Positions 1 to 46,551 of a DNA stretch of 46,551 bases are shown here, one piece after another. The notes below the pieces were generated by a model, which was not told where the DNA came from, did not search any database, and saw nothing but the letters and a program-made list of their open reading frames with translations. The DNA lies in IMG/VR virus record IMGVR_UViG_3300036832_000818, positions 1 through 46,551 of that record. One strand, given 5' to 3'. The stretch is from a virus. Position 1 is the stretch's first letter. Every line of letters starts with the position of its first letter. Made by a program: the position numbers and the translations under genes.

Positions 1-16
1 GGTCATTACTCCAGAA

Positions 17-445
17 ATGCGGCGCGCTGGTGCTGAGTGGATAATTGCGGGATTTAAGGCTCAAGATCGGCCAGACCCTGAAATCCTGGCGCAAAACGTC
101 TTCGTCGTAATGCACGAAGCGGCCTCGGTAACAGCCCCGACCCCGCCAGCCGAGACGTATCACATGACGCCCGGCGAGCAGCGAATTATGGACAAGGCGT
201 TGCGTCGATCGACACACCTCGTCGCCCCGACCCCACCGGCGAGCGATCTGAGCGACGCCGCAAAGGCTTGGTACACACGCATCGCCCCCCAGCCGACTGT
301 GCACGGAAAAATCCAGGGGCTTGCCGCCGTTCGCGCCGAGGCCAAGGCCGAAGGTATCGCCGAGCAGATCAAGGCGCTGCGGAGCAAGGACCAGCCGATA
401 TATGACGCCGCCGCCGACTTCCTCGAACAGCTCAACCCGGCATAG
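17..445 (+). CDS. Hypothetical protein, possibly partial at the 5' end
   Basis: I do not recognise this 142-residue protein. The frame stays open back to the left edge of the window and there is no Shine-Dalgarno sequence before the ATG at 17, so the true start may lie upstream. The middle is rich in Ala and Pro; the C-terminal half (from about residue 95) is an Ala/Lys/Glu-rich helical stretch. It precedes a second unknown gene by 17 nt, probably in the same operon. Confidence 0.6.
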   Translation: MRRAGAEWIIAGFKAQDRPDPEILAQNVFVVMHEAASVTAPTPPAETYHMTPGEQRIMDKALRRSTHLVAPTPPASDLSDAAKAWYTRIAPQPTVHGKIQGLAAVRAEAKAEGIAEQIKALRSKDQPIYDAAADFLEQLNPA

Positions 446-462
446 CCTGATCGGAGGGGAAG

Positions 463-870
463 ATGCGATATTGCGATGAGGCGGACGCAAAGGCACCGCG
501 CGATGGATGCCGTTGCGGATCGTGCTACCGTGCGCGAGAAGCGCTAATCGACCCGGAGTTAATGAAATTCCTTTACGAGCCGAAATTGCCCGCCGGCATG
601 GTTTACGGCATCGCCGAGAACATTATCCGGCAGGGCACAATCCACTATGCCCGCGGAGACATCTCGTTAACCGCTATGAACACGATGATCATAAAGGAAT
701 TGGCGAAACAGCTTGACGAGATGTTAAAGCGCCAACTCGACGCCGATATGCTCAAGCCGAGCGATTTAGAGCGCGCCGAAGCATTACGCGATGTGCTGGC
801 CGGCTGTCCCTTCGCCGAGTGGAAAGAGCGCATCGCCTCTTATTTTGCGATGACCCCACGAGAGCATTGA
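463..870 (+). CDS. Hypothetical protein with N-terminal cysteine cluster
   Basis: 135 residues, not recognised. The N-terminus carries four cysteines (C4, C16, C18, C21), suggesting a small metal site, followed by a mostly helical charged body. The ATG is well supported by a GGAGGGGA Shine-Dalgarno sequence about 5 nt upstream. It lies between two other unknown small genes on the same strand. Confidence 0.7.
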   Translation: MRYCDEADAKAPRDGCRCGSCYRAREALIDPELMKFLYEPKLPAGMVYGIAENIIRQGTIHYARGDISLTAMNTMIIKELAKQLDEMLKRQLDADMLKPSDLERAEALRDVLAGCPFAEWKERIASYFAMTPREH

Positions 871-877
871 CAATGCG

Positions 878-1198
878 ATGCGGGTGAGCTGCGCGATCGA
901 GGAGCCGTACTATGTCGACGAGGAGGGCAGTGCCGAGGCCGCTCGGCCGCTCGACGCTTTTGAGGGCGGTCGGGAGGATTTGTTTATTGGCGTCTGGCTC
1001 ATGGCGTCCGACGAGCCGGAGTGTGAGCGACTGATTGGCGCTGCATTAAGCCTAAGCCCAGGAGAGGCCACACCTTTTGGAAGGGTGCAGCCCCGCTCCT
1101 ACTTCCGCGTTATGATGACCTTGACCTCAAAGCCAAGGATCACCACAATCAAAAGCAGGAGCCGGCCATGCGCAAACATGGTTTTTCTCCTGACCTAA
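878..1198 (+). CDS. Hypothetical protein (uncertain reading frame at the C-terminus)
   Basis: 106 residues, not recognised. The first 80 residues are acidic and look protein-like; the last 25 are basic and low in complexity. Around 1085-1200 another forward frame also looks plausible, so a frameshift or an unrelated 3' end is possible. The Shine-Dalgarno signal is weak. It ends at the hairpin terminator at 1197-1234. Confidence 0.45.
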   Translation: MRVSCAIEEPYYVDEEGSAEAARPLDAFEGGREDLFIGVWLMASDEPECERLIGAALSLSPGEATPFGRVQPRSYFRVMMTLTSKPRITTIKSRSRPCANMVFLLT

Positions 1199-1234
1199 AG
1201 CGGCGACCGGAACAGTCCCGGCCGCCGCTTTTGC
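1197..1234. terminator. Bidirectional hairpin terminator
   Basis: An interrupted GC stem (GCGGCG-A-CCGG pairing with CCGG-C-CGCCGC, loop AACAGTC) is flanked by AAAG on the left and CTTTT on the right. It sits between convergent genes (878-1198 forward, 1237-1416 reverse) and could end transcription in both directions. Confidence 0.7.
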
Positions 1235-1236
1235 TT

Positions 1237-1416
1237 TTACTCCAAATTGAGCGGCAGGTCCGCAAGCCGATCCTCGGCCAGGCGCTGCCACGGCCGGCCC
1301 TTGACGATGGCCTCGATGGTCTGCGGCGTGACGCCGTAGCGGCGCGCAAGCGCTAGCTGCGTGAGGATGGTCTGGCGGCGGATATCGGCCAGATCGGCGG
1401 CACTGAGCGGACTCAT
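1237..1416 (-). CDS. Small HTH DNA-binding protein (59 aa)
   Basis: 59 residues. After a helical N-terminus the segment ILTQLALARRYGVTPQTIEA is a good resolvase/homeodomain-like helix-turn-helix (helix, tight turn at YGV, recognition helix TPQTIEAIV). It is transcribed divergently from the Crp/Fnr-like gene at 1620, and a pair of imperfect direct repeats lies between them, consistent with autoregulation. The DNA target is not known; the direct-repeat pair is an inference. Confidence 0.75.
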   Translation of the reverse strand: MSPLSAADLADIRRQTILTQLALARRYGVTPQTIEAIVKGRPWQRLAEDRLADLPLNLE

Positions 1417-1437
1417 CGAATCGTATTAAACCCGCTC

Positions 1438-1497
1438 CGGACATAAATCATCACAATTCTTTGTTTCGCCACCGAACATAAAATCGTCATGATCCTT
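1438..1497. promoter_or_regulatory. Tandem imperfect direct repeats between divergent regulators
   Basis: Two related 24-25 bp units begin at 1438 and 1473 (35 bp apart), both of the form CGRACATAA..ATCRTCAYRATYCTT. They occupy the intergenic space between the small HTH gene and the Crp/Fnr-like gene, the expected place for operators. No clear sigma-70 hexamers could be fixed. Confidence 0.45.
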
Positions 1498-1619
1498 CGT
1501 AAGGCGCCCGTAAGCCGGTGCCGAGGGAGGCAGGCGAAGCACGTTTCTCCCGCGCCTCGGGAGCAATCAAGGCACAGGGGTTAAGCGCACAGACACTCTC
1601 ATCAAGGGAGGTTCGCGCC

Positions 1620-2321
1620 GTGCCCTACCGGAATCGGCTCTTGCGAATGTTCACGCCGCACCAACACCGGTTGCTGAAACCTCCCCCCGAACAGATCGTC
1701 ATCCCGGCACAAGATTACCTTTTTCGCTGCGGCGAACCGGTAGGCGCGTTGTTCTTTCCCGAAAGCGGTGTCATCTCGGCGAGCCTGCCGGAGCAAAACG
1801 GAGAGGAAGTCAAGCTGTGGACGGCGAGCGGGCCACACAATCTCTGTCTCGGCGCGCATACACTTTTTCGGTTGCCGGCAGCGCTTTACGATTTTCGCGC
1901 CCACACCGAGGCGCGCGGCTGGAGCATCCGGCGCGAGGCGCTCTATGCCGCCATGTCGCAGGACCCGGCGCTTCACAATCTGTTTCAGCGGGTGCTGCAT
2001 GTGATCGCAACCGCCAATAGGCAACAGATCGTCTGCCGGACCAAGCATTCGCACGAGCAGCGCCTGTGCTGCACGCTGATGATGCTGCAACAGAGCCTGG
2101 GCGACCGGATCGCGCTGCCCCGCGAGCTGATCGCGAGTTTTGTGCCCTGCCCGCCGAAGTATTTTTACGAGCTGGCCCGCCTGCTGACCCGCGCCGGTAT
2201 CATCAGCCTTGAAGGCGGCGAGATCACCATCCACGACAGCGCGGGGCTCGAACAGCGATCGTGCGGCTGCTTCACCACTATGATCGAGCAGCACGAAGAC
2301 CTGTTCGCGACCATTGTCTAA
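1620..2321 (+). CDS. Crp/Fnr-family transcriptional regulator
   Basis: With the GTG start at 1620 the protein is 233 residues, the usual length for this family. AAGGGAGG at 1603-1611 lies just upstream; a longer frame from ATG 1518 has no such signal. The N-terminal half matches a cyclic-nucleotide-binding beta roll (segments around GEPVGALFFPESGVIS and ELIASFV). The C-terminal region resembles a degenerate winged helix (PPKYFYELARLLTRAGII), followed by a Cys-rich CGC segment. It shows no Fnr iron-sulfur cysteine set. Its signal is unknown. A regulator of this type in a phage may sense host physiology or may be host-derived. Confidence 0.8.
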   Translation: MPYRNRLLRMFTPHQHRLLKPPPEQIVIPAQDYLFRCGEPVGALFFPESGVISASLPEQNGEEVKLWTASGPHNLCLGAHTLFRLPAALYDFRAHTEARGWSIRREALYAAMSQDPALHNLFQRVLHVIATANRQQIVCRTKHSHEQRLCCTLMMLQQSLGDRIALPRELIASFVPCPPKYFYELARLLTRAGIISLEGGEITIHDSAGLEQRSCGCFTTMIEQHEDLFATIV

Positions 2322-2412
2322 AAACGAATCAAATTCCTTATCCGAAACCGGGTTTTTTTCCAGTTTTGGTAAGGAACCTTACGCCATGAAATTGTAATCT
2401 AAAATAAACTAG

Positions 2413-2436
2413 CTCCCCTAAAAGAAGCCAGGGGAG
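2413..2436 (+). promoter_or_regulatory. Hairpin masking the ribosome binding site of the 2444 gene
   Basis: CTCCCCT (2413-2419) pairs perfectly with AGGGGAG (2430-2436) across a 10-nt loop. The 3' arm is the Shine-Dalgarno sequence of the gene starting 8 nt later, so folding would block ribosome binding. A second 7-bp pairing (TTCCTTA with TAAGGAA) lies upstream at about 2334-2375. Confidence 0.55.
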
Positions 2437-2443
2437 GGCTGCC

Positions 2444-2998
2444 ATGTCGGTGAGCCTCGAACTGCGCGAGAAGGACGGGGAGTACGTCATTGTTATCACA
2501 GTACCTTTAGCCGACTTTACCGCGCTCATCCCCCCTTCCACGCGCGTTGCTGACAAGGTCGTCGAGGACTTTGACGACGTTGTCCTGAAGTTGCTGGCCG
2601 ACGCCAAAAACCCCCGCGAGGGGCTGGCGCCGATCACCTTGCTCCGCATGGCCGACGACGCCGGCCAGGTGTTTTATCCGGGGCAGTCTTGGGACAAGCG
2701 GCTGTCGCGCTTTACCAGCCGGCTCAACTGGCAGGCGAAGCACGGCACCCGCATCGCGCGGCTCAGCCGGGGACATTATGGCCGCCGCTTTGCGCCCCTG
2801 GTCTGGCCCGAAATGGAGTCGACCGAGCCGGCGTTTGACTTGCCGCCCCGCCGCGCCTCCGGCGCAGGGGCGAAGCCCGTGCCGGGCTCAGCCGGCTACA
2901 AACATTCGGCGGCGATATTCGAGGCGGCGAAGCACCTGACAGTAATTCATGCGGCCGGCGCCGGCATGATCGACACCACCAAATGGAAGCGGCCGTGA
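2444..2998 (+). CDS. Hypothetical early phage protein (184 aa)
   Basis: Not recognised. The N-terminal 75 residues alternate strands and helices. A central basic region (residues about 85-125: RLSRFTSRLNWQAKHGTRIA onward) could bind nucleic acid, and the C-terminus is Gly/Ala/Pro-rich. The start is fixed by AGGGGAGGG 5-10 nt upstream, itself inside a hairpin. It lies 15 nt before a VRR-NUC nuclease gene, suggesting a DNA-metabolism operon. Confidence 0.75.
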   Translation: MSVSLELREKDGEYVIVITVPLADFTALIPPSTRVADKVVEDFDDVVLKLLADAKNPREGLAPITLLRMADDAGQVFYPGQSWDKRLSRFTSRLNWQAKHGTRIARLSRGHYGRRFAPLVWPEMESTEPAFDLPPRRASGAGAKPVPGSAGYKHSAAIFEAAKHLTVIHAAGAGMIDTTKWKRP

Positions 2999-3013
2999 TA
3001 CACTACCGCTGCG

Positions 3014-3490
3014 ATGGCAGCGCCCGACTTCAGGCTGACTTCCCCCCAGCCGGTCAAGCTGAAACGACCCAAACCGTTCAAGCTGACCGCGCGCGAGCCG
3101 CTGGAGCAGGAACTTCACGAAGCGGTTGTCGACATGCTGACGGCGTGTCTGCGCGAGCCGGCCTATTGGGTGTGCTATCCGGCGGGGCTGATCCAGTTGT
3201 CGCCGCCGCAGATGGCCAAGCTGATGCGTTCGGGGCTGCGGCGCGGCATTCCCGACTTCCTGATCATTTTCGAGGGGCTGGTGTTTGGGCTCGAGCTGAA
3301 GCGCCACGGCGGGCGGTTGTCCAAGACCCGGATCGGGCGCACCGCGCGCGGCGGGCTTCGCGTCTACGAGGGGCAGGAAGAAGTCTTTCCCAAGTTGCAG
3401 GCGGCGGGGATGGGGATCGCGGTCGTGCACAGTGTCGACGAAGCAATGCGCCAGATTCGGCATTGGGGACTGCCGTTCAGCGGTCGCTGA
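3014..3490 (+). CDS. VRR-NUC domain nuclease
   Basis: 158 residues. It carries the VRR-NUC hallmark: GIPDFLIIFEGLVFGLELKR at about residues 78-97, which holds the PD...(D/E)xK catalytic residues, and a C-terminal GMGIAVVHSVDEAMRQI segment. Stand-alone VRR-NUC proteins are metal-dependent nucleases, common in phages next to replicative helicases and thought to process branched or flapped DNA. Its position before the primase-helicase agrees with a replication or recombination role. A 38-residue basic N-terminus precedes the fold. Confidence 0.88.
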   Translation: MAAPDFRLTSPQPVKLKRPKPFKLTAREPLEQELHEAVVDMLTACLREPAYWVCYPAGLIQLSPPQMAKLMRSGLRRGIPDFLIIFEGLVFGLELKRHGGRLSKTRIGRTARGGLRVYEGQEEVFPKLQAAGMGIAVVHSVDEAMRQIRHWGLPFSGR

Positions 3491-3882
3491 CGGGTGGCCT
3501 ATTTCGCGGAATGATAATTGGTGCGCCAATTTCCGGCGCGCTGTGGTCGGTTCTTCTCTGGTTACTTGCTACGGTGTAGCTCGAAGCGTAGGGTGCTCGC
3601 TTCGGTCATTCGGGAGACCTGTTACTAGCGCAACGTCACCAAATGCAAAACCCCGCTTGGGGAAGCGGGGCTTTGCGGAAGGTCTGGAAAGAGGTGTCTT
3701 GCTCCCCTCTTTTCCGATTTTCCACCGGAATTTGCAAGCGAATTTTTTCGCGGCGCTCGACGTGTGTCCGGTGGCCTTCCGCCAAGCCATTGTTCCCTTG
3801 GGGTTTTTCCAAAGGGGGAAGTCATGGCGATCGGGAAAAAATATAAGTCTAATATTAGTTCCGCTCCGAATCGGGGTGATTT
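3491..3882 (+). other. Intergenic spacer with terminator, before the primase-helicase
   Basis: About 390 nt without a credible gene. It holds the hairpin terminator at 3653-3675, an imperfect inverted repeat at about 3792-3822 (TTCCCTTGG with CCAAAGGGGGAA) and an AT-rich stretch at 3836-3862 that could contain the promoter of the replication operon. I could not fix promoter hexamers. Confidence 0.5.
3653..3675 (+). terminator. Hairpin terminator after the VRR-NUC gene
   Basis: CCCCGCTT pairs perfectly with AAGCGGGG across a GGGG loop, with AAAA before and CTTT after. It separates the nuclease gene from the primase-helicase. Confidence 0.65.
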
Positions 3883-5856
3883 GTGAGCCCGGCGGACATC
3901 GCGCGGGCGCTGGGGAAGGCGCACCGCACCGGCAACGAGTGGTCGTGCCTGTGTCCGGCGCACGAGGATCACAACCCGTCTTTCACCATCACCGAGCGCG
4001 GCGGGAAGCTCTACTTCCATTGTCATCGCGGGTGTGACCAGCAGGCGGTGATGGATGCGCTCACCCGGCGCGGGCTGTGGGGGCAGCCCGAGGACGACGG
4101 GAACGGGCTCAAGGCCAAGATCGCCGCGACCTACGACTACAACGACGAAACCAGCCGGATGCTGTTTCAGACGGTGCGGCTGGTGCCCAAGAGTTTCCGC
4201 CAGCGCCGCCCCGATGGCGTGGGCGGCTGGGTGTGGAAGCTCGACGGGGTGCGGCTGGTGCCGTACCGGCTCGATGAACTGGTCGAGGCGGCAAAGGCCG
4301 GTCCCGGCTGGAAGGTCACGATCGTCGAGGGCGAAAAGGATGTCGACAAGCTGGTCGGCGGCTGGGGCACCACGGCGACGTGCAACCCGATGGGGGCGGG
4401 GAAGTGGCGCAGTGAATTTAATCCCTATTTTAAGGACGCGGATGCTACAATTATTTCCGACAACGATGCTGTTGGCCGCGATCATGCGACCCATGTCGCC
4501 AAGGAACTCCTGCCGGTTGCCCGCACGGTCAAAGTCCTTCATCTGGCGGGACTACCCGAGAAGGGCGACATCAGCGACTGGATCGCCGCTGGCGGCACTG
4601 AAGGCGAACTCGATGACCTCATCGACGCCGCGCCGTTGTTTGATCCCGCTGTCGACGAGCCGCTGGCGCCGGAAGGGCAGCCGAAGGTGAGGTGGTTTGG
4701 CGATGACCCGACCGCGCCAAAGCCGCGCCAGTGGCTGCTTGGCACCAATTTCTGCCGGGGCTTCCTGTCGGGTCTGACCGGGGCCGGCGCGACGGGCAAG
4801 AGCGCGATCCGCCTCTTGCAGCTTCTAGCGCTCGGGCTCGACCGGGGCGATTTGGTCGGTGAGAGGGTATTTCACCGCACCCGTGTGCTGGTGGTATGCC
4901 TTGAGGACGACGAGGAGGAACAGCGTCGTCGTTTCACCGCCGCGTGTAAGCATCATGGGCTCAACCCGGCAGATGTGGTCGGCTGGGTGGCGTACTGGAC
5001 ACCGCGCAATCTGCGGCTGCTCGACATCGACCTGCGCGGTCAGGTCGAGCCGGGGCCCTTGGGCGATGCCTTAAAACATATCATTAGGCGGCTCGATATC
5101 GGGCTGGTGACGATCGATCCCTTTGTCAAATCGCACGGCGCGAACGAAAACGACAATGTGCTGGTCGACCGCGCGGCCAGCCTGTTGTTGCAGGTCGCGT
5201 TTGATTGCGGCTGTGCCTGCGATTATGTGCACCACCACAAAAAGGGGCTTGCGTTGGCGGGCGATAAGGACGCCGGGCGCGGGGCTTCCGCCCTGGCCGA
5301 TGCTTCCCGACTGGTGAAGACGGCCACCAAGATGAGCATCGAGGAGGCTCAAGAATTTGGCGTCGATGATTTTAACCGCAAACTTCTGGTTCGCCTCGAT
5401 GACGCCAAGATCAACATCGCCCCGCCAGCGGATCAGGCCGTGTGGTTCAAGCTGATCGGCGTCGACATCGACAACGGCACTCCCGACTATCCGGCCGGCG
5501 ACAATGTCCAGACCGTCGAGCGCTGGTATCCGCCGGCACCGCCTGATCTACAGAAGTCCGATTTGGTTCAGGTCTTCGAGGCGGTTCGTTGCGGTCCCAA
5601 GTCCGGCGAATTTTATTCCGCCGATCCGCGCACGGGCGATTATTGGCTGGTGCCGCTTGTGCAGCAGGTCACCGGGCTCAATGAAACCCGCGCCGAACGG
5701 TTGGTGGGCGACTGGATCAAGAACCGCGTCCTCATCGAGGACAATTACGTGTCGGCGGCGCGACGCAGCAAAGAAAAAATGCGTGTCACGCTTAACGAAA
5801 CCAAGGCGGCGGAAATTCTCGGGCCGCTCTACCGGCCGCCGCCAGCGGAAGAATAA
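3883..5856 (+). CDS. Phage primase-helicase (zinc, TOPRIM and RepA-like ATPase domains)
   Basis: 657 residues from GTG at 3883. Order of domains: a CHC2-like zinc-binding head (C22, C24, H27, C47, C51); a TOPRIM region with the glutamate in TIVEGEKD (about 145-152) and the acidic pair in ISDNDAVG (about 191-198); then a RepA/DnaB-like ATPase with Walker A GAGATGKS (300-307) and a LEDDEEEQRRR Walker B-type segment (340-350). A helical C-terminus resembles a winged helix. It should prime and unwind DNA at the phage fork. The order of genes (nuclease, primase-helicase, Cys-rich proteins) marks a replication cluster. Confidence 0.9.
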   Translation: MSPADIARALGKAHRTGNEWSCLCPAHEDHNPSFTITERGGKLYFHCHRGCDQQAVMDALTRRGLWGQPEDDGNGLKAKIAATYDYNDETSRMLFQTVRLVPKSFRQRRPDGVGGWVWKLDGVRLVPYRLDELVEAAKAGPGWKVTIVEGEKDVDKLVGGWGTTATCNPMGAGKWRSEFNPYFKDADATIISDNDAVGRDHATHVAKELLPVARTVKVLHLAGLPEKGDISDWIAAGGTEGELDDLIDAAPLFDPAVDEPLAPEGQPKVRWFGDDPTAPKPRQWLLGTNFCRGFLSGLTGAGATGKSAIRLLQLLALGLDRGDLVGERVFHRTRVLVVCLEDDEEEQRRRFTAACKHHGLNPADVVGWVAYWTPRNLRLLDIDLRGQVEPGPLGDALKHIIRRLDIGLVTIDPFVKSHGANENDNVLVDRAASLLLQVAFDCGCACDYVHHHKKGLALAGDKDAGRGASALADASRLVKTATKMSIEEAQEFGVDDFNRKLLVRLDDAKINIAPPADQAVWFKLIGVDIDNGTPDYPAGDNVQTVERWYPPAPPDLQKSDLVQVFEAVRCGPKSGEFYSADPRTGDYWLVPLVQQVTGLNETRAERLVGDWIKNRVLIEDNYVSAARRSKEKMRVTLNETKAAEILGPLYRPPPAEE

Positions 5857-5857
5857 G

Positions 5858-6487
5858 ATGCCAGATGCGAACGTCGAGAAGGTCATGCGGGAGGCGATGG
5901 CAGCTCCCAAGGATCAGTGCGACGCCTGTCGCCGACCCTACGAAAACCGCGAAAAAACATGGGTCGGAACCGATGAGGCAGGTGCAACACTTCAGGTCGG
6001 CCCGTGCTGTCTCGATCGACTGAAGTTAGTGATGGGCGGATCAATTTATTTTACACCCGGAAGCGCGCTCACCACCGAAATCGATCGGCAAACGGCCAAG
6101 AAGACAGACCTGCGGATCAATACGGCAGACACGGCGTGGTCCCGCTCGGATCGTGGATGGTTTGCACGGCATCCAAATCGGGCCTATCGCGTTCGCCCAT
6201 CGTTCCCCGACGAATGGCCGGACGATCGGGATAACTGCCAGTATAGCGCCGTGTGGCAAGTTGAGCCGGGTTCGCGAATGCGCAAGCCGCTGGCGGTCAT
6301 CGACGAGCTGTTGAAAAACCCGACCGAGGTCGTTGCCAGAGCAATCTACGAATTTGCTGACGCCGCAGAGCCGGGGAAAGTCACGGCCATAAACACCGAG
6401 GACGTGTTGGCGCACGCTCAAATACTTGTCCGCACCGAATTCCACACAGGAGGCGGCAAGACGCGAAGTCATAGAGGCTTTAAGTGA
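5858..6487 (+). CDS. Hypothetical zinc-binding protein (209 aa)
   Basis: Starts at ATG 5858, one base after the primase-helicase stop, so translation is probably coupled. The N-terminus has CDACRRPYENR followed by GPCC, a likely four-cysteine zinc site (about residues 22-55). The rest is mixed alpha/beta with several Trp and Arg residues. Not recognised as a named family. A longer upstream extension of this frame overlaps the primase gene and is not credible. Confidence 0.78.
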   Translation: MPDANVEKVMREAMAAPKDQCDACRRPYENREKTWVGTDEAGATLQVGPCCLDRLKLVMGGSIYFTPGSALTTEIDRQTAKKTDLRINTADTAWSRSDRGWFARHPNRAYRVRPSFPDEWPDDRDNCQYSAVWQVEPGSRMRKPLAVIDELLKNPTEVVARAIYEFADAAEPGKVTAINTEDVLAHAQILVRTEFHTGGGKTRSHRGFK

Positions 6488-6678
6488 CCACATCGCCGCT
6501 CACCCCGTTCCCAGCTTGTCCTTATTGCGGCTGCGTCCGATTCTATGACGGACCGCACGGCGGTGACTGCGTTAACGCGATCTGCGTCCAGTGCGGGGCG
6601 GTCTTTAATCTGTTTGTGAAGCCCGGTTGGCCGGTCCTGCTGGTCAACGAGCTGAGCCCGCCTCGCCGTTATGGCTAA
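6484..6678 (+). CDS. Small zinc-ribbon protein
   Basis: 64 residues. GTG at 6484 overlaps the previous stop (GTGA). Two CxxC pairs (CPYCGC and CVQCGA, about 22 residues apart) form a classic zinc ribbon; a short hydrophobic segment (VFNLFVKPGWPVLLV) follows. Probably a nucleic-acid or protein adaptor in the replication operon; function unknown. Confidence 0.72.
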   Translation: MTTSPLTPFPACPYCGCVRFYDGPHGGDCVNAICVQCGAVFNLFVKPGWPVLLVNELSPPRRYG

Positions 6679-7018
6679 GGTGGTGTCGCACCTTCTGCCG
6701 CAGTCAGGCCCTATTTTCACGGCGTTTGCGACGCGCCTGGACGACAAAACCGTTATTACCGGCGTTGGCCTCGGCGAGTTCCGCGATGGGGAAATGTATC
6801 TTTCCGACAATAAACAGCCCGTCGCCATCTTGAGCGGCCATGAGGGATTTGATCGCGCGGGCTCGAGCGTTGGCCGGGTTGCGGCACTCGCAAATCACCA
6901 ACTGGCCTTTAAGATGCTCGGTGATGAGCTTGAACACTTGGCCGGCGATGTCTGCCGGACCTCAAAAATCCTCGATGCAGTGCATATCACCCGCACCTTC
7001 GGGTTCGAGCCGGACTGA
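6671..7018 (+). CDS. Hypothetical protein (115 aa)
   Basis: Overlaps the end of the zinc-ribbon gene by 8 nt, so it is probably coupled. Not recognised. Residues 15-55 look like a beta-rich fold (TAFATRLDDKTVITGVG, EMYLSDNKQPVAILSG) and the second half is helical. It is the last gene before the hairpin-rich segment at 7034-7250. Confidence 0.75.
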   Translation: MAKVVSHLLPQSGPIFTAFATRLDDKTVITGVGLGEFRDGEMYLSDNKQPVAILSGHEGFDRAGSSVGRVAALANHQLAFKMLGDELEHLAGDVCRTSKILDAVHITRTFGFEPD

Positions 7019-7033
7019 CAAAAAATCCTGTTA

Positions 7034-7250
7034 TTTCAATGAGTCCCCGACGACATTGAAACGGTGCCGTTTCCAAGTCGAAACGGTCAATGATTTCAAG
7101 GCGTTCACGATCGCACGATCTCTCATGGGGCCCCTGCCCCATATCATGGATCGTGCAGACGCGTCAACACGCTTGCTTCGCAAGCTCCCCTGCGGTAGCG
7201 CCATTACATGGCGCGCTACCATCAGGGACCGCCTGAAGGCGGCCCGATGG
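7034..7250 (+). ncRNA. Candidate structured RNA: array of six consecutive hairpins
   Basis: Successive stems: TTTCAATG/CATTGAAA (7034-7041, 7054-7061); CCGTTTC/GAAACGG (7067-7073, 7080-7086); GCACGATC/GATCGTGC (7113-7120, 7149-7156) enclosing ATGGGG/CCCCAT; GCTTGC/GCAAGC (7171-7185); GGTAGCGCCAT with ATGGCGCGCTACC, 2-nt bulge (7194-7220); CCGCC/GGCGG (7229-7242) inside a longer ATC/GAT pairing. Four stems are perfect and 6-8 bp long. This density without an ORF suggests a folded RNA, a regulatory leader for the 7297 gene, or an origin. No known RNA family was recognised. Strand is assumed from the flanking genes. Confidence 0.5.
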
Positions 7251-7296
7251 TCCGCAGTACCGGGAGAGCTACGCGGTTTCTTGTGAGGAGATTTAA

Positions 7297-7836
7297 ATGG
7301 CCAAACGCAAACGCGGAAGACCCCGGAAGCAATTCGCCAAACGCAACACCACAACCCGGCAGGGCCGCAAAACCGGACACGATCCCGTCGACAGCGGAAC
7401 CGACGAACTGGTCGCCAAACGAAAAGCCCTCACCCAACGCAGCGACCTGCCGCACAGCGACCCCATCGCCGCCCTCTACGGACGGGATTTAATCTCGGTC
7501 GCTCACTACAACGCCGCCCGCGACATCAGCGATCTCATCGCCATCGTTGGCCAGGAACACGTCGGCTCCGTCTGGCAGCGCATTCTCAGCGCACCCGGCG
7601 GCGTCCTCAATTTCGATCCCTCACCCGAGGTCGAACGCGCACAAAACATCCTGCACCGCCTCAAAAACCTCATCGGCGACCATTTCGGCCTGGTTTTCGC
7701 CATTTGCAGCGGTGATTGGGCACCGATCGTGCCCATCCTCCAGCGACCCAAAGATAAACCACACCCGTGGCTTAAGATAATAACGACCAGCCTCGACCAC
7801 GTGGCAAACCGCTGGTCAGGCACCCGCGCCGCCTGA
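7297..7836 (+). CDS. AT-hook-bearing hypothetical DNA-binding protein
   Basis: 179 residues. The N-terminus MAKRKRGRPRK is a textbook AT-hook (GRPRK), inside a 45-residue very basic region; the remaining domain (about 55-175) is helical and not recognised. GAGGAGA lies 5-9 nt upstream of the ATG. It follows the hairpin array, so it may be translationally or transcriptionally controlled by it, or act on that DNA. Function is inference only. Confidence 0.75.
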   Translation: MAKRKRGRPRKQFAKRNTTTRQGRKTGHDPVDSGTDELVAKRKALTQRSDLPHSDPIAALYGRDLISVAHYNAARDISDLIAIVGQEHVGSVWQRILSAPGGVLNFDPSPEVERAQNILHRLKNLIGDHFGLVFAICSGDWAPIVPILQRPKDKPHPWLKIITTSLDHVANRWSGTRAA

Positions 7837-8481
7837 TTATCCGCAGCGCAAAGATATTTTTCTTGGAATTTACGGTCACAAAGCCCGTTGACGCCATACC
7901 ACATCTTGCGATTTACGTGCACGAACCCTCAAACTCCACGCTCTGTTCCCGATGACCGGAAAATCATTTCCGCGTTACTCGGGATACGCATTTGTTGTTT
8001 TGGGGACTATGGGAGGTCGGCAAACACACGGGTCGTGTATTTGATCATCGGCGGCCCCCCGAGCCTTCGCGCGCATGAGGGGCGGAAGTACCTGACAGGG
8101 AAAGTGACAGAGGAAGGCGACGAGGCGGCGTCTTCCCTTAGCGGCGGCGATGGCTTGTCCGGCAAAGAGGGGCTTTCGCCGTCGCGCCCTCGCTCGGAGG
8201 TGCCGATGCGGGCATACTGGACGCATGCTCTGGGCGATCCTCTTGAAGCTCCAGCCGGCAGTGCCGCGATTGACGCCCGCCTAACGAAGTGTGCCGAACG
8301 TCCCCATATCGCCCGCAGGTGGTGATCGGCTTTCCATAATGACCGTTCTGCGACATTGCCGCCCAATGAAATCAATACCTTAACTGCCCTGCAACCGGCG
8401 CGGGCAGCCTGATATCCATTAAATCAATATCTAGTAGGTCAGCGTTCGCTATCCGCGAGTAATTAAAATCCGGGGGAAGCG
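7837..8481 (+). other. Gene-poor spacer (about 645 nt)
   Basis: Open frames here on both strands lack ribosome binding sites and convincing protein-like composition (for example the forward frame 7888-8325). The right end, from about 8370, is AT-rich and may hold a promoter for the gene at 8482. I see no clear RNA gene or repeat; it could be a decayed gene. Confidence 0.4.
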
Positions 8482-8682
8482 ATGCAGGAAGACTGGCGAG
8501 GGGTCGATTTTCCGCGTGATCGGGAAGTCATGCTCAGGCTCGATCTGGCTGTGCCGGCGCATTGGGACGCTTCCTTGGGGTGTTGGGTGCTGTCGCACCC
8601 TGTGCACGTCGAGACTGTGCACAGGCCCTATGCCTGGAAGCCCATCAAGGGGCATGAGCCGGTAGGCACTGCCTCGGCTTGA
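8482..8682 (+). CDS. Small hypothetical protein (66 aa)
   Basis: ATG preceded by GGGGGAAG at good spacing. Trp- and His-containing, with a segment HPVHVETVHRPYAWKPIKG. Not recognised. The DNA for that segment contains a perfect 9-bp inverted repeat (8599-8607 with 8617-8625) built on GTGCAC, a hexamer also found in the putative operators at 17.5 and 25.5 kb. Confidence 0.5.
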   Translation: MQEDWRGVDFPRDREVMLRLDLAVPAHWDASLGCWVLSHPVHVETVHRPYAWKPIKGHEPVGTASA

Positions 8683-9002
8683 GCCGGACGCCGAATCCGC
8701 TACCTGGTGCGCCAGGCGCCAAGTTTCCGCAGTCCACCGAGGTGCTCGAGGAGGTTGCTCCAGCTCCTCTGCTCGGATCGCCACATCCGGCGGTTCGAGC
8801 CGGCTTGGTCCGCCCGCCTCCGGAACTACCGGAAGGGGGGGGAGGGGGGGTCCAGTCCAGTCCAGTCCTGGTTCCGCCCGCCTCAATATGGAAAACTCGA
8901 GCCAGCCGCCAACACGTGGCCACTTATGGGCCATTAAAATAATTAATTCGGGAATATCCGGCCCGATTAAAAATAATATTTGAAAATATTCCGGAGGTGC
9001 CG
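8683..9002 (+). repeat. Spacer with poly-G tract and GTCCA tandem repeat
   Basis: No convincing gene. At about 8834-8866 two G-runs of 8 and 7 separated by one A lead into (GTCCA)x3. Such runs are prone to slippage and sequencing error. The segment 8935-8995 is AT-rich and may carry the promoter of the next gene. Confidence 0.5.
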
Positions 9003-9206
9003 ATGGCGACGGTAGTGGAACGGCGTGCGGCGAGTTGGGTAAAGGAGCGGTTAGTGGAGTTGGGGTTTCGGGATGTGGCGGTGAAGTTGGCGGAGATGAC
9101 GGCGCCGCACCGTGACCAGCCGACGGTGCGACCTGATCTTCCGAGATTGGACAATTGGCCGGAGCCGCCGAAGCGTCCGGTAGGAAGGCCGCGCAAGGTA
9201 GTGTAG
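9003..9206 (+). CDS. Small protein with C-terminal AT-hook
   Basis: 67 residues from ATG 9003, chosen because CGGAGG ends 5 nt upstream (a GTG at 8997 overlaps that signal). A helical N-terminal half (ERRAASWVKERLVELGFRDV) is followed by a proline-rich linker and a terminal AT-hook VGRPRKVV. The second AT-hook protein within 2 kb. Likely binds AT-rich minor groove; role unknown. Confidence 0.72.
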   Translation: MATVVERRAASWVKERLVELGFRDVAVKLAEMTAPHRDQPTVRPDLPRLDNWPEPPKRPVGRPRKVV

Positions 9207-9259
9207 GATCGTGGTGTGATCTGGTTCCTAAAGGGAACGGGTTACTCCCCATAAAACTT

Positions 9260-9282
9260 GCCCCCGTCACCGGGGGCATTTT
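9260..9282 (+). terminator. Hairpin terminator
   Basis: GCCCCCG (9260-9266) pairs with CGGGGGC (9271-9277) across TCAC, followed by ATTTT. A smaller GTTCC/GGGAAC hairpin lies upstream near 9224-9239. Confidence 0.7.
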
Positions 9283-9370
9283 GGCTCTGCCGGTGAGGCG
9301 GGGGACGGGCGGGCGTGTCGGTGTGATGCGGTCCCATCGCAGGGGCACGTCCGTTTCCGAGGGGGTGCCG

Positions 9371-10252
9371 ATGTGGCTGCATGTACACATTGGCGATCGG
9401 GAAGCGGCCGTCGTGGACGGCCTACGGCTAGGCGTCAGAGACGCCGCCTTTGACCCGGCGAAGCATCCCAAGGGCGGCGACCCGGAAAATGCCGGACGGT
9501 TTTCGAAGGGCAGTGGGGGTGGGGGAAAGAAGGCCCCTGCGCCAAAGCCGACGACCACATCTCCCTCTCCGGTCACCTTAAAGCCATCAAAGGAGCGGGC
9601 CTGGTCGGGGCAGCCGCGCCCCGAGGCGACGCGGTTGGGGAAGCAGGAGGCGGGGAAGCTGGGGGAGGCGATTGCGCAGAGTTATGTGCGGTCGCTGGGG
9701 GCGAAGGACGCGCGTCCGGTCAATGCCAAGCAATCGAATTTTCCGGTCGATTTGATGGGGGGTGACGCGGTTTACGAGGTGAAGACGGGTCAGGTCTCGA
9801 ATAGCCGCGGGGCGACGCAGTGGCGGGCGACGATTGGCCAGCCGGGCCCGACCGAGACGGCGTTGTTGGCGAATATGGGTCCGGAGGAGAAGCGGGCGTG
9901 GAACGAGCGCAAGGAGCGCGCGATCATGGCCCGCAAGGCGGAAGCGCTAAAGCAGATCGCGGCCGAGACCGGGCGGAACATCCAGGCCAAGACCTTGACG
10001 ATGATCCTCGATCCCGACCGGGGGATTGCGGACGTATTTGAGTTCCGGGGGTTTCACAAGCGGATCGCCTATAATTCCGCCGAAGCGGAGGAAGGCTATG
10101 TCGCGAGCTTCTCGTACATCGAGCGACGCGGGGGCGGGGACGAAGCCGGAACAATCTGTTCCGACTGCCTCGGAAGCCTGGGCGGAATTCGAGAAGTCCC
10201 TGGACGCGTGGTACGAAGATTATCTGGCTGGGCTACGGGACCACTTTGGTGA
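9371..10252 (+). CDS. PD-(D/E)XK-like phage protein
   Basis: 293 residues from ATG 9371 (GAGGGGG just upstream; longer frames lack such a site). The N-terminus contains the FDPAKHPKGGDPENAGRFSK motif often found in phage internal or packaging proteins. A central segment, FPVDLMGGDAVYEVKTGQ, has the D-(X)n-ExK pattern of a nuclease-like fold; a helical region rich in Lys/Glu follows. The last ~50 residues overlap another gene in a second frame and read less naturally, so the true C-terminus may be shorter or frameshifted. Its TGA overlaps the GTG of the small membrane protein at 10249. Confidence 0.68.
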   Translation: MWLHVHIGDREAAVVDGLRLGVRDAAFDPAKHPKGGDPENAGRFSKGSGGGGKKAPAPKPTTTSPSPVTLKPSKERAWSGQPRPEATRLGKQEAGKLGEAIAQSYVRSLGAKDARPVNAKQSNFPVDLMGGDAVYEVKTGQVSNSRGATQWRATIGQPGPTETALLANMGPEEKRAWNERKERAIMARKAEALKQIAAETGRNIQAKTLTMILDPDRGIADVFEFRGFHKRIAYNSAEAEEGYVASFSYIERRGGGDEAGTICSDCLGSLGGIREVPGRVVRRLSGWATGPLW

Positions 10253-10292
10253 CAAGCCGTCCGGCGGTACCGAACCGCCCGAGGCCGAATAA
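10098..10292 (+). CDS. Small acidic hypothetical protein overlapping its neighbours
   Basis: 64 residues from ATG 10098, preceded by GCGGAGGAAGG. A Ser/Thr-rich N-terminus is followed by a helix with aromatic and acidic residues (EAWAEFEKSLDAWYEDYLAG). It overlaps the end of the 9371 gene by 155 nt in another frame; the composition of this frame is the more natural one in the overlap. Confidence 0.6.
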   Translation: MSRASRTSSDAGAGTKPEQSVPTASEAWAEFEKSLDAWYEDYLAGLRDHFGDKPSGGTEPPEAE

Positions 10293-10383
10293 CCCGAATT
10301 GTGGCTGGCAGTTCTGGCTGATCGTGGTGCTGGCGGTCGCGATCTGGTCGCTGATCGGGCTGGGGGTGTGGCTGGTGGTGTAG
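10249..10383 (+). CDS. Single-pass membrane micro-protein (44 aa)
   Basis: GTG at 10249 overlaps the TGA (10250-10252) of the 9371 gene. A Pro/Asn/Arg-rich N-terminal 17 residues precede one strong transmembrane segment (FWLIVVLAVAIWSLIGLGVW). The size and topology fit a small holin, spanin partner or antiholin, but nothing identifies it as such. Confidence 0.6.
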   Translation: MTSRPAVPNRPRPNNPNCGWQFWLIVVLAVAIWSLIGLGVWLVV

Positions 10384-10392
10384 GAGGCGGCG

Positions 10393-10551
10393 ATGATCGT
10401 GGTGGAAATCCTGATCGTGGTGAGCCTGTTTTTATGGTTCCTCTCCCTCTTGCCGCCGGCCGCGAGCCAGTTCGCCTGGTCGACGTCGTGGTTGGCGTGG
10501 ATCAGCGTGGTGTTGATCGCGCTGTTCCTGTTCCTGCCGGCAATGCGGTGA
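10393..10551 (+). CDS. Two-pass membrane micro-protein (52 aa)
   Basis: ATG 10393 is preceded by TAGGAGGCGG, whose TAG is the stop of the previous membrane peptide. Two hydrophobic segments (IVVEILIVVSLFLWFLSLL and WLAWISVVLIALFLFL) flank a short polar loop. This is a holin-like layout, and it lies beside another membrane peptide, but the context is not a lysis cassette, so the role stays open. Confidence 0.62.
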   Translation: MIVVEILIVVSLFLWFLSLLPPAASQFAWSTSWLAWISVVLIALFLFLPAMR

Positions 10552-10583
10552 GAATTTTTATATTCTGGACAGAGGAGGCGACC

Positions 10584-10712
10584 ATGCACACCCCCGATCC
10601 GAAGCCCGAGGAAACTGGTCCCGGTGAAGGCGAGCCGGCCGGCGACGAGCCGGAGCAGAAGGACGACGGCACGGAAGAAGCCGTCGAGGACGCGGGGCGC
10701 GAGACGGCCTGA
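10584..10712 (+). CDS. Acidic 42-residue peptide
   Basis: Strong ribosome site AGAGGAGG before ATG 10584. Almost half of the residues are Glu, Asp or Gly; no fold is predicted and it is probably disordered. Its stop TGA overlaps the next ATG (TGATG). DNA-mimic or chaperone-like roles would be speculation. Confidence 0.55.
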   Translation: MHTPDPKPEETGPGEGEPAGDEPEQKDDGTEEAVEDAGRETA

Positions 10713-11008
10713 TGGCAGCGAGCGCCTCCGGCGCAGGGGCAAGGCCCGATCATCGGGACCACTGTCAGCAATGCGGCGGGGCCGGCCCCGGCCAATACGC
10801 TGACATGATCATGTTCCCGATGTGGCCCAAGGGCGCCGAGCCGCACTGCTACACGGTGTTTTATTGTGACGCCTGCATCCGTGGACAAGCCGAGGAGGAA
10901 GCGGCGGAGCGGGAATTTCTCGGTGAAGTCGAGTGGCAGCGGCAGCGCGAACAGCACAAGGCCGAGTTCACCGCTATGATGGACCGGAGCGGGGTCAAGC
11001 GACACTGA
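10712..11008 (+). CDS. Small zinc-binding protein (98 aa)
   Basis: Two cysteine pairs (CQQCGG at residue 18 and CDACIRG near residue 52) form a likely zinc site; the C-terminal 40 residues are a long charged helix (AEEEAAEREFLGEVEWQRQR onward). Coupled to the preceding gene by TGATG. Not recognised as a named family. Confidence 0.7.
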   Translation: MAASASGAGARPDHRDHCQQCGGAGPGQYADMIMFPMWPKGAEPHCYTVFYCDACIRGQAEEEAAEREFLGEVEWQRQREQHKAEFTAMMDRSGVKRH

Positions 11009-11022
11009 ACCGGAGGCGCGCG

Positions 11023-11223
11023 ATGGACGAGCCGCTGCTGCAGTTCTTTTCGACCGCCCACTTGCTCGGGGAGTTGCGCGCGGTGAGCGAGCCCTTTGGT
11101 GAACTGGCCCGGCACGTCGTCGCGACACTGCCGCGCAACCCGGAGCGCACCGTGGCGCTGCGCAAGCTCCTCGAAGCCAAGGACTGTGCCGTCCGCGCGG
11201 CGCTGTATAAGTCCGACCCATGA
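11023..11223 (+). CDS. Small helical protein, possibly Acb2/Tad1-like sponge
   Basis: 66 residues from ATG 11023 (GGAGGCGCG upstream). The pattern FF..AHL..ELRAVSEPFGELA, then LPRNPERTVALRKLLEAKDC and AVRA, is a conserved phage mini-protein layout. It resembles the helical hairpin of Acb2/Tad1-type proteins (Leu-Ala helix, P-x-x-R-E turn, AL-x-KL-x-EA helix), which sequester cyclic oligonucleotides made by CBASS-type defence. The resemblance is by pattern only, and the family match needs a profile search. ATGA overlap with the next gene. Confidence 0.7.
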   Translation: MDEPLLQFFSTAHLLGELRAVSEPFGELARHVVATLPRNPERTVALRKLLEAKDCAVRAALYKSDP

Positions 11224-11408
11224 GCGGCGAGAGCGACTATGGCCGCGATGTGCGGCGTGAGCTGTTCCGTTCTCTCCCGGCGCTGGCGGCGCTCAGCGGT
11301 GTCGAGCGCTACCGCGCCGAGGAGCTGATCGAGCGGCTGGTCGAGAACGCGATCGGCGACTGGAACGACAGCCGGGCGGCCGATTTTGAGTTTGTCGAGC
11401 CGCCATGA
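11220..11408 (+). CDS. Small hypothetical protein (62 aa)
   Basis: Coupled by ATGA to the preceding gene. A compact, charged helical protein (VRRELFRSLPALAALSG, then YRAEELIERLVENAIGDW). Not recognised. Confidence 0.68.
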   Translation: MSGESDYGRDVRRELFRSLPALAALSGVERYRAEELIERLVENAIGDWNDSRAADFEFVEPP

Positions 11409-11878
11409 TGACGCCCGCCGAGCATAACGATCCCGAGTGGCTGGCCGTGCGCTGGGAGGAGAACAGCCGGGGCCAGGGGTTTCTCGCCGGCTGGTATGTG
11501 GTCCGGGTGTGCCCGTGTCACCGGGGCGAGCGGGTGACGCTGCCGCTCCAGGGCGAGGCGGACGCGCAGCGGGTGCGGCGGGTGCTGCTCGGTCTCGAAA
11601 AGGGGAAGTTGGCCCCCGCGCCGCGCGAGTGGTCGCCCGACCCGGAACGCCCGACGGCGGTGCTGCCGGGTCAGGTGTGGCGGCGCAACCGATTGCGCGA
11701 CGGGCGCTATTTCCGGGTGCTGGCGGTCAAGAACGGTCAGGTCGAAATCGCCACGGTCGACCGGGGCGAAGACGGCGGCTGGGTGCCGGGCGGTCAGAAC
11801 TGGCGGAAGATCGCCGTGCGCCGGCTGTTGCAGCGGCCAAAGCCGGGAGCGCCGTGGCCCTACACGATGATCGAGTGA
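11405..11878 (+). CDS. Hypothetical protein (157 aa), last of the rightward early operon
   Basis: Coupled by ATGA to the previous gene. The N-terminal half contains WYVVRVCPCHRGERVTLPL, a motif similar to that of the 31423 gene (WYLIRICPCHNGEPLPRPY), so the two share a small domain. The C-terminal half has a beta-rich segment (GQVWRRNRLRDGRYFRVLAV) resembling an SH3-like barrel. Function unknown. It meets the leftward operon tail to tail at 11886. Confidence 0.72.
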   Translation: MMTPAEHNDPEWLAVRWEENSRGQGFLAGWYVVRVCPCHRGERVTLPLQGEADAQRVRRVLLGLEKGKLAPAPREWSPDPERPTAVLPGQVWRRNRLRDGRYFRVLAVKNGQVEIATVDRGEDGGWVPGGQNWRKIAVRRLLQRPKPGAPWPYTMIE

Positions 11879-11885
11879 GGGGGCA

Positions 11886-12509
11886 TCACTTGGGCGGCAG
11901 CAGCCGCTGATCGGGCGGCAGCAGGGCTTCGGCGCGGATCATGCGGGCGGCGGCGGACATCTCGGCGGTAAAGGCGGCGTCGATCGGCATCGGCGCGGTG
12001 TGGCCAAACTGCCCGTTCTCGTCCTTCAAAAAACACATGGCGAGCTGGCCCTCGGGGGTCTTCCAGCGCCACAGCACATGGCCAACCTCGGTGACGGCGG
12101 CCAGCACCAGCGCGCGCACGGGGTCTTCCATCCAGGCATTCTCAAAACCGGCAGCGACCCACATCTGGCAGGCGGCGACCTCGCGCCCACCTATGCGCAT
12201 CAGATCGGGCGCGGGATCGACCACCACGCCACAGCGGTCGGGGCGCAGATCATCGGGCCAGCCCTCAAGCAAATACTGGCACGACCACACCCGGCACGAT
12301 TGGGGCCGCCGGTCGTAGACGGCGCAGCCGGGGGTGCCGGCGTAGGGAAACGACCGCTCATGTTGGCAGCGGGTAAAGGACGGCAGGCCGATTTCGGCGA
12401 CCGCGATCAGGCGACAGCACAGCGTGCACCCGTCGCAGGACTTTTTGGGTTTTGGCATCACCGCCTCGGCCAGCGCGGTGACGGGCGGGGAATAGCGCCG
12501 GGGCTTCAT
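11886..12509 (-). CDS. YkgJ-like cysteine-cluster protein
   Basis: 207 residues. The spacing CDGCTLCC, then C48, then C62, then CRVWSCQY matches the YkgJ (UPF0153) zinc/iron-chelating family, in which clustered cysteines bind metal. ATG 12509 overlaps the preceding stop (ATGA); an internal ATG 18 residues later (MPKPKKSC) is an alternative. It is the last gene of the leftward operon. Biochemical role in phages is not known. Confidence 0.78.
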   Translation of the reverse strand: MKPRRYSPPVTALAEAVMPKPKKSCDGCTLCCRLIAVAEIGLPSFTRCQHERSFPYAGTPGCAVYDRRPQSCRVWSCQYLLEGWPDDLRPDRCGVVVDPAPDLMRIGGREVAACQMWVAAGFENAWMEDPVRALVLAAVTEVGHVLWRWKTPEGQLAMCFLKDENGQFGHTAPMPIDAAFTAEMSAAARMIRAEALLPPDQRLLPPK

Positions 12510-12688
12510 AGCTTCTGACAGATCGCACGGGCGGCAATGGCCGCTTCGAGGGCTTCGCCGATCCGGTGGTCGACCTCGCGGAACGGGTTGCGCTGCGGCG
12601 TGACCTCCAGCGCCGCGCGCAAGGCCATGATGGCGGTGTTGAGCAGCACGCGGATGTCGGCGGCAACCTCGATGTCAGTATCGCTCAT
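12506..12688 (-). CDS. Small helical hypothetical protein (60 aa)
   Basis: Start at 12688 chosen because it overlaps the preceding stop (ATGA). Two amphipathic helices (AADIRVLLNTAIMALRAALEV and HRIGEALEAAIAARAICQKL). Not recognised. Confidence 0.68.
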   Translation of the reverse strand: MSDTDIEVAADIRVLLNTAIMALRAALEVTPQRNPFREVDHRIGEALEAAIAARAICQKL

Positions 12689-13032
12689 GAGTGTGGTGCT
12701 CCCTCGACGCGCTTGGTGGCGCAGAACACACAAATCCGCAACAGCCAGAACGGCAGGCCGGCGGCGGTTTCGACCGGCGTGCCGCAGTCATGACAGACCG
12801 TCGCCACGTTGTCGGGGAAGTGCGCCGCGCCGCGCAGCAACAGGCAGATGATGAACTCGCCCGGTTGGGGCTGCCCGCGTTGCGCGAAGGCGTGCATCAT
12901 CCGCTTGGTGGCGGCGGGATCGCGGGCGTGACGATCGAGCCACGCCTCGGCGCCGGGTAGGTGGCGCACGGCGACCCCCAGCCGCTTGCGCAGCAACAGG
13001 ATCGAGGTGAATTCCTCGACGAGCGACTTCAC
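12685..13032 (-). CDS. Hypothetical protein with two CxxC pairs (115 aa)
   Basis: Helical N-terminus; the C-terminal third carries CHDCGTP and, 20 residues later, CVFCATK, a probable zinc ribbon. Overlaps both neighbours by 4 nt. Function unknown. Confidence 0.7.
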   Translation of the reverse strand: MKSLVEEFTSILLLRKRLGVAVRHLPGAEAWLDRHARDPAATKRMMHAFAQRGQPQPGEFIICLLLRGAAHFPDNVATVCHDCGTPVETAAGLPFWLLRICVFCATKRVEGAPHS

Positions 13033-13214
13033 CCGGTCTTCCAGTCAGGGCCAAACGCGCGTGCGGCGGCGGCTTCCGTTTCCGCCAGGAGTTGCCGCGT
13101 CTCGGCCCGGTCGAGCAGCATCGCGACCCGCCCCGTGATCGACTGCGCTGTAAACGCGACAAACCGATCGTCAGCGGCGACAAGCTGGACGCTGCCGATG
13201 CCTTCTTGTTCCAT
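13029..13214 (-). CDS. Small hypothetical protein (61 aa)
   Basis: Start at 13214 (MEQEGIGSVQL) chosen because GAGGAGGGG lies 4-8 nt upstream; a longer frame reaches into the neighbouring gene without a ribosome site. A short beta segment (VQLVAADDRFVAFTAQS) is followed by a helix. Not recognised. Confidence 0.65.
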   Translation of the reverse strand: MEQEGIGSVQLVAADDRFVAFTAQSITGRVAMLLDRAETRQLLAETEAAAARAFGPDWKTG

Positions 13215-13215
13215 T

Positions 13216-13368
13216 TTACCCCTCCTCGATGTCGATGCCGACGATGACAACCTCGCCGTCGAGGGTCTGCCGGATGATGGGCGTGGTCGCGTTCCACAGT
13301 TCGTCGGGTATCGAGCAAATTTCCTCGATGGCTTCTTCCGCCAGGGCGCGGAATTGTTCCTTGGTCAT
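13216..13368 (-). CDS. Acidic micro-protein (50 aa)
   Basis: ATG 13368 overlaps the preceding stop (ATGA); the stop TAA at 13216-13218 lies inside the ribosome-binding region of the next gene. Sequence: a Glu-rich helix (KEQFRALAEEAIEEI) then a beta hairpin (GEVVIVGIDIEEG). Too short to recognise, but overlaps at both ends support it. Confidence 0.62.
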   Translation of the reverse strand: MTKEQFRALAEEAIEEICSIPDELWNATTPIIRQTLDGEVVIVGIDIEEG

Positions 13369-13568
13369 GCTTCAAAGCCTCCGCGTTCGGCGAGTACCGC
13401 GATAATCCCCGCGACGCCAAGCGCGCGGCGTTCGTTGGGCAGCTCGTCGAGGATGATCGCCACAGCGCGCGTCAGCGCGGTGATGGCTTCCGGCGAAGTC
13501 AAACGCAACGTCTGGCGGCAATAGGCGACCAGCGCCTTGCTTTCGCTCGCGCGTCCGGTGATGGCCAT
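13365..13568 (-). CDS. Small helical hypothetical protein (67 aa)
   Basis: ATG 13568 follows the stop of the upstream gene by a few bases. All-helical composition, with hydrophobic heptads in AITALTRAVAIILDEL. Ends in an ATGA overlap. Not recognised. Confidence 0.65.
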   Translation of the reverse strand: MAITGRASESKALVAYCRQTLRLTSPEAITALTRAVAIILDELPNERRALGVAGIIAVLAERGGFEA

Positions 13569-13571
13569 TTT

Positions 13572-13805
13572 TCACCACACCGGATTGCGCTTGTTGGGCT
13601 CAAATTCCTCGCCGAATGCCTCGCGGTGCAGCCGGCAATACCACTCAAAAAACTGTTGCTCCGAGCCGGGGCGATCGTTGGACCCGGTCGGGTCGCCGTC
13701 GCCGGCATGGAGCCGCTCGCACAGGTCGCGGTCCATCAGGTTGTTTGCGGCGTCAAAGTCGATGTCGACGCCGTGGGCGTTGGTGATCGTGGTCATCGGC
13801 TTCAC
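13572..13805 (-). CDS. Hypothetical protein (77 aa)
   Basis: ATG 13805 overlaps the stop of the 337-residue gene (ATGA), favouring this start over the internal ATG three codons later. Aromatic C-terminus (EQQFFEWYCRLHREAFGEEF). The N-terminal part (VDIDFDAANNLMDRDLCERL) resembles a short DNA- or metal-binding fold, but nothing is diagnostic. Confidence 0.68.
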   Translation of the reverse strand: MKPMTTITNAHGVDIDFDAANNLMDRDLCERLHAGDGDPTGSNDRPGSEQQFFEWYCRLHREAFGEEFEPNKRNPVW

Positions 13806-14815
13806 CCCCTCACATGGGTCTGGCGGTGGATGACATCGCCCGAGCCGCGCCAGTACGGCTCGACGATCCAGTGCTTGTCGCCCCGGCGCGCGAGGTACGA
13901 GCTGACCAGATGCACGCGCGGGCTCTTGCGGAGATAGCCGAGCGGCTGGACCGGCCGCAGTGTCGCCCCGACCGGCGCCAGCCGCAGGCTCACGCGGGTG
14001 TGATCGAGCAATGGCACTTCGCCCTTGCGGACGCGGTGCTTATTGAGCCGCGAGAGGTCGACCGAATTGTAGGTCAAGAGCGGGCGCGAGGCGGTGAGCA
14101 TCAGCATCGTGCACCACAGCACGATGTATTCGCCGACCACATCGCCAGCGGCCAGCGCGCGCACCAGCCCGTCATTGCCGAGGGCCGCGAAGTAATGCTC
14201 GCCCCACGCGCTGGTCCGGTGTTCGGCGGTGCGCCAGATGTCGAACAGCGCCGCGAGCTGGATCGGGTTGTCGACCCACAGCGTGGCGAGATTGCCCTTT
14301 AAAAGCCCCTCGATTTCCCGCTCCGGCAGGTGGTAGCGCTGGTCGAGGTCAAAATAGGGCTGGATCGCGCCGATATTGGGCACGTTGAGCCCGCCGACTG
14401 CCGTGCCGTTTGGCGTTGTCCACGCCCAGGTAGCGGTGCCGCGCCGCCCGCCTTCGTCGGCCTCGAGCAGAAACCCGACACGCCCCGGCAGCGGGCGCAG
14501 TTCCTTGTAGGAGAGCTTTTCCCACGGGAATTTGTCGCGCAACCGCTGGCGATCGGCATCGTCCCATTCCACCCAGAGCTTGGGGTAGGGGATGCGAAGG
14601 TGAGCCATCGCATCAAGGGTGACCTTGGGGCGGCCGAGATTGAGTTCGACACAGGTGCGCATCGCGCCGGCATCGAGCAGGAAGCGCGGGGCGCCAGTGA
14701 GCCGCTCGGCCAGATCGATATAGCCATCAAGCACCGGGTCCATCCGCCGGAGAACGCCCTTCTGGGTGCGAAACGCCGCGCCGATCTGGGTGAGCGTGTC
14801 CATCAGGTAGCTCAT
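13802..14815 (-). CDS. Hypothetical protein (337 aa), largest in the leftward operon
   Basis: Start at 14815 (MSYLMDTLTQIG) overlaps the stop of the preceding 39-residue gene; the longer frame upstream reads as a shadow. A mixed alpha/beta protein with many aromatics (PKLWVEWDDADRQRLRDKFPWEK) and a conserved-looking C-terminus (ARRGDKHWIVEPYWRGSGDV). Related large unknown proteins occur in alphaproteobacterial phages, often near small Cys-rich genes. No catalytic motif was found. Confidence 0.75.
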   Translation of the reverse strand: MSYLMDTLTQIGAAFRTQKGVLRRMDPVLDGYIDLAERLTGAPRFLLDAGAMRTCVELNLGRPKVTLDAMAHLRIPYPKLWVEWDDADRQRLRDKFPWEKLSYKELRPLPGRVGFLLEADEGGRRGTATWAWTTPNGTAVGGLNVPNIGAIQPYFDLDQRYHLPEREIEGLLKGNLATLWVDNPIQLAALFDIWRTAEHRTSAWGEHYFAALGNDGLVRALAAGDVVGEYIVLWCTMLMLTASRPLLTYNSVDLSRLNKHRVRKGEVPLLDHTRVSLRLAPVGATLRPVQPLGYLRKSPRVHLVSSYLARRGDKHWIVEPYWRGSGDVIHRQTHVRG

Positions 14816-14931
14816 CGGGCCGCGACCTCGATGATGACGGTGACGACGACCGGCGGCGGTAGCCGCCTGCGCCTCGGACAGACAAAGCGGATGACGGCCA
14901 GACCGATCAGCACGGCGGCGACGAGGCTCAT
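14812..14931 (-). CDS. Single-pass membrane peptide (39 aa)
   Basis: ATG 14931 overlaps the preceding stop and its own stop overlaps the next start (ATGA at both ends). One hydrophobic helix (MSLVAAVLIGLAVIRFVC), a polybasic stretch (RRRR), then a second hydrophobic strand. Likely membrane-associated; role unknown. Confidence 0.6.
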   Translation of the reverse strand: MSLVAAVLIGLAVIRFVCPRRRRLPPPVVVTVIIEVAAR

Positions 14932-15191
14932 GCCCATTCCTTGCCGCAGGTTTCGCAGCGGCTGACGTACTGATCGCCCGCGCCGGTATTCGGATGACCG
15001 CACGGCAGCAAGGCGTCGTCATCATCGGGCCCGTCACGGTCCCAGGTCGCCACTTCGTGCAGGGTTTCGATGTCCTGCGGTGTCAGCAGCTTGCAAACCC
15101 GGCGGAACAGCTCCGGTTCGCGGGCATAGAGGTCGAGCAGGTCGCGTGCGGCCCGCGCGATGGTGACGAGGGGATCGGTGTCATCGCTCAT
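14928..15191 (-). CDS. Small hypothetical protein with C-terminal zinc motif (87 aa)
   Basis: A helical N-terminal domain (ARAARDLLDLYAREPELFRR) is followed by an acidic linker and a C-terminal C-x-H...CETCGKEW zinc-finger-like end. Overlaps both neighbours by 4 nt. Confidence 0.7.
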   Translation of the reverse strand: MSDDTDPLVTIARAARDLLDLYAREPELFRRVCKLLTPQDIETLHEVATWDRDGPDDDDALLPCGHPNTGAGDQYVSRCETCGKEWA

Positions 15192-15421
15192 GCGTCGCTC
15201 CTGCGGCTGGTGTTGGCCGGGTGCTGCTGCCCTTCAAAATCGACGTGCATAATGTTGCACTCGTGACGCACGCACCACGCCTGGAACCCGCGTACTGTCC
15301 AGCCGATTTCGATCCGTGCCCGGTCGCGCGGCGACGTGCCGTCCGGTAGCTCGGCGAGGCACAGACCGCAGTGGATAAAGGCACCGATTTCGTGCTGATT
15401 GCTCGGGCCATCGCTGCTCAT
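15188..15421 (-). CDS. Small Cys/His-rich hypothetical protein (77 aa)
   Basis: C18, C21 and later C49, H53 (WCVRHECNIMHVDFEGQ) suggest a compact metal site. The segment IEIGWTVRGFQAWCVRH is conserved-looking. ATGA overlaps on both sides. Not named. Confidence 0.7.
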   Translation of the reverse strand: MSSDGPSNQHEIGAFIHCGLCLAELPDGTSPRDRARIEIGWTVRGFQAWCVRHECNIMHVDFEGQQHPANTSRRSDA

Positions 15422-15951
15422 TGTTCGTCTCCGTTGTCAAAAGGGCGCTGTACCGCGCCCGCGCCCGATACGCCGCTGACCAGTCGCTCGTCGTAGCCGA
15501 TCGGCCAGCGATAGCGCGGGTCAGCGACGCACCAGAGATGAAACTGGTTGGCGGTGTCGACCAGCCGGGACCGCGCCGGGTACAGCTCGACGCCCTCGCA
15601 TTCGGGGCCGACAAGCTGGTCCTTGATCCGCTGAAAGTCGCGCCAGTCGCGCGCCGGCCCCCGGTCGAGCCGCTTGATCGACAATTGGATGATGTCGCAG
15701 CCCTTGGGGCCGCGTCCGTCATGGCGGATGACGTGCACCTGATAGGTGTCGTTTTTCCAGAGTTCGCCAAGTTCGCCCTGTCCGGCCCGAATCGATTGCC
15801 AGATGTCATCGTCGGTGTACTGCGGCCAAGTCGTCTTGGTGTGATCGAACAGCGCCTGGAGCTGCGCGGGGGATTTTTGTCGGTAGACCGCGCGCTCCAA
15901 GGGGAGCCAGCCCTGTTGGGCTTTATGGGCGCGGCGTTGGTGCCGGTTCAT
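15418..15951 (-). CDS. DUF7694-like hypothetical protein
   Basis: 177 residues. The centre has the layout of a widespread phage/plasmid family: WKNDTYQVHV, then a conserved WRDFQRIKDQLVGPECEGVELYPA segment, then FHLWCVADPRYRWPIGYDER. Family function is unknown. The N-terminus (MNRHQRRAHKAQQ) is basic. The first gene after a 150-nt spacer holding direct repeats, so it may start its own transcription segment. Confidence 0.72.
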   Translation of the reverse strand: MNRHQRRAHKAQQGWLPLERAVYRQKSPAQLQALFDHTKTTWPQYTDDDIWQSIRAGQGELGELWKNDTYQVHVIRHDGRGPKGCDIIQLSIKRLDRGPARDWRDFQRIKDQLVGPECEGVELYPARSRLVDTANQFHLWCVADPRYRWPIGYDERLVSGVSGAGAVQRPFDNGDEQ

Positions 15952-15967
15952 GCCATTTGATGCCTTG

Positions 15968-16024
15968 CGTGGAAGGGGGGAAATCCTTAGATCAAGCGCC
16001 GATCCTTACCCGTGGAAGGGGGGA
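15968..16024. repeat. Two identical 14-bp direct repeats upstream of the 15951 gene
   Basis: CGTGGAAGGGGGGA occurs at 15968-15981 and 16011-16024, with ATCCTTA copies between them, so a roughly 43-bp unit is partly duplicated. It lies in the 5' region of the leftward 15951 gene and may be regulatory. Confidence 0.5.
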
Positions 16025-16057
16025 TCGCGCCCCAGCATCCCGAAATGCCGGGGCTGA

Positions 16058-16092
16058 AACGCCGCCGGGCTCCAACCCGTGCGGCGTTTCGC
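16058..16092 (-). terminator. Strong hairpin after the 16104-16325 gene
   Basis: GAAACGCCGC pairs perfectly with GCGGCGTTTC, with an inner CGGG/CCCG stem. It sits just downstream of the leftward gene ending at 16104. There is no U-run, so it may be an mRNA-stabilising or weak terminating hairpin. Confidence 0.5.
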
Positions 16093-16103
16093 TTAGACGG
16101 GAA

Positions 16104-16325
16104 CTATGCTTCTTTGGGTTCGAACAATTTGGCCTCCGGACCGCATTTGCCTATCACGGTGCCCCGCATTATCTCGACGCTCATCGCATGGGTGCGCGGC
16201 TTCCCGGTGACGTAATCGATGATTTCCGCGTCACCGCTGGGATGACGGCAGACAGCGCGAAACGGTTTGAACTCGATATGACGGCAATCGCCGCAGGCTT
16301 TGATGGTGGTCAGGTCGTCGGTCAT
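16104..16325 (-). CDS. Small cysteine-rich hypothetical protein (73 aa)
   Basis: C11, C14 (CGDCRH), C26 (CRHP) and C61 form a probable zinc site; the IDYVTGKPRTHAMSVEIMRG segment is typical of a small phage family of unknown function. Follows the next upstream gene by 29 nt. Confidence 0.7.
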   Translation of the reverse strand: MTDDLTTIKACGDCRHIEFKPFRAVCRHPSGDAEIIDYVTGKPRTHAMSVEIMRGTVIGKCGPEAKLFEPKEA

Positions 16326-16354
16326 CCGATGATCCTCGCGATAAAGCTGGCGGT

Positions 16355-16591
16355 TCAGTGTCGGGCATGGGGCGGTTTCGGCGGTTCGGGGATCGCCTCG
16401 TCAAATTCCCGCCGCTCGTCGTAGAGGATCGCCCACAGGGCCAGCTTGACGCGGTGATCCTCGGTGGCTCGTTCCTCGCGTATGGCCGCGTTGCGACCAA
16501 GGCCGGCGAGCAGTTCCCGTATCTTGTCGCTGGGCAGCTTGCGGTGGATTTCGACTAGGGCGTCGTGTCGGGACTTCATGTTGGGGTTCAC
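16355..16591 (-). CDS. Small hypothetical protein (78 aa)
   Basis: GTG 16591 overlaps the preceding stop as GTGA, the pattern of the whole operon; ATG 16579 (MKSRHDALVEIH) is an alternative with AGGAG 11 nt upstream. A charged helical protein ending in a proline-rich tail. Not recognised. Confidence 0.65.
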   Translation of the reverse strand: MNPNMKSRHDALVEIHRKLPSDKIRELLAGLGRNAAIREERATEDHRVKLALWAILYDERREFDEAIPEPPKPPHARH

Positions 16592-16923
16592 TCCTGGGAA
16601 GGGGGGTGCGCCAGATGGATCAGGGCGAATTCGTCGCCCTCGGCCACATCGGGGTAAATCTCGGCGAGACTGGCGCGAATCGCCTCGTCGAGTCGTTCGA
16701 AGGTGCGAACCTCAAAAAGTCGGCAGTGCATCAGCATCCCGTGTTCGCCGTGGGTCGCGTGGCTGTGCCGCCAATCGAGCCAGAATTCACGACCGGGGTA
16801 GAAATTCCTGGCGGTGTAGGGCGGGCGGTGCCGGCGGTACTCGATCGTCTTCTCGCCCGCCTTGATGGCGTCAAAGAAAACCCGCCTGACCATCACCCGC
16901 AACAGGTTGCGTTCCTTCGTCAT
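16588..16923 (-). CDS. ASCH-domain (PUA-like) protein
   Basis: 111 residues. LRVMVRRVFFDAIKAGEKTIEYR (split over residues 8-30), the FYPGREFWLDW segment, FEVRTFERLDEA and the final GDEFALIHL strand follow the ASCH/DUF3850 order. ASCH domains are PUA-like beta barrels that bind RNA or modified nucleosides; some are amidohydrolases of N4-acetylcytidine. The K...E...R residues in GEKTIEYR are the usual conserved patch. In this operon it may act on RNA; that is inference. Confidence 0.8.
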   Translation of the reverse strand: MTKERNLLRVMVRRVFFDAIKAGEKTIEYRRHRPPYTARNFYPGREFWLDWRHSHATHGEHGMLMHCRLFEVRTFERLDEAIRASLAEIYPDVAEGDEFALIHLAHPPSQE

Positions 16924-17192
16924 GTCCCCCCTCCTCGTCGAATCGCGGTCGCGACCTCGGCGCGCAACTGCTCGGGGGACAGCGTTCCGTGCGCAAAGCC
17001 AAAGCTCATCATCGCCAGCGCGATCGTGGGGGGAACATCGGCGCTGGTCCCGGCCGACGATTCGCCGGCCTCAAAATATTTGTACTGCCGCAGGCTGACG
17101 CCCAGCAGACGCGCCGCGACCGGCTGCGTCCAACCCAAACCCTCGCGCGCTTGGCGCAGTTGATCTGGCGTCATCGAGTGATTATCTTTCAT
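16920..17192 (-). CDS. XRE-type helix-turn-helix regulator
   Basis: 90 residues. MTPDQLRQAREGLGWTQPVAARLLGVSLRQYKYFEAGE is a standard Cro/C1-type HTH (split as TPDQLRQAREGLGWTQ and AARLLGVSLRQYKYFE). A short helical C-terminus follows. Its 5' leader contains a hairpin with a CUGGAA loop and two GAAAGG runs, like the leaders after the hammerheads. It may bind the TGCAC operator motif at 17.5 and 25.5 kb; that link is inferred. Confidence 0.82.
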   Translation of the reverse strand: MKDNHSMTPDQLRQAREGLGWTQPVAARLLGVSLRQYKYFEAGESSAGTSADVPPTIALAMMSFGFAHGTLSPEQLRAEVATAIRRGGGT

Positions 17193-17251
17193 GGTGCTCG
17201 ATGCAGTGCGCCTTTCTTAGCCTTTCGGAGGGTGTGCCACGCACGAGACAA

Positions 17252-17282
17252 GCCGCCCGGTCGTTCCAGCGACGCGGGCGGC
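17252..17282 (-). promoter_or_regulatory. Leader hairpin with CUGGAA loop upstream of the XRE gene
   Basis: GCCGCCCG pairs with CGGGCGGC and inside it GTCG pairs with CGAC; the minus-strand loop reads CTGGAA. The same loop sequence caps a hairpin in each of the ribozyme-linked leaders except C, F and G variants of the first stem. No hammerhead core is present here. Confidence 0.5.
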
Positions 17283-17294
17283 GTCCGTTTGAGA

Positions 17295-17483
17295 CTACCC
17301 AAAAATCTTGAAGAAAGCCGCGCCGGCCGCAAAGAAGGCGGCGCCGCTGGTCATGCCAGCGATCATCAGCGCCCAAGGGGCCAGGCGGATTTCCTGTCGC
17401 TTGCGATCGTGGTCCGCCAGCATCTGGTCGATATGCGCCAGCTTCTCGCGAATATCGATGCTGTCGAGGGTATCGTCCGTCAT
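17295..17483 (-). CDS. Small membrane protein (62 aa)
   Basis: Start at 17483 (MTDDTLDSIDIREK), preceded by GCGGGA; an upstream ATG in the same frame is less well placed. A charged helix (LAHIDQMLADHDRKRQEIR) leads into a Gly/Ala-rich transmembrane helix (GMTSGAAFFAAGAAFFKIFG). Proteins of this layout occur in rhizobial phages; function unknown. Confidence 0.7.
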   Translation of the reverse strand: MTDDTLDSIDIREKLAHIDQMLADHDRKRQEIRLAPWALMIAGMTSGAAFFAAGAAFFKIFG

Positions 17484-17497
17484 GGGGTTTTCCCGCA

Positions 17498-17521
17498 AAA
17501 GTGCATGACGTGCACCTTAGC
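17498..17521 (-). promoter_or_regulatory. Putative operator with TGCAC repeats
   Basis: On the minus strand TAAGGTGCAC-GTCA-TGCACTTTT closely matches TAAGTGCAC-AGGG-TGCACTTTT at 25.5 kb: two TGCAC units 4 nt apart with the same flanks. It lies 15-35 nt upstream of the membrane-protein start and just after the terminator of the ribozyme operon, so it likely controls the start of the 17.5-11.9 kb operon. Confidence 0.55.
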
Positions 17522-17542
17522 AGATACCCCCGACGAGCAGCC

Positions 17543-17586
17543 AAAAAAAAGCCCCCGCCTCCCGGCGCGAGCCAGAAGGCGGGGGA
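17543..17586 (-). terminator. Intrinsic terminator of the ribozyme operon
   Basis: On the minus strand CCCCCGCCT pairs with AGGCGGGGG, followed by CTTTTTTTT (8 T). It starts about 7 nt after the methyltransferase stop and closes the leftward 25-17.6 kb transcript. Confidence 0.88.
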
Positions 17587-17592
17587 AGACGT

Positions 17593-18402
17593 TCAGGCGG
17601 CGGTGCGATCGGCCACAAGCCCGTGGTAGATGCTGAGCAGCCAGCGATAGTCGCTCAGATCGAGCAGCAGCCGGGGGTTGAGCGTCTGCATGACCGCAGC
17701 GGCACAGGCCAGTCGGGCGTAACCCGGCCACTCGGCACCGATCAGCGGCAGCCCGCTATCGGTGACAAAGGCCCGGTAGTGGCGGTCGGCCACGTCGAGC
17801 GCGCTGGTGTGGCTGTCGCGACACCAATCGAGGAAGTCGATTTCCTGGCCCCACGACCCGACACGGGCGGCGCCGACATTGGCCTGGATCGCTCGGGTGA
17901 GCCCCAGCCCCTTTTCGTCGCCGAGCTTGTCCCAGATGTCGCTGTAGAGAAAGTCGACCGGCTCGGCCGGCTTCCACGTGAGCGCGTCGGCAACGACCAG
18001 TTCGACCTTGGGCCATGACCGCCAGTCGCTGATCCGGTCCATCAGCGCGATGACCCGCTTGTCGCGTTCCACCACGGTGACTTTGGTGACCTCCGGCTTG
18101 CGCGCCAGGTTGTAGGCGACAAACCCCATGCCAAGCCCGGCGACGACGACGTGGCCGCGCGCCGCCGCGATGTGCGGCATGTGCGACTCGCGTTCCATCG
18201 CCGCCAGCGACATCCAGATCGTGCCCGACTTTCTGATCATCCAGCCGGGTTCCTGGGTCGCGTGCAGGCGAAAATAGCCCGTGGTCGGCTTGGTGAGCAG
18301 CGGGGTCGGGTCGCACGTCCAGTGCTGGTACTTGCCGGCGCGGTACTTGGGCCGTTCCGGCTCCGGCCACGGCAGTGTGATGTTGTTGATTGCGTCCATC
18401 AT
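17593..18402 (-). CDS. Class I SAM-dependent methyltransferase-like protein
   Basis: 269 residues. A Rossmann motif I (VVVAGLGMGFVAYNLA, about 86-101), a motif II acidic end (VTVVERDKRVIALM) and a DALTW/VDFLYSDIWD motif IV region resemble spermidine-synthase-like class I enzymes. No DPPY or other DNA-methylase motif is present, so the substrate is unknown. It is the last gene of the operon and has its own hammerhead (A) 28 nt upstream; the leader offers GAAAGGATCG before ATGATG. Confidence 0.75.
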   Translation of the reverse strand: MMDAINNITLPWPEPERPKYRAGKYQHWTCDPTPLLTKPTTGYFRLHATQEPGWMIRKSGTIWMSLAAMERESHMPHIAAARGHVVVAGLGMGFVAYNLARKPEVTKVTVVERDKRVIALMDRISDWRSWPKVELVVADALTWKPAEPVDFLYSDIWDKLGDEKGLGLTRAIQANVGAARVGSWGQEIDFLDWCRDSHTSALDVADRHYRAFVTDSGLPLIGAEWPGYARLACAAAVMQTLNPRLLLDLSDYRWLLSIYHGLVADRTAA

Positions 18403-18429
18403 CGATCCTTTCTGGGTAGTTTCCAGCTA

Positions 18430-18495
18430 CCACGACGGGCCGGCAAGTCGCCGGCCCCAGCCGTTTCGGCCTTGCTGAAGGGCCTCGTCAGGTGG
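18430..18495 (-). ncRNA. Hammerhead ribozyme A (type I), upstream of the methyltransferase gene
   Basis: Core CUGACGA (18491-18485), stem II GGCC/GGCC, GAAA (18467-18464), a long stem III containing GGCCGGC/GCCGGCC, and cleavage site GUC; the predicted cut is between 18434 and 18433. Stem I is CCAC/GUGG, a compensatory change from the CCGC/GCGG of most copies. The stop TAG of the upstream gene directly abuts stem I. The 3' product would be a 31-nt leader: hairpin GGUAG-(CUGGAAA)-CUACC, then GAAAGGA, then ATGATG. Confidence 0.93.
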
Positions 18496-18762
18496 CTATC
18501 GCTTTAGTTCACGTTGCCAGCGCGCCATGTTGTGGCGCAGTTCGTGATCACCGGAGGGCCGGTGACGCACGGGCTCGATGACCTCAAAGCGGTCGCCCGC
18601 GTCCGGGCAGAGGCCAAGACGCGAGCCGTTGTCCCAGTGGACGTGGACGGTTCCGGTGTCGTCGACAAACGACACGGTGCCTTCCAGACCGGCGGGGAGA
18701 TGGGTGTAGGTGTCCGTGCAGAGGATCAGGCGGACCCGCTTCCCAGTTAGCGGCGACTTCAT
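18496..18762 (-). CDS. DUF4314-like protein
   Basis: 88 residues from ATG 18762, which overlaps the preceding stop. The segment LPAGLEGTVSFVDDTGTVHV followed by WDNGSRLGLCPDAGDRF matches DUF4314, a small SH3-like beta-barrel family found in phages and plasmids. Function of the family is unknown. Its TAG ends exactly at stem I of hammerhead A. Confidence 0.8.
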   Translation of the reverse strand: MKSPLTGKRVRLILCTDTYTHLPAGLEGTVSFVDDTGTVHVHWDNGSRLGLCPDAGDRFEVIEPVRHRPSGDHELRHNMARWQRELKR

Positions 18763-19049
18763 TTGTCGTCTCCCTTGATGATCGCGTCCAATTTCGCCTT
18801 CCATTCTGGCGACAGACGCGATCCGATTTCCTCGATGACCTGATCGAGGTCTTTGAGCGAGCGGCGTTTGAGCCGGCCTTCACGCACCGCTTGGCGCGCT
18901 TCGGCGGGTGTCATCTCGCGGCCGGTCTTCGGCGCAGCGGGCAACCCCACCAGATCGCACAGCTCATCGTGAGCCTGTTTGATCTTGGCTGGCAGACCGA
19001 GGTCTTGGCGCAGCCACTCGCCGAGATTGACGACGTTACTCTTACTCAT
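18759..19049 (-). CDS. Hypothetical helical protein (96 aa)
   Basis: Not recognised. Charged and mostly helical, with a basic centre (EGRLKRRSLKDLDQV). Preceded by hammerhead B and the ribosome site GAAAGGA 7 nt before the ATG. Paired by an ATGA overlap with the DUF4314-like gene, so the two form one post-cleavage mRNA. Confidence 0.7.
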   Translation of the reverse strand: MSKSNVVNLGEWLRQDLGLPAKIKQAHDELCDLVGLPAAPKTGREMTPAEARQAVREGRLKRRSLKDLDQVIEEIGSRLSPEWKAKLDAIIKGDDK

Positions 19050-19091
19050 CGTTCAGTCCTTTCTGCATCATCAGGCGATAGTTTCCAGCTA

Positions 19092-19137
19092 CCGCGACCT
19101 TTCGGTTTCGGCCTTGCTGAAGGGCCTCGTCAGGCGG
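19092..19137 (-). ncRNA. Hammerhead ribozyme B (type I), minimal copy
   Basis: CUGACGA (19133-19127), stem II GGCC/GGCC, GAAA (19109-19106), stem III ACC/GGU closed by a GAAA tetraloop, cleavage GUC with the cut between 19096 and 19095, stem I CCGC/GCGG. It is the shortest copy and nearly a textbook minimal hammerhead. The 46-nt leader left after cleavage starts with a 7-bp hairpin GCGGUAG/CUAUCGC, loop CUGGAAA. A terminator-like hairpin lies immediately upstream. Confidence 0.95.
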
Positions 19138-19138
19138 A

Positions 19139-19173
19139 ACAAAAAAACAAAAAGCGGGGGCCGAAGCCCCCGC
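19139..19173 (-). terminator. Terminator-like hairpin abutting hammerhead B
   Basis: Minus strand: GCGGGGGC-TTCG-GCCCCCGC followed by TTTTTGTTTTTTTG, a strong intrinsic terminator. It starts 3 nt after the stop of the 19177 gene and ends 2 nt before stem I of hammerhead B. Confidence 0.88.
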
Positions 19174-19176
19174 CCT

Positions 19177-19350
19177 TCACTCCTCGTCGATTGGTTCCGA
19201 CGCTTCGTAGTTGGGATCGGTCAGAACCTCTGGCCGGAACTTGGCCAGTTTTTGCTTTCGGCATTTCCAACACGCATAGGTGAGGAAGATGCCGCGCGCG
19301 TCGTACCGGGCGCGCGCCGGCTCACCGGAGCCGCACTCACAGATTTTCAT
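19177..19350 (-). CDS. Small zinc-binding protein (57 aa)
   Basis: CECGSGEPARA at the N-terminus and YACWKCRKQKL 22 residues later form a likely four-cysteine zinc site; the C-terminus is acidic. ATG 19350 overlaps the preceding stop. Followed by the strong terminator-like hairpin. Confidence 0.7.
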   Translation of the reverse strand: MKICECGSGEPARARYDARGIFLTYACWKCRKQKLAKFRPEVLTDPNYEASEPIDEE

Positions 19351-19547
19351 GGCTGAGCGTCCTTTTCGAGCTGCCGCCGGGCCAGTTCTTGGAACACGGC
19401 CAGCGTTTCGCTGGCCTCGGCGACGGTGCGGCAATTCCAGGTGAACGCGCGGCCGTTTAGCAAATAAACGACCTTGCGTCCGTCCCGCGCGAGAGTGCCG
19501 TTCCCCCGCGCCGCCGCAATCGCGGCGTCCTTGCCGTTGATCTTCAC
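19347..19547 (-). CDS. Small hypothetical protein (66 aa)
   Basis: Short beta segments (RKVVYLLNGRAFTWNCR) and a C-terminal helix. ATGA overlaps with both neighbours. Not recognised. Confidence 0.66.
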   Translation of the reverse strand: MKINGKDAAIAAARGNGTLARDGRKVVYLLNGRAFTWNCRTVAEASETLAVFQELARRQLEKDAQP

Positions 19548-19750
19548 TGGTTGCGTCCGTGCCAGTCGCCGAGCGGATCGGGACCGAGGTCATCGATCGC
19601 GCTCTCAGGGTCGCGCGCGCAGTGTTCGACATAAGCCGGATTGGCGAGCGACACGTCCATCTCGAGCGGGATGTTGCGCTCGCGCCACGCGGCGCGGGTG
19701 CCATACCACATATCGAGCAGGGCGACTTCGGCGTTGAGATTTTCCATCAT
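19544..19750 (-). CDS. Small acidic hypothetical protein (68 aa)
   Basis: First gene of the three-gene unit released by hammerhead C; ribosome site GAAAGGATCG before ATGATG. Asp/Glu-rich, with a helical N-terminus (AEVALLDMWYGTRAAWRERN). Not recognised. Confidence 0.68.
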   Translation of the reverse strand: MMENLNAEVALLDMWYGTRAAWRERNIPLEMDVSLANPAYVEHCARDPESAIDDLGPDPLGDWHGRNQ

Positions 19751-19799
19751 CGATCCTTTCGGAGTGTTCGGCGTTTCCAGCGCCGGGGTAGTGAAGCTA

Positions 19800-19861
19800 C
19801 CGCGACGACCGGGCAGATGAGCCCGGCCCTTTCGCCCTTGCTAAAGGGGCTCGTCAGGCGG
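19800..19861 (-). ncRNA. Hammerhead ribozyme C (type I), overlapping the end of the upstream gene
   Basis: CUGACGA (19857-19851); stem II GCCC/GGGC, a covariant of GGCC/GGCC; GAAA (19833-19830); stem III with GGGC core pairs around a UCAUCU loop; cleavage GUC with the cut between 19804 and 19803; stem I CCGC/GCGG. The upstream gene ends with LPPDEPL read from stem I, core and stem II; its TAG lies in loop II. The 53-nt leader carries GGUAG/CUACC and GGCG-(CUGGAAA)-CGCC hairpins, then GAAAGGA. Confidence 0.93.
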
Positions 19862-20059
19862 CAAGTCGATTTGTCCAAAGAAGTCTGCTGCGCTGGCGCG
19901 CACCAGATGCGAAACGGGCAGCGTGCGCGGCCCGTCAAAAAAGCTCACCACGGCGTGGTGGCTGCGGTCGCGATAGCCCGCATAGCAGGCCATCACGCCG
20001 ATCCGGTCGCGCCGATCGCCAAAGGCGACCCGCACGATCCGCCCGCGTTCGATGCGCAT
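19841..20059 (-). CDS. Small hypothetical protein (72 aa) whose end encodes part of hammerhead C
   Basis: A basic N-terminal strand region (MRIERGRIVRVAFGDRRDRI) and beta-rich centre; may be an SH3-like or nucleic-acid-binding fold, not recognised. ATG 20059 overlaps the stop of the preceding gene (TGATG). The last seven codons and the stop lie inside the hammerhead, so cleavage removes nothing but translation to the stop would unfold the ribozyme. Confidence 0.7.
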   Translation of the reverse strand: MRIERGRIVRVAFGDRRDRIGVMACYAGYRDRSHHAVVSFFDGPRTLPVSHLVRASAADFFGQIDLPPDEPL

Positions 20060-20592
20060 CAGGCGTCGAGCCCGAGCGCGCCGATCGCGGCCACATGGGC
20101 GATGTCGACGTCATCCCAGTCGACACTGCCGCCGCGCTGCTTGCCGCGCTCATACGCGGCGACCAGCAAGCGACAGGCGAGAAACGCGGCCTCGGCCCGA
20201 TCCGCGGCGGTGATGGCCTTGGTCAGGTCGAGGTCGGGAACGAGGAACTCGCCGCAATCGATGCAACGCCCGCGCCCGTCGTCGCGGTGCTGGCAGCGTG
20301 AGGTGCTGTCGGGGCCCGTCCATTGCGACTTGTCGAGCAGCGCGGCGTCCTCGGCGTCGTCTTCCGGTGTCCACCAGACATCGGCGCCGGGGAATTCGGC
20401 GCGAAGTTCCTCGATGAGGACGCGCGGCACATCGCCGGTAAACAGCCAGTCCATGTCGCGCTTGCCAAAACCGGCACCCGCGCCCCGGAACTGGCCGCCA
20501 AACTGGCGGACGATATTTTCTGCGGTGTGCGTGATCCGCTCGAAGTCGTCGGGCGAAGTGCACGGCGCAGACAGGTAGAGAATCGTATTCAT
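20059..20592 (-). CDS. Hypothetical protein (177 aa)
   Basis: Not recognised. N-terminal alpha/beta segment (MNTILYLSAPCTSPDDFERI, then GADVWWTPEDDAEDAAL), a central C-x-H...C-x2-C cluster (CQHRDDGRGRCIDCGEF) likely to bind zinc, and a helical C-terminus. First gene of the two-gene unit after hammerhead D; ribosome site GAAAGGACAG. Confidence 0.72.
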   Translation of the reverse strand: MNTILYLSAPCTSPDDFERITHTAENIVRQFGGQFRGAGAGFGKRDMDWLFTGDVPRVLIEELRAEFPGADVWWTPEDDAEDAALLDKSQWTGPDSTSRCQHRDDGRGRCIDCGEFLVPDLDLTKAITAADRAEAAFLACRLLVAAYERGKQRGGSVDWDDVDIAHVAAIGALGLDA

Positions 20593-20642
20593 GGTCTGTC
20601 CTTTCGTGGGGGGATTGCATCATCACGGGTAGTTTCCAGCTA

Positions 20643-20714
20643 CCACGACAAAAGGGCCGGCAGATGAGCCGGCCCCAGTGTGTTTCGGCCTTGCTGAAGG
20701 GCCTCGTCAGGTGG
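20643..20714 (-). ncRNA. Hammerhead ribozyme D (type I), supplying the stop codon of the upstream gene
   Basis: CUGACGA (20710-20704), stem II GGCC/GGCC, GAAA (20686-20683), stem III with GGGCCGGC/GCCGGCCC and loop UCAUCU on a partly mismatched base, cleavage GUC between 20647 and 20646, stem I CCAC/GUGG (same covariant pair as copy A). The UGA of the core is the stop codon of the 20883 gene. The 54-nt leader has the GGUAG-(CUGGAAA)-CUACC hairpin and GAAAGGA. Confidence 0.9.
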
Positions 20715-20883
20715 CGGTTTCGATGGAGGCAATCGTCACGGCGTCAGGCTCTCCCTCGACCAGTTCAAACAGGTCCAAAAGGGCGATCTGGCGGAAGGAG
20801 TCACGCGCCGTTTCCAGGCTGTCGGCTTCGTCATCTTCGATGACAACCGTGCCCTCTATTCGCCATTTAACCAAGTAAGCCAT
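20707..20883 (-). CDS. Small hypothetical protein (58 aa)
   Basis: Beta hairpin plus helix (YLVKWRIEGTVVIEDDEADS, then ETARDSFRQIALLDLFEL), acidic; resembles a small dsRBD- or DUF-type phage protein but is not named. AGGAGA lies 6-11 nt upstream of the ATG, inside the end of the preceding gene. Its stop is the UGA of the ribozyme D core. Confidence 0.7.
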   Translation of the reverse strand: MAYLVKWRIEGTVVIEDDEADSLETARDSFRQIALLDLFELVEGEPDAVTIASIETAT

Positions 20884-20885
20884 CG

Positions 20886-21134
20886 TCAATCTCCTAGTCG
20901 GGTGCCGGGGTTGGGCAGGGTGTTGAGCAGGGCGTAGGTTTCGTCCGCAACGACGTGAAGCGGCGCGTCTACGATCCCCCGGCAGTAAAGTTTGGTCATC
21001 GCGCCGTGGTCGGCATCGTGGCGAGTGTCGGTCGGCATCCGTTGCCAGATTTCGACGGCGATCCCGTCCGGGGTGACGTCGAGCAGCGCGAACCACCACT
21101 GGGTCCGCGTCGCTTCGATGCGATAGCCGGTCAC
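20886..21134 (-). CDS. Hypothetical protein (82 aa)
   Basis: GTG 21134 overlaps the preceding stop (GTGA), favoured over a longer Arg-rich frame. Mixed alpha/beta (GYRIEATRTQWWFALLDVTP and a DAPLHVVADETYALLNTL end). Not recognised. Confidence 0.66.
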   Translation of the reverse strand: MTGYRIEATRTQWWFALLDVTPDGIAVEIWQRMPTDTRHDADHGAMTKLYCRGIVDAPLHVVADETYALLNTLPNPGTRLGD

Positions 21135-21289
21135 GACCGCACGGCGGCGGTGCCGCTGGCGCCGGGGCACTCAAAGATCGCGAGACGGCAGGTCACGCTG
21201 AGCGTCGAGACGGCCGTCATCATGACCAGCGCCAAGGCGCGGAAGGTCATCATGAGCGGCCGGTCCTGATGGGGAGGTGTTTGCATCAT
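21131..21289 (-). CDS. Small protein with N-terminal membrane or signal segment (52 aa)
   Basis: Start at 21289 (MMQTPPHQ) set by the conserved leader GAAAGGAACG-ATGATG after hammerhead E. One hydrophobic helix (FRALALVMMTAVSTLSVTC) followed by a short polar tail with two cysteines; it could be a signal anchor. Not recognised. Confidence 0.62.
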   Translation of the reverse strand: MMQTPPHQDRPLMMTFRALALVMMTAVSTLSVTCRLAIFECPGASGTAAVRS

Positions 21290-21336
21290 CGTTCCTTTCG
21301 GGTGTCGGCGTTCCAGCGCCGGGGTAGTCACAGCTA

Positions 21337-21384
21337 CCGCGACCGGGTCCGGTTTCGACCTTGCTGAAGGGCCTCGTCAGGCGG
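21337..21384 (-). ncRNA. Hammerhead ribozyme E (type I)
   Basis: CUGACGA (21380-21374); stem II GGCC/GGUC with one G-U wobble; GAAA (21356-21353); stem III ACCG/CGGU, loop GACC; cleavage GUC between 21341 and 21340; stem I CCGC/GCGG. It begins directly after the T-run of a terminator-like hairpin. The 51-nt leader holds GGUAG/CUACC and GGCG-(CUGGAA)-CGCC hairpins, then GAAAGGA. Confidence 0.95.
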
Positions 21385-21418
21385 AAAAAAGCGGGAGGGG
21401 TGTTCGACACCCCTCCCC
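21385..21418 (-). terminator. Terminator-like hairpin abutting hammerhead E
   Basis: Minus strand: GGGAGGGGTGT pairs perfectly with ACACCCCTCCC across a 3-nt loop, followed by GCTTTTTT, and stem I of the ribozyme begins immediately. It lies 7 nt after the stop of the VWA gene. Confidence 0.88.
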
Positions 21419-21424
21419 TATTGG

Positions 21425-22825
21425 CTACCGATCGACGACGACGTGGATCACTTCGCCCCACGGCGCGCGACCCTCGCGCTCGGTCGACGCCCACAGGACC
21501 GGATAATTGGGCTCCGGTCCAAAGTCGTAGCACTCAAGATCGGTGAAGTAGACGAGGCACGCGGGGGTGATCCCGAGTTCCTCGACCTTGGCAAACGACG
21601 GCGAGAACCGCGTCCCGCCCCGACCGTAGGCTTTCACCGTGATCGGATAGTCGTCTGGGCCAAATTCCTCAACCTTGTGCACCTCCTCATCGGCCAGCAG
21701 CACGGTCACCCGGTCGGGCTTCACGCTATCGATGATGGCGTTGACCTCGTCCGTGGCGCATTGCAGCGCCGCCGAATTCATGCTGATCGATGTGTCGATG
21801 ACGTACACGAGGTCCGTGATCCCGTCGCTCGTGACCGCCGGCAGGTAGAGGCCAGCGGCGACGTAACGGCGGTTTGGCGGTGTCCAGGTGTAATCCTGCT
21901 TGGCGCTGGTATCGACAAAGCGCCGCAGTTGTTCGCGCCAATCGACATAGGGGGCGCGGACTTCCTCGAACATCTCGATGAGATGCCCCGGAAGGTTGCC
22001 GGCCTTTTTGGCGATCGCGATCGTCTGCGCCACGGCTTCCTGCCAGTCCCGCTCGAGTTCCTTGGCGTCGGCCTCGGAGAGCGGCTGGTCGGTGCCGTCA
22101 TCGGATGGGGCAGAAAACGTGCCGCACCCGCCAACGTTTTCCGCTGGCGCATCGTCGTCGTCCTGTGCGTTGCTGCCAGCGCCGTCGCCGTGGCTCTCGC
22201 CATCGTCGCCGTCGTCGCCCTCGCCGTCGTCGGGCTGGTCGTCGGTGTCGCTGTCAGTTCCGGGGCTGCGGCCTTCGCCGTCGCCCTCGCCGTCACCGTC
22301 GTCCTCGCCTTCCTCGTCGTCGTCGTCATCGGCTTGCGCCTGTGACTTCGAATTCGACTTTGCTTCGGCTTGCGCTTTGGCCTCGGCCTCGGCCTTGGCC
22401 TTTGCGCGGGCGAGCTTGCGAGCGTAGAGGACGGAATAGATGCCCTCTGCCGCTTTGCCGTCAAATTCCGGATCGAGTAGAGCCGACGCTGGCAGTTGCA
22501 AGCCAGCGGCGACGATCAGGCTGTTGATGGCATAGTCGCAAGCCTCGTTGAATGTCCGATGGTGCCGTTTGCCCAGCCGCATCGGATGACCCGCTGCGCA
22601 GTGCATGATCTCGTGAGCGACAACGCCCACGAGGTGATCAAACGGCATTTTCATGATGAAATCCGGATTGTAGGACAGGGTCCGGCCATCGACGCACAGT
22701 GTCGAAATGGTGTCTCTCGCGCGCAACTTGAGCCGCAGCCCAAGCTGGCCGAAAAACGCCCATTCCGGCTTCATGATCAGCCGCATCCGCGCCTGGATCA
22801 TGCGTTTTTCGTGTTCAAGCATCAT
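21425..22825 (-). CDS. VWA-like protein with N-terminal metallopeptidase domain
   Basis: 466 residues from ATG 22825 (MMLEHEK), chosen because GAAAAGGACTTCG-ATGATG copies the leader of the sister genes; five more codons upstream are possible. The N-terminal domain has HEIMH at 71-75, a zinc HExxH motif. A long Lys/Ala then Asp/Glu/Gly-rich linker (about 135-230) separates it from a C-terminal VWA fold with the MIDAS motif DTSIS. This is the layout of the putative metallopeptidase/VWA (DUF2201-type) family, usually encoded next to a MoxR ATPase, as here. Confidence 0.85.
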   Translation of the reverse strand: MMLEHEKRMIQARMRLIMKPEWAFFGQLGLRLKLRARDTISTLCVDGRTLSYNPDFIMKMPFDHLVGVVAHEIMHCAAGHPMRLGKRHHRTFNEACDYAINSLIVAAGLQLPASALLDPEFDGKAAEGIYSVLYARKLARAKAKAEAEAKAQAEAKSNSKSQAQADDDDDEEGEDDGDGEGDGEGRSPGTDSDTDDQPDDGEGDDGDDGESHGDGAGSNAQDDDDAPAENVGGCGTFSAPSDDGTDQPLSEADAKELERDWQEAVAQTIAIAKKAGNLPGHLIEMFEEVRAPYVDWREQLRRFVDTSAKQDYTWTPPNRRYVAAGLYLPAVTSDGITDLVYVIDTSISMNSAALQCATDEVNAIIDSVKPDRVTVLLADEEVHKVEEFGPDDYPITVKAYGRGGTRFSPSFAKVEELGITPACLVYFTDLECYDFGPEPNYPVLWASTEREGRAPWGEVIHVVVDR

Positions 22826-22873
22826 CGAAGTCCTTTTCATGTTCGGCGTTCCAGCGCCGGGGTAGGTGAGCTA

Positions 22874-22931
22874 CCGCAACAGCCGGTTGGTTCCGGCCGT
22901 TTCGGGCTTGCTAAGGCCCATCGTCAGGCGG
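22874..22931 (-). ncRNA. Hammerhead ribozyme F (type I, variant)
   Basis: CUGACGA (22927-22921), one extra U, stem II GGGC/GCCC (covariant), GAAA (22903-22900), stem III ACGGCCGG/CCGGCUGU fully paired across AACCAA, cleavage triplet GUU with the cut between 22878 and 22877, stem I CCGC/GCGG. The inserted U and U at position 17 set it and copy G apart and may slow cleavage. The 52-nt leader has GGUAG/CUACC and GGCG-(CUGGAA)-CGCC hairpins, then GAAAAGGA. Confidence 0.86.
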
Positions 22932-22961
22932 CGATTTGGTTTCTTGGGTACGGGCCGGCGT

Positions 22962-23840
22962 CTACGACATGAAGTCGGCGACTTCCGCGAGGATCGCATC
23001 GGCCTTTTTGGCGACCTTGGTGCGCACCTTGCTATCGTTGCGCAGGGTTTCCGCGTCGACGGCGCAGAGTTCGTCTTCCAGCCGCGCCGTCATCACCGCC
23101 AACTGGTTGGAGCCGGTGATGTTGAGGCGCGGCAGGAGCCCGACAAGCTCGCGCATGTTCTCGACCAGCGAGTCGCGGAAGACGTTCTGCTTTTTGCCGT
23201 CCGGCTCGACCTTGTAGGCGCGCAGCTTGTCGCCGAGCGACTGGACGTGATCGTGGATCCGTTGCCAGACATCGATCATGGCCCCCTCCACTGCCTGATG
23301 GAGGTCGGCTTCGATGTCGGCCCGGACCTTCTCGCGTTCCTCCTCACCGATGTCGACGCGGAAGTCGTCCGCGTTGGGCAGTCCGGAGATTTTGGACTCG
23401 ATGGTAAACAGGTCGCCGATCGTGTGGGCGGCGGGGTATTCGGCTTCCTTGTAGAGCCGGCCGAGACGCTTGCGCGCGTCGGCCAGATAGCTCGGATAGG
23501 CGGTCACGAACCGCGCGACCGCTTCCTCGAACTGGTGCTTGAACTCCTGCTGGGCGGCCTGATAGTCGAAGTACATGGCCGCCGGCAGGATGCGCGAGCC
23601 CTCATCCGTCCACGGTAGGGTGTGGTCGTAGTGATGATGGCGGGCCTTGGTCGCGATGATCCGGATTTCTTCAAGCGCCTCCTTTGCCAGGAGCCGCTTG
23701 GTGAACCGGCCCATCTCGACATCGGACCCGTTGTCGCGGGCGACCTGTTCGCTCACGTCGCGGTCATGCTTTGACGCCGACCAGCGCGAAATCTTGAGTT
23801 TCGTGAGCATCGCCTTGTCAGAGACGTGTTGCATCGTCAT
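22962..23840 (-). CDS. DUF3150-like phage protein
   Basis: 292 residues from ATG 23840 (MTMQHVSDK), set by the leader GAAAGGATCG after hammerhead G. The sequence (LTKLKISRWSASKHDRDVSE, a His-rich ARHHHYDHTLPW, then long charged helices) fits the DUF3150 type found in phages and plasmids beside MoxR ATPases. It may link the ATPase and the VWA protein; that is inferred from gene order, as no catalytic motif is seen. Confidence 0.7.
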   Translation of the reverse strand: MTMQHVSDKAMLTKLKISRWSASKHDRDVSEQVARDNGSDVEMGRFTKRLLAKEALEEIRIIATKARHHHYDHTLPWTDEGSRILPAAMYFDYQAAQQEFKHQFEEAVARFVTAYPSYLADARKRLGRLYKEAEYPAAHTIGDLFTIESKISGLPNADDFRVDIGEEEREKVRADIEADLHQAVEGAMIDVWQRIHDHVQSLGDKLRAYKVEPDGKKQNVFRDSLVENMRELVGLLPRLNITGSNQLAVMTARLEDELCAVDAETLRNDSKVRTKVAKKADAILAEVADFMS

Positions 23841-23887
23841 CGATCCTTTCGTTTGTCGGCGTTTCCAGCGCCGGGGCAGCACAGCTA

Positions 23888-23947
23888 CCGCAAGCGCCGG
23901 TTGGTTCCGGCGCTTTCGGCCCCCGCTACGGGGCCATCGTCAGGCGG
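23888..23947 (-). ncRNA. Hammerhead ribozyme G (type I, variant)
   Basis: CUGACGA (23943-23937), one extra U, stem II GGCCCC/GGGGCC (longest of the set), GAAA (23917-23914), stem III AGCGCCGG/CCGGCGCU perfect across AACCAA, cleavage triplet CUU with the cut between 23892 and 23891, stem I CCGC/GCGG. The 20 nt upstream of stem I are shared with copy F, indicating recent duplication. The 51-nt leader has GGUAG/CUGCC (wobble) and GGCG-(CUGGAAA)-CGCC hairpins, then GAAAGGA. Confidence 0.86.
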
Positions 23948-23981
23948 CGATTTGGTTTCTTGCGTCCTACGACCGACGGAA

Positions 23982-24962
23982 CTAGCCCATCAGGTCTTGG
24001 TGCTTCGCGGCGAAGTCGATGAACCGCCGCGACTCGCAGAGCAGCGGGTCGCGCTTCGTCGCGGTCTTGACCGCAAAGATCATCCACTCGGCGGGCATCC
24101 GTTCGACATAGGTCATGAAGTTGTCGAAATTGGCCTTTGTCGCCTTGTTGGCGAGGCCCGCGCCGATCGCGTACATCGTGCCGGGTTCGTCCGGAACGGC
24201 GGCCGCTTTCGGGTTTTTCAGGATGCCGTCGAGCGATGGCAGGGTGCGGAACGTGTGCATAAAAAACATGAATTCCGCAGCGGCCCCCGCCCCTACCGTG
24301 CCCGCATAGCAAGCGTGCTCGATGTCGTCGCGCGGCCCCTTGGCGAGGGCCTTTGAAACGAACGCCCACGAGCGCGGGCACGGGAAGGATTTGTCGGTCG
24401 ACTTGGGGTCGTAGGCGTGCAGCAAGTTCGGACGGAACTTGACGAACGCCACGACCTCGGGGCGGATGCCGTTGGCCGAAGCCCACGCGACCCAATCGTC
24501 CAGGTCCACTTCGCACTCGATGTGGACAAAGCGACTGGACAGGGCCTCACCCATCCGCGTCACGCCCCGGCTGGTGTCGGGGTTGCCGGCGGCGACGACG
24601 GTCCAGCCGTCAGGCAGGGTGTATTCGCCGAGCTTCCGATCGAGCGTCAGTTGCAGGATGGCGTTTTGAACCATCTGCGGCGCGCGATTGACCTCGTCGA
24701 AAAACAACACGCCCTCGCCGTCACGCGGCAGGAAGTCGGGCACCGCCCAATGGGCGCGACCGTCTCCGTTGACGTGCGGCAGGCCGCGCAAGTCGACCGG
24801 ATCGAGCAGCGCGCCACGCACGTCGATGAGCTGACGGCCCATCTTGGTAGTGACCTGCTGGACGATCGACGACTTGTAGATGCCGGCTTCCCCGGTGAGC
24901 ATCACCGGCTGCTGAAGATCGATATACATTTCGAGGGCAGCGGCGACTTGATTTGGTTTCAT
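23982..24962 (-). CDS. MoxR-like AAA+ ATPase
   Basis: 326 residues. Walker A GEAGIYKSS (24-32), Walker B GVLFFDEVNRAP (84-95), and a sensor-type segment AAGNPDTSRGVTRM place it in the MoxR/AAA_5 group. Tyr replaces the usual Gly before the Walker A Lys. MoxR proteins are chaperone-like ATPases that work on VWA-domain partners; the VWA protein is encoded two genes downstream. It is the first gene of the operon, behind hammerhead H. Role in the phage is not known. Confidence 0.88.
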   Translation of the reverse strand: MKPNQVAAALEMYIDLQQPVMLTGEAGIYKSSIVQQVTTKMGRQLIDVRGALLDPVDLRGLPHVNGDGRAHWAVPDFLPRDGEGVLFFDEVNRAPQMVQNAILQLTLDRKLGEYTLPDGWTVVAAGNPDTSRGVTRMGEALSSRFVHIECEVDLDDWVAWASANGIRPEVVAFVKFRPNLLHAYDPKSTDKSFPCPRSWAFVSKALAKGPRDDIEHACYAGTVGAGAAAEFMFFMHTFRTLPSLDGILKNPKAAAVPDEPGTMYAIGAGLANKATKANFDNFMTYVERMPAEWMIFAVKTATKRDPLLCESRRFIDFAAKHQDLMG

Positions 24963-25019
24963 CGGTCGAACCTTTCGTCAGGAGTTCCGGCGTTCCAGCG
25001 CCGGGGGTAGTCACAGCTA

Positions 25020-25066
25020 CCGCGACCGCGTTCGGTTTCGGCCTTGCAAGGGGCCTCGTCAGGCGG
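25020..25066 (-). ncRNA. Hammerhead ribozyme H (type I), first of the operon
   Basis: CUGACGA (25062-25056), stem II GGCC/GGCC with a short CCUUGCAA loop, GAAA (25039-25036), stem III ACCG/CGGU with loop AACG, cleavage GUC between 25024 and 25023, stem I CCGC/GCGG. It would cut the long untranslated leader off the first mRNA. The 61-nt leader retains GGUAG/CUACC and CCGGCG-(CUGGAA)-CGCCGG hairpins, then GAAAGG. Confidence 0.93.
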
Positions 25067-25099
25067 CAGAAAACGCAAAGGGGCGGCCGAAGCCGCCCC
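25067..25099 (-). terminator. Terminator-like hairpin abutting hammerhead H
   Basis: Minus strand: GGGGCGGC-TTCG-GCCGCCCC followed by TTTGCGTTTTCTG; stem I of the ribozyme follows within 13 nt. No gene precedes it, so it may act as an attenuator in the operon leader. Confidence 0.75.
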
Positions 25100-25491
25100 G
25101 TCACGTTGGCGCGCGCCGCTGGTACAGCACGCGCCGTGGAATTGGTTCGATGATGATGATGCTTTGGTTGCGCGACGTTGTCGCCAGTCGCACTAGCGAT
25201 CCCGAAATTCACAGCTTTCGGAAGCGGCTCCGCTCATGAGGCGGGGCACGTTGGCTATGGGGGGCCTGTGACCGGGTTCTGACCTGCGCGAGTGCCGCTG
25301 GGTCGCCCTTTTGCCTGCCCGCGATCATCTGGCGCTTCACAGCGGCGGTGATCGCACGTCCCGGCTGGGCGGATATGGCTGCCGGGGCGTCGCGCGCTTC
25401 TCTCGGGTGCGTCCTTGCGCGACTGGCGCACCCTAGCGGGGGGGAGGCCCGCGACTGTTTCCGTCTCTCCGTACACCTCGTGAATAATTAG

Positions 25492-25512
25492 CTTATCTAC
25501 GTAGTAGATAAG
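25492..25512. promoter_or_regulatory. Perfect 9-bp palindrome (operator candidate)
   Basis: CTTATCTAC and GTAGATAAG flank a GTA centre with no mismatch. It shares 3 bp with the next palindrome and would cover the -10 region of the candidate leftward promoter. Confidence 0.6.
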
Positions 25513-25533
25513 TGCACAGGGTGCACTTTTCAA
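25505..25533 (-). promoter_or_regulatory. Candidate leftward promoter with operator in the spacer
   Basis: Minus strand: TTGAAA (25533-25528), a 17-bp spacer (25527-25511) and TATCTA (25510-25505). The spacer is almost exactly the palindrome AAGTGCAC/GTGCACTT (25510-25528), a classic repressor position. The same TGCAC-N4-TGCAC arrangement recurs at 17.5 kb. The -10 match is weak. Confidence 0.5.
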
Positions 25534-25708
25534 GGTATAACGCGGATTGGTTCGCAGTATAAATCCATGTCGGATCAACAGTTTCCGAAGGATTGAGCCT
25601 GCTGCGACAAATCGCGCAGGGTCGCGCAGTACTTGGTAATACTTGGGATTACTAAGAGTTAGTCTTGATGACTGTGATAGTACCAACACCAACCGCCGGG
25701 GTGCTTTG

Positions 25709-26341
25709 ATGGGCCAAGCATTGCGACGGACCAAGCCGATCGATGTTTTAGAGGGGCAAGTCGCCGCGTCTGCCGCGGCCGCGGGGCAAGTCGATCCCCC
25801 GCCCGTGATCATCTGGCGCACCGTCGACGAGCTGATCCCCTACGCGCGCAATGCCCGCTTGCACACCCCCAAGCAGATCGACCAGATCGCTGCCTCGATC
25901 CGCGAATTCGGCTTCACCAACCCGGTGCTGATCGGTGACGACAACGGGATTATCGCCGGCCACGGCCGCGTCCTGGCCGCGCGGCGGCTGGAACTGGCCC
26001 GCGTCCCGTGCCTCGCGCTGTCGCACCTGACCCCGGCGCAGCGCCAGGCGTACATCATCGCCGACAACAAGCTGGCACTAAACGCGCGCTGGGACGACGA
26101 GCTGCTGGCCGGCGCCTTTGACGACCTGGTCGCAATCGAGTTCGACATCGATGTCCTCGGCTTCAGCGACAGCGAGATGTACCACCTCCGATTTGGGCTC
26201 GGTGACGGCGGCGACGCCGAGATCGACAACGTCCAGTCATCCTGGGCGGTCGTCGTCGAGTGCGCCGACGAGGAGGAACAGGTCGCCCTCATCGCCGAAC
26301 TCCAGGCCAAGGGCCACAAAGTGAAAGGGTCGATCACGTGA
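25709..26341 (+). CDS. ParB-like nuclease-fold protein
   Basis: 210 residues from ATG 25709. The ParB N-terminal fold is clear: LIPYARNARLHTPKQIDQIA, then GFTNPVLIGDDNGIIAGHGRVLAARRL, which holds the GHGR motif. A C-terminal extension (WAVVVECADEEEQVALIAEL) is typical of phage members. There is no ParB central HTH, so it is not a segregation protein. Phage relatives often sit beside DNA methylases or modification genes; here its partner is an ABC-ATPase/GNAT protein, joined by a GTGA overlap. Confidence 0.86.
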   Translation: MGQALRRTKPIDVLEGQVAASAAAAGQVDPPPVIIWRTVDELIPYARNARLHTPKQIDQIAASIREFGFTNPVLIGDDNGIIAGHGRVLAARRLELARVPCLALSHLTPAQRQAYIIADNKLALNARWDDELLAGAFDDLVAIEFDIDVLGFSDSEMYHLRFGLGDGGDAEIDNVQSSWAVVVECADEEEQVALIAELQAKGHKVKGSIT

Positions 26342-27516
26342 AAATCGGCATCGTCCGCGAATGCCCGATCGTCGAGACGCCGCGCGTGGTTCAGGTCAGC
26401 GGCATGTTCGACATGGCGCTCAGCGAAAAGAGCCGGATCGAAATCACCGGCTCACTGCCGATCGAGGAGCGGCCGTGGAGTGTCGGGCTCATCGTCGGCC
26501 CTTCCGGCAGCGGCAAGTCGACCGTCGCCCGCGAGTTGTTTGGGCCGGCGGTGACGACCGGGTTCGAATGGCCTACGGACAAGTCCGTACTTGACGGCTT
26601 CCCCGAGGACATGGGCATCAAGCCGATCGCCGGCCTCCTCAACGCGGTCGGGTTTGGCAGCACGCCAAACTGGCTGCGCCCGTTCCACGTGCTGTCAAAT
26701 GGCGAGCAGTTCCGCGTGACCGTCGCGCGCGGCCTCGCCGAAAAGCCGGAACTGCTGGTGATCGACGAATTCACGTCGGTGGTCGACCGGCAGGTCGCCA
26801 AGGTCGCCGCGCACTGCGTCCAGAAGACCGTGCGGCGCACCCACCAGAAGTTCATCGCGGTGTCGTGCCACTACGACATCCTCGAGTGGCTCCAGCCGGA
26901 CTGGGTGTATGAGCCGCATATCGGCGCCTTCGAATGGAGGTTACTTCAACGACGACCAGTCATCGACCTTGAAATCCGCAGTGTTCGTCGTGAAGTCTGG
27001 CCGCGCTTTAGCAAATATCACTATCTGAGCCCGCACCTGTTGGGCAGCGCGGTGTGCATCGGCGGCTTTATCCAGAACCAGTGCGTGGCGTTCTGCTCGG
27101 CGTCCTTCTTCCCGCACGCGATCACCCGCAACATCTACCGCGAGCATCGCACCGTGGTGCTGCCCGACTACCAGGGGCTCGGCCTCGCCGGTATCCTCGC
27201 CGACTGGCTCGGACTGCATTTCTGGGAGCGCGGCTGGCGGTTTCATTCGGTGACGGCGCACCCGGCGATCATCGCCTCCAAGGCGGCCTCGCCGCGTTGG
27301 AAGCTCACCAGTCTCGGGCTCGGTTCAGGAGGCGGCCGCCATGCCGACGCAAGACTCAAGCGGGCGCAGAACACTGTCTCGATGCGACGAACGACCGCCC
27401 ATTTTGTCTACACCCCGCCCGCCGGCACCGCCAGCGCCCGACTGCCCGAACGCACCGGCCCCCTCCTCGGTGTCGCCAATCGCTGGGCGGTCGAGCGACG
27501 CGGTGCCGCTGCCTGA
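26338..27516 (+). CDS. ABC-type ATPase fused to a GNAT acetyltransferase domain
   Basis: 392 residues from GTG 26338. ATPase part: Walker A GPSGSGKST (54-62), signature LSNGEQ (119-124), Walker B LLVIDE (139-144), H-loop His178. No transmembrane segment is present, so it is not a transporter. GNAT part (about 210-380): an acceptor-side WPRFSKYHYLS segment, TVVLPDYQGLGLAG (the acetyl-CoA motif A, 272-284), then TAHPAIIASKAASPRWKL. Such fusions occur in phages beside ParB-like proteins. A role in DNA or nucleotide modification is plausible but unproved. Confidence 0.85.
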   Translation: MKIGIVRECPIVETPRVVQVSGMFDMALSEKSRIEITGSLPIEERPWSVGLIVGPSGSGKSTVARELFGPAVTTGFEWPTDKSVLDGFPEDMGIKPIAGLLNAVGFGSTPNWLRPFHVLSNGEQFRVTVARGLAEKPELLVIDEFTSVVDRQVAKVAAHCVQKTVRRTHQKFIAVSCHYDILEWLQPDWVYEPHIGAFEWRLLQRRPVIDLEIRSVRREVWPRFSKYHYLSPHLLGSAVCIGGFIQNQCVAFCSASFFPHAITRNIYREHRTVVLPDYQGLGLAGILADWLGLHFWERGWRFHSVTAHPAIIASKAASPRWKLTSLGLGSGGGRHADARLKRAQNTVSMRRTTAHFVYTPPAGTASARLPERTGPLLGVANRWAVERRGAAA

Positions 27517-27562
27517 CGACGCCTGGATCGCGCTGCTGATCGATCGCGCGGGGGCGTTCTAG
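27341..27562 (+). CDS. Possible overlapping small protein (73 aa)
   Basis: ATG 27341 is preceded by AGGAGGCGG, and the C-terminus (PLPDDAWIALLIDRAGAF) extends past the ABC-GNAT stop and reads like protein. The first 58 codons overlap the GNAT end in another frame and are Pro/Ser-rich. A real overlapping gene is possible but unproven. Confidence 0.35.
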   Translation: MPTQDSSGRRTLSRCDERPPILSTPRPPAPPAPDCPNAPAPSSVSPIAGRSSDAVPLPDDAWIALLIDRAGAF

Positions 27563-27587
27563 CCCGTTCCACATCGAGGAGGCGCTT

Positions 27588-27995
27588 ATGGCTGCGTCAA
27601 GGGGGTCAAGGGCACTCACGGCGGCGATGGTTGTGCCGTCGCAGCCGGGAGAATTGTTGTTGTCGATGTACTACCCGGAAGTCGATCAGGTGCTGATTTT
27701 TGACAATCACGTCCTGGGCTGGGTGGTGGACAGCGCCGAGCCGCAGGGCGCGGAACCGATCCCCCGGATCATCGGCGCTCTGCCGCCTGCGGCGGAAGGG
27801 CCGCAATGGGCCTCGGTGATGGCAAACGGCACGGTCTTTGTGCCCGACCTCTATCGCGGCTCGGCAACGGACTTTTTTTCGTGGCTGGCGGCACTCGGCG
27901 ACGGCTACCGGCTCAACGGCGACGGGCTGACCGTGGGGTTTCTCGCGACGGCGTGGCGCGGTTGGGCCGGCGGGCACGGTTCGCAGACGTTCTGA
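27588..27995 (+). CDS. Hypothetical protein (135 aa)
   Basis: ATG 27588 with GAGGAGGCG upstream. A beta-rich protein: LLLSMYYPEVDQVLIFDNHV, then APEWA/GTVFVPDLYRG-type segments. Not recognised. It sits between the ABC-GNAT gene and the terminase genes. Confidence 0.7.
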   Translation: MAASRGSRALTAAMVVPSQPGELLLSMYYPEVDQVLIFDNHVLGWVVDSAEPQGAEPIPRIIGALPPAAEGPQWASVMANGTVFVPDLYRGSATDFFSWLAALGDGYRLNGDGLTVGFLATAWRGWAGGHGSQTF

Positions 27996-28110
27996 CGGGG
28001 TGTTCCGCTTCTACAGGCAGCGGCTCTGGCTGACGTTGCGGTTCAATGGCCGGGTTCTCTGTCAGACGTGGCCGCTGCTCGGATAAATCCTCGGATAAAA
28101 GGGAGTTCCA

Positions 28111-28578
28111 ATGGCGAACAGGCAGCATTTCCGGGTCAGTCACATCAAGGAAGCGCTGATCAAGGGGGCCGGCATCCCCTCGGTCGCGGCGAAAATTCTG
28201 GCTCAAGCCTATGGAAGCTGCACCCCGCCGACCGTGCGCAACTACATCAAGCGCTACCCCAAACTCCAGGCCGTGGTCGCCAATGCGCTCGACGAAAACC
28301 TCGACCTCGCCGAGTCAAAGCTGCTGGTCGCGCTCAACCAGGGGGCCGACTGGGCGGTCAAGTTCTACCTCGAAACGCAGGGCAAAAGCCGGGGCTACAC
28401 CAAGCGCTCGGAGATTGCCGGTGTGCCGCAACAGCCAATCGTGGTGACCAATGCTCGGGAATGGCTCACTGAACAACTCGATAACATGGAAGCCCGACTC
28501 CGACAGGAGCCCGGCCGACCGCATGGCGCTGCTGGAACGGACGGAACGGCTGAAACTGCTCAAAAAACTGTCCACTAA
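28111..28578 (+). CDS. Terminase small subunit-like protein
   Basis: 155 residues. The N-terminal half is an HTH-rich region (HIKEALIKGAGIPSVAAKIL, then CTPPTVRNYIKRYPKL) like small terminases that bind the packaging site; DLAESKLLVALNQGADWAVK is the common oligomerisation-type helix. It overlaps the large subunit by 56 nt. The assignment rests on position and fold pattern. Confidence 0.75.
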   Translation: MANRQHFRVSHIKEALIKGAGIPSVAAKILAQAYGSCTPPTVRNYIKRYPKLQAVVANALDENLDLAESKLLVALNQGADWAVKFYLETQGKSRGYTKRSEIAGVPQQPIVVTNAREWLTEQLDNMEARLRQEPGRPHGAAGTDGTAETAQKTVH

Positions 28579-29821
28579 ACAGGCCGAGGGGCTGCGCTGG
28601 GACTGGAGCTATTGGGCGCGGCCCTCGCAATGGCCGCCGAACGATCCGGACTGGCTCTACTTCATGATGATGGCCGGTCGCGGATCGGGGAAGACCCGCG
28701 CCGGGGCCGAGTGGATACGCAAGCAAAAGGATACCTGTCCGCTCATCGCGCTGGTCGGCGCCACGGAAGACGACGTCAAGGATGTCATGATCGAGGGGCC
28801 GGCCGGGTTGCAGGCCATTGCGCCCCCCGGCGACTACCCGAAAATGACCAAGGGGCACCTCGTCTGGCCCAACGGCGCGATGGCGTTTATCTACTCGGCG
28901 CAGCGGCCCGACCAGTTGCGCGGGCCGCAGAACTACGCCGCGTGGTGTGACGAACTGGCCTCGTGGGCTTATCCCGAGGACACCTGGTCAAACCTGCAAT
29001 TCGGGATGCGGCTCGGGCAGCGCCCGCGCACCCTGATCACGACCACACCCCGACCGATCAAACTGGTGCGCGACCTGATGGGCGACCCCCTCACCCGCAT
29101 CTCGCGGACCAGTTCCTACGCCAACCGCTCGCACCTCGCGCCGTCCTACTTTGACAAGATCATCGCGCGGTACGAAGGCACCCGGCTCGGCCGCCAGGAA
29201 ATTTACGCGGAACTGCTCGACGATGTTCCGGGCGCGCTGTGGTCGCAGGAGGTGATCGAGGCGACCCGCCTCCCCTTTGGCATCAAACTGCCCGACTTTA
29301 GCCGCATTGTCGTCGCCATCGACCCCGGCATGTCGGCGTCGGACGATGCGGACGAGACCGGCATCGTTGTTGCGGCCAAGGACCGGAACGAACACGCCTA
29401 TGTTCTGGCGGATCGTTCCGGTCATTACCTGCCGAGCGAGTGGGCACAGATCGCGATCGACGAACACCGGCACCCCGACCGCCCCGCCGACCGGATCGTC
29501 GGTGAGATCAACAACGGCGGCGAGATGATCGAAAACACGCTGCGCATGATCGATGTCGGAATACCGTTTAAGGCCGTGCACGCGACGCGCGGCAAGGTCA
29601 TGCGGGCCGAGCCGGTATCGGCACTCTACGAGCAGCGGCGGGTCCACCACATCGGGATGTTCCCGGCGCTGGAAGACCAGATGATCAGTTTCACCCAGGA
29701 CTGGAACCGTTCCAAGGATGGTTCCCCGGATCGGGTCGACGCGCTGGTCTGGGCGATCAGCGAACTTTTGGTCGAGGACAGCGGGCCGTCTTACCTCGCC
29801 GCCTGGGGCCGTTGGAACTAG
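28523..29821 (+). CDS. terL: Terminase large subunit
   Basis: 432 residues from ATG 28523. ATPase: Walker A AGRGSGKT (51-58) and Walker B with CDE at 142-144, then a TTTPRPIKL coupling motif. The nuclease domain starts with VVAIDPGMSASDDADETG (about 255), giving the first catalytic aspartate; further acidic residues follow near GSPDRVDALVWA. It translocates DNA into the prohead and cuts it. A longer upstream frame lies within the small subunit gene and is not needed. Confidence 0.93.
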   Translation: MALLERTERLKLLKKLSTKQAEGLRWDWSYWARPSQWPPNDPDWLYFMMMAGRGSGKTRAGAEWIRKQKDTCPLIALVGATEDDVKDVMIEGPAGLQAIAPPGDYPKMTKGHLVWPNGAMAFIYSAQRPDQLRGPQNYAAWCDELASWAYPEDTWSNLQFGMRLGQRPRTLITTTPRPIKLVRDLMGDPLTRISRTSSYANRSHLAPSYFDKIIARYEGTRLGRQEIYAELLDDVPGALWSQEVIEATRLPFGIKLPDFSRIVVAIDPGMSASDDADETGIVVAAKDRNEHAYVLADRSGHYLPSEWAQIAIDEHRHPDRPADRIVGEINNGGEMIENTLRMIDVGIPFKAVHATRGKVMRAEPVSALYEQRRVHHIGMFPALEDQMISFTQDWNRSKDGSPDRVDALVWAISELLVEDSGPSYLAAWGRWN

Positions 29822-29830
29822 GAGGCGCGA

Positions 29831-31426
29831 GTGGCAGATGAGTCCGGCACACCCGGCGGCAAGGCGTGGGCCGCACCGCCAAAGCCGCGCTTCCGCGTGA
29901 CCACGGACGGCGTGGTCAAGAGCGTCGACGGGGTGCCGCTGCCGACCGTCAACCAGCGTGTCGCCGACAGCTACGCCAACTTCCTCGCCTCGGTCGGGAT
30001 GTCGACGCGGAACCTCTCGGCCGGTTCTACCTACCAGTTTCGCCTCATCACCCGCGAACGCGTCCTACTTGAAATGATGCATAGAGGTTCGTGGGTGTGC
30101 GGTGTGGCCGTCGACAGTGTTGCCGATGATATGATCAAGCAAGGCATAGACTACGGCGGCTCGCTGCCGCCGCCAGATGCCGAAAAGCTCGATGTTGCAC
30201 TTATGAATACTGGCGTATGGGCGGCTCTCAACGAAATGATTAAATGGGGTCGTCTTTACGGCGGCTGCATCGCCGTCATCATGATTGACGGCCAAGACCC
30301 CAAGGAACCGCTGCGGCTCGATTCGATCGGCGCCGACCAGTTCAAGGGGCTGTGCGTGCTCGATCGCTGGATGGTCGAGCCGACGCTCAACGACCTCGTC
30401 ACCGAAGCCGGTCCCGACCTCGGGCACCCAAAATTCTACAAGGTCACCTCCGGTGTGGCGCCAATTGGAGCCGCCATCGCCCCTGCCCTGCTCGGCAACT
30501 TCATCCATTACTCGCGGTGCTTCCGCTATACCGGGCACGACCTCCCGTGGTGGCAGCGGATCAGCGAGAACGGCTGGGGCATGTCGATCTTCGAACGGCT
30601 GTGGGACCGGCTCACCGCGTTCGATTCGACCACGCAAGGTACGGCGCAACTGGTTTATCGGGCGTATTTGCGCGTCCTCAAACTGGCCGATCTGCGGCAG
30701 GCGGCGTCATTGAGCCCGGAAGGGCAACAAGGTCTGGCGCGGCGCATCGACCTGATGACTCGCTTCCAGACCAATGAAGGCTTGACCCTGATTAGTGACG
30801 AGGATGAATTCGAGGCCGTCACCTACGCATTTTCCGGGCTCGATACCGTCTTGGTGCAGATGGGCCAGCAATTGTCCGGCGCGCTGCAAATCCCGTTAGT
30901 GCGGCTGTTCGGTCAGGCGCCGGTCGGCATGAATGCCACGGGCGACAGCGACATCCGGTTATTTTATGACGGTCTACATCAACAACAGGAAATGCGGCTG
31001 CGCCGGCCGCTGACACGGGCGATCAAGGCACTGGCCGCGAGCGAGCGGATCAAACTGCCCGACACCTTCAAGTTCACCTTCAACCCGCTGTGGCAGCTTC
31101 TGCCCAAGGAAAAGGTGGAACTGGCCGAAACGGTCACGCGAACGGTTCTGTCGGCTGACGAACTGGGAATCATCAGCCGCAAGCGGACGCTGGAGGAACT
31201 GCGCCAGTCGGGTCGCGAATCGGGCGTCTGGGCGACGATCACCGATCAGGAAATCGAGGAAGCCGCCGACGAGCCCGCGCCCCCTGCCCCACCCATCGGC
31301 CAGGGTCAGGAAGGCGAGCATGAAACCGGCCAAGGCGAAGGGGCCAGCGGCGGGCTGCCGGGCGGTGCCGGCAAGCAGTCGCTGCCGGTGCCCAAACCGA
31401 CCGTGCATCTCGGTCAGGCGGCGTGA
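29831..31426 (+). CDS. Portal protein (DUF1073 family)
   Basis: 531 residues from GTG 29831 (GGAGGCGCGA just upstream). The DUF1073 signature region is present: PVGMNATGDSDIRLFYDGLH at about 360-380, followed by RLRRPLTRAI. It forms the dodecameric portal for DNA passage and head-tail joining. Database names for this family sometimes mention anti-CBASS Acb1; position and length here say portal. The C-terminal 50 residues are Pro/Gly/Glu-rich. Confidence 0.9.
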   Translation: MADESGTPGGKAWAAPPKPRFRVTTDGVVKSVDGVPLPTVNQRVADSYANFLASVGMSTRNLSAGSTYQFRLITRERVLLEMMHRGSWVCGVAVDSVADDMIKQGIDYGGSLPPPDAEKLDVALMNTGVWAALNEMIKWGRLYGGCIAVIMIDGQDPKEPLRLDSIGADQFKGLCVLDRWMVEPTLNDLVTEAGPDLGHPKFYKVTSGVAPIGAAIAPALLGNFIHYSRCFRYTGHDLPWWQRISENGWGMSIFERLWDRLTAFDSTTQGTAQLVYRAYLRVLKLADLRQAASLSPEGQQGLARRIDLMTRFQTNEGLTLISDEDEFEAVTYAFSGLDTVLVQMGQQLSGALQIPLVRLFGQAPVGMNATGDSDIRLFYDGLHQQQEMRLRRPLTRAIKALAASERIKLPDTFKFTFNPLWQLLPKEKVELAETVTRTVLSADELGIISRKRTLEELRQSGRESGVWATITDQEIEEAADEPAPPAPPIGQGQEGEHETGQGEGASGGLPGGAGKQSLPVPKPTVHLGQAA

Positions 31427-31746
31427 TGGGCCGGCGGCGGCATCGGGAGGTGTTCCCGGTTTCGGAACACAATTCGCCGCGATGGTTCCGTGTCGGCCAG
31501 GTGCCGGGTGGTAGCAGTTGGTATCTCATCCGCATCTGCCCCTGTCACAACGGCGAACCGCTTCCCCGACCCTACGCGACGCACGCCAAGGCGGTCGAAG
31601 CCCTGCAACACTTCAAGGAGCCCAAGCATGTCCGACCCGAGCGTCGCCGGGGGCTATCTGCCGATCGCGATCGTGACGCGGCCGAGCTTCCGGCTGGCGG
31701 TACAACGTGGCAACAGCCGCAAGCGGATCGAGGCGACAAGCGGTGA
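31423..31746 (+). CDS. Small hypothetical protein with CPCHNGE motif (107 aa)
   Basis: GTG 31423 overlaps the portal stop (GTGA). The core WYLIRICPCHNGEPLPRPY resembles the N-terminal half of the 11405 gene. The last 40 residues overlap the 31628 gene in another frame and look unnatural, so the functional part is probably the first 70 residues. Confidence 0.6.
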   Translation: MMGRRRHREVFPVSEHNSPRWFRVGQVPGGSSWYLIRICPCHNGEPLPRPYATHAKAVEALQHFKEPKHVRPERRRGLSADRDRDAAELPAGGTTWQQPQADRGDKR

Positions 31747-31831
31747 CATGGAGCAATTGCTCGACCTCAACCGCCAGCTTGAAGGGATGGGCTACCAGTT
31801 TATGAGCCTGGAACGGGTCTTAACCGAATAA
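31628..31831 (+). CDS. Small hypothetical protein (67 aa)
   Basis: ATG 31628 with AAGGAG upstream. Composition is natural (SGDMEQLLDLNRQLEGMGYQ). It overlaps the previous gene by 119 nt and the antisense gene at 31820 by 12 nt. Confidence 0.62.
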   Translation: MSDPSVAGGYLPIAIVTRPSFRLAVQRGNSRKRIEATSGDMEQLLDLNRQLEGMGYQFMSLERVLTE

Positions 31832-32203
31832 CCGTCGCCACAACGGCGGCTTTGGCGGCGGTGTCAGCAACGCCAGCAGTTTCATCTGGCGTTCCTCGCT
31901 GCGGTCGAGCCTGGTTCGCAAATCCGAGATCGTTTCATCCCGTTCCGCAAGTTGCTCCAGAACAAACGCGTGTTGTTCCAGTGATATAGATCGTTCTTTC
32001 TTGTTTCGAGGTTCAGGTTGCGAAACGGTTCGCTCCGGTTCGCCCCTGGAAACCGGAGCATAGACCCGGTGCAGTTCCGCAGGGTCGATGTTCCAGACCG
32101 AATCGATGCGTTCGCCGGAAATTTTGCCGCTGTTGAGGTCGCGGTGGATCGTCGCCTTGCTTTTGCCGGTGGCCTTGGCCGCCTGCGACAGGCTGTAGCT
32201 CAT
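31820..32203 (-). CDS. Antisense HTH protein with coiled coil (127 aa)
   Basis: SLSQAAKATGKSKATIHRDL is a clear helix-turn-helix of the MerR/excisionase type; the C-terminal half (LEQLAERDETISDLRTRLDR) is a coiled coil, and the protein ends PPKPPLWRRLFG. The layout resembles plasmid- and phage-borne DNA-binding proteins of the KfrA-like kind. It runs against the head genes, so it is probably an independently expressed moron or regulator. Confidence 0.75.
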   Translation of the reverse strand: MSYSLSQAAKATGKSKATIHRDLNSGKISGERIDSVWNIDPAELHRVYAPVSRGEPERTVSQPEPRNKKERSISLEQHAFVLEQLAERDETISDLRTRLDRSEERQMKLLALLTPPPKPPLWRRLFG

Positions 32204-32315
32204 GGATGTGGTCCCCCCTCCGGTAGCGAAGCCTGAACCCAGAAACGGGGTTTCTGGGAACTAGGAAGAAAGCATCGGTGGGGGAACCGGACTTCCACAT
32301 AGCACAGGTGCCGCG

Positions 32316-32861
32316 ATGCGCCAACCGACGCCGGAAGACGAGGCTCGCCGGCAGGCGGCCTATGACGCGGCCAACGCACGCTGGCCACTGCCGTTGAACG
32401 GGGCCGAAACGGGGTTCCTGGCCGACGCGGCAGAGGAGCGCCAGGCCCTGCATAGCGGTCACGCCAGCTCGCGGCCGTTGAGCGAAGATTACGAACGGGT
32501 CGGGCTCGACGGCGAGGCGGAATTCGCCCGCACCTATCATCTTCCGCTCGATCTGGAACGGCGGCCCGGCGGCGATAAGGGCATCGATTTTGTCGTGCCG
32601 CTGCGGTTCACCGTCGACGTGAAGACGGCCCGCAAGGCGGATTATCTGATTTGTGAGCAGGGCAAGGTGTGCGCCGACATCTACGTCCTGGCCGAATACG
32701 TTGATTCAAAAGCGGCCGTGCTGCTCGGTTGGGAATGGGGCGCGACGCTGGCGCGCGCTCCGGTGCGCGATTTCGGCTACGGCATCATCAGCCACTACAT
32801 CCCCCGGTGCGCGCTGAAAAAGATGCCCGAATTCGCCGCGCGTCTGATGCGGCTGGTGTGA
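32316..32861 (+). CDS. PD-(D/E)XK-fold nuclease-like protein
   Basis: 181 residues. GLDGEAEFARTYHL supplies a conserved Glu, and GGDKGIDFVVPLRFTVDVKTA (split: GGDKGIDFVV, FTVDVKTA) gives the D...(D/E)xK catalytic pattern (VDVKTA). The family includes phage nucleases. The next gene starts within its stop (TGATG), so it is co-translated with the head protein. Confidence 0.75.
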   Translation: MRQPTPEDEARRQAAYDAANARWPLPLNGAETGFLADAAEERQALHSGHASSRPLSEDYERVGLDGEAEFARTYHLPLDLERRPGGDKGIDFVVPLRFTVDVKTARKADYLICEQGKVCADIYVLAEYVDSKAAVLLGWEWGATLARAPVRDFGYGIISHYIPRCALKKMPEFAARLMRLV

Positions 32862-33712
32862 TGCGGGGGCCGGACGACGATCGCCGCCGGCCGCCGGGAT
32901 GGGAGGAAGCCCGCCGCCGCTGGCAGCGCATCATGCGCGCCGACCGGCAGTACGGTGTCCAGTTGCGCCGGCTCGCGCGCACGATCGGCGACATCGTGCA
33001 CGGGCTGTGGCGCGGACCCGGCGAATCGACGAGCGAAATCGAGACGACGCTCCGGCACTATTCCACGATGGTCGGGCCGTGGGCGCGGTCGGTCGCCGAG
33101 CGGATGCTGGTCGATGTCGCGCGGCGTGACGAGACGGCCTGGTACGAAATCAGCCGGGGTTTGCGCCACACGGTCGCGAGCGCACCGATCCGGCCGGCGA
33201 TCACCGATCTGCTGGAGGCGGAAGTCGGGCTGATCACCGCCATGCCGCTCGATGCCGAGGCGCGCATCCGCGATCTGGCGCGGGAAGCGGTCACGGGCGG
33301 CCGACGCTGGGAGGAAGTCGCAGAGGACATCCTGAGCCAGCATCAGGTGTCGACAGCGCGGGCCAATCTGATCGCGCGCACCGAAACCGGCCGCGCCGCG
33401 ACGGTGATCACGGAAGCGCGAGCGGTGCATGTCGGGTCGCCGGGGTACATCTGGCGCACGGCGCGCGACAGTCGGGTCAGACCCCTACATCGGGAACTGG
33501 AAGGGACGTTTCACGCCTGGAACGACCCGCCGGTATCGGGCGAACACGGCGAACTGGCGCATCCCGGTGCGATCTACAACTGCCGCTGCTTCCCCGAAAT
33601 CATCGTCGGCGACACCGACATCGCCCGCAAACAGGGTGTGCGGCCACGCAATCCGGCGTTCCTCGCCGCGCTGCGGGCGGCCGGGTATTCGAGCGGCGCT
33701 GCCTTCGAGTGA
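32861..33712 (+). CDS. Phage head morphogenesis protein (Mu F / SPP1 gp7-like)
   Basis: 283 residues from ATG 32861, overlapping the preceding stop. The C-terminal signature is complete: ARANLIARTETGRAATV, YIWRTARDSRVRPLHRELEG, HAWNDPP, and HPGAIYNCRC. The family is a minor head protein needed for prohead assembly, sometimes ejected. The N-terminal part is helical. Confidence 0.9.
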   Translation: MRGPDDDRRRPPGWEEARRRWQRIMRADRQYGVQLRRLARTIGDIVHGLWRGPGESTSEIETTLRHYSTMVGPWARSVAERMLVDVARRDETAWYEISRGLRHTVASAPIRPAITDLLEAEVGLITAMPLDAEARIRDLAREAVTGGRRWEEVAEDILSQHQVSTARANLIARTETGRAATVITEARAVHVGSPGYIWRTARDSRVRPLHRELEGTFHAWNDPPVSGEHGELAHPGAIYNCRCFPEIIVGDTDIARKQGVRPRNPAFLAALRAAGYSSGAAFE

Positions 33713-33758
33713 GCCGTTCCACAGGGTTCCACCGGGTTTCACAGCGATCGGAGGCCCG

Positions 33759-35333
33759 ATGACCGGCAGTTTCGCCTGGGTCGACTTCATCCCGTCGATC
33801 AAGCAGTCGTTCGACAAGAACGGGTTCCTGATATGTCGGGACGTTCCAGTGGCGCGAACCGGCGTCCAGATTTATGGCCCCGGCGAAACGCCGATCGAGA
33901 GCGTCACCGGGGATGTCGTCCACATCGAGCGCGACGCGGACGAAGTCTTCCACCCGGAAACCTTGGCCTCGCTTCAGGGGGCGCCGGTCGTCAACGACCA
34001 CCCGGTCGATGGCGAGGGCGGGCGCATGGACGTGACGCCGGACAATTGGCGACATCTGGCGGTCGGCCATGTCGAGAACCCGCGCCGGGGCGATGGCGTC
34101 TACACCGATTTTGTCCTGGCCGATCTGCGCATCCACGACCGCGACGCGATCGACCTGATCACCAAAGCCGGGAAGCGCCAGGTTTCGGCGGGCTACGACG
34201 CCGACTACGAAACCATCGGGCCCAATCGCGGCCGCCAGCGGAACATCCGCTGCAATCACCTCGCGCTGGTCGACAACGCGCGATGCGGGCCGGTCTGTGC
34301 GATCGGCGATGAGGACACTCTGTTTGATGAGGAGGAGCTTATGGCGGGACTGAAATGGGGTGACCGTATCCGGAAGGCGTTCAAGAACCGCGATCAGGCC
34401 GAAATGGAGTCGGCGCTGGCCGACGCCGAGGAAGAAAACGGCGGCGAGGAAAAGGAAAATGGGGGAGGGGGCGGCGGCAGCGAGCACCACATCCACGTCC
34501 ACGTCCCGACCAACGGCGGCGGCGCTGCCGCTGGTGGCGAAGGTGGCGACCAGGGCGGCGAAGGCGGCGAAAACGTCATCACCATTTCGCCCGAGGAAGT
34601 CGAGGAGCTGTGGTCGGCCAATCAGGCCGAGATGGAAGCGATCGGCCGGCTCTCGCAGGCGGTCGGCGGCGACAGCCCGCGCTTCCGCGACAGCTTCCCG
34701 CACCGCGACGCCCGCCGCAAAAAGATGGGCATTCGCGATCGCCGGGCGAGCGATCAGGACGATCCCGACGACAAGGACGACGACAAGGACGGGAAGGGCG
34801 ACGACGACGAGGGCGCGAACCTCGGCGGCGGCACCCGGCCGATCCTGCGCGAATTCGAAATGGAAGCGCCGGCCGGCTCGCAAGTCGTCGATGTTCGCCG
34901 GGTGCGCGACAGCCGCTATCTCGAGGAAAGCTGGACGATGACGGTCGCCAAGGGCGAGCTGATCGTCCCCGGCGCGCGCCCAACCGGCACGTTTGACCGG
35001 GCGGCGCCGCGTGAGCGGACCTACGACACGATCTGCGGCTTCCGCCGGGCGGTACTCGACATGGCCTACGTCAAGCCGGACACCCGTTCGATCATCGACA
35101 ATTTCACGCGCGGGCGCTTCACCGACGCCAAGAGCCTTACCTGCTCAAAGGTTCGGGAGGTGTTTGACCACGTCGCCGAAATCAAGCGCGTGAGCAACAA
35201 CAGCGGCGCGGGCGGCGGCACAAACGGTGGTTATCACGTCACCGATGCGCCGATGCCGGTCGGGGTCGGCGGCATCAACTCTATCGCCGAGTACCAGAAG
35301 CAGCTCGACGCGCACTACGCCAAGAAAAGCTAA
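33759..35333 (+). CDS. DUF2213 head maturation protease with scaffold region
   Basis: 524 residues from ATG 33759 (GGAGG upstream). The N-terminal ~190 residues match DUF2213: TGVQIYGPGETPIESV, APVVNDHPVDG, GKRQVSAGYDADYE and NHLALVDNARCG. Relatives are predicted serine-type head proteases. The remaining 330 residues are Gly/Glu/Asp-rich then helical, typical of a scaffold. An in-frame start at 34341 with a strong ribosome site would make the scaffold alone. The transcript ends at the 35366 terminator. Confidence 0.85.
   Translation: MTGSFAWVDFIPSIKQSFDKNGFLICRDVPVARTGVQIYGPGETPIESVTGDVVHIERDADEVFHPETLASLQGAPVVNDHPVDGEGGRMDVTPDNWRHLAVGHVENPRRGDGVYTDFVLADLRIHDRDAIDLITKAGKRQVSAGYDADYETIGPNRGRQRNIRCNHLALVDNARCGPVCAIGDEDTLFDEEELMAGLKWGDRIRKAFKNRDQAEMESALADAEEENGGEEKENGGGGGGSEHHIHVHVPTNGGGAAAGGEGGDQGGEGGENVITISPEEVEELWSANQAEMEAIGRLSQAVGGDSPRFRDSFPHRDARRKKMGIRDRRASDQDDPDDKDDDKDGKGDDDEGANLGGGTRPILREFEMEAPAGSQVVDVRRVRDSRYLEESWTMTVAKGELIVPGARPTGTFDRAAPRERTYDTICGFRRAVLDMAYVKPDTRSIIDNFTRGRFTDAKSLTCSKVREVFDHVAEIKRVSNNSGAGGGTNGGYHVTDAPMPVGVGGINSIAEYQKQLDAHYAKKS
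34341..35333 (+). CDS. Nested in-frame scaffold protein (putative internal start)
   Basis: ATG 34341 lies in the same frame as the protease gene, preceded by GATGAGGAGGAGCTT, one of the best ribosome sites in the window. Its 330-residue product begins AGLKWGDRIRKAFKNRDQ and is acidic with glycine-rich linkers. A nested scaffold is well known for protease-scaffold pairs such as lambda C and Nu3; here it is inferred from the site. Confidence 0.6.
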   Translation: MAGLKWGDRIRKAFKNRDQAEMESALADAEEENGGEEKENGGGGGGSEHHIHVHVPTNGGGAAAGGEGGDQGGEGGENVITISPEEVEELWSANQAEMEAIGRLSQAVGGDSPRFRDSFPHRDARRKKMGIRDRRASDQDDPDDKDDDKDGKGDDDEGANLGGGTRPILREFEMEAPAGSQVVDVRRVRDSRYLEESWTMTVAKGELIVPGARPTGTFDRAAPRERTYDTICGFRRAVLDMAYVKPDTRSIIDNFTRGRFTDAKSLTCSKVREVFDHVAEIKRVSNNSGAGGGTNGGYHVTDAPMPVGVGGINSIAEYQKQLDAHYAKKS

Positions 35334-35347
35334 CCAGTTTCCCGATT

Positions 35348-35363
35348 CGTTCCACGTGAAACA
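35348..35363. promoter_or_regulatory. parS-like 16-bp palindrome
   Basis: CGTTCCACGTGAAACA is two differences from the chromosomal parS consensus TGTTTCACGTGAAACA. It lies between the protease-scaffold stop and its terminator. The ParB-like phage protein lacks the DNA-binding HTH, so host ParB would be the candidate binder. Confidence 0.4.
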
Positions 35364-35365
35364 TC

Positions 35366-35387
35366 GGCGGCTGAAGCCGTCTTTTTT
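35366..35387 (+). terminator. Intrinsic terminator after the protease-scaffold gene
   Basis: GGCGGC-TGAA-GCCGTC (6 bp including one G-U) followed by TTTTTT. Confidence 0.75.
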
Positions 35388-35407
35388 GTGCCCGGAAAGG
35401 GGGTTCA

Positions 35408-35983
35408 ATGCTCGAACTTGTAAAGCCTCGCATCGTGCGGGGGTGGACGACCCACGACCACAATTTCCAATTCCGCATGAGCGCGGGTTTTGCCGGCGAT
35501 GTGACCCGTGCCCATCCCTCGGCGACGATCGAGCCCAACCGGATGTCGCCGACCAACCCGATCCTCGGTTTTGGCTTTGGCTGTGTCATCGACGCGGCGT
35601 CGGGCGGGGTGCGGCAGCTCGCGGCCGGCGATTCGGCGCTTGTCGACATCTACGGCATCTTGGTCCGGTTCTATCCGGGTCAGGCCGCCGTACCGCCGGC
35701 CGGAGCCTATGGCCAGCAGCCGCTCGGCACCCCGGTGCCGCCGCCGGCCAACCAGCCGTGCGACATCCTGCGGGCCGGTTACATCATGGTGCCGGTCAAC
35801 GGGACGCCGGTCAGAGGCGCTCCGGTCTTTGTCTGGGTAGCGGCCACAGCCGCGCCGCACGTCCAGGGCGGCTTTGAGGCCGCTGCCTCGGCGGGCAACA
35901 CGATCGCCATCGGCGGCAGTAAGACCACGTTCAACTCGGGGCCGGACGCCTACGGAGTGTGCGAGGTCGCTTTCAACATTTAG
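35408..35983 (+). CDS. Probable capsid cement (decoration) protein
   Basis: 191 residues; beta-rich with Gly/Pro/Ala loops (YGQQPLGTPVPPPANQPCDI). Position directly before the major capsid gene and the FGFGCVIDAASGGV...VDIYGILVRFYPGQ pattern fit structural cement proteins of this phage group. It should stabilise the expanded capsid. GGAAAGGGGG lies upstream of the ATG. Confidence 0.72.
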   Translation: MLELVKPRIVRGWTTHDHNFQFRMSAGFAGDVTRAHPSATIEPNRMSPTNPILGFGFGCVIDAASGGVRQLAAGDSALVDIYGILVRFYPGQAAVPPAGAYGQQPLGTPVPPPANQPCDILRAGYIMVPVNGTPVRGAPVFVWVAATAAPHVQGGFEAAASAGNTIAIGGSKTTFNSGPDAYGVCEVAFNI

Positions 35984-36047
35984 ACGCCGACACTTCCACG
36001 CGGGGACCGCCGCAACCCTTTCACCTTTGACCAGTAGCGGGGTGCCC

Positions 36048-37328
36048 ATGCCTTTTGACGGTCTCTATACGCCGCGGTTCAAGACCGCCGACCAGATCGC
36101 CGAGTACCACATCATCGGCAGCGAAATCGCCGACAAGCTGCGGCGCGAGGAACTGCGCGAGAGCAGCGCGCGCGGGGTGTGGGGGTCGCGTTGGCGCACC
36201 CACGACAACAACGCGATGCTCACCTATGACGGGCTCGGCGGCCGCCCGACCTTTGATGCCAGCCTCAACATGATGGGGAAATATCTCGATCGGGGATACC
36301 GCGCGCACGATGGCAACACCTACGACTCGACCGGCGCGTTCTACCTCGGCGAGTTGGTGCGGCTCGACCAGACGACCCATTTGCCGCTCGCGGCGGTGTC
36401 GTGGGGCCGGGACATCGATCTGCGGCAGGACGTGACCTCGGGCGATGACGGCACAAGCTGGACGCTGACGACCTTTGGCGGTCCCGGCGGGCTCGGCATG
36501 ACCAACGCGATCACGGGCGGCAAAGCCTGGGTCGGGAAGGACACGACCGAAATCGCCTCGGTCGGTGTCGACATGGGGCTGATCACCAAGCCGCTGCACC
36601 CGTGGGCACTTGAACTCAAATACACCGTGTTTGAGCTGGAAAGCGCCCTGCGGCTGGGACGCCCGATCGACCAGCAGAAGTACCTCGGCCTCCAGATGCG
36701 CTATCAGATGGAAGTCGATGCCCAATGCTATGTCGGCGACAGCGATACCGGCGATGTCGGGCTCGTCAATTCGCCGCTGGCGGCGACGGGGCTTCCCGGC
36801 GCGGGGATCATCACCAACGTCCCGGCCGGCGCCGGGACCGGCAACCCGACCGGCTGGATGCAGGGGAAGACGCCGGCCGAAATCCTGGCCGACTTCAATT
36901 TCGCCCTCAACCAGGTCTGGCAAAATTCCGCCTGGGCGGTCGTACCCGAACGCGTGCTGCTGCCAACGGCGCAATACGGCTACATCGCGACCGAGCTAGT
37001 CAGCACCGCTGGCACGACCTCGATCCTCCGCTACGTCGAGGAGAACAACCTCCTGAGCCGCAGCGGGCAGGGGAAGCTGCAAATCCTGCCGCTGAAATGG
37101 TGCAACGGCGCCGGGGCCGGCGGCACGATCGGCACCCCCGCACCGGGCGCAAACGACCGTATGGTTGTTTACACAAAGAGGCCGGAACTGATCCGGCTGG
37201 CGTTGACGTTACTACAACGAACCCCAATACAGTATGATGGAATATGGCAAAAGACCTCCTACTGGGGCAAACTTGGAGTAATCGAAATCGTCTACCCTGA
37301 GGTATTAGGGTATTTTGATAAAATCTAA
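36048..37328 (+). CDS. Major capsid protein (DUF2184-type)
   Basis: 426 residues from ATG 36048. LARARTIMQ-type helices are absent, but the order of segments agrees with DUF2184 capsids: an N-terminal region with WGSRWRTHDNNAMLTYDG, a central LELKYTVFELESALRLGRPI segment, PERVLLPTAQYGYI and the closing MVVYTKRPELIRLALTLLQR followed by GVIEIVYPEVLGYF. Its place between cement and neck genes supports this. HK97-like fold is inferred. Confidence 0.82.
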   Translation: MPFDGLYTPRFKTADQIAEYHIIGSEIADKLRREELRESSARGVWGSRWRTHDNNAMLTYDGLGGRPTFDASLNMMGKYLDRGYRAHDGNTYDSTGAFYLGELVRLDQTTHLPLAAVSWGRDIDLRQDVTSGDDGTSWTLTTFGGPGGLGMTNAITGGKAWVGKDTTEIASVGVDMGLITKPLHPWALELKYTVFELESALRLGRPIDQQKYLGLQMRYQMEVDAQCYVGDSDTGDVGLVNSPLAATGLPGAGIITNVPAGAGTGNPTGWMQGKTPAEILADFNFALNQVWQNSAWAVVPERVLLPTAQYGYIATELVSTAGTTSILRYVEENNLLSRSGQGKLQILPLKWCNGAGAGGTIGTPAPGANDRMVVYTKRPELIRLALTLLQRTPIQYDGIWQKTSYWGKLGVIEIVYPEVLGYFDKI

Positions 37329-37335
37329 CCGAGTT

Positions 37336-38019
37336 TTACTTACGAACTCTGGAGACGCCCCACTCGTCCATCGTGCGATTACTTTTTGAGGAATTGCACG
37401 ACAGGCACAGCAACTGGATATTGCTGATGTAATCCGTGCCGTCGCGGGAAAGGGGCGTTTTGTGATCGACGGTGTATGTCTCACGGATGTCGATCTCGCA
37501 GTCCGGGGCGGCGCAGATGCCGCCCTGGTCTTCGAGCAGTTGCCGAATTTCGGCGACAGTGTGTGAGCCTTCCGCATTTTTTTTGCGTGCCCGCCGTCGC
37601 CGGTTGGCGGCTCGCGCGCCATCGGGGTTCTCCTTGCTCCACTTGCGTTTGCGGACGCGGGCGTCCTCAAGATTCTCCTGATACCAGCGCTGAGTGGCTT
37701 CGCGGGCGGCGTCGCCATTAGCGGCCCGCCAACGGCGGTATCGGGCTCGTTTCTTTTCGAGATTGCCGGGTCGTTTGAGGTATTCGGCCTGGTATTGGGC
37801 TATTTGGTCTGGGCGTCGGGCATTGCTCCGCTTGTTACGTGCAACGGCCTTGTCGGGGTTTTCGCGCTGCCACCGAAGCGCGCGCTCGCGGGAGCACTGG
37901 ATGCACTCGCCATTGCGGACGCGCCGTTCGCTGATGTGGCTGTGCTGGCACAGATAGCCGCTAAAATAGGAGGCGAGGCCCCGCGCAATGGCCTCCTGCT
38001 TCGAGATGATCGTCAACAC
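37336..38019 (-). CDS. HNH endonuclease, antisense insertion
   Basis: 227 residues. The HNH site is YTVDHKTPLSRDGTDYISNI with a following LLCLSCNSSK; CIQC and H-rich N-terminal residues form a zinc site. The middle has repeated basic W...ENP units (RWQRENPDKAVARN, QRWYQENLEDAR, RKWSKENPDGAR), like DNA-binding repeats of homing endonucleases. It lies antisense between the capsid and the next head gene, so it is probably a mobile homing gene. Its local base composition is lower in GC at the ends. Confidence 0.88.
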   Translation of the reverse strand: MLTIISKQEAIARGLASYFSGYLCQHSHISERRVRNGECIQCSRERALRWQRENPDKAVARNKRSNARRPDQIAQYQAEYLKRPGNLEKKRARYRRWRAANGDAAREATQRWYQENLEDARVRKRKWSKENPDGARAANRRRRARKKNAEGSHTVAEIRQLLEDQGGICAAPDCEIDIRETYTVDHKTPLSRDGTDYISNIQLLCLSCNSSKSNRTMDEWGVSRVRK

Positions 38020-38102
38020 GCAACGGGCATTATCACTTCGTGGTTTGTTCTTTATTCGTCAACATTTTAACGAAGCATCATCAGCGAATCGGGAGCTATC
38101 TA

Positions 38103-38429
38103 ATGGCACAAACACATCGGGGACCGCCGCCGCACGAAACCGAGGAGGAGCGGCGGCTGCGCGCCATCCGCGAGGAGGAGGAAGCGCGGGCCGAGGCCGA
38201 GGCCGCGACCGCGCATCTTCCGCATCAGGGTGATCCGCGCCGTTCGGCGATGACCGCTGCGGAGGCCGCCGAGGAAGGCGAGAAGATGGTCAAGATGCAA
38301 TTCCCGCACCCGGTCACCATGACGCTTCCCGGCTATCGGACGGTGCACTTCCCGCAGGGGGTGCAGGAGGTGCCGGCCAGCATGGTCGATCACCAGTACC
38401 TCGTCGACAACGGTGTGACCAAGGTCTGA
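38103..38429 (+). CDS. Hypothetical head-region protein (108 aa)
   Basis: An acidic coiled N-terminus (TEEERRLRAIREEEEARAEA) and a C-terminal HFPQGVQEVPASMVDHQYLVDNGV motif that recurs in small phage structural genes. ATG 38103 has GGGAG 7-11 nt upstream. Function unknown. Confidence 0.72.
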   Translation: MAQTHRGPPPHETEEERRLRAIREEEEARAEAEAATAHLPHQGDPRRSAMTAAEAAEEGEKMVKMQFPHPVTMTLPGYRTVHFPQGVQEVPASMVDHQYLVDNGVTKV

Positions 38430-38505
38430 CCGGCGGACGCGCGACCCGGTTGGGGCGTGTCGGCCGAGCGACGGAGTGTCGGCCCTCTTTTAAGGAACAG
38501 CGCCA

Positions 38506-39153
38506 ATGCCGTTGACAGAAAAGGGCGAGAAGATCAAGTCGGCGATGGAAGAAAACTACGGCCCGGAAAAGGGCGAGGAAGTGTTCTACGCCAGCGCCAA
38601 CAAGGGCACGATCACGGGCGTCGACCAAGAGGTCGTGCCGCTGCCGCTCGATCCCGATCTGCGTGGGATCGCCGAGGGCGCGCAAAGCAACATCGTCCAG
38701 CAAATCTATGCGGAACAGGCCGCGCGCAATCGCAATCGGCCGTTCTTAGGAGGCGACATGGAAGACAAGCCAGAGGACTGCAACGACAAGATGCCCGGCG
38801 CCGATCAGGAACCAGCGGCGGGGACGACGGCTTCGGCCACACCGCCGCCGCCGATGATGGACAGTTTTGGCGGCGTCCACGATCTGGCGACCGGGCTGGT
38901 GACGCAGCCGCTGCCGGTGCCCGAACTCGAGCATCCGCAGCTTCATCCCGACGCCTCGACCCCGCCCGAGCCCGCGTGCGACGGGATTTTTGGCAGTCGT
39001 GACGCGGCGGCCGGTTATGGCGGGGTCGCCGGCGGCGTCATTCCGCAAGGCTTTGACAAGGTGGGCGACGCGTGCCCGACCGGGATGAGCCTTCAGGACA
39101 TCTGCCGGGGCAGCGAGGCGTTCTGGGGACCACAATGGAAAGGCACGGAATGA
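38506..39153 (+). CDS. Hypothetical virion-region protein (215 aa)
   Basis: The N-terminus MPLTEKGEKIKSAMEENYGP then EVFYASANKGTITGV is a conserved phage motif, often found as a small separate protein near capsid genes. A Pro/Asp-rich low-complexity middle and a Gly-rich C-terminus follow, so this looks like the motif fused to an extended tail. AAGGAACAG precedes the ATG. Confidence 0.75.
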   Translation: MPLTEKGEKIKSAMEENYGPEKGEEVFYASANKGTITGVDQEVVPLPLDPDLRGIAEGAQSNIVQQIYAEQAARNRNRPFLGGDMEDKPEDCNDKMPGADQEPAAGTTASATPPPPMMDSFGGVHDLATGLVTQPLPVPELEHPQLHPDASTPPEPACDGIFGSRDAAAGYGGVAGGVIPQGFDKVGDACPTGMSLQDICRGSEAFWGPQWKGTE

Positions 39154-39341
39154 TCTGCGAAACCTGTCGCGGCGACGGGAAGCGGCTCAATCCGGAATTG
39201 ACCGTGCACTGCACGCTGAGCGGCGCGTGGATCGAGAACCCGCACAGGCTGCCGCTGCTGGTGCCGTGTGACGATTGCGGGGGCAGTGGTCATGCCCATT
39301 GCTGCGACGGGCTGCGCGCCCAACCGGAGACGACCCCATGA
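39150..39341 (+). CDS. Small DnaJ-like zinc-finger protein (63 aa)
   Basis: ATG 39150 overlaps the preceding stop (ATGA), with GGAAAGG 7 nt upstream. CETCRGDGKRL and CDDCGGSGHAHCC are two CxxCxGxG-type zinc modules like those of DnaJ. Likely a zinc-binding accessory protein of unknown role. Confidence 0.7.
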   Translation: MICETCRGDGKRLNPELTVHCTLSGAWIENPHRLPLLVPCDDCGGSGHAHCCDGLRAQPETTP

Positions 39342-39829
39342 GCAACGGCAGCAACGGAACACCGACAGGACCGCCCTATCCGCTCGACGTGGCGACATTC
39401 CGACTGTTGTTCTCAGCCTTTGCCGACGACACCGTCTATCCCGATACGGTCGTGCAGATGTGGCTCGACCTCGCCGCGAACTTTGTGAACTGCATCTGGG
39501 GGCCGACGCAGGGCTTTGGCCAGGGGCTCTGGGCAGCGCACGAAATGGCCAAGATGGCGATGGCCGGTCAGCCGGGGCAAAGCCTCAACGGCATCAGCGG
39601 GATCGTGTCGAATAAGTCGGTCGATTCGGTGAGCGTCGCCTATGACACCCAGACCGGCACCATCGAGGGCGCGGGCTCGTATAACCTCACGGTATACGGG
39701 CGGCAATATTATCAATTGATGCGCGTGTTTGGGCTGGGACCGTTCCAGTTTGGCCCGCCCGAACCGCCGCCGATCGGTTCCGGCTATCCGTGGCTCGGCC
39801 CGGTGCCCTATCTCGGGTACGATTTTTGA
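39338..39829 (+). CDS. DUF4054 head-tail adaptor
   Basis: 163 residues from ATG 39338 (overlaps the previous stop). FRLLFSAFADDTVYPDTVVQMWLDLAANFV and LWAAHEMAKMAM give the DUF4054 pattern, a head completion/adaptor family. The end is Gly/Pro/Tyr-rich (IGSGYPWLGPVPYLGYDF). Confidence 0.82.
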   Translation: MSNGSNGTPTGPPYPLDVATFRLLFSAFADDTVYPDTVVQMWLDLAANFVNCIWGPTQGFGQGLWAAHEMAKMAMAGQPGQSLNGISGIVSNKSVDSVSVAYDTQTGTIEGAGSYNLTVYGRQYYQLMRVFGLGPFQFGPPEPPPIGSGYPWLGPVPYLGYDF

Positions 39830-40145
39830 CCCGCTGGTACTATCCCTGCGGCGCGACAGCCCTTGCCATCCACACATTAAACCGCCGCTTCCCGCGTAAA
39901 TGGTGGGGGTGGCGGGTCGTGTCTCGGCCAAGATGCGGTGATACCTCCCTGAATCTTGGTTGAGGGAAGCGGCAGTCGGTTGGGGATTGGCCGACTGCCG
40001 CACATTTTCCCGTCCAGCGCCGCCCGCCGCCCGCGCAGGGCATGAGGGAAGGGCGCCGGCCGCTACCACTCTTGCCGAAAATCGTTCCGCGCGTGTACGG
40101 GCCTCGCAGAGGCCCCAGCGTTGATCCATGTCTGGAGGTTTTCCA
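39830..40145 (+). other. Spacer with strong hairpins before the next neck gene
   Basis: 315 nt without a gene. GCGGCAGTCGG pairs perfectly with CCGACTGCCGC (39969-40001), followed by an ATTTT stretch, so it may terminate the upstream transcript. A second perfect hairpin GGGCCTC/GAGGCCC lies at 40099-40115, and TCCCT/AGGGA brackets 39945-39966. No hammerhead core was found here. Confidence 0.55.
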
Positions 40146-40421
40146 ATGGCACAAACAAAGCGCGACGCTCCCGCAGCCCCCACCATTGCCAAAAATTCGA
40201 TCTTCCTCGCGCCGGGGGTGCGCCGGAACCTCGGCCTGTCGATCGCCTACCATCAGCAGATGGCGGACGCCGCCAAGGAAGAGGACAACGAAAAACTGGC
40301 GGCGACGCACCTTGATGCCGCCCAGCAGCTTCAGCAACTGCTCGATGCCAGTCCGGTGATCAATGCGGTCGATGTCGCGATGACCGCGACGCGGCCCCTG
40401 CGGCGGGCGGTGCTTCACTAA
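40146..40421 (+). CDS. Small hypothetical neck-region protein (91 aa)
   Basis: Helical (LAPGVRRNLGLSIAYHQQMA and AKEEDNEKLAATHLDAAQQL), begins MAQTKRDAP. Shares the opening MAQT and upstream hairpins with no family I can name. CTGGAGG precedes the ATG. Confidence 0.7.
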   Translation: MAQTKRDAPAAPTIAKNSIFLAPGVRRNLGLSIAYHQQMADAAKEEDNEKLAATHLDAAQQLQQLLDASPVINAVDVAMTATRPLRRAVLH

Positions 40422-40985
40422 ATGGCCGACGAGCTTGATGTCGCGCTCGGCGTTCTGAACCGGCTCCGACAGGCGATTCAGGGGCGGCCGCTACAGGACC
40501 GTTCGATCGACATCGTCGAGGACAACACCCAGAAGGTCGCGATGGCGATCCGCACCCTCGCCGGGGTCGAGATACTGGTCGGAATTCCCGCCGAAACCAA
40601 CGCGCGACCGGGTTCCTCGATCGGCAACGCCGCCATTGGCCATATCCACGAAACCGGCTCGCCGCTCAACAACATCCCGGCGCGGCCGTGGTTGCGCCCC
40701 GGCGTCACGGGTTCCCAGAGCGAATGGCTGCCGCACATCGCGGCGGCCAATCAGGCGATGCTCGACTTCAAGCCGGGCGCGATGATGGCGGAATTTGAGA
40801 CGGCGGGGCAGATCGCCGCCAACGCGGCGCAGATGAAAATTCAGGAAGGGATTCCGCCGCCGCTCAAGCACCCGCGCTACCGCAAGGGCCGCCCGCCGCA
40901 GCGGCCCAACGAGGCGACGCCGCTTTACGACACCGGGAACCTGCTGCGGGCGATCACCTATGTGGTGACGGTCAAAAAACGATGA
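40422..40985 (+). CDS. Tail completion / neck protein (HK97 gp10- or Mu gpG-like)
   Basis: 187 residues, directly abutting the previous stop. IGNAAIGHIHETGSPLNNIP, then ARPWLRPGV, and the C-terminal PLYDTGNLLRAITYVV are the marks of the neck/tail-completion group (the E-G-x-P-x-x-x-I-P-x-R-P-x-L motif). It joins the portal ring to the tail. Confidence 0.82.
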   Translation: MADELDVALGVLNRLRQAIQGRPLQDRSIDIVEDNTQKVAMAIRTLAGVEILVGIPAETNARPGSSIGNAAIGHIHETGSPLNNIPARPWLRPGVTGSQSEWLPHIAAANQAMLDFKPGAMMAEFETAGQIAANAAQMKIQEGIPPPLKHPRYRKGRPPQRPNEATPLYDTGNLLRAITYVVTVKKR

Positions 40986-41224
40986 GCGTGAGCCTGGAGG
41001 AACGCTGGACCCGGTACTGCATGAAAATGGAATGCAAGATTTGCGGCGAGCCGGTTTTCAACCATGAGGACGACGCCCGCGAGGAAGTCCGCCACATCCT
41101 CAAGCACCACGACTTTGGCACCGCCGATCCGCCGATCGAGTGCCTGCGCGACGAACTGACCTGGTGCGAACACCAGGGGCTCTACTGCGACTACCACACC
41201 GAGATGCTGGACAAGGATTGCTGA
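40982..41224 (+). CDS. Small Cys/His-rich protein (80 aa)
   Basis: ATGA overlap with the previous gene. CKICGEPVFNHEDDAREEVRHI is a C2H2-like zinc module (CxxC...H...H); further C...H residues follow (CEHQGLYCDYH). Function unknown; probably regulatory or accessory, not a virion part. Confidence 0.72.
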   Translation: MSVSLEERWTRYCMKMECKICGEPVFNHEDDAREEVRHILKHHDFGTADPPIECLRDELTWCEHQGLYCDYHTEMLDKDC

Positions 41225-41236
41225 GCGGAGGCGCCA

Positions 41237-41647
41237 GTGGCCACGCACGACTGTAACGATGCCTTTGACCCGTCCTTCTTTGATCCGGTGCTGGTCAACC
41301 GGCTGGACGAGACCGTCGACAGCGCGGGCCGCGTGCAGACCGTGACGACCCAAATCTCGACCGTCGCGGTCGTGCTGGCGACCAGCCCGAACGACCTTCA
41401 ACGGCTTCCCGAGGAGGAATACATGCTGAAGTCGATCAGCCTGTATTCACCCTTCCGCTTCCAGGGGCCGGCGGAAGACCCGGTGAGCGGCGCGCGGCAG
41501 AAACCCGATCACGTGATCTGGCACGGCTCGACCTACGTGGTGCGGCTGCTCGACGACTACACACCCTACGGACGCGGCTTTACCCACGCCGTCGCGGTCT
41601 CGGTCGATGCGGTCGATCCGGCACCCTACGCGGCCGTCGTCCACTGA
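41237..41647 (+). CDS. Hypothetical neck-region protein (136 aa)
   Basis: GTG 41237 with GGAGGCG upstream. Beta-rich (VQTVTTQISTVAVVLATSPN; HVIWHGSTYVVRLLDDYTPY), a pattern found in head-closure or tail-terminator-neighbour proteins. Placement between completion and tail terminator genes supports a connector role; not proven. Confidence 0.7.
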   Translation: MATHDCNDAFDPSFFDPVLVNRLDETVDSAGRVQTVTTQISTVAVVLATSPNDLQRLPEEEYMLKSISLYSPFRFQGPAEDPVSGARQKPDHVIWHGSTYVVRLLDDYTPYGRGFTHAVAVSVDAVDPAPYAAVVH

Positions 41648-41730
41648 TGAACTACCCGATGGTGTGGAGCGGCATCCTCGGGGTGTTCCTGCTCGGCTTT
41701 GCGCTGGGCCGCGCCAGTTGCGGATGGTGA
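41647..41730 (+). CDS. Single-pass membrane micro-protein (27 aa)
   Basis: ATG 41647 overlaps the preceding stop (TGATG) and the next gene starts 3 nt after it. Sequence is one hydrophobic helix (WSGILGVFLLGFALGRASCG). Tight packing supports expression; role unknown. Confidence 0.5.
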   Translation: MNYPMVWSGILGVFLLGFALGRASCGW

Positions 41731-41733
41731 GCG

Positions 41734-42351
41734 ATGCCCTACGCGATCGACAGCACCCAGGCCGGGTATCTCGGCCCTGACACCAAGACCCTGACCGGCG
41801 ACAACCTCGAAGACTTCCTGCACGACGTGATCGCCGGAGTGGTCAATTTCGACCCGACACTGGTGCGGCCACGCTGGCAGCCGCAGCCGCCGACCACACC
41901 CCACGTCACCGTCGACTGGTGCGCCTTTGGCATCATGCACACCGAGGCCGACTACTCGGCCTATGTCGCGCACGTCAACGTGCCGGACGGGGTTGGCTAT
42001 GATGTCTTGCAGCGTCAGGAACGGGTGACGGTCCTGTCCTCGTTCTACGGCCCCAATGCCGAGGAGAACGCCGCGGTGCTGCGCGACGGGCTCTTTATCG
42101 ACCAGAACCGGCAGTTCTTCCGCAGCAACGGGCTGGGGATCATCGAGGTCGACGACATCCTGCGCACTTCGGAATTGTTCCGCCAGCAGTGGCGGCAGCG
42201 CAGCGACCTCAACCTGATCCTGCGCCGCGAGGTGCTGCGCACCTACCAGGTCCGCAACCTGCTGCGCGCCAAGGGGCCGATCATCGCCAATTCCCCCGCT
42301 GGCGAGCGCACCATCACGACCGAGTTTGATACCGATAACGCCGCCGAATGA
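41734..42351 (+). CDS. Tail terminator (phage neck terminator) protein
   Basis: 205 residues. HVTVDWCAFGIMHTEADYSA, then RVTVLSSFYGPNAEENAAVL and LILRREVLRTYQVRNLLRA follow the neck terminator family (LIC12616-like) and precede the sheath gene, as expected. It caps the tail tube at the head end. Confidence 0.82.
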   Translation: MPYAIDSTQAGYLGPDTKTLTGDNLEDFLHDVIAGVVNFDPTLVRPRWQPQPPTTPHVTVDWCAFGIMHTEADYSAYVAHVNVPDGVGYDVLQRQERVTVLSSFYGPNAEENAAVLRDGLFIDQNRQFFRSNGLGIIEVDDILRTSELFRQQWRQRSDLNLILRREVLRTYQVRNLLRAKGPIIANSPAGERTITTEFDTDNAAE

Positions 42352-42363
42352 CAGGAGAGATCG

Positions 42364-43851
42364 ATGCAGGGTCTGAGTGTTTCCCGTGTTGTCGATGTGC
42401 AGGTCAATTTTGCCCCGCAGGCCGCACCGGCAGCGCGCTTTGACACGCTCTTGGTGATGGGCGACACCCCGGTCGTCGACAGTGGCGAGGGGATTCGCGA
42501 ATACGACCGCCTCGAGGACGTGGCCGGCGACTACGGCACCACCGCCCCCGAATACTATGCGGCGTCGCTGTTCTTTGCCCAGATACCGCAGCCGGCGCTG
42601 ATGTATATCGGCACTTGGGCACGGGTCGCCACGACGGGCCGGTTGACCGGCGGGCTGGTTCCGCCCATCGAGCAGCTCTTGAGCAATTGGACGAGTGTCA
42701 GCAACGGCGGGTTTGGCGTCGCCTTTGACGGCGGCGCCGCGACCCAGATCACCGGGATCGACCTGTCGGGGGCGCTCAGCCTCAACAATGTCGCCAGCCT
42801 CATCCAGACCGCACTGGTGGCGGCACACCCCGGCGCGAGCTTTGTCTGGACCGGCCAGCAATTCGTCTGCGGTAGCGGCACGCAGGGCTCAACCTCGTCG
42901 GTCGGGTACTTCACCGCCCCCACGGGTGGCGGCACCGACCTTTCGGCGAAGCTGCACATGGACGCGACCACAGCGGAGCGCACCGCGCCGGGGCTCGCGC
43001 CGGAAACGCCGGTCGCGGCCCTCGCGCGGGTCGACGGGCGCGGCTGGTACGCCGCGACATTCTGCGCTTCCGTTGCGCTGACCGACGCCCAGCACCTCGC
43101 CAATTCGGGCTACATCGAGGCCGCCAGCGACAAGCACCTTTACGGCATCAGCACCAACGAGCCGACTATCCTCGACCCGATGAACACCGCCGACATCGCC
43201 TCGCAGGCGATGCTCGCCGACTATATGCGGACGACGATCCAGTTCTCGACCACCAGCCCGAACAACGCGGTCTGTTCGCTTTTCGGCAGGGCACTGACGG
43301 TCAATTTCAACGGCTCGAATACCACCCTGACCATGAAGTTCAAGGTCGAGCCGGGGATCATTCCCGAACTGCTGAGCGGCACGCAGGCGTCGACCCTCGC
43401 CAACAAAAGGGCCAACGTCTACGTCCAGTACAACAATTCCACCAGCATCACCCAGGAAGGCGTGATGTCGGGCAGGGCCTATTTTGACGAAATGCACGGG
43501 CTCGACTGGTTGTCGAACCGGGTGCAGAACGATCTCTGGAACCTGCTCTACCAGTCCCCAAAAATCCCGCAGACCAACCCCGGCGTCCACACGCTGGTCA
43601 CTGCCGCCGATGGCGGGATGAGCCAGGGCGTCACGAACGGTCTGATCGCGGCGGGTGTCTGGAACGCCCCCGGTTTTGGCGAACTCGAAAACGGCGAATA
43701 TCTGGAACGCGGCTGGTACAGCTTCGCCAATCTGGTGGAGACCCAGGCGCAGTCCGATCGCGAAGCAAGAATAGCCCCACTAATTCAGATTGCCGTCAAA
43801 CTGGCCGGGGCCGTCCATTTCGCAAATGTGGTCATAAACGTCAATCGTTGA
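42364..43851 (+). CDS. Contractile tail sheath protein (DUF3383)
   Basis: 495 residues. The N-terminus (VDVQVNFAPQAAPAARFDTL, then EYYAASLFFAQIPQPALMYIG) and the C-terminal GWYSFANLVETQAQSDREAR, then APLIQIAVKLAGAVHF are the DUF3383 marks; these are sheath-like proteins of myoviruses. This makes the phage a myovirus. GAGAG precedes ATG 42364. Confidence 0.88.
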   Translation: MQGLSVSRVVDVQVNFAPQAAPAARFDTLLVMGDTPVVDSGEGIREYDRLEDVAGDYGTTAPEYYAASLFFAQIPQPALMYIGTWARVATTGRLTGGLVPPIEQLLSNWTSVSNGGFGVAFDGGAATQITGIDLSGALSLNNVASLIQTALVAAHPGASFVWTGQQFVCGSGTQGSTSSVGYFTAPTGGGTDLSAKLHMDATTAERTAPGLAPETPVAALARVDGRGWYAATFCASVALTDAQHLANSGYIEAASDKHLYGISTNEPTILDPMNTADIASQAMLADYMRTTIQFSTTSPNNAVCSLFGRALTVNFNGSNTTLTMKFKVEPGIIPELLSGTQASTLANKRANVYVQYNNSTSITQEGVMSGRAYFDEMHGLDWLSNRVQNDLWNLLYQSPKIPQTNPGVHTLVTAADGGMSQGVTNGLIAAGVWNAPGFGELENGEYLERGWYSFANLVETQAQSDREARIAPLIQIAVKLAGAVHFANVVINVNR

Positions 43852-43866
43852 TGAGGAGGACAGGTA

Positions 43867-44331
43867 ATGGCGACGTACTCGTTCCAAGACGTGGTCGCGA
43901 GTATTGTTGGACCGAGCGGTAGTGCCACGCTGGGCGACGGCGCGTGCACCACGGATGGCGGCATCACCATCACGATGGTCGAAGACAAGTCGACCATGAT
44001 GATCGGCGCCGATGGCTGCGTCATGCACAGCCTCCATGCCGGCAAGGGGTCGAACGTCACGGTGCGGCTCTTAAAGACCAGCCCGATCAATCGGGTGCTG
44101 TCGCAGATGTACAAGAACGACACCGGCAATAGTGGGCAGCACGGCCAGAACGTTATTTCTGTTCGTGACTTGCAGAGAAACGACGTGATTACTTGCCAAC
44201 AGGTCGCTTTTGCCAAATTTGCCGATGTTACTTATGCCAAAGAGGGCGGCGAGATGACGTGGACGTTCCACGCCGGGATCACCGACTTCGATCTGGGCTC
44301 GGGCATCGCGGCCCCGGCGGGACTTGCATGA
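43867..44331 (+). CDS. Tail tube protein (DUF3277-like)
   Basis: 154 residues directly after the sheath gene. The YSFQDVVASIVGPSGSATLG start, the GADGCVMHSLHAGKGSNVTV middle and TCQQVAFAKFADVTYAKEGG match the tube family of DUF3383 phages. It forms the inner tube. AGGAGGACAGGTA lies upstream of the ATG. Confidence 0.86.
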   Translation: MATYSFQDVVASIVGPSGSATLGDGACTTDGGITITMVEDKSTMMIGADGCVMHSLHAGKGSNVTVRLLKTSPINRVLSQMYKNDTGNSGQHGQNVISVRDLQRNDVITCQQVAFAKFADVTYAKEGGEMTWTFHAGITDFDLGSGIAAPAGLA

Positions 44332-44359
44332 TCTAGCACCGCCCGGTTGACCAAAAAAG

Positions 44360-44385
44360 ACCCCGCTTCGGCGGGGTTTTTCTTT
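44360..44385 (+). terminator. Intrinsic terminator between tail tube and chaperone
   Basis: ACCCCGC-TTCG-GCGGGGT followed by TTTTCTTT. The two arms are perfect. Partial termination here would keep the abundant tube above the chaperone in yield. Confidence 0.88.
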
Positions 44386-44407
44386 GTCTCGGGCGCAGGG
44401 AGCAGAG

Positions 44408-44851
44408 ATGGAACACGAAATCAACGGGCGGCAGTTCAGGACCGGAAAGCTCAGCGCCTTCCGGCAATTCCACCTGATGCGCAAGCTGCTGCCGCTGTTC
44501 TCCGGCATGGGCGAGAGCTTTGCCGAGATGCCCGGCAACGTCATCACGGGCGAGGGGCAGTTCTGGCACTCGCTCGGGCCCGTCGCGCAGGCGATCGCCG
44601 ACATGTCCGATCAGGACAGCGAGTGGATCATCAAGACGTGCCTGAGCGTCGTGTCGGTCTTTAATGGCCGCTCCTGGGTGGCGCTCACCACAGAGCAGGG
44701 CGACCTGATGTTTAACGACATCGACATGCAGGTCATGCTGCAACTGTCCTTTCAGGTGGTGCAGGAAAACCTCGGAAGTTTTTTTCCCGCACCCCAACCC
44801 AACGGTTTGGACGGCGAGGTCCAGCCATCAGCGTCAGTCTCGTCAGCATGA
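44408..44851 (+). CDS. Tail assembly chaperone, 0-frame product
   Basis: 147 residues from ATG 44408. MEHEINGRQFRTGKLSAFRQ and FHLMRKLLPLF, then LGPVAQAIADMSDQDSEWII, match the chaperone family found after the tube gene in myoviruses. Such proteins bind the tape measure during tail assembly. A T7 slippery site lies in frame at 44779-44785, and the -1 frame continues into the next ORF. Confidence 0.82.
   Translation: MEHEINGRQFRTGKLSAFRQFHLMRKLLPLFSGMGESFAEMPGNVITGEGQFWHSLGPVAQAIADMSDQDSEWIIKTCLSVVSVFNGRSWVALTTEQGDLMFNDIDMQVMLQLSFQVVQENLGSFFPAPQPNGLDGEVQPSASVSSA
44779..44785 (+). promoter_or_regulatory. Programmed -1 frameshift site (T TTT TTT)
   Basis: Seven T bases are aligned with the zero frame as T-TTT-TTT, the ideal slippery heptamer. 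Slipping by -1 gives a frame with no stop (from TCC at 44785) that runs into the 44848-45027 ORF and ends at 45027. Confidence 0.8.
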
Positions 44852-45027
44852 ACGATGACGAGGACTACCTGATGCGCCCGGTGATCGAGGGGATGTGCCT
44901 CTACGAGAGCCTCATCGACGGGCGGCTCGACCTGGCCGACATCGCCCGGATGCACGAGGCGCTCGACATCCACGCGGAAAACCGCGCGCGGGTCGAGGAA
45001 GCGCTAGAGGACAGCCGCCGTGGCTGA
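44848..45027 (+). CDS. Second tail chaperone ORF (-1 frame, read by frameshift)
   Basis: 59 residues if started at ATG 44848 (ATGA overlap), but the frame stays open back to the slippery site, so the main product is likely the frameshift fusion. Sequence: YLMRPVIEGMCLYESLIDGR, then LADIARMHEALDIHAENR, helical as in known second chaperone parts. The gene precedes the tape measure with an 8-nt overlap. Confidence 0.75.
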   Translation: MNDDEDYLMRPVIEGMCLYESLIDGRLDLADIARMHEALDIHAENRARVEEALEDSRRG

Positions 45028-46551
45028 CCAAACCCTCGCCAGCTTTGTCGTCAAGCTGCGGCATCAGGTCGATGACGCCAGCGCCAAGAAGTTCTCGGAT
45101 TCGCTCAAGAGCACCTTCACCGAAATCAACGCGGCGCGGCTGGCGATCCTCGGGTTTGCCGTCGGCGTCGAGGAGACCGTGCGGCGCACGGTCGGGTTCT
45201 TTAACCAGCTTGGCCTCGCCAGTCAGAATACCGGCGTTGCGGCCGCTGCCATTCGCAACATCGGCTACGCCTTTGAGGACATCGGTCTTAGTGCCGGACA
45301 GGCGCAGGGCGACCTCAACGGGCTGGCCGAAACTCTGCGCCGCCCGTGGGATTCGTCACGGCTGGTGGCACTGGTCGGGCCGGTCAAGGATGCCGGCGAC
45401 GCCTTTAACAAGCTGGCCGAGAAGTACCACGACGCCATCTCGCAGTTTGGCGAGGACAGCCCGCAGGCGCGGCAGCTCGACCAGATCATGCACAGCATCC
45501 CCGGCGTCAATGTCGAGGATGTCGAACGGGTCGGCCGCTTCTGGGACACCTACCAGCAGGGGCTTCAGCGCAGCGCGCAAATCCAGAAGGACTACGGGCT
45601 CGACAGCCAGAAGTCGATCGACGACGCCCGCAAGATCACGATGGACTGGCACGAGCTGCTGGAGCGGATCGGCGCCTTCCTGCAAAGCGTCGTCGTCCAG
45701 AACTTTGACCTGATCGAATCAACGATCAAAGCGATCACCGACTACCTCAAGGACCCGGAGACAATCAAAGCCTTCAACGGGATAGTGAAGGCGATCCACG
45801 ATTTTGTCAGCGACAAGGACAACCTCGAAAGCATCAAACAGGGTTTTATCTCGATTGGTCAGGCGATTACCGGATCGGTCAAAGGCATCACCTGGCTGAT
45901 CCAGAAGCTCGACGAACTCGACAAGAAGATGAAGCCGTTCAACGACTTCATGATGAACCCGTTTGGCGGCGACCCCAACAAGCCAGCGCCGGGATTTGAG
46001 AACTCGCCGCTGATGCACGGTTATAAAAAGGTGATCGGCGCGATCACCAACGTACTGCCAAAAGTCCCCGAAAATGCCTACGAATATAGCGGGGCTCCGT
46101 CTGGATACCTGCGCGGCGGCATTGTTCCGAGCTTTCAGCACGGCGGCATCCTGTCGCGACTCCACGCGGGCGAGATGGTGCTGCCCACCAATATCAGCCA
46201 GGGGATGCAGTCGCTGTTCTCGGGCGCTGCCGGCGGACTGGTCGACAATTCAAAGAAGATGTTGCAGTCGTTCCTGTCGTGGTTCGCGGGCGATAGCTCG
46301 ATGAAGCCGCAGGTCGATCTCTCGGACGACACCCTCGCCAAGATGGGCTACACGCCCAAAACCGCTGGCGATGTGCCGACCACAACGACAGGCGGTGCCT
46401 ATCCCGGCGTCGGCGGGGGCGGCGGGGGCGGCGGCGGGGGTGATGGCGGCGGCGGCGGCGGCGGTTATTCCGGCGGCGCTCCCTCCGGCAAGATGTCGGG
46501 CTCAGAGGCGGGCCTAGCGCATCAATACTATGACTACCTGACCAAGCCCAA
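45020..46551 (+). CDS. Tape measure protein (partial, runs off the window)
   Basis: At least 510 residues from GTG 45020. A long helical N-terminus (FVVKLRHQVDDASAKKFSDS and on), coiled segments, then GGILSRLHAGEMVLPTNISQ, the typical tape-measure end motif. A Gly-rich linker (46404-46470) leads to GSEAGLAHQYYDYLTKP, which resembles the start of a muralytic domain. The tape measure sets the tail length and spans the tube. The stop lies beyond 46551. Confidence 0.85.
   Translation, partial: MADQTLASFVVKLRHQVDDASAKKFSDSLKSTFTEINAARLAILGFAVGVEETVRRTVGFFNQLGLASQNTGVAAAAIRNIGYAFEDIGLSAGQAQGDLNGLAETLRRPWDSSRLVALVGPVKDAGDAFNKLAEKYHDAISQFGEDSPQARQLDQIMHSIPGVNVEDVERVGRFWDTYQQGLQRSAQIQKDYGLDSQKSIDDARKITMDWHELLERIGAFLQSVVVQNFDLIESTIKAITDYLKDPETIKAFNGIVKAIHDFVSDKDNLESIKQGFISIGQAITGSVKGITWLIQKLDELDKKMKPFNDFMMNPFGGDPNKPAPGFENSPLMHGYKKVIGAITNVLPKVPENAYEYSGAPSGYLRGGIVPSFQHGGILSRLHAGEMVLPTNISQGMQSLFSGAAGGLVDNSKKMLQSFLSWFAGDSSMKPQVDLSDDTLAKMGYTPKTAGDVPTTTTGGAYPGVGGGGGGGGGGDGGGGGGGYSGGAPSGKMSGSEAGLAHQYYDYLTKP

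Follow-up and report, generated by a model that had tools for sequence, protein, structure and literature searches.

In a stretch of viral DNA of 46,551 nucleotides (IMG/VR record IMGVR_UViG_3300036832_000818; this whole stretch is called the window below), a ParB-like gene and a gene for an ABC ATPase fused to a GNAT domain probably form a two-gene phage cassette for ATP-dependent acylation of DNA bases, with ParB-aided targeting and protection from restriction. The ATPase and acyl-CoA motifs of the enzyme are intact, its ParB-like partner is conserved and in one genome fused to it, relatives occupy a mom-like site after com, and terminase genes are adjacent. Judged by its sequence, the window protein is a member of the predicted ABC-GNAT DNA acyltransferase family, which is catalogued without a function as PHROG 11143 and from which nothing essential sets it apart. 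The original prediction of an ABC-ATPase-coupled GNAT is reportedly that of Iyer et al. 2013 (NAR 41:7635). In a passage of PMC7824862 (Iyer, Aravind et al.), which cites that paper, ABC-GNAT proteins are predicted to acyl-modify a DNA nucleobase, with Tenacibaculum phage pT24 as an example. With 33.9% identity (E=2e-48), the pT24 protein is homologous to that of the window and shares its architecture and motifs. Because this published example is a homologue, the protective DNA modification proposed by an earlier, sequence-only reading of the window is an existing prediction; it is the best-supported account and is already in print for the family, while the modified base is itself only predicted. 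What is new here is gene-neighbour evidence, which supports that published prediction. We found no experimental test of ABC-GNAT proteins in the literature searched, most subscription journals being outside its scope, and the paper on Leptospira phages LE3 and LE4 contained nothing on restriction or modification of phage DNA.

The ABC-GNAT gene is an open reading frame at positions 26338 to 27516 of the plus strand, which starts with GTG and encodes 392 amino acids. Its GC content at the three codon positions (0.64/0.49/0.83) resembles that of the terminase gene (0.63/0.47/0.83), and the frame therefore looks coding. Its start overlaps the stop of the ParB-like gene by 4 nt: at the junction ATCACGTGAAAATC, the ParB stop TGA (26339-26341) starts on the last two bases of the GTG at 26338, as the sequence-only reading had described. 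That reading had delimited the system to 26338-27516, which leaves out the ParB partner. The partner (P0002) runs from 25709 to 26341 on the same strand, its ATG at 25709 being a more likely start than the TTG at 25643 that gives the longest ORF.

The motifs of both domains are conserved in an alignment of 40 ABC-GNAT relatives with identities as low as 29%. In the ABC domain, G54, S56, G57, G59 and K60 of the Walker A motif GPSGSGKST (residues 54-62, positions 26497-26523) are invariant, as are L119, S120 and G122 of the signature LSNGEQ (119-124, 26692-26709). The same holds for D143, E144, S147, V148 and R151 of the segment (26752-26790) that contains Walker B (LLVIDE, 139-144, with catalytic Glu144) and the D-loop (SVVDR, 147-151). 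The H-loop His178 lies in the sequence SCHYDILEWLxPDW (176-189, 26863-26904), in which C177, H178, Y179, D180, W184, P187 and W189 are invariant. The GNAT domain covers about residues 206-360 (26953-27417). Its HYL motif (228-230, 27019-27027) has Y229 and L230 invariant and H228 above 90%. Its acyl-CoA pyrophosphate loop RTVVLPDYQGLGLA (271-284, 27148-27189) follows the pattern R271-x-V-x-x-P-D-x-Q-G-x-G-x-G that is conserved among the relatives, with R271, P276 and G280 invariant and D277, G282 and G284 above 90%. Across the 40 relatives SCHYDILEWLxPDW in the H-loop, SVVDR in the D-loop, and W..F...HYL with R.V..PD.QG.G.G in the GNAT domain are family-specific signatures. Conservation across hundreds of sequences excludes a chance origin of the ABC-GNAT protein. 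The invariance or near-invariance of the ABC and acyl-CoA-binding motifs in such divergent relatives counts in favour of DNA acylation, and so does the fact that Aravind's group reached the same prediction on evidence of their own.

Profile and structural comparisons agree with the motifs. Pfam matched ABC_tran (E=4.7e-9) and Acetyltransf_1 (E=2.4e-4) to the window protein, both beyond the curated cut-offs, and phrog_11143 matched it over its full length (residues 7-359) at 2.5e-94. AlphaFold2 gave a confident model with two domains (pLDDT 85.5); the GNAT domain modelled alone reached a pLDDT of 84.0. A Foldseek search with the whole model returned ABC nucleotide-binding domains, which filled the list and made it uninformative on the GNAT domain, and the GNAT model was therefore searched separately. 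It matched GNATs, the best solved folds among the top 50 PDB matches being RimI, SpeG, PAT and others. With the acyl-CoA loop Q/R-x-x-G-x-G/A and the GNAT fold, the protein is a member of the GNAT superfamily. Thus the claim of a complete ABC ATPase and a GNAT domain in one polypeptide was borne out, every named motif being present and Pfam, AlphaFold2 and Foldseek in agreement, and the structure prediction that had been proposed for the fusion confirmed its two domains. The polypeptide had also been said to have no membrane segments, and Pfam listed no membrane-domain or permease family for it. By sequence and by fold the ABC domain groups with the nucleotide-binding domains of transporters and not with the DNA-clamping SMC/Rad50 ATPases. 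An ABC transporter was considered and rejected: there is no permease match in cis (Pfam), and the gene neighbours are the ParB-like gene and packaging genes.

Several of these results count against DNA acylation. The ABC domain is transporter-like rather than SMC/Rad50-like, and the best solved folds of the GNAT domain, such as RimI and SpeG, act on proteins or small molecules. They would fit a GNAT whose target is a protein of the host or the phage, such as RNA polymerase, a defence protein or the terminase complex, the ABC domain serving as an ATP-driven switch; phage GNATs that modify the host RNA polymerase are known (Rac), and the cassette often adjoins terminase genes. Such protein acylation is unlikely, and it leaves unexplained the com-mom position, the kinship of the ParB-like partner to ParB-methyltransferases and the presence of a ParB-like gene beside a true Mom gene, which are described below.

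The terminase large subunit gene of the window lies at 28451-29821 on the plus strand (phrog_979, 3.3e-36). The ABC-GNAT gene thus comes shortly before the packaging genes, an arrangement shared by many relatives, and 52 of 160 loci have a TerL-like gene near the family gene. Between the ABC-GNAT and terminase genes the window has a 135-aa ORF (27588-27995, plus strand) without a Pfam or PHROG match, in the slot that a formyltransferase or PanD gene fills in relatives. Elsewhere, on the minus strand, the window carries a methyltransferase-like gene (17593-18402), whose substrate could be DNA, an HNH endonuclease-like gene (21425-22840) and an AAA-type ATPase gene (23982-24962).

The ParB-like protein has a ParB_N-type domain, matches the ParB-like PHROG profile at 1.1e-47 and our own profile at 2.1e-50, and carries GHGR at 25958-25969. 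The Pfam search of it gave no HTH family, so both features that had been read from the letters, GHGR present and HTH missing, were found. Its Pfam ParB_N score of 19.3 is under the curated cut-off of 26.3. A canonical ParB partition protein was rejected on this sub-threshold score, on the missing HTH family in Pfam and on the fact that no ParA is named among the annotated genes of the window. The protein matches the N-terminal part of phrog_498, a profile of phage DNA methyltransferases with a ParB domain, at 3.6e-45, and many of its phage matches are annotated as methyltransferases; in phrog_498, however, the modification domain is a SAM methyltransferase and not an ABC-GNAT. In Microbacterium phage Appa, a ParB-like gene overlaps a true Mom gene. 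Because of this methyltransferase kinship and the Mom overlap in Appa, ParB-like proteins can be said to recur with DNA-modifying enzymes of differing chemistry, in line with the earlier remark that ParB-fold proteins accompany DNA modification in phages.

The association with ABC-GNAT genes is frequent. When ORFs in all reading frames upstream were counted, a ParB-like ORF was present on the same strand, at most 1.5 kb upstream, in 51 of the 70 viral and 66 of the 72 bacterial loci that could be checked, and it ended no more than 60 nt from the ABC-GNAT start in 50 viral and 45 bacterial loci. In a Gemmataceae genome (L113:7407-9107), ParB, its C-terminal module and ABC-GNAT form a single 611-codon ORF. 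This module of about 35 residues (WAVVVECADEEEQVALIAELQAKGHKVKGSIT; 26237-26338, plus strand, in the window) is the part closest to the enzyme, and immediately before the ABC-GNAT gene its profile matched in 124 of 162 loci (viral, 62 of 84; bacterial, 62 of 78). In six Mu-like or related loci (L040, L041, L043, L068, L198 and L201) it is a free-standing short ORF of 44-66 codons from stop to stop, and the partner of the Mu-like relatives is this module alone, without the ParB domain. Since the module adjoins the ABC-GNAT gene and stands alone in six loci, the data suggest that the module rather than the ParB domain is the adaptor to ABC-GNAT. Neither ParB nor the module was found upstream in the members from large lytic phages (PX29, pT24, L037 and others), so ParB is not obligatory, and its absence there counts against DNA acylation. 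The window thus differs from pT24, which has no upstream ParB module according to our own profile. In the pT24 record (LC168164, L197:3974-5146), an in-frame stop lies within the GNAT domain and the gene is split into two CDS.

A ParB-like partner and a site beside the terminase genes might also be expected of a DNA segregation, condensation or packaging device, in which ParB and the ABC ATPase handle DNA and the GNAT domain is regulatory. We consider such a device very unlikely, because the acyl-CoA loop and the HYL motif are no less invariant than the motifs of the ATPase, the ParB-like protein has no HTH in Pfam, and the stand-alone partner modules have no ParB domain.

The strongest functional evidence found for the acylation of DNA is the com-mom position of the family gene. 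Com is the translational activator of mom in phage Mu, whose genome ends with com and mom. The Com zinc ribbon PF10122 was matched shortly before the module and ABC-GNAT in L040 (2.2e-21), L068 (1.6e-11) and L201 (7.9e-21), so that the gene order in these Mu-like genomes is com, C-terminal module, ABC-GNAT; this arrangement was directly seen in these three genomes only. One of them, Pseudomonas phage Komp_PAO1_1 (L201), encodes a transposase and Mu Gam, and its cassette comes immediately after the gene for tail-fibre assembly. In the other two, ABC-GNAT finishes precisely where the contig does (contigs of 35,152 and 37,396 bases), which fits the right end of a Mu-like genome. On account of this com-linked, genome-end position, ABC-GNAT appears to stand in for Mom in Mu-like phages. 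The tiny ORFs of the Mu-like loci were themselves considered as Com and rejected, since they are the ParB C-terminal module and Com is just upstream in another frame. Com is absent from the window. In Aeromonas phage PX29 (L203, L206), ABC-GNAT and a true Mom-like gene occur in one phage, and a gene with similarity to DNA methyltransferases is two genes downstream of ABC-GNAT.

The kinship to Mom that the sequence-only reading had raised did not hold. The Mom family PF25680 is missing from the Pfam table of the window protein (25 families, E up to 1), whereas Mu Mom matches it at 2.4e-75. The proposed profile search for Mom-like residues, run against nine diverse Moms from phage records, succeeded in part. 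Mom's H58-Y59, an HY motif in the substrate-side helix region that is invariant in all nine, was aligned by hhalign to H228-Y229 of ABC-GNAT (42% probability, E=2.6e-4), a weak match that we read at the superfamily level only. The invariant Asp149 of Mom, in the SFAD segment, has no counterpart, being replaced by T-x-x-P in most members of the ABC-GNAT family, and the lack of this Asp counts against DNA acylation. Conversely, the QGxGxG loop and the ABC domain are present in ABC-GNAT and not in Mom. The solved Mom structure 8bv8 was outside the top 50 PDB fold matches, and a viral Mom was ninth in BFVD. Mom of phage Mu, a DNA methylcarbamoylase, and the window protein are therefore alike in the GNAT fold, the HY site, the Com-linked position in Mu-like phages and the proposed anti-restriction role. 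The window protein falls outside the Mom family, but its function may be like that of Mom.

ATP use coupled to acetyl transfer had been called unusual, and here a precedent exists. TmcA and NAT10 combine an NTPase and a GNAT in one chain and acetylate an RNA nucleobase at the expense of ATP. By analogy the window protein could acylate tRNA or mRNA, as these enzymes make N4-acetylcytidine. NAT10 is among the weak sequence matches of the GNAT profile (E=0.03), and an ASCH-domain gene is near ABC-GNAT in about 18 loci, often convergent; the ASCH fold includes the N4-acetylcytidine amidohydrolase YqfB. The ASCH gene is at the 3' end of the family gene in L085, L086, L087, L088, L089, L094, L096, L098, L105 and L122, and farther off in L002, L029, L093, L110, L113 and L114. 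The assignment comes from PF04266 for the L087 copy, and the representative tested falls in phrog_3193, a PHROG without a function. The NTPases are of different classes, helicase-type in TmcA/NAT10 and ABC here, the sequence similarity is weak, the window has no ASCH gene, and the ParB, Com and terminase context points to DNA. RNA as the substrate is improbable, slightly more so than protein. If DNA is acylated, the ASCH protein is a candidate reader or amidohydrolase of the modified base.

Two other neighbours hint at the chemistry. A formyltransferase gene (PF00551) directly follows ABC-GNAT in one clade (tree support 1.0; L198:4628-5101, L199:1826-2473, L201:5113-5730, L041:7143-7616, L043:7076-7675) and occurs in at least 18 of the 19 phage records, from Pseudomonas, Porphyromonas and Gordonia phages, whose ABC-GNAT is more than 50% identical to that of Komp_PAO1_1. 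In several Gordonia phages it is annotated, probably wrongly, as a tRNA-methyltransferase. An aspartate 1-decarboxylase (PanD) gene directly follows ABC-GNAT in three separate clades, namely in Gordonia phage Jace (L002:7110-7535), L110 (2671-2988), L124 (1508-1864) and L123 (about 9137-9495), with PF02261 matched in Jace and L110. In the L123 copy the stretch examined contains in-frame stops, perhaps from a frameshift. Neither a formyltransferase nor a PanD gene was found in the window. Amines are the substrates of formyltransferases with the PF00551 fold (for PurN, glycinamide ribonucleotide) and beta-alanine is the product of PanD, so an aminoacyl group on the base would unite both neighbours. 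PanD may more simply supply beta-alanine for CoA.

PanD directly downstream in four loci could instead indicate a small-molecule acyltransferase or a metabolic regulator, for example a PanM-like GNAT acting on PanD, and among the BFVD matches of the GNAT model is a viral protein that bears the name aspartate 1-decarboxylase, which may be a misnomer for PanM. However, only 4 of about 165 loci have PanD as a neighbour, whereas most have ParB or the C-terminal module, and PanM has no ABC domain. A metabolic role is the least probable of all the readings considered.

Six phages of Gram-positive hosts carry the two domains in different frames. In Javan141, Vinitor-27, P335, MismyG, Enterococcus phage 9184 and Javan420 (L196:4010-4180, L214, L215, L216, L217 and L218), the reading frame of the GNAT is shifted by -1 from that of the ABC domain, the frames overlap by 33-44 codons, and the stop of the ABC frame always falls 10 nt beyond the base that opens the [Y]HYL motif. 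Upstream of HYL, the GNAT frame offers no ATG, GTG or TTG in five of these six phages, so an ordinary independent start cannot supply the first strand and helix of the GNAT. The four Streptococcus/Lactococcus sequences have a GGTTTTTC run followed, after a few nucleotides, by a GC-rich stem CCCCCAC/GTGGGGG. In MismyG the two arms of this stem are shortened in concert, and the ABC frame of Enterococcus 9184 contains A_AAA_AAG. These sequence features make it likely that a programmed -1 ribosomal frameshift produces the fusion in Gram-positive phages. If so, the joining of the ABC and GNAT domains is under selection. The split forms are currently annotated as two separate genes.

The family is widespread. 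Matches to ABC-GNAT were found in 144 IMG/VR stretches, 355 stretches of bacterial genomes and 81 phage records; in 31 of these phage records a single match spans at least 80% of the query. Many of the 80 genome loci kept are from Planctomycetes, Nonomuraea and Endozoicomonas. Because terminase, portal or capsid genes are close to ABC-GNAT at many genome loci, these loci are prophages at least in part. The window protein has its closest relatives in two IMG/VR contigs (65%) and in a contig from a Hyphomicrobium genome (55%), suggesting that the host of the window virus is an alphaproteobacterium.

In the mechanism that we infer, with DNA as its substrate and with its assignments of base and acyl group, use of ATP and anti-restriction outcome, the ParB-like protein would bring the enzyme to DNA or to its target by means of the C-terminal module. 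Two ABC domains would together act on the DNA as an ATP-dependent clamp or pump, exposing or straining the target base. The GNAT domain would then move an acyl group from acyl-CoA to an exocyclic base amine in replicated phage DNA before packaging, and the mark would protect the phage DNA against restriction, as Mom does for phage Mu. A more detailed account would combine several of the above findings: the ATP-gated GNAT would put an amino-acid-derived acyl group, glycyl or, where PanD adjoins, beta-alanyl, on the base amine; in one clade a PurN-like formyltransferase would cap the new amine with formyl; the enzyme would replace mom in some Mu-like phages, and in Gram-positive phages it would be fused by programmed -1 frameshifting. 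As a whole this account is unlikely.

If this family acylates DNA, GNATs would have two routes to hypermodified DNA, that of Mom and a second one that is the first to use an ABC ATPase. The neighbours Com, formyltransferase, PanD and ASCH make a decade-old prediction specific and hint at the chemical groups involved. The route would also be a common one, present in hundreds of phages and prophages across many bacterial phyla.
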